Below, one piece after another: positions 1 through 34,833 of a stretch of DNA of 34,833 bases. Both the position numbers and the translations under genes were made by a program. The DNA comes from Candidatus Aquidulcis sp. (GTDB lineage: Bacteria > Chloroflexota > Limnocylindria > Limnocylindrales > Limnocylindraceae): contig QWRK01000003.1 in assembly GCA_003670455.1 (NCBI GenBank), positions 1 to 34,833 of the forward strand. The letters run 5' to 3'. A model generated the notes under the pieces. It was not told where the DNA came from. It did not search any database and was given only the letters and a program-made list of their open reading frames with translations. Within the stretch, counting starts at the first letter, position 1; every line of letters begins with the position of its first letter.

Positions 1-29
1 AGGGGCGTGGCTCTGGCGACGGGGCCTAG

Positions 30-914
30 GTGCTTGGCGAGCTGCGTCGCAGGCTCGGCACGGGCGGCCTCTTCGGGGGCGGCTCACTGATGGTCGTCGC
101 TGGCGCTGGGCGCCTCGGGCGCACCAAGGATCTGCGCGCCAACCTCACCGACACCCTCGCCAACATGGCCCCGGGGAACGGTGTCGTCTTAGTAGATCAG
201 CGTGCACGTCGACCAAACCTCAAAGGGATGCGGCCCGATGGGCCAGGCGAACTAGGAGTGTTGGTGCAAGATCGCGGCGGTAGTGTGGTGATCTGTGCAT
301 CGCCTGGTCCTGGCGAGCTGGCGTCGTGGTTACTGGCGCGCGCAAAGAGCGCCGGCCGCGAGATCGCCGGCGATGCGGCGAAGTCGATCGCCGAGCGACT
401 CGGTGCCGAAGTGCGCGAACCCGACCTTGATCGCAGCGGTATTCGCATGACATCGGTCGTGGAGCTTGAGAAGTTGATGCTCGCGATTCCTACCGGACCA
501 ATCTCGCTACGCGCCGTTGATGCGCTCGTTGCTGATCGCGGTGTTGGGTCACTCTTCGCCTTTGCCGACGCGATCGTCTCGCGCAGTGGCACGCTGGTCT
601 CGAAGCACCTCCTACGTGCGGTCAGTGAGCCAGGGCCGATGGTGGTGGCAACACTGCATCGAAAGATGCGCGACCTTGCGCAGATTCACGGCGCAACGGT
701 TGTTGAAGGTGCGTCGGTCGCGACGGCTGCCCGAACGATTGGCATGCATGAGTTCCCCGCCGGCAAGCTTGCCGAGGCGGCGCGCAAGTGGAGCAGCACA
801 GAGATCGCCGACGCAATCAATGGATTAGTTGAACTCGATGCGATCAGTAAGGGCGACGGCGAACGGGCCTGGGGCCCGGCGCTGACTCGCTGGAGCGCTG
901 CGCGCATTCGCTAA
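30..914 (+). CDS. holA: DNA polymerase III delta subunit-like (HolA), C-terminal part; N-terminus upstream of window or disrupted
   Basis: ORF track; C-terminal pattern 'IGMHEFPAGKLAEAARKWSSTEIADAINGLVELDAISKGDG' resembles HolA domain III; GTG start directly follows an in-frame TAG at 27-29. Confidence 0.6.
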   Translation: MLGELRRRLGTGGLFGGGSLMVVAGAGRLGRTKDLRANLTDTLANMAPGNGVVLVDQRARRPNLKGMRPDGPGELGVLVQDRGGSVVICASPGPGELASWLLARAKSAGREIAGDAAKSIAERLGAEVREPDLDRSGIRMTSVVELEKLMLAIPTGPISLRAVDALVADRGVGSLFAFADAIVSRSGTLVSKHLLRAVSEPGPMVVATLHRKMRDLAQIHGATVVEGASVATAARTIGMHEFPAGKLAEAARKWSSTEIADAINGLVELDAISKGDGERAWGPALTRWSAARIR

Positions 915-940
915 CGCAGCGCTCCGAGCGCGTCGTTAGA

Positions 941-2185
941 TCAGCCTTCGCGCTTCTCCGGTACAGCCTGCAGCAGGTACCAGCCCACGAGCATCGTGGC
1001 GAGCAGGGTCAGCAAGCCGACCGTGTACGCGCCGGTGCCAAGCACTGGGAAGAGGAAGAAAATCGTGGCGCCATACAGCAAGCCACCGATCACCTGTGAA
1101 CCCTTACCCACGAGACCGTAGAGGCCGTAGAACTCACCGAGCTGCCTCGGTGGGGAGAGGCGGTACATGAGGATTCGGTCAGCGCCCGAGAGGCCGCCGA
1201 AGCCGAAGCCGAGCACCACGCCGGCCACGATGAACGGGATCGGCGAGACAAAGAGCGCGCCGATGACCAGTGCAACCGCCCAGAGGGCGAGCACGCGGTT
1301 CAGCGTTGCCTTTGGTCCCTGGCTGTCGGTGAGGCGTCCCCACACGAGGCCGCCAATGACCGCGGTTGATGCGAGTGCAACGAGCACATAGTTCGCCTCA
1401 CCTTGCGTGAAGCCAACCGCCTGCACCGCAAAGATCGCCATGATCGAGATCACGGTGTTCTGTGCGTCGGTGTAGAAGAAGCGTGCCGTCAGGAAGCGCC
1501 TCAGGCCTGGGTACTTCTTGAGCTCTCGAATGGTTCCGAGCGTTGCCATCAGCGAGTTGCCACCAGCAACCTTCCCTGACGGTTCTGGAACCTCCTTAAT
1601 GAAGATGAAGATTGGCAGTGAGAGCACCCCGAACAAAATCGGAGCAATCACAAAGACCTGCGCGACGGAAACGTCACCGAAGAGAATAATCACGCCGATC
1701 AGAATCGTGCCGAGGTAGCCGAGGCCGTTACCGAGCCCCGAAACCCAGCCACGGTTCGCTGGCGTGCTCACGATCTTGATCGTGGCGTCGTAATAGACCA
1801 GGGCTGACTGGTAGCCAAAGTTTGCGATGCAGAAGAGCACCACGCCCATGCCGACCGGCACCGACGGGATGAAGATCGCCGGGATGATCGCGAGAAGCGT
1901 AAAGAAGAGGAGATACGGAAGTCGTCGACCCGCACGATCGGAGATCGCACCAATCGCCGGCGAGATCAACGCATTGATACCGACGGAGAGGGCGATCGAG
2001 ATCTGCAGCCAGAGGTTTCCCTGTGACTCGCCGAGCCCCTGCTCGCTGGTCAGATAGAGACCAATCGCATACGAGAAGATTCCGTACGACCAGATGGTGT
2101 TGGCCAAGTCGTAGAGGGTCCACGAGGCGATCCAGGTCGCCGGAACGGTGATCTTGACGCCGCCAGCGGCGTTCCGTGTAGCCAT
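941..2185 (-). CDS. MFS transporter, UMF1/Atg22-like family
   Basis: 12-TM-like hydrophobic ORF; 'WTLYDLANTIWSYGIFSYAIGLYL' N-terminus; start set to ATG at 2185 (preceded by GGGAGGACAAAC SD) rather than the 2239 ORF start. Confidence 0.75.
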   Translation of the reverse strand: MATRNAAGGVKITVPATWIASWTLYDLANTIWSYGIFSYAIGLYLTSEQGLGESQGNLWLQISIALSVGINALISPAIGAISDRAGRRLPYLLFFTLLAIIPAIFIPSVPVGMGVVLFCIANFGYQSALVYYDATIKIVSTPANRGWVSGLGNGLGYLGTILIGVIILFGDVSVAQVFVIAPILFGVLSLPIFIFIKEVPEPSGKVAGGNSLMATLGTIRELKKYPGLRRFLTARFFYTDAQNTVISIMAIFAVQAVGFTQGEANYVLVALASTAVIGGLVWGRLTDSQGPKATLNRVLALWAVALVIGALFVSPIPFIVAGVVLGFGFGGLSGADRILMYRLSPPRQLGEFYGLYGLVGKGSQVIGGLLYGATIFFLFPVLGTGAYTVGLLTLLATMLVGWYLLQAVPEKREG

Positions 2186-2330
2186 GTTTGTCCTCCCAAT
2201 CCCGAATCCGCAGCGCGGGCACGCTGTCGGTTCGGTCAAGAGACAGGATGAGGGTTCAGGGGGCGTTATGCCCCTCTAGGCGCGCACGGTGCGCCGTGAT
2301 TTGGTGCGGCTGGGGGGCTACGATGCGGGC

Positions 2331-3068
2331 ATGCCACCCGCACGAAAACGGCCAGTTTCCGCACGAATTAGCCCGGCGCAAGCCTGGGTGAAGCAGTTGA
2401 AGAAGCGTCGCCCTGGGGTGGTCGAGGACGCCTTATCGGGCCTCGCCACCCTCTACGGCACCCCAACCTGGAAACCTCGAATGGACCCGATCAGTGAGCT
2501 TGTCACCACGATCCTGAGCCAGAACACCAGCGACACCAATGCGGAACGCGCCTTTACGGCGCTCCGCGCCCGCTACCCAGATTGGGCCGCTGTTGAGGCG
2601 GCGCCGGTGCGCTCCCTTGCCGCCGTGATCAAGAGTGGCGGTCTCGCCGCGCAGAAGGCGCCGCGCATCAAGGCAGCGCTCCGCGCCACACGCGAACAGA
2701 GCGGCTCGTATGACCTGACGTTTCTGACAGCGATGGAGCCGCTGGCGGCGCGCGACTGGCTCACCGCCATTCCGGGGATCGGCCCGAAGACGGCATCGAT
2801 CGTGATGCTTTTCTGTTTCGGAGTGCCGCTGATGCCAGTAGATACGCATGTTGAGCGCGTCTCAAAGCGGATCGGGTTACTGCCACCAAAGGCGAGCCTG
2901 CAGTTCGCGCATGATGCCTGGCTTGATCTGGTAGAGCCGTCGCGCATGTACGAGGCGCACGTCGCGCTCATCCGCCACGGTCGCGGTCACTGTGATGCGC
3001 TGCGTCCAGATTGCGAACGCTGCCCAATTCGCCCGCGTTGTCGCTACGTTGAAAAGCGCGCGCCGTAG
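2331..3068 (+). CDS. nth: Endonuclease III family DNA glycosylase/AP lyase
   Basis: HhH 'LTAIPGIGPKTASIV', catalytic-type 'MPVDTHVERV', C-terminal Fe-S motif C-x6-C-x2-C-x5-C (CDALRPDCERCPIRPRC); start refined to ATG 2331. Confidence 0.9.
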   Translation: MPPARKRPVSARISPAQAWVKQLKKRRPGVVEDALSGLATLYGTPTWKPRMDPISELVTTILSQNTSDTNAERAFTALRARYPDWAAVEAAPVRSLAAVIKSGGLAAQKAPRIKAALRATREQSGSYDLTFLTAMEPLAARDWLTAIPGIGPKTASIVMLFCFGVPLMPVDTHVERVSKRIGLLPPKASLQFAHDAWLDLVEPSRMYEAHVALIRHGRGHCDALRPDCERCPIRPRCRYVEKRAP

Positions 3069-3081
3069 CGCGTCGCGAGTT

Positions 3082-3723
3082 CTAGCGCGCGTCGCTGCGG
3101 TGTGCACTCACTTGTGACCAGGGTGCACTTCTAAAGTCAAGACCACCCGGCTCTCCCGACGTGCGCGATCCAAGGCCGAGCACCTCGACTGCAGCGCCGG
3201 TTGGCAGCGCAAGTCGTGGGCCACCATTCGGTAGCGCCGCATCGGTAAGGTCGGCGAGTCGCTCATCGTTGCCGCCAGTCGCATGCGCCAGAATGCTCCA
3301 CGCACCGAGTGCACCGATGCCATCAATCACGCGAATGGCGTGGCCGCCGCAGGTGCACGAGGCGGCGCGCCGACCGAGCGCCATTGCCGATGCAGAGTCG
3401 GCGATGATCGTGAGGTGCGGCAGCGTGATGGCGTTCGTCAGCTCGCGCACTCGCTCTGGTTGATCAAGCAGGCGTGTTGCGTCGCCGCCACAGAGGAAGA
3501 GGGTGGTCGGTTCGGTGACCTCATGCGGCAGATGCGCAACCAAAGTGGCCTCGCGTCCGGCGGCCGACAGGAGCTGCTGCAGGGTGCGCGCCTGGCGATC
3601 ATCGTCTGAGGCGATGGAGGCGAGCAGCAGGGGGCCAGGCTGTGCGGCGAGCCAGTGCAGCGCCTCCGGCCATGCGTGGGCCGAGCGTCCGAGTCCGCCG
3701 CCAGAGAGGTAGAGGGTTGCCAT
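3082..3723 (-). CDS. Peptidase S51 / class I glutamine amidotransferase-like protein (divergent)
   Basis: 'TLFLCGGDATRLLD' plus 'IIADSASAMALGRRA', like the S51 GGN/xSAGA arrangement; no close family recognised. Confidence 0.45.
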   Translation of the reverse strand: MATLYLSGGGLGRSAHAWPEALHWLAAQPGPLLLASIASDDDRQARTLQQLLSAAGREATLVAHLPHEVTEPTTLFLCGGDATRLLDQPERVRELTNAITLPHLTIIADSASAMALGRRAASCTCGGHAIRVIDGIGALGAWSILAHATGGNDERLADLTDAALPNGGPRLALPTGAAVEVLGLGSRTSGEPGGLDFRSAPWSQVSAHRSDAR

Positions 3724-3760
3724 GCAGTGATCCTACTGGGGGCTGCGCCATACTTACGGC

Positions 3761-4828
3761 ATGACGGCAGAAACGGCTCTAGGGCGAATTGTCCTCATCG
3801 GTTCGGGCGAGATCGGCCCATCGATGGCGCCGCTGCATCGCAGCATCGTCGCCTCACTACCGAAGCGCAGCACCCCGTCGTCACTCGTTGCCCTCGACGG
3901 CAGCTACGACTTCCAAACCAACCGCGCTGAGATGGGCGAGAAGATCGCCGTCTTCTTCCGCTCGAAGGTTGGCATTCCGACGACCGTCATCGGCCTCCCC
4001 GAGACTGACCGCGCTGGCGCCGACCTTGCCCCGTCAGCGCTTGCGCCAACGATCGCCGGGCTGAATGCGGCCGACCTCATCTTCTTGGGACCAGGATCTC
4101 CGTCGCGCGCGCTCCGTCGCTGGGGTGGCACACCTATCGTTGAGCAACTCATCGCTCGCATTCGCAACGGCGCCACGCTGATCGCATCGTCGGCCGCCGC
4201 AGCGGCATCGGGGCGACACACCATCCCGGTCTATGAGATCTACAAGGCGGGAACCAATCCTGTCTGGCTTGAGGGACTTGACATCATCGGTGCGCTCACC
4301 GGTCTCGCTGTGGCGATCGTCCCCCACTGGAACAACAACGAAGGTGCAACACACGACACCTCACGCTGCTTCATTGGCGAAGGCCGCTTGCAGCAACTAG
4401 AGCGAGTGCTCCCTGATGGTGCCGCCATTCTGGGTATCGACGAACACTCCGCCCTCACCATCGACCTTGGTGCGAACAGCGTCACCGTTGGCGGCAAGGG
4501 TGCGGTGACGATTCGCATTCCAGGGATCGGCGAAACCGCACTACACAGCGGCGCAACAGAGTCACTGGCCGCCTTTGCCGCACGATTCGGTGCGGCTGCA
4601 GGTGCCCCACGCGCAGCTCTCCCAGCAACCGAGGCGCTCCTCCCTGTGCCGGCATCAGCGCCTGGTGTAGATGTGAGTGTCGCCGTGGAGCAGCTGATTG
4701 AACTGCGAGCAACAGCTCGTGCCGAGCGCCGATTCAGTGATGCAGATGCACTGCGTGCAGCAATCGAAGCACTTGGCGTGGAGTTAGTGGACGAGCCGAC
4801 CGGAGCGCGCTGGAGTCTTCGCTCCTAG
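3761..4828 (+). CDS. Cyanophycinase/S51-like protein with C-terminal CysS/YqeB-type domain
   Basis: N-terminal 'RIVLIGSGEIGPSM...LIFLGPGSPSRALRRWGGTPI...LIASSAAAAASG'; C-terminal 'LIELRATARAERRFSDADALRAAIEALGVELVDEPTGARW' matches the cysteinyl-tRNA synthetase C-terminal pattern. Confidence 0.65.
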   Translation: MTAETALGRIVLIGSGEIGPSMAPLHRSIVASLPKRSTPSSLVALDGSYDFQTNRAEMGEKIAVFFRSKVGIPTTVIGLPETDRAGADLAPSALAPTIAGLNAADLIFLGPGSPSRALRRWGGTPIVEQLIARIRNGATLIASSAAAAASGRHTIPVYEIYKAGTNPVWLEGLDIIGALTGLAVAIVPHWNNNEGATHDTSRCFIGEGRLQQLERVLPDGAAILGIDEHSALTIDLGANSVTVGGKGAVTIRIPGIGETALHSGATESLAAFAARFGAAAGAPRAALPATEALLPVPASAPGVDVSVAVEQLIELRATARAERRFSDADALRAAIEALGVELVDEPTGARWSLRS

Positions 4829-5607
4829 CGAGGAAAGCGAGAGCTGATCGCGCCCATGCGGCGCAGAAGAAAGCTCGGCATCAGGCTCAAGAATCGTGCT
4901 GAGAGTGCGTTCATCCATCCTGGAACCACAAGCGCGCGTCCATCACGTAGCGCCTCAAGAGCAGCACGGGCAACAGTGTCCGCAGAGGTCAGTAGGAAGT
5001 TCGGCAGGCCCGAACTCTGGCTCAAGCCGCCGCGCTCTTGGAATCCGGTTGGCGTAAATCCAGGGGCAACGCAGGTCACCTTCACGCCGAACGGCTTCGC
5101 CTCTTCATGGAGCGCCAGGGTGAAGTGCCGCACGTAGGCTTTGGTCGCAGCGTAGGTGGTGAAGCCAGGGAACGGAATGAACGAGGCGAGCGACGCCACA
5201 TTCAGAATCCCGCCACTCTTTCGGGGCGCCATCGCAACAAGTGCCGCGCGTGAAAGGAGCGTCAGCGCGGTGACATTGACAGCGATCTCATTCGCCTCAC
5301 CCTCTGAATCAAGCTCGGTAATCTTGCCGAATCGTCCGTAGCCAGCATTATTGACAAGGATCTCAATCGGTCGAGCGCCATCCAAGATGCGAGCTTCTAC
5401 CTTCGCCACATCGGCACTCTGCGAAAGGTCGGCGACGATCGTCTCGCTCGCCGCGCCAAGTGCGGCGGCGAGCCCAGCGACACGCGCTAGCTCATCACCA
5501 CGTCGTGCCACCAACACCAGGTCGTGGCCGCTCGATGCCAGGCGCAGAGCGATGCGCTCGCCAATGCCCGACGAGGCTCCCGTAATCAGTGCAATTGGAC
5601 GTGCCAT
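4825..5607 (-). CDS. Short-chain dehydrogenase/reductase (SDR family)
   Basis: 'ALITGASSGIGERIA' TGxxxGxG, 'LVNNAGYG' NNAG, 'YAATKAY' YxxxK; start refined to ATG 5607 because the longer ORF runs through a tRNA. Confidence 0.9.
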   Translation of the reverse strand: MARPIALITGASSGIGERIALRLASSGHDLVLVARRGDELARVAGLAAALGAASETIVADLSQSADVAKVEARILDGARPIEILVNNAGYGRFGKITELDSEGEANEIAVNVTALTLLSRAALVAMAPRKSGGILNVASLASFIPFPGFTTYAATKAYVRHFTLALHEEAKPFGVKVTCVAPGFTPTGFQERGGLSQSSGLPNFLLTSADTVARAALEALRDGRALVVPGWMNALSARFLSLMPSFLLRRMGAISSRFPR

Positions 5608-5628
5608 GTGAAGAGTATGAACGAAGGA

Positions 5629-5705
5629 TGGTAGGGGGGCCTGGAATCGAACCAGGGACCGCCGAGATATAAGCTCGGAGCTCTTACCAACTGAGCTACC
5701 CCCCC
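5629..5705 (-). tRNA. tRNA-Ile (anticodon UAU), CCA encoded
   Basis: Reverse complement GGGGGGG TA GCTC AGTTGGTAA GAGC T CCGAG CTTATAT CTCGG CGGTC CCTGG TTCGATT CCAGG CCCCCCT A CCA: full cloverleaf, 77 nt, loop C32 U33 UAU A37 U38; G1:U72 wobble. Confidence 0.9.
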
Positions 5706-5754
5706 GAGGGAGACTGACCACCGCAGTATGAAGCCTGCGGGCAGCTGTTCGCTA

Positions 5755-6234
5755 CTACTTGATCGTAACGGCCACTTCGAGCGCCTCGCGCTCAAACTCC
5801 GCGGTGCAGACCACGGTCACAAACCAGACCCCCTTGGTTGAGCCCGCTCGCCAGGTGAAGGTGGCAAGGCCGCCGCTAGGAACGAAGAGCGCGGCTGGGG
5901 CCTCCCCCTCACGTGCCAGCGCAGGCACACCGATCTCGCATTCCGAGCCGGCGCTCGCCCGAACGGTGAGAAGAACCTCCGCGCCACGGGCGACGGCAAC
6001 TGGCGGGTCGACCTCAAGGGCAATCGGCAGCGATGGCACCACGGATGGTGATGGGTCTACCGAGGGCGAAGTCTCAGGGTCGTTAGAGGCGGAAGCTGTT
6101 GCGCTTGGTCGGGGCGTGCTGGTGTCAGTGCCGCCGTCAAAGAGCGAGCCGATTGCGCCGAGGATGATGAGCCCGACGATAAGGGTGCCGCAGCCAGACT
6201 TGGTCGAGCGCTGTGCCGCGCGAAGGACGTTCAT
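5755..6234 (-). CDS. Hypothetical single-TM secreted/membrane-anchored protein with Ser/Pro/Thr-rich linker
   Basis: N-terminal hydrophobic 'CGTLIVGLIILGAIGSLF', low-complexity 'TSTPRPSATASASNDPETSPSVDPSPSVVPS'; 3 bp downstream of the UbiA stop. Confidence 0.55.
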   Translation of the reverse strand: MNVLRAAQRSTKSGCGTLIVGLIILGAIGSLFDGGTDTSTPRPSATASASNDPETSPSVDPSPSVVPSLPIALEVDPPVAVARGAEVLLTVRASAGSECEIGVPALAREGEAPAALFVPSGGLATFTWRAGSTKGVWFVTVVCTAEFEREALEVAVTIK

Positions 6235-6237
6235 CAA

Positions 6238-7050
6238 TTAATCGTACGAGAGCGCAATCGCGATGGCACAAGAGGCAAGTGCAAGTGCGCTCACCTCCCA
6301 GCCACGCTGGCGCAGATCGCGACGCACACGAGTGCTAAGCGTGACCCCAACACCTAGGAGTAACCCGCCGGTGACGAGGAGAGCTGGCGAGGCAGTCGTT
6401 GGCGCGCTCACGAGAAGGAGGAGGTAGGTAAGACCGTGGAGCAGCGCGAGCAAAAGGATTGTCCGCTGATGGCCGAGCCGCACCACGGCGCCGTTTGCAC
6501 CAACTGACTTATCGAGCTCGCGATCGGCGAGTGCGTTCTGGAGCGCAAGTGCACTTCCGCCAGGAAGCGCAATCAAACAGAGTGTTGCAATTGCGGTGGG
6601 GAGCGGAGCCCCTGCGGCACTCCACGAAAATGCTGGAATGAGTGCGACCCCGAGAGCGAATGGAAGGAACGAGATCGGCGTGCGCTTGATCCCCGCGTTA
6701 TAGAGATAGCCAAGCGTTGCGCCGGCGGCGGCGATCGCCAGGCTCGTGGAGCTGAGCGCAGAGGCCGCCGCTAGCCCTGCGGTTGCGGCAACAATCACCA
6801 TCACTCGTGCCTCACGGGGCGAAACGTTTCCGCCCACCAGTGGCTTCTCTGCCCTCCCCGCATCACCAGCCTGGTCAAGGAGATCGTTCATCGCGCCAAT
6901 GGAGGTGTGCACCCCAAGCATGGTGATGGCCGCGAGTGCCGCCTGACTCGCTGAGCCCCCAGCCGTCGTCGTGAGCGCCGCCGCAACGAGCGCGTTCAGG
7001 AGCGTCGGCAGCGGATGGGCGAGTCGCACGAGGGCAGCGAGATGAGCCAT
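6238..7050 (-). CDS. UbiA family prenyltransferase
   Basis: 'MNDLLDQAGDAGRAEKPLVGG' NDxxDxxxD motif; multiple TM segments. Confidence 0.85.
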   Translation of the reverse strand: MAHLAALVRLAHPLPTLLNALVAAALTTTAGGSASQAALAAITMLGVHTSIGAMNDLLDQAGDAGRAEKPLVGGNVSPREARVMVIVAATAGLAAASALSSTSLAIAAAGATLGYLYNAGIKRTPISFLPFALGVALIPAFSWSAAGAPLPTAIATLCLIALPGGSALALQNALADRELDKSVGANGAVVRLGHQRTILLLALLHGLTYLLLLVSAPTTASPALLVTGGLLLGVGVTLSTRVRRDLRQRGWEVSALALASCAIAIALSYD

Positions 7051-7087
7051 AAGACGAGCCTACCCTGACAGGAGTAGGATTGCGCCG

Positions 7088-8092
7088 ATGTCTTCTACCC
7101 CTGCAATCGTCGTCTCGGATCTCGTCAAGCGCTACAAGGGCGCCGACCGTAACGCTGTAGACGGCGTCTCCTTCTCTGTGGAGCAGGGCTCCCTCTTCGC
7201 CCTCCTCGGGCCAAACGGCGCTGGTAAAACCACCACGATCAGCATCCTGACCACCACGCTTGCCGCAACCTCAGGGAGCGTGCAGATCGCCGGCGCCGAC
7301 CTGGCGCAGGACCAGTCAGAGGTGCGCCGTCGCGTCGGCATCATCTTCCAGAAGCCGTCTCTCGACCGCGCCCTGACCGGCGAGGAGAACTGCCGCTTCC
7401 ATGCCGCCCTCTACGGCGCCTACGCCTATCGCCCAGCGTTCAGCCTTATGCCGCAGGAGTACCGCGATCGCGTCGTCGAGCTTGGCGCACTCGTTGGGCT
7501 CGACCGGAATGACTTGTTCAAGAAGATCTCAACCTACTCGGGCGGCATGCGTCGAAAGCTCGAGATTGCCCGCTCGCTGCTGCATAAGCCGCAGGTGCTC
7601 TTCCTCGACGAGCCGACCGTTGGCCTTGACCCTGAGTCGCGCCGATCGGTGGCCGGCTACCTAGACGCCATTCGCCGCAGCGAAGGAACCACCATGGTTC
7701 TCACCACGCACTACCTCGACGAGGTCGAGATCGCTGACCAGGTCTGCATCATTGATCGCGGCAAGATCGTCGCGAACGGTACGCCCGCTGAGCTGCGCGT
7801 TGGCACCGGCGTCACGCGCGTAGAACTTGAAGCGGCCGATCGCGTGGCACTTGGCGCCGAGATTGAGCGCCTGGGCCACACGCCGCAGGTGATCTCTGCC
7901 GGTTTCGCCGTTGAGGTGAAGGGTGCCGAACCAGCCCACACGCTCTTGCGCGACCTAAAGACTCCGCTCACTCGGTTCGAAGTGCGCAGCCCGAGCCTTG
8001 AAGACGCCTACCTGAAGATCGTTGCCGCAACCGCTGATGACCGCGAAGAGTCGCCACTCGATGACGCGCCGCGACGAGGGTTCCGCCGATGA
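7088..8092 (+). CDS. ABC transporter ATP-binding protein, DrrA-like (ABC-2 export)
   Basis: Walker A 'GPNGAGKTTT', signature 'YSGGMRRKLEIA', Walker B 'VLFLDEPTVGLD'. Confidence 0.92.
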   Translation: MSSTPAIVVSDLVKRYKGADRNAVDGVSFSVEQGSLFALLGPNGAGKTTTISILTTTLAATSGSVQIAGADLAQDQSEVRRRVGIIFQKPSLDRALTGEENCRFHAALYGAYAYRPAFSLMPQEYRDRVVELGALVGLDRNDLFKKISTYSGGMRRKLEIARSLLHKPQVLFLDEPTVGLDPESRRSVAGYLDAIRRSEGTTMVLTTHYLDEVEIADQVCIIDRGKIVANGTPAELRVGTGVTRVELEAADRVALGAEIERLGHTPQVISAGFAVEVKGAEPAHTLLRDLKTPLTRFEVRSPSLEDAYLKIVAATADDREESPLDDAPRRGFRR

Positions 8093-8901
8093 GCGCGCCG
8101 ACGACCTACTCAGCCACCTCAAAGTTCAGCCTTCGTCGCGAGGCTGCAGCGGCTGGGGCAATCGCTGCCCGCGATGTCACCAAGCTGCTCCGTGATCCGA
8201 TCCGCCTCGTTGGTGGGCTCGTCTTCCCCGCCCTCTTCATTGGAGTTCTTGGCGGTGCCTTCGCCTCAAACTTTGAGTCGCCGGGCATCGACCTGCTCCC
8301 ATTCATCTTTGCTGGGCAGCTAGCACAGGGTGTCTGGCAGTCGTCGGCCCTCGGCCTCGTCTCCATCCTTGAGGACCGCGAGAACGACTTCAGCCAAGAG
8401 ATCTTCGTGGCGCCAATCGGCCGGCGAACGATCCTTGCCGGCAAGATCCTCGGAGAGTCGTTGGTCGCCTTCCCGCAGGCCTTTACGGTGATGGCCTTCG
8501 GCATCATCCTCGGCATCCCACTCACCCTGGCGCAGGTTCTCGCGATCATCCCTGCGCTCATCTTGGTCGCCCTCTTCGGTGCCGCATTTGGCGCACTGAT
8601 CGTGAGCGTGCTACCGAACCAGCGCTCGGCGAACCTTCTCTTCCCGTTCATCTTCTTGCCGCAGTTCTTCCTCGCCGGCGCCTTCAACCCAATCCGCAAC
8701 CTGCCGTGGTACCTCGACATCGTCAGCCACATCTCACCGCTGCGCTATGCCGTTGACCTGATTCGCGGTGCCTATTACGGCTACCCAAATGAGGCGGTTC
8801 TCGCCGATCCTGCGTGGAACGTTGTCGTTATCTCTGTCGCAACGGTCGTCATGCTTTCAATCGGCACCTTCCTCTTCGTACGCAGCGAGCGCAATCGCTA
8901 A
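8089..8901 (+). CDS. ABC-2 type transporter permease
   Basis: ATGA overlap with the upstream ATPase; 6-TM hydrophobic profile; 'LFPFIFLPQFFLAGAFNPIRNLPWYLDIVSHISPLRYAVDLIRG' typical of ABC-2 permeases. Confidence 0.9.
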   Translation: MSAPTTYSATSKFSLRREAAAAGAIAARDVTKLLRDPIRLVGGLVFPALFIGVLGGAFASNFESPGIDLLPFIFAGQLAQGVWQSSALGLVSILEDRENDFSQEIFVAPIGRRTILAGKILGESLVAFPQAFTVMAFGIILGIPLTLAQVLAIIPALILVALFGAAFGALIVSVLPNQRSANLLFPFIFLPQFFLAGAFNPIRNLPWYLDIVSHISPLRYAVDLIRGAYYGYPNEAVLADPAWNVVVISVATVVMLSIGTFLFVRSERNR

Positions 8902-8987
8902 CTAATCCTTACCCCTGCGCTATGTGATAGCGCACCGCTATGGATTACCGATTTTCACTAAGTGGGCGCACACTCGCCTCAGCGGCA

Positions 8988-9009
8988 CGAATCGCTTCGA
9001 TTCGTTTTT
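8988..9009 (+). terminator. Putative intrinsic terminator/attenuator between ABC permease and doxX-like gene
   Basis: CGAATCG-CTT-CGATTCG perfect 7-bp hairpin followed directly by TTTTT. Confidence 0.6.
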
Positions 9010-9047
9010 GGATCGACGATCTAGGCCGAAAGCTGGAGGCAGTACAT

Positions 9048-9599
9048 ATGCGTACGACTGCATCACTTTCCTGGTATCCGAAGGCGGTCGCCATCGGGCG
9101 AATTGTCATCGGCGTCATCTTCCTGTGGGCAGGTCTCGAGAAGGTCATCGGCGGCGCCGGTGAGTGGACCGCGAAGGGATTCCTTGCGTTCGGCACCGGT
9201 GGCACGCTCGGCTGGCCATTCGTGACCGAAGTGGTCGAGGGCACGGTGTTCAACCCCACCCATGATTTCTGGGTTGGGCTCTCTGCCAATGATGGTGTCA
9301 TGAGCGTGATCAATCTTCTGGTGCCGTTCGGGCAGATTGCGATTGGCACCTCGTTGATCCTCGGAATCGCGACGCGTTTCGCCTCTCTGATGGGCTCACT
9401 GATGATGCTCTTCTTCTTCTTCGCCGCATGGGACTTCGCCTACGGCATCGTGAACCAGCACCTCACGTATGCCGTGGTTACGTTCGGGTTGGGCGTGATC
9501 GGAGCGGGGAACTACTACGGTCTTGACGCGGGCCTCGGTGGAAGCCTTCCAGCCGGCATCCGCCGCTGGTTCGCCTCGGGGGATACCGTCGCCGCATAG
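9048..9599 (+). CDS. DoxX/DoxD-like membrane protein
   Basis: 'IGRIVIGVIFLWAGLEKVIGG' and four TM segments; start refined to ATG 9048 with GGAGG SD about 10 nt upstream. Confidence 0.65.
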   Translation: MRTTASLSWYPKAVAIGRIVIGVIFLWAGLEKVIGGAGEWTAKGFLAFGTGGTLGWPFVTEVVEGTVFNPTHDFWVGLSANDGVMSVINLLVPFGQIAIGTSLILGIATRFASLMGSLMMLFFFFAAWDFAYGIVNQHLTYAVVTFGLGVIGAGNYYGLDAGLGGSLPAGIRRWFASGDTVAA

Positions 9600-9622
9600 C
9601 GACCTGGTGTCCTTACAGGCCG

Positions 9623-9666
9623 CGAGGGTCTGGTCGGCGAAAGCTGGCCAGGCCCTCGTTGTTTTT
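9623..9666 (+). terminator. Intrinsic terminator of doxX-like gene
   Basis: CGAGGGTCTGGTC...GGCCAGGCCCTCG 13-bp stem (two wobbles) then TTGTTTTT. Confidence 0.85.
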
Positions 9667-9670
9667 GGGC

Positions 9671-10672
9671 CTAGACCTTGTCGGGGAAGTGACAGGCGAC
9701 CTGGTGGCCTGTTGAGACCTGCACCAGCTGCGGCGATTCCGTGTTGCAGCGCTCCGGATTGCCGAGCTTCTCTTTCAGCCAGCAGCGCGTCTGGAATGCG
9801 CAGCCGCTCGGTGGATTCGATGGCGACGGCACATCGCCCTTCAAGATGATGCGCTTGCGCTTCTTCTCAATCGCAGGGTCAGGGATCGGCACCGCGGAGA
9901 GGAGAGCGATCGAGTACGGATGCACCGGCGAACTGTTCAGTTCTGCCGAAGGTGCAACCTCAACGATCTTCCCCAGATACATCACGGCGGTGCGATCGCT
10001 AATGTGGCGCACCACCGAGAGGTCGTGCGCAATGAAGAGATAGGCGAGCCCAAGACGCTGGCGCAGCTCTGCGAGCAGGTTGAGGATCTGCGCCTGCACG
10101 CTCACGTCGAGCGCACTGACCGGCTCGTCGGCCACCACGAGATCTGGGTTGAGGGCGAGTGCACGTGCCACGCCAATGCGCTGACGCTGCCCGCCAGAGA
10201 ACTCATGGGGATACCGCTCAGCGAAGCGTGGGTCCAGCCCGACCAGTTCGAGGAGCTCAGCAACGCGGCCGGTTCGCTCGGCGCTCGTGCCAACGTTGTA
10301 GATGTCGGCTGGCTCGCGAAGGATCGCGCCAACGGTCATGCGCGGATTCAGCGAGGCGTATGGGTCCTGGAAGATCATCTGCACGCGGCGGCGTAGTTCG
10401 TGCAGCTCACGCCCTTCGGCTGTCGCAAGATTCTGTCCGTCAAAGTCAATCGTTCCAGCGTTCGGCTTTACGACGCGAGTGATCGCGCGCGCCACGGTGC
10501 TCTTGCCGCAACCAGACTCACCAACGAGGCCGAGGATCTCCCCCTTCGCTACCTCAAACGAGACGCCATCCACTGCGCGCACTTCGGCGACGGTGCGCTC
10601 GCGCACCAGCCCTTCACGGATTGGGAATCGAACGGCAAGGTCTTTGACCGTCAGCAGCGGTTCGCGGCTCAT
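9671..10672 (-). CDS. oppF: Oligopeptide/dipeptide ABC transporter ATP-binding protein
   Basis: Walker A '[11 protein letters not shown]', '[15 protein letters not shown]', '[22 protein letters not shown]', C-terminal oligo_HPY-type Cys region. Confidence 0.92.
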
Positions 10673-11736
10673 CGGGTGGCTCCTCCTGTGCGCGGCAGTG
10701 GTCGCCCTTCGGCAACCTCGGCAGGAGCGACTGGATTGAAGCAGGCGGCCACGTGCGTTGCGGTCGGTCCGCTCGTCACGATCGGGCCCGTGCCGCCATC
10801 AATCGGCAACAGGGCAGGTGTCTCGGTGGCGCAGCGATCGGTGCGCCAGGCGCAGCGCGCATAGAACGAACAACCCACTGGCGCATCAACCAGATCGGGT
10901 GGTCGACCTTCGATGGGCACCAGCTTGCCGCCAGTCTCGCCGTCGAGACGTGGAATGGAGCGCAGCAGACCAACGGTGTACGGATGGCGTGGCTTGGCAA
11001 AGAGGTCGTCGGTGGTGCCCGACTCAATCACCGCACCGGCATACATCACGTTGACGCGGTCGGCCATGCCGGCAAGAACGCCGAGATCATGGGTAACGAG
11101 GATCGTTGCCGTGCCGCGCTCCTCGGTGAGGCGGCGGAGCAGGTCAAGCACCTGCGCCTGAATGGTGACGTCGAGCGCGGTAGTTGGCTCGTCGGCGATG
11201 AGCACGCGGGGCTCAAGGGCGAGCGCCATGGCGATCATCACGCGCTGCCGCATGCCGCCCGAGAACTCGTGCGGGTAGCTGCGAAGTCGTGACTCTGGAT
11301 TGGCAACGCCAACGGCGGTGAGGAGCTCAATGGCGCGGGTTCGCGCCGCCTCCTTCGTCACCTCGCGGTGTGCCTGAATCGTTTCGATTAGCTGCTCCTC
11401 AATGCGGAGCACCGGGTTGAGCGAGGTCATCGGGTCTTGGAAGATCATGGCAATCTCGCTGCCACGCACCTGGCGCAGCTCCTCCTCTTTTAGGGTGGTG
11501 AGCTCACGCCCGTCGAGCTTGACGCTCCCGCCCTCCACGCGGCCGGCAGGCTTCGGTAGCAGGCCAACGATCGCAAGATTGGTGACGCTCTTGCCACAGC
11601 CCGACTCGCCCGCCACACCGAGCGTCTCGCCGGCGGCAAGGTCAAACGAGACACCATTCACGGCATGCACCGCACCGTCGTGCGTGCGGAAGCGCACTAC
11701 CAGGTCACGAACCTCGAGAAGGTGCTGGTCGCTCAT
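10669..11736 (-). CDS. oppD: Oligopeptide/dipeptide ABC transporter ATP-binding protein
   Basis: '[14 protein letters not shown]', '[15 protein letters not shown]', '[17 protein letters not shown]'; overlaps oppF by 4 nt. Confidence 0.92.
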
Positions 11737-12617
11737 CGCTTCAACTTCGGGTCAAGCGACTCGCGCAGCCCGTCTCCAAGAAGGTTGAATCCGATCGCCG
11801 AAATGACGATTGCGCCACCGATGAAGATCACAATATGTGGGGCGGCCTGCATGAATCGACGCGCGTCCACGAGCATCGTCCCCCACTCTGGTGTGCGTGG
11901 ATCGGTCGGTCCAAGGCCAAGGAATCCGAGGCCGGCGATGTCAATGATGGCTGTGGCGAGCACCAGCGTCGCCTGCACAATGAGCGGCGTCAGAGCGTTC
12001 GGCAGCATGTGCCGAACCAGAATGCGCAGGCGCGATGCACCAATGGTTCGCGCAGCCACAACGTAGTCGGCCTCGCGGAGCGCCAGCAGTGAGCCGCGCA
12101 GCAGTCGTGCGAACGTTGGTGCGTAACTCACCGCAATTGCCAGTGTTAGCTGTGGCATCCCACGCCCAAGAGCGGTAACGATGCCGATCGCCAGCAAGAT
12201 GCTTGGAATCGAAAGGAAGACGTCAGTCGTACGCATAATCACGCCGTCGACCCGGCCGCCGAATCCGCCCGCGATTGCACCGAGGGCGCCGCCGATAACG
12301 AGCGCAATGGCTACGGCGCCAACCCCAACAAAGAGGCTGATCTGCGCACCGTAGAGAACGCGCGAGAGAATGTCGCGTCCTAGAAGGTCAGTGCCGAATA
12401 GGTGCGTGAGCGACGGCGCATCGAGGCTGCTCCCATTCATGGCGTACGGATCGTATGGCGCAATCAGCGGTGCAAGGATCGCCGCTGAGGCAAAGAGCAC
12501 GATGCAGAAGAGTCCCACCATCGCCGGTCGGTTGCGGCGCAGTCGGCGAGCAGCGTCGCCCCAAAGGCCCCGTTGCGGGCGAGCGAGCTGAGGATCCACC
12601 ATCGCAGCACGCAGCAT
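11733..12617 (-). CDS. oppC: Oligopeptide/dipeptide ABC transporter permease
   Basis: 'HLFGTDLLGRDILSRVLYGAQISL' and C-terminal 'GFNLLGDGLRESLDPKLK' hallmark; start refined to ATG 12617. Confidence 0.92.
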   Translation of the reverse strand: MLRAAMVDPQLARPQRGLWGDAARRLRRNRPAMVGLFCIVLFASAAILAPLIAPYDPYAMNGSSLDAPSLTHLFGTDLLGRDILSRVLYGAQISLFVGVGAVAIALVIGGALGAIAGGFGGRVDGVIMRTTDVFLSIPSILLAIGIVTALGRGMPQLTLAIAVSYAPTFARLLRGSLLALREADYVVAARTIGASRLRILVRHMLPNALTPLIVQATLVLATAIIDIAGLGFLGLGPTDPRTPEWGTMLVDARRFMQAAPHIVIFIGGAIVISAIGFNLLGDGLRESLDPKLKR

Positions 12618-13621
12618 TATTGATACCGAATCTTTGGATTCAACAAGGCATAGCCAATGTCGACGAGCAGGTTGACGACAAGGAAGATGAGGGCAAAGAT
12701 GAGGATCGTGGACTGCACGATCGGGTAGTCTCGGTTCTGGATCGCATCCACAACCCATCGGCCAACGCCGTTCCAGACAAATACGGTTTCGGTCAGCACA
12801 GCGCCGCCAAGGAGTGCGCCCGCCTGAAGTCCAACGACAGTGGTGACGGGCAGCCACGCATTCCGCATGATGTGCCGGTTATCAACCGTCTGCTCCTTGA
12901 GGCCCTTTGAACGCGCAGTTCGGACGTAGTCCTCGTTCACTACCTCAATCACCGAGGCACGCGTGATGCGGGTAATGATCGCGAGTGGAATTGAGCCGAG
13001 GGCAATTGAAGGAAGAATCAGGTGACGAACAACATCTACAAATAGATCAAGGCGGCCGGCGAAGAGGGTATCAATCAGCAGCAGCCCTGAAGTGGCATCA
13101 AAGCGAGCGCGAGCATCAATACGCCCTTGCGTTGGCAGCCATTCGAGAATGACGCCGAAGATTGCAACGAGCGCGAGGCCAAGAACGAAGACGGGGATGC
13201 TCACCCCGAAGAGGCTGACGCCTGTGATCAGGCCGTCAATCCGACCGCCCGCTTTTCGTGCGGCGAGCCGGCCGAGAGGAACTCCGACACCGAGGGCGAA
13301 GATGAGTGCGCCAATCGTCAGCTCCACCGTTCCAGGGAAGCGCGTGAGGAACTCAGCCAAGAAGGGCTGGGAGTTGACGACGCTCGCGCCAAGATCACCC
13401 GAAAGGGTGTTCATCAGGTAGCGGATGTACTGCTCCCAGAGCGGAAGATCAAGGCCAAGGTTCTCTCGGAGGGCTGCGCACGCCTCAGGGGTGCGGTGTT
13501 GCCCAAGGATGGCAACGCATGGATCGCCGGGGAGGATGCGGATGTAGGCGAAGAGCAGAATTGAGAGCCCGATCAACACGGGAATTGCGGCGATCAAGCG
13601 GCGAACGATGTATCTCCCCAT
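12617..13621 (-). CDS. oppB: Oligopeptide/dipeptide ABC transporter permease
   Basis: 'YIVRRLIAAIPVLIGLSILLFAYIRILPGDP' N-terminus, 'RTARSKGLKE' EAA-type loop; TAATG overlap with oppC. Confidence 0.92.
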   Translation of the reverse strand: MGRYIVRRLIAAIPVLIGLSILLFAYIRILPGDPCVAILGQHRTPEACAALRENLGLDLPLWEQYIRYLMNTLSGDLGASVVNSQPFLAEFLTRFPGTVELTIGALIFALGVGVPLGRLAARKAGGRIDGLITGVSLFGVSIPVFVLGLALVAIFGVILEWLPTQGRIDARARFDATSGLLLIDTLFAGRLDLFVDVVRHLILPSIALGSIPLAIITRITRASVIEVVNEDYVRTARSKGLKEQTVDNRHIMRNAWLPVTTVVGLQAGALLGGAVLTETVFVWNGVGRWVVDAIQNRDYPIVQSTILIFALIFLVVNLLVDIGYALLNPKIRYQ

Positions 13622-13740
13622 GCGGGTCAGTCTAGGGGTGAAACGCCGTCGCCGCCCCCTCAGCCTCACGGCCAAGGGAGCGGCGACAGATGCTCTCGTT
13701 AGAGCGAGTAGCGCACCGCCTTACGCGGCACGCACCTCAG

Positions 13741-15375
13741 TTACGGTCGGTCGAGCCAGACCAGGTTGAGCGGCTCGTTCAACGCTGCAGAGCCGATGAA
13801 GCCCTTCAGGTCGATCGTGGCAGCTGCCTGCGGCTTCGAGTTGGCAACCGGCACTGTTGGCATGTCAGCGCGGATCAAATCCTGCGCCGTCTCCCACAGG
13901 GCCTTCGCCTCTGCCTCGGTGCCCGCTGCAAGCGCGTCGTTCATCGCCTTGTCGAGGGCATCGTTCTTGTATGCGAACTCCTTTGAAGGGGCGCCGTTCT
14001 TATAACCGAAGAACGCCGTCTTCAAGAAGTTGTCCGGGCCGGCCCAGTCGCCGGTCCAGCCAAGGAGCCACATCTCGTACTTACCCTGGTTCTCGTCATC
14101 CAGGTAGCCTTCGCGCCAACCATCGCTGTTTGGGTTGATCGTGAAGCCGACTGCCTCGAGGTTCGCCGTGATCGCTTCGAACAAGCCCTTTGGATCAGGC
14201 ATGTACGGGCGGGACACGTCGTTTGGATACCAGAAGTCAATCGTGAGGTCGGTTTCACCCGACTCTGCGATCAACTGCTTCGCCTTCTCGACGTCATAGC
14301 CTGGAAGATTGAGGTCCTTCGCGTATGCAACGCCAGCTGGCATCCAGTTCGTTGCTCGCACCGCTGCGCCGGCATAGAAGGTCTTGATCAGGAAGTCGTA
14401 ATCGATCGCGTAGGCAATTGCCTCGCGGATCTTTGGATTGCTGATCGGTGCGTATGTGTGGTTCATCGAGATCTGGAACGTATTGAACGAGGAACCTCGG
14501 TCAATCAGCTGCAGGTCCTTGTTTGCAGTAATCTCTGCAATCGTTGCAGGAGCGATCGTCTGCGCAAGGTCGATCTCGCCCGTTGCAAGACCGTTCACGC
14601 GCTGAGCCTCTTCGGCAACTGCCTTAAAGACAATTGCGTCAAGGTAGGCGACCTTCTCCTTGTTCCAATATTCTGCGTTCTTCTCAACTTCAACGCTATC
14701 GCCAACTACCCACTTCACGAACTTGAAGGGGCCGGTGCCGACCATTGCGCCTGCGCCACCAGTGGCGGCAGTGATCTTGGTCACATCAGCCTCGGTGTTG
14801 TCAGCCTTACCAAGAACCAGCGCCGTTGGCGACTGGATGGCAAAGACCTGAAGCGTCTGGGTCAACAGGAAGTTCGAGCTCGCCTTGCGCAGCTTGATGG
14901 CGACCGTGAGGTCGTCGATCTTCGTTGCGGACTCAAGGTTGCTCTCGCTGCCATAGCCACCGAAGATGTCGCCGATATAGAAGGCGTAGTCTCGGAGCTC
15001 GGTTGGTAGCCCAATGAAGCGCTCATAGTTGAATACGACTGCATCCGCATTGAAGTCGGTGCCGTCGTGGAACTTGACGCCGCTGCGCAGCTTGAACGTA
15101 TAGGTGAGGCCGTCGGCGCTCATCTCATAGCTCTCTGCGAGCACTGGAACGACCTTTGAGGTCGAGCCTGGCTCAAGGCCAACAAGGGTCTCGACGACCT
15201 GCTGGATGACATACGACGTGTTGCTGTCGTCCATCAACGCAGCGTCGGTTCGTACGATGTCGCCTGGTAGGGCAACGATGAGGGTTCCTCCGGCCTTGCC
15301 GACTGGGGTGCTCGAGCACGCCGCGGCGACCATGAGGAGGGCGCCAAGAATGGCACCGATCCGTAGGTTCTTCAT
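13741..15375 (-). CDS. oppA: Oligopeptide/dipeptide ABC transporter substrate-binding lipoprotein (SBP family 5)
   Basis: Lipobox 'LLMVAAACSS', 'YTFKLRSGVKFHDGTDFNADAVVFNYER'; start refined to ATG 15375 with AAAGGAG SD. Confidence 0.92.
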   Translation of the reverse strand: MKNLRIGAILGALLMVAAACSSTPVGKAGGTLIVALPGDIVRTDAALMDDSNTSYVIQQVVETLVGLEPGSTSKVVPVLAESYEMSADGLTYTFKLRSGVKFHDGTDFNADAVVFNYERFIGLPTELRDYAFYIGDIFGGYGSESNLESATKIDDLTVAIKLRKASSNFLLTQTLQVFAIQSPTALVLGKADNTEADVTKITAATGGAGAMVGTGPFKFVKWVVGDSVEVEKNAEYWNKEKVAYLDAIVFKAVAEEAQRVNGLATGEIDLAQTIAPATIAEITANKDLQLIDRGSSFNTFQISMNHTYAPISNPKIREAIAYAIDYDFLIKTFYAGAAVRATNWMPAGVAYAKDLNLPGYDVEKAKQLIAESGETDLTIDFWYPNDVSRPYMPDPKGLFEAITANLEAVGFTINPNSDGWREGYLDDENQGKYEMWLLGWTGDWAGPDNFLKTAFFGYKNGAPSKEFAYKNDALDKAMNDALAAGTEAEAKALWETAQDLIRADMPTVPVANSKPQAAATIDLKGFIGSAALNEPLNLVWLDRP

Positions 15376-15514
15376 GTGTTCTCCTTTAATGGCGAGTTTG
15401 GCCCGGGCCCCTGGCTCGGCCGACGCGGGGTTTCCGCGATTGCCCCATCCTACCGCAGCGCAAGCACGAATTTGGTTCAGAAAGCGCAACCTCGGGACCG
15501 ATTTCACGCACGAT

Positions 15515-15544
15515 TTGAGCAAATCACACGTGCGCCGCTACCCT
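15515..15544 (+). promoter_or_regulatory. Possible sigma70-like promoter of the heliorhodopsin gene
   Basis: TTGAGC - 18 nt - TACCCT; spacer contains palindrome CACGTG (15527-15532). Confidence 0.35.
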
Positions 15545-15597
15545 CAACGGCATCAGGCTGAAGTCCAGTCTGCAGAATTGAAAAGGGAGGAACCTTC

Positions 15598-16482
15598 ATG
15601 GCAACAGCCAAGAAGTCCGCGCCAAAGCGCGCGGCCGCCGTCAGCACCGGGGTCGCGACAACGTTTGCCGCCATTCCGGCCGCCCGCGCGAAGCAGCTCT
15701 TTAACTGGAACCGGCTCCTTGTGCTCCTGCACGGGATCCAGGCAACCATCATCTGGTGGATCAGCCCAACTGATGCCCTAGTGCGATTCGAGGGGACATA
15801 TCCCGTATCGAAGATCGTCGACGGCCAGTTCGTAGGACTTGATTCGGCGAAGGAGCTGCTCATCAGCTTCCCACTCGCCTATCTCGTTGCTGCCTTCTTT
15901 CTCCTCTCGGCACTGGCGCACTTCCTCGTCGCCTACCCGTTCCGCAAGCGCTACGAGAGTTGGCTCGCTCGCGAGTTCAACCCAATGCGCTGGGCTGAGT
16001 ATGCGTTGAGCTCAACGCTCATGATCGTCGGCATTGCATCGCTGAGCTTCATTACTGATGCTGGCGCACTCATTGCCATTGCGGTCTGCAACGCTTCGAT
16101 GAACCTCTTCGGTTGGTCGATGGAAGAGGCAAACATTGGGCGCAAAAACGTTCAGTGGAGCCACTACATCTTCGGCTGCATCGCCGGCATCGCGCCGTGG
16201 ATTGCGCTGTTCACGACCGTCGGTCTCTCGCTGGCCAACTGGCCAACGGGCATTGGGCCAAATGGCCGCGACCTTGAGGCATTCAAGCCTGTGCTGATTA
16301 CGATCTACGTGAGCCTCTTCATCAGCTTCAACATCTTTGCAGTGAACATGGTGTTGCAGCGCTTGAAGGTTGGAAAGTGGGCTGACTACCTTCACGGTGA
16401 GCGCAGCTACATGATCCTCTCGCTCGTGGCGAAGACGCTTCTTGCGTGGCAGGTTTGGACCGGAGTGTTCATGCCAGCATAG
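15598..16482 (+). CDS. Heliorhodopsin
   Basis: 'LSALAHFLVAYPFRKRYESWLAREFNPMRWAEYALSSTLMI', 'NASMNLFGWSMEE', 'FGCIAGIAPWIAL', 'GKWADYLHGERSYMILSLVAKTLLAWQVWTGVFMP' align by eye with the founding heliorhodopsin 48C12; Schiff-base Lys = K279, counterion Glu = E134, H45/H108 at conserved His sites; SD AGGGAGGA. Confidence 0.95.
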   Translation: MATAKKSAPKRAAAVSTGVATTFAAIPAARAKQLFNWNRLLVLLHGIQATIIWWISPTDALVRFEGTYPVSKIVDGQFVGLDSAKELLISFPLAYLVAAFFLLSALAHFLVAYPFRKRYESWLAREFNPMRWAEYALSSTLMIVGIASLSFITDAGALIAIAVCNASMNLFGWSMEEANIGRKNVQWSHYIFGCIAGIAPWIALFTTVGLSLANWPTGIGPNGRDLEAFKPVLITIYVSLFISFNIFAVNMVLQRLKVGKWADYLHGERSYMILSLVAKTLLAWQVWTGVFMPA

Positions 16483-16506
16483 GGATAGCCCTCTTACGAG
16501 GAACCT

Positions 16507-16543
16507 GGAGACCCTCGCCCACCTGGGCGGGGGTCTCCTTTTT
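16507..16543 (+). terminator. Strong intrinsic terminator of the heliorhodopsin gene
   Basis: GGAGACCCTCGCCC-ACCT-GGGCGGGGGTCTCC (14-bp stem, one T:G) followed by TTTTT. Confidence 0.93.
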
Positions 16544-16569
16544 GTAGCGGTGGGGCGTACTATGCAGCC

Positions 16570-17373
16570 ATGAGTAATGAGCGGGACCCTAGTGACACAA
16601 AGGGGCTGACGTACGCGAGTTACTTGGCGCTTGATGAGTTGCTCGGGCTACAGCGCCCGCGCTCAGACGAGCATGACGAACTGCTCTTCATTACGATTCA
16701 CCAAACCTATGAGCTCTGGTTCAAGCAGATCCTGCATGAGGTCCGAGGTGCCATGAGTGCCCTCGCTGCAAACGAGAGTTGGCGTGCCTCCCACAGGCTC
16801 AGCCGAGTTCGACATATTCTCAAGATTGCCGTCGCGCAAGTAGACATCCTAGAGACGCTCACCCCACTCGAGTTTGCCGCGTTCCGCAGCCGGCTCGCAA
16901 CGTCTAGTGGATTTGAATCCGCCCAGTTCCGCGAGATTGAGGCGCTCTTCGGAATCCGCAACGCGCGTCTCGCCGACCTACTCCCAGATGAGAAGGCTCG
17001 AGAAATCGTGCGCGCCACCTTGCAGGCACCAAGTCTCTGGGACGCAACGATCCACTGGCTGGCGGTTCGCGGGTCTGCGGTCCCAGCGCGACTACTCAGC
17101 CGAGATGTGTCGGCACCGTATGAGGGGGATGAAGATCTGCAAGAGGTGCTGCTTGAGATCTATCGTGCTGGAGGCGAAGCAGCGAGCATTCTCGAGCAGC
17201 TCGTCGATATCGACGAGGGTGTTCAGGAGTGGCGCTATCGACACGTCAAGATGGTGGAGCGAACCATTGGCCGAAAGTCGGGAACGGGTGGCTCTACCGG
17301 TGTGGAATATCTCGCCGCAAGCCTGCGACGTTCGCTCTTCCCAGACCTTTGGGCCATTCGCGACCGAATGTAG
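16570..17373 (+). CDS. kynA: Tryptophan 2,3-dioxygenase
   Basis: 'YASYLALDELLGLQRPRSDEHDELLFITIHQTYELWFKQILHE' and 'VERTIGRKSGTGGSTGVEYLAAS' are hallmark TDO motifs. Confidence 0.95.
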   Translation: MSNERDPSDTKGLTYASYLALDELLGLQRPRSDEHDELLFITIHQTYELWFKQILHEVRGAMSALAANESWRASHRLSRVRHILKIAVAQVDILETLTPLEFAAFRSRLATSSGFESAQFREIEALFGIRNARLADLLPDEKAREIVRATLQAPSLWDATIHWLAVRGSAVPARLLSRDVSAPYEGDEDLQEVLLEIYRAGGEAASILEQLVDIDEGVQEWRYRHVKMVERTIGRKSGTGGSTGVEYLAASLRRSLFPDLWAIRDRM

Positions 17374-17382
17374 TTGGAGCGA

Positions 17383-18618
17383 TCAGGTCACCGTCTGCTT
17401 CGAAGCAAACTCTGGGGCACGCCATGCGTCGGTTCGAAGGATCTCGGCGAACGTCGCTACCGCGCGATCAATGTCGGCAAAGCTCACATAGAGCGGCGAG
17501 AAGCCGAAGCGCAGGATGTTTGGCGTACGGAAATCTCCGATGACTCCGCGGCTGATCAGCGCCTGCATGATCGGATAGCCGCTCTCGTGCGCAAAGGAGG
17601 CCTGTCCGCCGCGTAGCTGGCCCTCCCGTGGTGAGATGAGGGTGAGGCCATAGCCCTTGCACTCCGCCTCAACTCGCTCAATAAAGCGAGAGGTTTGAGC
17701 CATCGACTTGCGGCGAATCTCGGACATTGAGACCCCCTCCCACATCTTCAGAGACTCATCGAGTGCCGCCAGACTGAGCACCTGCTGCGTGCCCGTGATG
17801 AAGCGCCGAATGCCAGGAGCCGGCTCATAGTCGGGCACGAATGCGAACGGGCTCTTATGGCCAAGCCAGCCCTCGAGTGGCTGCCGTACCTGCTCAATCA
17901 GCGCCGGTGCAACCCAGGTGTACGAGGGTGCGCCTGGCCCACCATTGAGATACTTGTATCCGCAGCCGATCGCAAAGTCGGCGCCGTCGCGAGCGATATC
18001 AAGCTCAAGGACTCCAGTGGAGTGCGAGAGATCCCACACCGTCAGCGCACCAGCAGCGTGGGCCGTGGCACTCAGTTCGCGCATGTCACGGATCCGTCCG
18101 GTTCGATAATCCACGTGCGTCAACATCAAGACCCCTGCCCCATCAAGCACCGTCTCCGGGCTGACTGACTCGTTCCAGAAGCGCACCTCCACATTGGGGA
18201 GTAGTTGGCGTAGGCCCTCCAAGATGTACAAATCGGTTGGGAAGTTCTCGCGCTCAGTGACAACAACCTGCCGGTCGCCGCGTAGGCGCAACGCGGCGGC
18301 CAGCACGCGGAAGAGCGAGACGGACGTAGATTCACCAACTACCACCTCTCCCTTGCCGACACCGAGAAGTGGGGCGATCCGATCGCCAACGCTAAGTGGC
18401 AGGTTGTACCAATCAGACTCGTTCCAACTGCGGATGAGCCGCTCGCCCCACTGCCGGTCAATCACGTTGGCGACGCGCTCATGCACACCGATAGGCAGCG
18501 CCCCCAGAGAATTCCCATCGAGGTAGACGACTTCTGCCGGCAGGTTGAACCGCTCTCGCAGCGCAGCGAGAGGGTCCTGCGCGTCGAGCTCTGCTGCTGA
18601 AGGGGTGGGCTGCGTCAT
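17383..18618 (-). CDS. kynU: Kynureninase
   Basis: 'VYLDGNSLGALP', 'VVGESTSVSLFRVLAAALRLR', 'ADFAIGCGYKYLNGGPGAPSYTWV' (PLP Lys), 'RRFITGTQQVLSLAALD'. Confidence 0.95.
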   Translation of the reverse strand: MTQPTPSAAELDAQDPLAALRERFNLPAEVVYLDGNSLGALPIGVHERVANVIDRQWGERLIRSWNESDWYNLPLSVGDRIAPLLGVGKGEVVVGESTSVSLFRVLAAALRLRGDRQVVVTERENFPTDLYILEGLRQLLPNVEVRFWNESVSPETVLDGAGVLMLTHVDYRTGRIRDMRELSATAHAAGALTVWDLSHSTGVLELDIARDGADFAIGCGYKYLNGGPGAPSYTWVAPALIEQVRQPLEGWLGHKSPFAFVPDYEPAPGIRRFITGTQQVLSLAALDESLKMWEGVSMSEIRRKSMAQTSRFIERVEAECKGYGLTLISPREGQLRGGQASFAHESGYPIMQALISRGVIGDFRTPNILRFGFSPLYVSFADIDRAVATFAEILRTDAWRAPEFASKQTVT

Positions 18619-18630
18619 GCGTCTATCGTC

Positions 18631-19497
18631 TCACGTACCTGAGAGCTGCAACAACGCACGCGCATCTCGTAGTAGGGAGCCTCCCGGCGTATCAAGCTCT
18701 TCAAGCACATCGAAGTGATCGCGGCCAGGAACAGTCGCAAGCGAAACGGTGGCGTGGCTCGCCCACTTCTCGCGGAGGAGTTCTGACTGCCGGTGGAACT
18801 CCGATGGCTCATGTTCGCCGATCCGCAGAAGCACCGGAATGCTGCGATGTGGCACGTAATTGACAGGTGAGAGTCGCTTCGCCTCATCGGCACTCATGCC
18901 CACCAGGTTGTTGACGTAGCTCTCGGCGATTGGCTCAAGGTCAAATGCACCACCAATGAGCAGCAGCCCTGAAATCGCACTCCGTACCTTGGGCGGCGCC
19001 AGTTCGGTGACCAGCGTCGCGGCAAGATGCGCCCCCGCAGAGTGCCCGCCCACAACGATCCTGCTCGCGTCGCAACCGAGCTTCGTGGCGTGTTCAATTA
19101 AATGGGTCACCGCAGACGATGCTTCCGCGACAATCTCTGAGAGGGTGGCGGCTGGCGCTAGGGAATATCCAACGGCAACATGAGTTGCGCCGAGCGGGGC
19201 GAGCGTCGCTGCGTAGCGACCGCCATCATCAATCGAGCCCTCCTGCCACCACCCACCGTGAAACATCAGCAGCGCGGGGTGGGCTCCTTCACGATCCGCA
19301 AAGATCTCGAGGCGGTTGGCCTCACGCGGCCCGTAGGAGACGCGGTGATAGATGCCACTCGCCTGTGCGGTGCTCCGTGCAAGCGTGGTGCGCTCACGAC
19401 CGGCTGACATGGAACCAGCGGCGTCTCGCGCGGTGCGGCTTGGGGAGTACTCCGCATCGAGCCAGGCTCGCCGCTGGGGATCAGGGAACGAACTCAA
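18631..19497 (-). CDS. kynB: Alpha/beta hydrolase, kynurenine formamidase (arylformamidase)-like
   Basis: 'HGGWWQEGS' HGGxW, 'GGHSAGAHLAA' nucleophile elbow; 12 nt upstream of kynU in the same direction; TTG start. Symbol by function: esterase-type rather than classical metal-dependent KynB. Confidence 0.7.
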   Translation of the reverse strand: MSSFPDPQRRAWLDAEYSPSRTARDAAGSMSAGRERTTLARSTAQASGIYHRVSYGPREANRLEIFADREGAHPALLMFHGGWWQEGSIDDGGRYAATLAPLGATHVAVGYSLAPAATLSEIVAEASSAVTHLIEHATKLGCDASRIVVGGHSAGAHLAATLVTELAPPKVRSAISGLLLIGGAFDLEPIAESYVNNLVGMSADEAKRLSPVNYVPHRSIPVLLRIGEHEPSEFHRQSELLREKWASHATVSLATVPGRDHFDVLEELDTPGGSLLRDARALLQLSGT

Positions 19498-19593
19498 TCG
19501 GCCTCGGCGGCAACGAATTGGATAAGGGCCTCAGCTTCAATGATTTCACTGATTGCGAGACCTGACACGGCGCGCCGTCCCTAACCAGCTGAC

Positions 19594-20199
19594 TTAGATG
19601 AAGTACAGCAGCGCGAAGAGCAGAATCCAGACCACGTCAACAAAGTGCCAATAGATCGACGATGCCTCAACCATGTCGTGGTGCTCTGCCGAGAACTGGC
19701 CGAGGCTACCGCGGTAGAGGCAGACCGCCAACATCAGCACGCCGCCAAGCACGTGTGCGCCGTGGAATCCGGTGAGCACATAGAAGGTGCTGCCGAAGAC
19801 GCCATCAGAGATGCCGAAGCCGATCTGTGTGTAGTCGTACACCTGGCCGATAAGGAAGATCACGCCGAGAAGTACGGTCATTGCCAACGCGCGATTCATT
19901 CCCTGTCGGTCGCCTTTGCGAATGCGCCACACCGCAAACTGGCAGGTAACGGAACTCAGCACGAGCAGGGCCGTCATGATTCCTGGGAAGAGCGCCTCGC
20001 TGTGCAGTTCAAAGGCGGGGTTTCCTTCAGGTGGCCAGACCCCTGTTGCCGTTCGCAAACTGAAATATGCAGCGAAGAGTCCGGCAAAGAACATGATCTC
20101 CGAGACGATGAAGAGAAGCATCCCGAGTACTGGGTTGCCGAGCCCCTTCTTGCCGTGTGCGGCGCCGTGGCCGCTCGTTGCTACTGCGCCGTCGCTCAT
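19594..20199 (-). CDS. coxC: Cytochrome c oxidase subunit III
   Basis: 'MLLFIVSEIMFFAGLFAAYF', 'TGFHGAHVLGGVLMLAV', 'YWHFVDVVWILLFALLY'. Confidence 0.95.
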   Translation of the reverse strand: MSDGAVATSGHGAAHGKKGLGNPVLGMLLFIVSEIMFFAGLFAAYFSLRTATGVWPPEGNPAFELHSEALFPGIMTALLVLSSVTCQFAVWRIRKGDRQGMNRALAMTVLLGVIFLIGQVYDYTQIGFGISDGVFGSTFYVLTGFHGAHVLGGVLMLAVCLYRGSLGQFSAEHHDMVEASSIYWHFVDVVWILLFALLYFI

Positions 20200-21821
20200 C
20201 CGTGATCCTTCTCGGAGCGAGCATGTCGAGCATCAAAGAGTGGGCGCTCTGAGGTGATTGGCGGCAGCTTGTCGAAGTTCCACGCCGGTGGCGGGGATGA
20301 GGTTGCCCACTCCAGGGTATTCGCCTCCCACGGATCGTCGCCCGCAAGCTTCCCGTTGCGCAGGCTGATGTACACGTTCCAGAAGAGTGGCAGCAACGAG
20401 ATGCCGACCAAGATGCCACCGATCGTGGCGGCGAGGTTGAGGTCGTTCCAGCCAGCCGTTGGGGAGTAGTCGGCGATGCGACGTGGCATGCCGGCAAGGC
20501 CGAGCGCATGCATTGGAAGGAAGGTCAGGTTCAGGCCAACCATCATGAGCACGAAGTGCACGCGCCCGAGACCCTCATCGAGCATGCGCCCCGACATCTT
20601 CGGGAAGTAGAAGTAGAACCCAGCCATGATCGCAACGAATGAGCCGCCGAAGAGCACATAGTGAATGTGCGCAACGATCCAATAGGTGGCGTGGATGGCG
20701 TAGTCGACCGGGACCGAAGCGCTGAAGACGCCATTGATGCCGCCGATCAGGAACATGCTGAGGAAGCCCAGCGCGAAGAGCATTGGCGTGGTGAAGCTGA
20801 TCTGACCGCGCCACATGGTCGCGATCCAGTTGAACATCTTCACCCCAGTTGGCACGGCGATCAGGAAGGTCATCACTGAGAAGAAGGGCAGGAAGACGCT
20901 CCCCGTCGTGAACATGTGGTGCGCCCAAACGCTGAATCCGAGTGCGCCGATACCGGCGGTGGCGAAGACGAACGCCTTGTAGCCGAAGAGCGGCTTGCGA
21001 CTAAAGACTGGGATGATCTCGGAGATCACACCCATCCCCGGCAGCACCATGATGTACACCGCTGGATGCGAGTAGAACCAGAAGATGTTCTGCCAGAGAA
21101 TCGCCGAGCCACCGAGCGTCGGATCGAAGAATGCCCCGCCGAAGTTTCGGTCGATGAAGAGCATCACCAGGGCGCTGGTCAGTACCGGTGTGCCCATGAG
21201 TACGAGCACGCTCGTCACAAGAACGGTCCAGACAAGGATTGGCATGCGGAAGAGAGTCATACCTGGTGCGCGCATGCGGAAGACCGTGACCATGAAGTTG
21301 ACGGCGCCAAGGATGGAGCTGGTGCCGACGAGGATGACGGCGACGATCCAGAGATTCATTCCCGGCCCTGGGCTGTATTTGATGTTGCTCACTGGTGGAT
21401 ACGCGGTCCAGCCGGCGTCTGCGGCGCCGCCGAGGAGGAATCCTGAAGCCGCAACGAGCCCAGAGAACGGAACCATCCAGAAGCTGAGCGCATTGATGCG
21501 CGGGAAGGCCATGTCTGGCGCGCCAATCATGAGCGGCACCACGTAGTTGCCGATCGCCGCAAGGAACGGAATGATCACCCAGAAGATCATGATCGAGGCG
21601 TGCATCGTGAAGAGCTGGTTGTACGAAGACTCGTCGAGGAACTGCAGCCCTGGCATCGCGAGCTCAGCGCGAACGCCGAGCGCCAAGAGGCCACCGATCG
21701 CCAAGAAGATGAAGGACGAGATCGTATAGAGGATGCCGATCTTCTTATGGTCAGTTGTCGTTAGGTAGTCATAGAGTGCCGACGGAGCCGACTTCTGTGC
21801 CACTGCTGAGTTCGTTGCCAT
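20196..21821 (-). CDS. coxA: Cytochrome c oxidase subunit I, A2-type
   Basis: 'FWFYSHPAVYIMVLPGMGVISEIIPVFSRKPLFGY', 'WAHHMFTTG'; ATGA overlap with coxC. Confidence 0.95.
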   Translation of the reverse strand: MATNSAVAQKSAPSALYDYLTTTDHKKIGILYTISSFIFLAIGGLLALGVRAELAMPGLQFLDESSYNQLFTMHASIMIFWVIIPFLAAIGNYVVPLMIGAPDMAFPRINALSFWMVPFSGLVAASGFLLGGAADAGWTAYPPVSNIKYSPGPGMNLWIVAVILVGTSSILGAVNFMVTVFRMRAPGMTLFRMPILVWTVLVTSVLVLMGTPVLTSALVMLFIDRNFGGAFFDPTLGGSAILWQNIFWFYSHPAVYIMVLPGMGVISEIIPVFSRKPLFGYKAFVFATAGIGALGFSVWAHHMFTTGSVFLPFFSVMTFLIAVPTGVKMFNWIATMWRGQISFTTPMLFALGFLSMFLIGGINGVFSASVPVDYAIHATYWIVAHIHYVLFGGSFVAIMAGFYFYFPKMSGRMLDEGLGRVHFVLMMVGLNLTFLPMHALGLAGMPRRIADYSPTAGWNDLNLAATIGGILVGISLLPLFWNVYISLRNGKLAGDDPWEANTLEWATSSPPPAWNFDKLPPITSERPLFDARHARSEKDHG

Positions 21822-21833
21822 CTTCTCTCCCCC

Positions 21834-22919
21834 TTACGGCTGCGCTACGACGACGAGATCTGCGTACATGCCCTGTGCGTAATGACCTGCGATGTTGCAC
21901 ATCACGACATAGTTGCCTGGCTCAAGGGTAACGGTGACCATGCCTGGAGTACCTGGCTGCCACTCAGCCTGCTCGTCAATCACGTCGAGTGTCGCCTCGT
22001 CGAGGCGGCTCGTCGCCGAGTCCACAAGGTCAACCAGTTGCTTCCCTGTCTTGTCGCTGCGGACTACGAGGAACTCGTGCGCGATGCTTCCAGCGTTCGT
22101 CAGGTTGAATTCGATAGAGCCTGCGACATGCTTGGCGGCGGAAATCGTGATCCCCCACTCCTTCACCGTTCCCGTCATTGGGCCGGTGGCGGCTGCCTCC
22201 TCCTTCGGGCGGGTCGCCTCAATCCATGCGTCGTACTCTTCGCGAGTTACCACGCGCACCGTGAAGCCCATCTGGTGGTGCAACAGTCCACAGAATGCCG
22301 AGCACTGGCCGGTAAAGGTGCCGAGCTTGTTCGGCGTGAACTCGAAGTAGTTGGTCTTGCCCGGCACCATGTCGCGCTGGAAGAGGAACTGCGGAATGTA
22401 GAAGCCGTGGTTCACATCTTGGGCGACCAGGGTGATTTCGATGCGCTCATTGATCGGCACGACCATCTCTGGGTAGGCCGTAGCGGCACCGAAGATCTCG
22501 ATCTTCTCGGCTGGATAGGCGAACTTCCACTGCCACTGGTAGCCGACCACCTCGATCTTGACCCCAACGTTCTCCGGCTCTCGGGCATCAACAATGTTGA
22601 GCACGCGAGCCGAGGCGAAGAAGAGGGCGATGACGACAATGAGGGGGATCACCGTCCAGATGATTTCTAGGATGAGATTGCCGTGGGTCTGAACTGGGAG
22701 GGTGGAGTCACTTGGCTTGCGGCGGTAGCGGATGACCGACCAGATAATGAGACCCTGGACCAGCAAGAACACGACGGCGGCGACGGCGAAGACGAGGTCG
22801 TAAAGAGCCCGAACCTCCAGCGCCTGCTCGGTAACCGCAGGCAGGGGGAAGGCGGACTCGCAGCCACCCGCAATGAGGGCAACGGCGCCCAGCCCCAGCA
22901 GCAGAGAGAGTTTCTTCAT
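21834..22919 (-). CDS. coxB: Cytochrome c oxidase subunit II (CuA) with fused C-terminal cupredoxin domain
   Basis: CuA motif 'CSAFCGLLHHQM'; lipobox 'LIAGGCES'; extra C-terminal domain with 'AHEFLV' and 'CNIAGHYAQGM'; start refined to ATG 22919. Confidence 0.93.
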   Translation of the reverse strand: MKKLSLLLGLGAVALIAGGCESAFPLPAVTEQALEVRALYDLVFAVAAVVFLLVQGLIIWSVIRYRRKPSDSTLPVQTHGNLILEIIWTVIPLIVVIALFFASARVLNIVDAREPENVGVKIEVVGYQWQWKFAYPAEKIEIFGAATAYPEMVVPINERIEITLVAQDVNHGFYIPQFLFQRDMVPGKTNYFEFTPNKLGTFTGQCSAFCGLLHHQMGFTVRVVTREEYDAWIEATRPKEEAAATGPMTGTVKEWGITISAAKHVAGSIEFNLTNAGSIAHEFLVVRSDKTGKQLVDLVDSATSRLDEATLDVIDEQAEWQPGTPGMVTVTLEPGNYVVMCNIAGHYAQGMYADLVVVAQP

Positions 22920-22992
22920 GGTTGAGATGATACGCGCCCTCGGCGGGAGGCGCTCCGCCGCTATCCCGAGTGCGCCGGTCGGATTCCTGAGG

Positions 22993-24285
22993 TCAGCGCT
23001 CCGTGTGGGCAGGCTGGGCGTGCACCCGTGCGATGCCAGAGGTGAGGAGCGGGAGGGGCCCGAGAATGATCCCAGCGGCGCCAACGAACAGGGTGGCGCG
23101 GAGCCCAAAGTTCTCTGCGATCACTGAGCCAATGAGGGCTCCCAGGGGAAGGCCGAGCAGCATGACGGTCTTCATGGAGGCGTTCATGCGCCCGAGCAGT
23201 CGAGCTGGCGTAATGAGCTGTCGATACGTCACCTGATTCACGTGGAAGAGCCCCGCTCCGAAGAAGGCGATGAACTGCGTAAGGATGGCGAGTGCGGCAA
23301 TCAGCGGCACACCCATGGAGCGATCGAGCAGGGCAAATCCGAGCGGCATCACCGGCAAGATGAATCCGCCAAGAATGAGCGTACGTCCCATGCCGAGCCA
23401 CTTGACCACCTTGGCGTTGATGATCGTGCCCACAACGATGCCGACCGTCCCTGCGCCAATGACAAACCCGATTAGTTCAGTCGGTAGCGCGAGCTCACGT
23501 CGCGCGTAGGCGATGAGCAGCGGCCCACTCGCCAGTCCACCAAAGAAGTTGAAGATGAGGGCGGCGAGCGCATTGCCGCGAAGGTGCGGATGTTGCACGA
23601 CCCACGCGAGCCCTTCGCGCATCTCTCTCCAGAGACTTCGCTCCTCCACCTCCTGTTCGGTAAAGGTGGGAACTTCTTCAACATGGCGCACGCGTTGCAC
23701 CATCAGTGCCGAGACAAGGAAGCTGAACGCATCCACAACTAGGGCGATCGGGCCACTAAGGCGCGCCACGGCGATGCCCGCAAGCGCCGGGCCCGCAACA
23801 CCGGTTGCCGACTCCATTGCCATGAGGCGTCCGTTCGCGACGCCGAGCTGCGGTCCACGCAACAGTGCTGGGAGGTACGACTGATGTGCCACGTCGTACA
23901 GGAGAGTGCATGCACCAACAAGGAAGAGCACCGCAAGGAGGAGCGGCATGCTCAACGCGCCAAAGGCGAACGCGATCGGCACGACTAAGAGGAGTCCCGT
24001 TCGTGCAAAGTCTGTCGCAATCAACACGGGGCGACGGGTGCGCCGATCAAGCAGGGCTCCAGCCGGAAGGCCGAGTAGAACAAATGGAAGCAAGAAGGCG
24101 AGTTCTAGCAGCGCGATTGATCCGTTACTTGCTTGAATGACGTCAATGGCGATCAGGGGGAAGGCGATGTGTGAAACCTGCGAGCCGAGTGAGCTGATCC
24201 CCTGCGCGCCGAAGAGGAGGCGTACGTCGGCGTTCTGGAACGGATCGTCGACGGCGAGGCGAAGGCGCGCAAAGGGGTTTCTCAT
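22993..24285 (-). CDS. MFS transporter (enterobactin-exporter/EntS-like superfamily group)
   Basis: 12-TM ORF, 'LFGAQGISSLGSQVSHIAFPLIAI', 'LPAGALLDRRTRRPVLIATD'; start refined to ATG 24285. Confidence 0.85.
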   Translation of the reverse strand: MRNPFARLRLAVDDPFQNADVRLLFGAQGISSLGSQVSHIAFPLIAIDVIQASNGSIALLELAFLLPFVLLGLPAGALLDRRTRRPVLIATDFARTGLLLVVPIAFAFGALSMPLLLAVLFLVGACTLLYDVAHQSYLPALLRGPQLGVANGRLMAMESATGVAGPALAGIAVARLSGPIALVVDAFSFLVSALMVQRVRHVEEVPTFTEQEVEERSLWREMREGLAWVVQHPHLRGNALAALIFNFFGGLASGPLLIAYARRELALPTELIGFVIGAGTVGIVVGTIINAKVVKWLGMGRTLILGGFILPVMPLGFALLDRSMGVPLIAALAILTQFIAFFGAGLFHVNQVTYRQLITPARLLGRMNASMKTVMLLGLPLGALIGSVIAENFGLRATLFVGAAGIILGPLPLLTSGIARVHAQPAHTER

Positions 24286-24331
24286 TGGGCGATGATAGGC
24301 GGCACGCCGCCACCCCGCGTATGATCTGCGC

Positions 24332-25336
24332 ATGCCAGCAGTGACCGTTCCAGACATTACGCTTCTTGCGCGCACACCTGTTGCCGACCTGCTCACCGCA
24401 CGGCCACGACCGGTGATCTCGCTGAGTACGGCACCGAGCGGCTTCGAGGGCGAAGGCTTCCCCGTGCGCCGCGCCTTCATGGGCGCGCCGCTGGCGGCGA
24501 TCGATCCGTTCATCATGCTCGACCAGATGGGCGAGGTGGAGTACGCCCCCGGTGAACCGAAGGGGACCCCGTGGCATCCGCATCGCGGTTTTGAGACGGT
24601 CACCTACATGCTCGACGGCATCCTTGATCACCGCGACAGCAATGGCGGTGGCGGGCGCATTAGTGATGGCGACACGCAGTGGATGACCGCCGGCGGCGGC
24701 ATCTTGCACATTGAGACACCACCAGAGTTCTTGGTCGCGAGCGGCGGACTCTTCCACGGATTCCAGCTCTGGGTGAATCTGCCACGCGCCAAGAAGTGGT
24801 CGCCGCCCGCCTATCAAGACATCCGTTCAAGCGAGGTGAAACTCCTCGCCTCGCCAGATGGCGGCACCCTCCTTCGTCTGATCGCCGGTGACGTTGGTGG
24901 CCACAGCGGACCAGGCTCCACGCAGACGCCGATCGCGCTGGTGCACGCCACGCTGCAGCCTGGCGCCGAACTCGACCTGCCGTGGCGCCCCGACTTCAAT
25001 GCACTCGTCTACGCCCTCTCAGGTCGCGGCACGGTTGGCGCCGAGCGCGTCGGTATTCAGGCAGGGCAGCTCGCCGTCTACGGCGCGGGTGATCGCATCG
25101 TCGTCAAGGCATCGGAGCATCAGGACCAGCGCACCCCAGCACTCGACGTGCTGATCCTTGGCGGTCTCCCTATTAAGGAGCCGGTCGCCTGGCTCGGGCC
25201 GTTCGTCATGAACACGCGCGACGAGGTGGTGCAGGCGTTTGAGGATTATCAGGCTGGAAAGCTCGGCGTGATCCCCGCCGCCCATAGCAATCCACACAAC
25301 ACCCCAACGAGCGTCGTGGAGTCGGGGAACGAGTAG
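24332..25336 (+). CDS. Pirin family protein
   Basis: 'HPHRGFETVTYMLDGILDHRDS', 'WMTAGGGILHIE', 'GLFHGFQLWVNLP'. Confidence 0.92.
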   Translation: MPAVTVPDITLLARTPVADLLTARPRPVISLSTAPSGFEGEGFPVRRAFMGAPLAAIDPFIMLDQMGEVEYAPGEPKGTPWHPHRGFETVTYMLDGILDHRDSNGGGGRISDGDTQWMTAGGGILHIETPPEFLVASGGLFHGFQLWVNLPRAKKWSPPAYQDIRSSEVKLLASPDGGTLLRLIAGDVGGHSGPGSTQTPIALVHATLQPGAELDLPWRPDFNALVYALSGRGTVGAERVGIQAGQLAVYGAGDRIVVKASEHQDQRTPALDVLILGGLPIKEPVAWLGPFVMNTRDEVVQAFEDYQAGKLGVIPAAHSNPHNTPTSVVESGNE

Positions 25337-25338
25337 CG

Positions 25339-25986
25339 GTGGAGATCTTCCTCCTTGGCGCCGCACTCGCCTTCTCCATCAATATTGAACTCGGTGTCGT
25401 CAACGTCATGATTGTGCGTACCGCGATTGATCGCGGCGCATGGCCCGCCCTCCTGATCGGCCTCGGCTCCTGCATTGGCGATGTGATCTGGGCATGCGCC
25501 GGCGCGCTCGGTGTCAGCGCTCTGCTCCAGTGGCCACCGGCCGCATGGGTACTCTGGATCGGCGGGAGCGCGATCCTCTGCTGGTTCGCCGCTGCTGCAC
25601 TACGCGATGCGGTGCGCGGCGGCTCAATTGATGACTCATCGCCACTCCGTCGCGCCACCGGCCTGCGTGCCGTTGGGCTCGGACTCGGCGTTGCTCTCAG
25701 CTCCCCCACGCTGATCCTGTGGACCGCAACGGTTGGCGGTAGCGTCGTCGCCTCGCAAGCAACGAGCATTGCTGGATTCATTCCGTTTATCTCTGGATTC
25801 GCGACGGCGGCGGTGCTGCACTCCGTTGTGCTCGCCGGCGTGGTCGGCGCAACGCGACGCTTTACTGGACCGCGCACCATTCGCGCAGTATCGCTGGTCT
25901 CTGCACTGATGTTTGCCGCGTTCGCAATTGGAATCTTTGTTGACGGTGCAAACCGTCTTGCGTTGCCACTACTCGCGGGGAAATAG
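25339..25986 (+). CDS. LysE family transporter
   Basis: GTG start; 'FLLGAALAFSINIELGVVNVMIVRTAIDRGAWPALLIGLGSCIGDVIWA' LysE-type TM1-TM2. Confidence 0.8.
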   Translation: MEIFLLGAALAFSINIELGVVNVMIVRTAIDRGAWPALLIGLGSCIGDVIWACAGALGVSALLQWPPAAWVLWIGGSAILCWFAAAALRDAVRGGSIDDSSPLRRATGLRAVGLGLGVALSSPTLILWTATVGGSVVASQATSIAGFIPFISGFATAAVLHSVVLAGVVGATRRFTGPRTIRAVSLVSALMFAAFAIGIFVDGANRLALPLLAGK

Positions 25987-25996
25987 TCCGAGCGCG

Positions 25997-26524
25997 CTAG
26001 GAGTTAATCGGCTCCGCGTTCTTTGCGGCGATCTTCAGCAGATCGCGCGTTAGCCGTTCCATCTCACTTGCTGGCAGCGCGCTGCCAAATCGCTCAGCGA
26101 CTGCAGCGAGGTGTGCCGGCGCAGCACCCTTGAATGCACGTAGGCCAAGCGGCGTGAGTGTTGCCCAGTGCACGCGGCCATCTTCGGTACAGCGGCGTCG
26201 TGTCACCCAGCCATTCACGGCGAGTCGGTCAATACGACGCGTGAGGCCACTCTTAGAGATGAGTGCGGCATCGGCAAGTTCGCTCATGCGGAGCCGGTAC
26301 TCCTCGGATCGAACGAGCTGCGCCATCACATCGAAGTCGGCGAGGCTCATTCCTGAAGCATCCATAAGCTCTGTGGAGAGGGCTCGCGTCACGCGGCCGT
26401 AGGCAATCAGGAGGGCGAACCAGGCGCGGGCGACCGCCGGATCAAGAAGTTTGGATGCGTCGGTGCCAAGCACTGCAGAGAGTGCTTCAATTTCGGCGCT
26501 CACTGGTTTGTTTGCTGTTGCCAT
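25997..26524 (-). CDS. MarR family transcriptional regulator
   Basis: wHTH 'LRMSELADAALISKSGLTRRIDRLAVNGWVTRRRCTEDGRVHWATLTPLG'; start refined to ATG 26524. Confidence 0.88.
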   Translation of the reverse strand: MATANKPVSAEIEALSAVLGTDASKLLDPAVARAWFALLIAYGRVTRALSTELMDASGMSLADFDVMAQLVRSEEYRLRMSELADAALISKSGLTRRIDRLAVNGWVTRRRCTEDGRVHWATLTPLGLRAFKGAAPAHLAAVAERFGSALPASEMERLTRDLLKIAAKNAEPINS

Positions 26525-26525
26525 T

Positions 26526-26583
26526 ACTTGCAATAGTTGCACTTGCAATCATTCTGGTCAAGGGGTATGGTTGCGTCTGCAAC
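26526..26583. promoter_or_regulatory. Putative MarR operator cluster
   Basis: ACTTGCAAT at 26526-26534 and again at 26541-26549 (15-bp period; core TTGCAA is palindromic), then GTTGC-GTCT-GCAAC inverted repeat at 26570-26583. Confidence 0.5.
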
Positions 26584-26626
26584 TACCTGGGCGTTCGCGC
26601 GGGGGTTGATATGAAGGGGGTCCACG

Positions 26627-27238
26627 ATGCCAGCAGCACGATTCAAGCAGGTGGCCGACAGCGCCAAGATCAATCGCGCCGTAGCGGCGTTGAACAAGCA
26701 CGGCTTCTCCGCGAAGGTCGTCGCCACTGGTGCCGACGCTAAGGCCGCTGTCCTTGCCCTGATCCCGGGAGGCTCGGAGGTCTTCACCTACACGTCGGCA
26801 ACACTCGACGCGACCGGCCTTACCGAGGCGCTGAACGCAGCTCCATATAAGAGCCTGCGCGACAAGATGTACGGCCTTGACCGCAACACACAGGGCGCAG
26901 AGATGCGTGCCATTGGCGCAGCCCCCGCATTCGCTGTTGGCAGCGCCAACGCCGTTACCGAAACGGGCGAGCTGATGTTGGCTTCTGCAACCGGTTCACA
27001 GCTCCCCTCGTACGCCTACGGCGCAGGCCACGTGGTCTTCGTTGTTGGCGCACAAAAGATCGTGAAAGATCTTGCTGAGGCGACAGAGCGCATCGCTACG
27101 TACACCCTGCCACTCGAAGATACGCGCGCACAGGCCGCCTACGGCGTAAACAGCGCGATCAACAAGACGCTGATCCTGCACGGCGAGATGCCAGGTCGCA
27201 TTGATGTGGTGATCGTCGCTGAAGAGCTCGGCTTCTAA
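26627..27238 (+). CDS. LUD domain-containing protein (LutC/YkgG-type)
   Basis: 'LIPGGSEVFTYTSATLDATGLTEAL', 'AVGSANAVTETGELMLASATGSQLPSYAYGAGHVVFVVGAQKIVKDL' LUD signature; SD GAAGGGGG. Confidence 0.85.
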   Translation: MPAARFKQVADSAKINRAVAALNKHGFSAKVVATGADAKAAVLALIPGGSEVFTYTSATLDATGLTEALNAAPYKSLRDKMYGLDRNTQGAEMRAIGAAPAFAVGSANAVTETGELMLASATGSQLPSYAYGAGHVVFVVGAQKIVKDLAEATERIATYTLPLEDTRAQAAYGVNSAINKTLILHGEMPGRIDVVIVAEELGF

Positions 27239-27648
27239 TGCGCGCGGCGGTCGTACGCGGTGCAGCACTCGCCGCAGTTGTTAACCTCGCCATCTGGTTC
27301 GTAGCCGCGCTAGCGGGCGTAGTTCCGCCACTCGCCGAATCTGTACCGACAGTTGTTGGCGTTGCGTTTGCATCTGCTGGCGGCGTTGGTGCGGCTGGCA
27401 TGGTGGCGCGGATCTTTCTCAGTAAATGGCGCCGGTACCTGTGGGATCGCGCCGCACTCCTCGTCTTGCTCATGTCGCTCGGTTCGCCGCTCGGCTTGGC
27501 TCTGGGAGTGATTCCGGTATCGCCGATCGATCCAACGAACGAGCTATTGATTTCGTTCAAGGAGGGGATCGCCCTGATCTATGCGGTACTGCACTTCACG
27601 ACGTACTTCGCGGTGCAGCGCACGGTTGCCAAAGAGTTCAGTGCGTAA
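27238..27648 (+). CDS. Conserved hypothetical 4-TM membrane protein (DUF6069-like)
   Basis: TAATG overlap with LUD gene; four hydrophobic segments; family name is a guess. Confidence 0.55.
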   Translation: MRAAVVRGAALAAVVNLAIWFVAALAGVVPPLAESVPTVVGVAFASAGGVGAAGMVARIFLSKWRRYLWDRAALLVLLMSLGSPLGLALGVIPVSPIDPTNELLISFKEGIALIYAVLHFTTYFAVQRTVAKEFSA

Positions 27649-27725
27649 GTTCGCTTCAGAAGTTGAGCTGACCCGCTTGGGGTGATCCATCGCACTATCA
27701 ACGGCGCTCCGCTACGCTGCTGGGC

Positions 27726-28571
27726 ATGAGCTTTGATCCACTCGGTCCACTGCACGCACAGCCGCGACTGGTCACCTTCATGACCGACTTCGGCCTGCGC
27801 GACCCCTCCGCTGGGGTCCTTTCGGGCGTGGTGCTCGGCATTGCGCCGGAGGCGCGAACCCTCGACCTCACCCACGCCATTCCTCCGTATGACGTGGAGG
27901 CGGGGGCCGAAGCGCTCGTTGAGTCGCTCGTGCACCTGCCAATCGGCGCCCATGTGGCGGTGGTGGATCCGGGCGTGGGCACCCAGCGCCGGCCGATCGC
28001 CATTCGTTGCGGGCGTGGTGATGCCCTGATCGGCCCAGACAACGGACTCCTGCTCCCTGCCGCAGCGGCGCTTGGCGGCGCGGTGGCGGCGGTCATCCTT
28101 GATGACGAGCGCTGGTGGGGCTCGAGCCGCTCACACACCTTCCATGGCCGCGACCTCTTTGCCCCAGTGGCCGCGCATCTTGCCGCGGGGGTCCCATTCG
28201 GCGACCTCGGCACGCCGATCTCCCCGAGCGACCTTGTCCCAGCAACCAAGCTGCCGATTGAGATCGGCGCGGGTGTCTTGAACACATCGGTTCGCATCGT
28301 GGATGGCTTCGGCACGCTGGTACTGACGGGCGATCGCCAGGCGATTGAGGCGTCGATCGGCACCCTGACCTCTGGGGATCCGCTGAAAATCAGCGTCGGT
28401 GACCAGCAGCTGACGACCGTCTGGGCGAACCGATTCGGGGATGTGCCTGAGTCGCAACCCCTCTGCTACATCGATTCGGCTGGGCGGCTTGCCTTGGCAA
28501 TCAACCGCGGCAGTGCCGCCGAGCGATATGGTGCAGTCCGCCGAACTCCTGTGGTGATTACCCGCGCATAA
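27726..28571 (+). CDS. SAM hydroxide adenosyltransferase / SAM hydrolase family (DUF62)
   Basis: 'VTFMTDFGLRDPSAGVLSGVVLGIAPEARTLDLTHAIPPYDVEAGA', 'VDPGVGTQRRPIA', 'LIGPDNGLL'. Confidence 0.92.
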   Translation: MSFDPLGPLHAQPRLVTFMTDFGLRDPSAGVLSGVVLGIAPEARTLDLTHAIPPYDVEAGAEALVESLVHLPIGAHVAVVDPGVGTQRRPIAIRCGRGDALIGPDNGLLLPAAAALGGAVAAVILDDERWWGSSRSHTFHGRDLFAPVAAHLAAGVPFGDLGTPISPSDLVPATKLPIEIGAGVLNTSVRIVDGFGTLVLTGDRQAIEASIGTLTSGDPLKISVGDQQLTTVWANRFGDVPESQPLCYIDSAGRLALAINRGSAAERYGAVRRTPVVITRA

Positions 28572-28716
28572 CCCGGTTCCCAGCGCGCACCCCCTGCTAT
28601 CCTTCCGCTCGTGGGGGCATAACGTCGACGGCGCGCCGCGCGCCGATCACCGCCCCACCGTCGCACTGACGCTGTGTCAGATCGTCGCCAATAGCGGCTG
28701 TACAGGAGGTATGGAT

Positions 28717-29637
28717 ATGAGCACAACGCGCTCACGCATCGCAATCGGCCAGACCACACGTATGGCGGTCGTGGTCATGGCGATGGCAATGTTCCTCGCC
28801 GCCTGTGGCGGCTCCGCAGCTTCACCATCAGCATCTGTTGACGCTTCATGCGCAAAAGACACGTTGGCACTGAAGACCGCAGGGAAGCTCACCCTCTCCA
28901 CCGACAACCCGGCCTACAGCCCGTGGTTCCAGGGTGGCAACGAGGGCGCCACGGTGTGGACTGGTGATTACAACAATGATCCAGTAAAGGGTCAGGGCTA
29001 TGAGGGTGCAGTGGCGTACGCCGTTGCCGCCAAGCTCGGATTCACTGCTGACGAGGTTGTGTGGATTCACACCACCTTCGACAATTCGTACGCCCCAGGG
29101 GCAAAGAGCTTCGACCTCTACTTGGCTCAGGTCTCGATTAAGCCAGAGCGCGCAGAGGCCGTAGATTTCAGCAGCGGATACTACGACGCTGCCCAGGGTG
29201 TGGTAACGATCGAGGGTTCGCCAATTGCTGGTGCCACGAGCATTGCCGATCTCAAGACGGCGAAGCTTGGCGCGATGATCGGCACGACGAGCCTTGATGC
29301 GATCAGCGAGATCATCAAGCCAGACACGGAAGTCGCCGTGTTCAACACAAACGATGAGGCACTTGCAGCGCTTAACGGCGGCCTCATTGACGGCATCGTG
29401 ACCGACGTTCCAACGGCGTTCTACATGCGAGATGCGCAGCTCACGGGTGGCATCATCGTTGGGCAACTCCCTTCGGATGGTGGCGCTCAGGAGCAGTTCG
29501 GCTTTGTCCTTGAAAAGGGCTCAGCACTCACGGCCTGTGTCTCGGCCGCTGTCGACGCCCTAAAGGCTGATGGCACGTTTGCGGCACTGCTCACGGAGTG
29601 GATCGCGGATAAGGCGAGCGCGCCAGTCCTGAAGTAA
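28717..29637 (+). CDS. Polar amino-acid ABC transporter substrate-binding lipoprotein
   Basis: Lipobox 'MFLAACGG', SBP family 3 pattern 'LAQVSIKPERAEAVDFSSGYYDAAQGV'; AGGAGG SD spaced for the second ATG (28717) rather than 28711. Confidence 0.9.
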   Translation: MSTTRSRIAIGQTTRMAVVVMAMAMFLAACGGSAASPSASVDASCAKDTLALKTAGKLTLSTDNPAYSPWFQGGNEGATVWTGDYNNDPVKGQGYEGAVAYAVAAKLGFTADEVVWIHTTFDNSYAPGAKSFDLYLAQVSIKPERAEAVDFSSGYYDAAQGVVTIEGSPIAGATSIADLKTAKLGAMIGTTSLDAISEIIKPDTEVAVFNTNDEALAALNGGLIDGIVTDVPTAFYMRDAQLTGGIIVGQLPSDGGAQEQFGFVLEKGSALTACVSAAVDALKADGTFAALLTEWIADKASAPVLK

Positions 29638-29649
29638 GCGAATCGCACG

Positions 29650-30456
29650 ATGACGGCGGCGAGGTCAGCCCGTAAGGGAACCCTCGTCGCCGTTATCAGC
29701 ACACTCGTCGTCGCGACGCTGCTCGCGATCTCCATCGGCTCATCGCCGAGCTGGCCACTCGTTCAGAAGGCCTTCTTTGACGGTACCTACTTCTCAACCT
29801 CTCTCCCTAACGTGATTGGCGCATTCGCCATCAACATCCAACTCTTCGTGCTGGCAGAGATCCTCATCCTGCCGATCGGGCTCCTGGTTGCCCTCGCCCG
29901 ATCAATCACCAGCCCAGCACTCGCACCTCTACGCATCTTCGCCACCATCTACACCGATTTCTTCCGCGGTGTGCCGAGCATCTTGCTCATCTATGTGCTC
30001 GGCTTCGGCGTGCCGGCGTTGCGTCTCCCTGGCGTACCGAGCGAGCCCTTCTTCTGGGCGCTGGTGACGCTGGTGCTGATCTACAGCGCCTACGTGAGCG
30101 AGGTCTACCGCGCCGGGATTGAATCCATTCACCCATCACAAGAGCGCGCGGCACGAGCGCTCGGCCTGACCCGCTTCCAGGCGCTGCGCTACGTCGTGCT
30201 GCCGCAGGCGCTTCGTCGCGTGGTGCCACCGTTGTTGAATGATTTCATTGGCCTCCAGAAAGACACGGCGCTCGTTTCTATTCTTGGTGTCGTGGAAGCC
30301 TTCAAGCAGGCGCAGATTTTGAAGTCGGCCAACTTCAACTTCACGCCACTCATGGTGACTGCACTCATCTTTTTGGTGATCACGATTCCAATGACACGAC
30401 TCGTTGATCGCCTCGCGGCGAAGGATCGTGCGACGCAGCAGGGAGGAACCCGCTGA
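29650..30456 (+). CDS. Amino-acid ABC transporter permease (His/Glu/Gln family)
   Basis: 'YTDFFRGVPSILLIYVLGFGVPAL', 'SAYVSEVYRAGIESIHPSQERAARALGLTRFQALRYVVLPQALRRVVPPLLNDFIGLQKDTALVSILG'. Confidence 0.95.
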   Translation: MTAARSARKGTLVAVISTLVVATLLAISIGSSPSWPLVQKAFFDGTYFSTSLPNVIGAFAINIQLFVLAEILILPIGLLVALARSITSPALAPLRIFATIYTDFFRGVPSILLIYVLGFGVPALRLPGVPSEPFFWALVTLVLIYSAYVSEVYRAGIESIHPSQERAARALGLTRFQALRYVVLPQALRRVVPPLLNDFIGLQKDTALVSILGVVEAFKQAQILKSANFNFTPLMVTALIFLVITIPMTRLVDRLAAKDRATQQGGTR

Positions 30457-31241
30457 TGGCCCGCAAGGCGACGAAGCGGGTTGCAGCGGCGCCGGTGCTC
30501 GAGTTGCATGGTGTCTCAAAGCGCTACGGGCGCGCCCTGGTGCTCGACAAGATTGATCTCTCACTCGCGGAGCACGAAGTGGTCTGCCTGATTGGGGCCT
30601 CGGGTTCAGGCAAGTCAACCCTGCTCCGCTGCGCCGACCTTCTTGAGCCGATTGACGGAGGAAGCATCACGCTCGACGGTCGCACGGTGAGCGCTGATGA
30701 CCGCGATGCAGACGCGACGCGACGTCAGCTCGGGATCGTCTTCCAGGGGTTCAGCCTCTTCCCGCACCTCACCGCACTCGAGAACGTCGCCCTTGCGCCG
30801 CGCGTAGCACTCGGACTGACCGCCGCTGCGGCGGAGAAGCGTGCCCGCGCACTCTTGAAGCAGCTCGGGCTTGCCGCGAAAGCGAACGCGTACCCAGACA
30901 GCCTTTCGGGTGGGCAGCAGCAGCGCGTTGCCATTGCGCGTGCGTTAGCGACGGAGCCAAAGGTCTTGTTGCTCGATGAGATCACCAGCGCGCTCGACCC
31001 GGTCTTAGTTGCCGATGTGCTTGAAGCGCTGCGCGCACTCGCAAAGGGCGGCATGACGATGCTCATCGCAACGCATGAGATGGCCTTTGCCGCCGACGTC
31101 GCCGATCGCATCTGCTATCTCGAGGGTGGACGAATTGTGGAAGCGGGAAGCCCAGAGAAGATCTTTGGCGCACCTCGGGATCCGCGCACTCGGGCATTCC
31201 TGAAGCGGGTGCGCTCTGTTGGGGCCAGCGCCCTTCGCTAA
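30456..31241 (+). CDS. Amino-acid ABC transporter ATP-binding protein
   Basis: Walker A 'GASGSGKSTLLR', 'LSGGQQQRVAIARAL', 'VLLLDEITSALDPVLVADVLEAL'. Confidence 0.95.
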   Translation: MARKATKRVAAAPVLELHGVSKRYGRALVLDKIDLSLAEHEVVCLIGASGSGKSTLLRCADLLEPIDGGSITLDGRTVSADDRDADATRRQLGIVFQGFSLFPHLTALENVALAPRVALGLTAAAAEKRARALLKQLGLAAKANAYPDSLSGGQQQRVAIARALATEPKVLLLDEITSALDPVLVADVLEALRALAKGGMTMLIATHEMAFAADVADRICYLEGGRIVEAGSPEKIFGAPRDPRTRAFLKRVRSVGASALR

Positions 31242-31289
31242 CGGGCTGGTGGTACGCCACCAATAAGTGGTTCGCGATAGGGTGAACTC

Positions 31290-31829
31290 ATGAGCCGTAT
31301 GTATCGCGTCAAGATCGCCGGGCGTTGGACCGAGGCGCCGAAGTGGGCGCTGGACCTCCCATTTGAAGTTCGTCCGATGCGTGGCTTCACTGTTGCTGCA
31401 TGGCCAAACTGGCGCCCAACACTCGAGCTCCTCGCAAACGCCACCGCTCGTGCCAAGCGCAAACTTGAGTGGGTGCGCATTCACGACCACACCGGAACGC
31501 GCCGTGAACCATCGCATCCGTTTGGTTGGGTGATCACTGAAACGGGGGAAATGTTCCTTTGCTCGTACGACAAGGGGACGGCGTTGCACGAACTCGCGCA
31601 CCTCATCAGTGGCGATTCGCATGGGGATGCGTGGGCGCGGAAGTGCTTTGAGCTGCATCGCACCTGGTTACGCGGGGCGGCAATTAAGGCGGCTGACCTT
31701 GAGGTAACGCGCTATCTCTCGGGGCGACGTGAGTGGAAACGACGATTTGGCGAGCGGCCGCCGAAGCAGCCGGTGCCGAAAAGCTCCTGGGTTAGCGAGG
31801 GTCGACGGGCGGCGGCAGCAGCGCGGTAA
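31290..31829 (+). CDS. Small putative zinc metallopeptidase-like (zincin) protein
   Basis: 'GTALHELAHLISGDSHGDAWARKCFEL': HExxH followed by D-x-HG-x-x-W; no other recognisable family. Confidence 0.6.
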   Translation: MSRMYRVKIAGRWTEAPKWALDLPFEVRPMRGFTVAAWPNWRPTLELLANATARAKRKLEWVRIHDHTGTRREPSHPFGWVITETGEMFLCSYDKGTALHELAHLISGDSHGDAWARKCFELHRTWLRGAAIKAADLEVTRYLSGRREWKRRFGERPPKQPVPKSSWVSEGRRAAAAAR

Positions 31830-33024
31830 GTCGCTGCACGTAAGCAGCACCAGCCGCCTCCCAACTGAGGCCGCCGTGAATCGCCGCGAGGCCAGACGCA
31901 ATGCGACTCGCGCGTTCTGCTGGATCTGACGCTAGTCGCCGAATCACCGCGGCCGCCTCCTCCGCACTCCCTGATGTGTAGCGTGCGACCGACGATTCTG
32001 GAACAAGATCGTCAAGCGTCTTGAGACGCGTACCCAACACCAGCCGGCCGCTCGCCATTCCTTCAAACACCTTGTTCGAGATTGAGAGATCGGTGAACTC
32101 GTCGAGACGCGTTGGTGCCAAGGCAATGTCGGCGCCTCGAATGAGCGCCGGCACCGCTTCAAATGGGACACGGCCCATGAATTCCACCGCATCCGCGACC
32201 CCAAGTTCTGAGGCAAGTGCCTGAAGAGCCTGCTCACGATCACCGCGCCCCGCAACAACCAGGTGCACTGGAAGCGGTGCTGGCGCAGCGCGCAGTAGCG
32301 CGACGGCGCGAATGATGACGTCGACTTCGTAGATCGGCGTCAGCGCGCCGGTATAGACAAGACGGAGCGTTCCGTCTGCCATCCATGTGCGATCGCTTGC
32401 TGCAGCGGCGGCGAATCGCTGCGTCTCGGGGACGTTGAGGAGGACTTCCACCGAATCTACGCGTCGAGGGGCGATCTTGATCAGCCGATCGCGCAAGCGC
32501 GGTGCCGTGACGAAGACCCAGTCGGCGATGGCAATAGAGCGACGTTCAGCAAACGCGACGAGCGAGACCATCGCCCGGGCGGCGACACGGGTGAGAAGCG
32601 AGCGCGACGATCGCGCGAAGCGCATGCGGAAGAGTTCGGGGGAGGCTTCGTGAAGATCCAGGATCAGCCCGATGCGGTGCCGGCGGCGGAGTGGGAGTGC
32701 CGCGAAGACGAGCCAGTCAGGGACGCTGTTGGCATGGACGACGTCGATCGGATGATCGCGGTCGATGCGGAGCAGCTCGCGTGCGGCCAGCACAGCGAAG
32801 CGACCGTACTCAACGACGTAGGTGCTGATCCCCGCCCCTTGGTGCCGCTGAACGGGCTGGCGGTAGAGCTGGGCACCGTCGAGCTCGCCTCGTGCGGGAT
32901 CGCCGTCGCGCTGCAGGGAGATGATGCTGACCCGCCAACCGGCGGCAACCGCGGCGCGGGCGGCGCGGCGAACGCGCGGATCTTCATCTACGTAGGAGTG
33001 CACCACGAGTGCCAGGTGTGGCAT
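31792..33024 (-). CDS. Glycosyltransferase family 4-like
   Basis: 'VVHSYVDEDPRVRRAARAAVAAGWRVSIISL', 'LVYTGALTPIYEVDVIIRAV', 'DLSISNKVFEGMASGRLVLGTRL'; start refined to ATG 33024. Confidence 0.88.
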   Translation of the reverse strand: MPHLALVVHSYVDEDPRVRRAARAAVAAGWRVSIISLQRDGDPARGELDGAQLYRQPVQRHQGAGISTYVVEYGRFAVLAARELLRIDRDHPIDVVHANSVPDWLVFAALPLRRRHRIGLILDLHEASPELFRMRFARSSRSLLTRVAARAMVSLVAFAERRSIAIADWVFVTAPRLRDRLIKIAPRRVDSVEVLLNVPETQRFAAAAASDRTWMADGTLRLVYTGALTPIYEVDVIIRAVALLRAAPAPLPVHLVVAGRGDREQALQALASELGVADAVEFMGRVPFEAVPALIRGADIALAPTRLDEFTDLSISNKVFEGMASGRLVLGTRLKTLDDLVPESSVARYTSGSAEEAAAVIRRLASDPAERASRIASGLAAIHGGLSWEAAGAAYVQRLTALLPPPVDPR

Positions 33025-33126
33025 GGATCCCCTCGCCTTCTCTGAATAACTCTGGGCGATCGTAGCAGGGGCTCCCCGCGCATCAGGCACGCAGGCGGGG
33101 AGCGAAACCCGTAGACTCTCCCCCTT

Positions 33127-34107
33127 ATGGAACGCCGAAAGATCTTGCTGGACGCCGATGTGGGGATCGATGATGCGATCGCCATGCTCCACCTCGCTGG
33201 GCGCAGCGATGTTGAACTGATCGCCGTTGGCAGCGTGCACGGCAACATCCCCGCTGACCTTGCCGCCGTCAACGCTCGTCGCCTCCTCGAGCTCTGCGGC
33301 CTCGACGATGTGCCGGTCGCCTACGGTGCGCGCCGACCCATGGCGCAGCCGCTAGCCACCGCCGAGTGGGTGCATGGCGAAGACGGCCTCGGCAACACCA
33401 ACCAGCCGGCGCCGAAGCGCGGACCTGGCACGGAAGACGCGGTGTCGCAGATCTTGCGCCTCACCCGCGAGATGCCTGGAGAGATCGACCTGCTCGCCGT
33501 TGGCCCACTGACTAACCTCGGACTCGCCCTCTGCCTCGACCCGGACCTCGCGGGGCGTGTGCGCTCTGTGGTGGTGATGGGCGGCGCGATTGCTCACGAA
33601 GGTAATGCCTCCGCCACAGCTGAGGCGAACATCTGGCACGACCCCGAGGCGGCGAACCTTGTCTTTGGTGCCGAGTGGCCGGTGACCATGGTGGGCCTTG
33701 ATGTGACCCAGGTCACGCGCCTGCGCACCAAGGAGCTTGCTGAAATTGAGGCGATCGGCTCGGTGCGTTCGAAGTTCGCCCTCAAGGTGTTGAGCCACTA
33801 CCTCGACGTCTATCAGCGAACGTTCGGCACGCGCGAGTGCCCACTCCACGACCCACTCGCCGCCGGCATCGTCGCCGACCCTACCTACATGACGGAGTGG
33901 CTTGACCGCGCAGTAGAGGTGAACACCACCGGCCCAACCCGCGGCGCCACGATCATTGATCGTCGTGCCTGGATGGCGCCCGCCGCCGATGCTCGCGAGA
34001 CGCGTGAGCGCAACGGTGGCAAGGATGCCACCCCGCCACTTGTACGAGTGCCAATGAAGGTTGATGGTCCGCGCTTCGTCGCCGATCTGATCGCCTCACT
34101 CAAGTAA
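33127..34107 (+). CDS. Nucleoside hydrolase (inosine-uridine preferring family)
   Basis: 'KILLDADVGIDDAIAMLHLA' DxDxxxDD-type motif, 'LLAVGPLTNLGLAL', 'VVMGGAI', 'EANIWHDPEAANLVF'. Confidence 0.93.
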   Translation: MERRKILLDADVGIDDAIAMLHLAGRSDVELIAVGSVHGNIPADLAAVNARRLLELCGLDDVPVAYGARRPMAQPLATAEWVHGEDGLGNTNQPAPKRGPGTEDAVSQILRLTREMPGEIDLLAVGPLTNLGLALCLDPDLAGRVRSVVVMGGAIAHEGNASATAEANIWHDPEAANLVFGAEWPVTMVGLDVTQVTRLRTKELAEIEAIGSVRSKFALKVLSHYLDVYQRTFGTRECPLHDPLAAGIVADPTYMTEWLDRAVEVNTTGPTRGATIIDRRAWMAPAADARETRERNGGKDATPPLVRVPMKVDGPRFVADLIASLK

Positions 34108-34168
34108 GGCGCCCTTCTCGGCGCGACCGTGCCACGCTGCTGGCACGCACACCTGCCACACTACGAAC

Positions 34169-34833
34169 ATGAAGGAGACTCAACGCACCCCTTGGCTTGT
34201 GGCCGCAGCTCTGGTCGCCCTGATCGTTGGCTCTGCTGCCGCACCACGAACGTTTGGCTGGGGTGCCGGGCTGGTCGCTGCGGCCGACGAAGAGCTAATC
34301 GACGGGGACCCGATCACCGACGAGAGCGCCGATCCCGATGAGAGCACGTCGCCAGACGAGAGCCTCGATCCCGATGCCTCCGCACCTGCTGAGGAGGAGC
34401 CTGAGCCTGACCCGGGGCAAGATCCGGGAGAGGAGATCGACCCTGACGCCACGGACGGCGAAGGTGGCGAAGACGGCGATGTTGAGGTATCTCCAAGTGA
34501 TGAGCCGTCCACGCCAACTCCACCAGAGCTCACACTCGGCGATCTGCTCGCCGCCGCCACTGCCAGCACACCCTTTGATGCCGATCTCGCGCTGCAGATC
34601 CTGCAGGACTATGCGCCACCGGGCGCACGTGCGATTGAAGTCGCCGATCGACAAACCTTCCGCAACGCGCGCACCTACACGATCCGCGAAGTGCGTAGCT
34701 GGTCGCGACTTCCGCAACTCGGCACGTCGAGCGCAACGGTATGGATGCGGTTCGTTGGCGGATCAGAGCGAACGCCGTTCGCCGTTGCCGCTGGACGCGA
34801 CCGTAGCGATCCGCGAATTAGCAGTGTGCGTGT
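34169..34833 (+). CDS. Secreted protein with acidic Asp/Glu/Pro/Ser-rich linker, truncated by window end
   Basis: Manual translation MKETQRTPWLVAAALVALIVGSAAAPRTFGWGAGLVAAADEELIDGDPITDESADPDEST...; open to the last base; absent from the ORF track. Confidence 0.75.
   Translation, partial: MKETQRTPWLVAAALVALIVGSAAAPRTFGWGAGLVAAADEELIDGDPITDESADPDESTSPDESLDPDASAPAEEEPEPDPGQDPGEEIDPDATDGEGGEDGDVEVSPSDEPSTPTPPELTLGDLLAAATASTPFDADLALQILQDYAPPGARAIEVADRQTFRNARTYTIREVRSWSRLPQLGTSSATVWMRFVGGSERTPFAVAAGRDRSDPRISSVR

Follow-up and report, generated by a model that had tools for sequence, protein, structure and literature searches.

Positions 15598 to 16482 of the window, by which we mean the whole 34,833-nt stretch of DNA that was analysed, encode what is by sequence a genuine full-length heliorhodopsin, carried on a transcription unit that appears to be its own. 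The gene is kept almost throughout its genus while the genes on either side of it come and go, and the known retinal-forming enzymes were not found in the same genomes. The reading that we lean towards is that the protein senses light by means of retinal which the cell scavenges, and that it works in trans on a partner encoded elsewhere.

The features on which the argument rests are, within the window:

13741–15375, minus strand: divergent neighbour, an oligopeptide-type ABC substrate-binding lipoprotein, likely start 15375, outside the unit
15539–15544, plus strand: TACCCT, a putative −10-like element (TAnnnT), kept or nearly so in the upstream regions of the genus
15554–15572, plus strand: 7-bp hairpin CAGGCTG-AAGTC-CAGTCTG in the presumed 5′ leader, arms varying by clade with the pairing kept
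15585–15590, plus strand: Shine-Dalgarno sequence GGGAGG, 7 nt 5′ of the ATG
15598–16482, plus strand: heliorhodopsin coding sequence of 294 aa, from ATG at 15598 to TAG at 16482, assigned by profiles, alignments and a predicted model
15598–15702, plus strand: predicted cytoplasmic N-terminal tail of 35 residues, Ala/Lys/Arg-rich, net charge +6, with low model confidence at its start
16507–16543, plus strand: predicted intrinsic terminator, a 14-bp stem followed by T5
16570–17373, plus strand: downstream neighbour, a member of the tryptophan 2,3-dioxygenase family, past the terminator and outside the unit

Identity and topology of the protein

The ORF scores above the cut-off both for the Pfam family PF18761 (239.3 versus 26.7 bits, E = 5.1e-71) and for the NCBIfam heliorhodopsin equivalog NF038020 (231.6 versus 100 bits). 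PF18761 was the only Pfam family matched at E ≤ 1, and the type-1 rhodopsin family PF01036 (Bac_rhodopsin) gave no match at that threshold. A sequence search of solved structures likewise returned only heliorhodopsins (6is6, 7clj, 9ljj, 6su3, 6uh3 and 9vfc). The profile search that the sequence-only reading had proposed thus confirms the family it named, without a rival, and the gene coordinates it gave are exact.

The same reading had picked out a glutamate counterion, a Schiff-base lysine and two conserved histidines, and each of these holds when the protein is aligned with solved heliorhodopsins. Counting residues in HMMER alignments, H45, H108, E134, S275 and K279 are equivalent to H23, H80, E107, S237 and K241 of 48C12, and all five are invariant in an alignment of 29 homologues, in which identity to prokaryotic heliorhodopsins outside the genus is 36–59%. 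Specifically, the Schiff-base Lys279 lies in TM7 within the SxxxK motif S275–K279, and the Glu134 counterion in TM3 is accompanied by the His45/His108 pair.

An AlphaFold model built from the homologue alignment (mean pLDDT 88.4) has seven long helices and a beta-hairpin at residues 61–92, and it is disordered at the beginning of the N-terminus. Among solved structures 6is6 matches it best, with a TM score of 0.93 normalised by the target, whereas type-1 rhodopsin structures match far more weakly and mostly at 6–15% identity. The net loop charge is +11 for the segments expected inside and −3 for those expected outside, and because these charges fit an inverted topology the N-terminus is predicted to lie inside, in agreement with homology and with the model. 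The structure prediction that had been suggested as a check on the TM7 lysine and the inside N-terminus therefore comes out in favour of both. A basic N-terminal tail of similar make-up is found in all complete homologues from the genus.

The protein shares with TaHeR of a Thermoplasmatales archaeon (the 6is6 structure) its fold, Schiff-base lysine, glutamate counterion, conserved histidine and cytoplasmic GKWxxYLxGE segment, but the two are only 37% identical, and the window protein differs in its 35-residue basic tail and in an extracellular EF loop that is longer. The comparison with 48C12 (6su3, 6uh3) is similar, with all five key residues matched at 36–40% identity, but with the EF loop and the N-terminal tail again longer in the window protein. 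The window gene adds a further member to a family that is already well described, and the protein itself is not the main interest.

Transcription unit and leader hairpin

Several features support the view that the gene forms its own, monocistronic unit. The strong Shine-Dalgarno sequence remarked on earlier is of a type conserved in the genus, with GGGAGG or GGAGG 5′ of the start in nearly all of the 13 genus loci compared. The terminator had also been seen before. Terminator-like sites are no more numerous in the region than expected by chance, but the hairpin of this one is much more stable than its shuffles (z = −4.75), and a comparable stem, read by eye, follows the gene in all 13 loci. 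Upstream, the divergent lipoprotein gene is the first of an Opp cluster (9671–15375) and lies ~222 bp from the heliorhodopsin. A sigma-70 consensus scan upstream of the heliorhodopsin gave no promoter; the conserved TAnnnT element is a candidate −10 box.

Between this element and the Shine-Dalgarno sequence, both in the window and in the upstream regions of L031–L045, sits the leader hairpin, for which the arm variants by clade are CAGGCTG/CAGCCTG, CGGGCCG/TGGCCCG, CCGCTC/GGGCGG and CGGACCG/CGGACCG. Over ten distinct sequences pairing is kept in 92.9% of cells and five of the seven pairs have changed on both sides, a count that is inflated by choosing the 19-mers by hand to align the arms. None of 500 shuffles reaches the observed pairing, and most members do not fold significantly when each sequence is taken singly. 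A similar stem also stands 5′ of some of the type-1 rhodopsin genes in the genus (L121, L122, L137), so the hairpin may belong to leaders in general or serve as a DNA operator.

Host, descent and retention of the locus

The window is a contig (C23) of a 0.87-Mb MAG that is 67% complete, and the host is Limnocylindrus/Aquidulcis (Chloroflexota), a small-genome lake bacterium that has a light-driven pump, the type-1 rhodopsin, as well; its phylum has been argued to be monoderm (PMC6169038). In a tree of 87 heliorhodopsins the window gene falls in a supported Limnocylindrus clade, inside a Chloroflexota group with genomes of the same order, and the simplest reading of this placement is therefore long-term vertical descent within the order. 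The other Limnocylindrales heliorhodopsins group with it in the tree but are patchy, occurring in 15 of 42 genomes of the sister family as against 18 of 19 in the genus. That Chloroflexota carry heliorhodopsins is in itself well established (PMC8612252, PMC11109279). The description of the genus Limnocylindrus reports xanthorhodopsin-like genes and does not contain the word heliorhodopsin (PMC6169038), and no paper among those listed in our literature search mentions heliorhodopsin together with Limnocylindr-, Aquidulcis or SL56.

The single genus genome that lacks the gene (G004) also lacks COX3 of the same locus, and for this reason we reject a loss of the heliorhodopsin there and consider that the region is probably unassembled. 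Elsewhere in the genus the usual order is the Opp substrate-binding protein (−), heliorhodopsin (+), tryptophan dioxygenase (+), kynureninase (−), ABH (−) and COX3/1/2 (−), from which individual genomes depart on either side. In L036 and L021 the dioxygenase, kynureninase and ABH genes are gone and the heliorhodopsin directly adjoins COX3; L031 and L026 lack the Opp cluster as well, which leaves DoxX-heliorhodopsin-COX3; and in L037, L040 and L042 the Opp position holds only a distant substrate-binding homologue (~29%). Because the heliorhodopsin stays when either or both of the flanking gene sets are absent, the oligopeptide transporter, tryptophan dioxygenase and kynureninase are weak clues to its function. 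The earlier expectation that function would have to be read from context thus leads only a little way. Beyond the genus, two Chloroflexota loci (L050, L055) have an SDR-type gene directly upstream of the heliorhodopsin, and in L055 a glutamine synthetase gene is convergent with it; these neighbour classes match those given in PMC11109279.

A comparison of window positions 8940–23108 with L031, L036, L041 and L043 gives the picture of a recombination mosaic. At fourfold sites L036 and the window are ~93–97% identical in DoxX and COX1 but only 45–60% in OppB, the substrate-binding protein, heliorhodopsin and COX3, and since the divergence is raised in OppB, the substrate-binding protein and COX3 too, the mosaic would span the whole segment, and an allele exchange specific to the heliorhodopsin is rejected. 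The database title of L036 (CAMAXG010000024.1), Thermoflexus hugenholtzii JAD2, looks wrong, as the sequence is of Limnocylindrus type with COX1 99% identical to that of the window. Two heliorhodopsin types, 84% identical, occupy the same locus, with fixed differences mostly in or near extracellular loops. In genome G012 (L022, L135) the type-1 rhodopsin equals that of the window's genome over 242 residues while the heliorhodopsin is only 85% identical, which reflects either a transfer or a mixed bin.

Retinal supply and possible function

No retinal-synthesis gene occurs among the scanned ORFs of the window, as had been noted, and the absence extends well beyond it. The genome-wide search for blh/brp that had been suggested found no Blh/Brp (PF15461) in the 19 genomes of the genus or in 126 genomes of the order, and none above the cut-off in 400 Chloroflexota genomes, where one match fell below it; the same search does find the Blh-family gene of IMCC26103. 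RPE65-type oxygenases were also absent from the 19 genus genomes, with positive controls detected. Rhodopsins occur in several Chloroflexota lineages (PMC6169038), and within the genus 18 of 19 genomes have a type-1 rhodopsin and 17 of 19 a phytoene synthase, which in the window's genome is adjoined by a CrtI-family desaturase. Since the retinal enzymes are absent across 19 incomplete MAGs, missing contigs are an unlikely cause, and the simplest reading is that retinal is exogenous and scavenged. The combination of two retinal proteins and carotenoid genes without a known retinal-forming oxygenase does leave room for synthesis by an unrecognised enzyme, rather than solely by uptake from other plankton, but we regard this as unlikely.

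Two other ORFs near the type-1 rhodopsin deserve comment. A fused membrane protein of the window's genome (L116, 11385–13070, plus strand) has a C-terminal UbiA-type prenyltransferase part, with NF009608 just above the cut-off, and a weak lycopene cyclase domain match N-terminal to it, which may point to C50 carotenoids. An ORF upstream of the type-1 rhodopsin that matches no Pfam family was considered as a retinal enzyme and rejected, as it reads as a spurious Arg/Ala-rich frame.

For the protein itself we infer the following course of events. Retinal, scavenged from the surroundings or made by a route not yet recognised, would bind at Lys279, with Glu134 as counterion and the N-terminus inside. 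Light would isomerise the retinal and start a slow photocycle in which the cytoplasmic face is altered, so that the heliorhodopsin could switch, depending on light, a partner in the cytoplasm or membrane whose gene lies elsewhere in the genome and is not one of the adjacent ones. Other heliorhodopsins are known to regulate glutamine synthetase (PMC9529153), photolyase (PMC9769723) and an ABC transporter (PMC11109279). Glutamine synthetase and photolyase, each present in 14 of 19 genus genomes and on other contigs in the window's genome, are candidate partners in trans. What speaks against a partner in trans is that the published glutamine synthetase and ABC transporter partners were found via shared operons, and none is shared here. 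A point of comparison is AbHeR, the glutamine synthetase-binding heliorhodopsin of Actinobacteria bacterium IMCC26103 (PMC9529153): it belongs to the same family and also has a host with a small genome, but it lies in an operon with glutamine synthetase, whereas the window gene is apparently monocistronic with glutamine synthetase on another contig, and its genome has a Blh-family gene while the window's genus has none that we found. Loop conservation was considered as a sign of a cytoplasmic partner and dropped. Identity is 0.897 in the ICL and 0.699 in the ECL of the heliorhodopsin, but 0.868 and 0.668 in the type-1 rhodopsin of the same genomes, and because the differences are practically the same (0.198 and 0.201) the asymmetry is not specific evidence for a partner.

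The nearest gene cluster offers a different partner, the divergent oligopeptide ABC transporter, which the heliorhodopsin might modulate in response to light. The cluster starts 222 bp away on the opposite strand, and an Ornithinimicrobium heliorhodopsin does act on a multidrug ABC exporter (PMC11109279), but the transporter here is an importer of a different type that is not co-transcribed with the heliorhodopsin, and both the locus without the cluster (L031) and the three with only the distant substrate-binding homologue make such a link improbable. A tie to tryptophan/kynurenine breakdown, for example by light-stress sensing that tunes the pathway, would fit with the dioxygenase and kynureninase genes directly downstream in most genus genomes; the strong terminator in between, and the retention of the heliorhodopsin in L031 and L036 without the dioxygenase, kynureninase and ABH genes, make it very improbable indeed.

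The remaining alternatives concern what the protein does rather than what it acts on. The viral heliorhodopsin V2HeR3 moves protons in light (PMC9448325), but a light-driven ion transporter of this kind is hard to credit here, as the sequence groups with ordinary prokaryotic heliorhodopsins and a separate type-1 rhodopsin is already present in nearly all of the genomes. The same co-occurrence, together with the failure to find Blh and RPE65 in the genus, could instead suggest that the heliorhodopsin mainly serves the type-1 rhodopsin of a cell unable to make retinal, by binding or delivering retinal or by helping in energy transfer. However, the two genes lie on different contigs (C23 and C12) and covalent binding of retinal is poorly suited to storage, so that we hold this to be quite improbable. 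We know of no published case of a heliorhodopsin as a retinal store or helper for a type-1 rhodopsin.

For most lineages the function of heliorhodopsins is unsettled, and this genus offers a clean genetic case: small genomes, a single heliorhodopsin in each cell, usually alongside a single type-1 rhodopsin, and no operon partner. The natural absence of either flank weakens the usual gene-neighbourhood argument for the heliorhodopsin, and trans-acting partners and the supply of retinal become the main questions. The interest of the gene thus lies in its genetic setting, the source of its retinal and the covarying leader hairpin.
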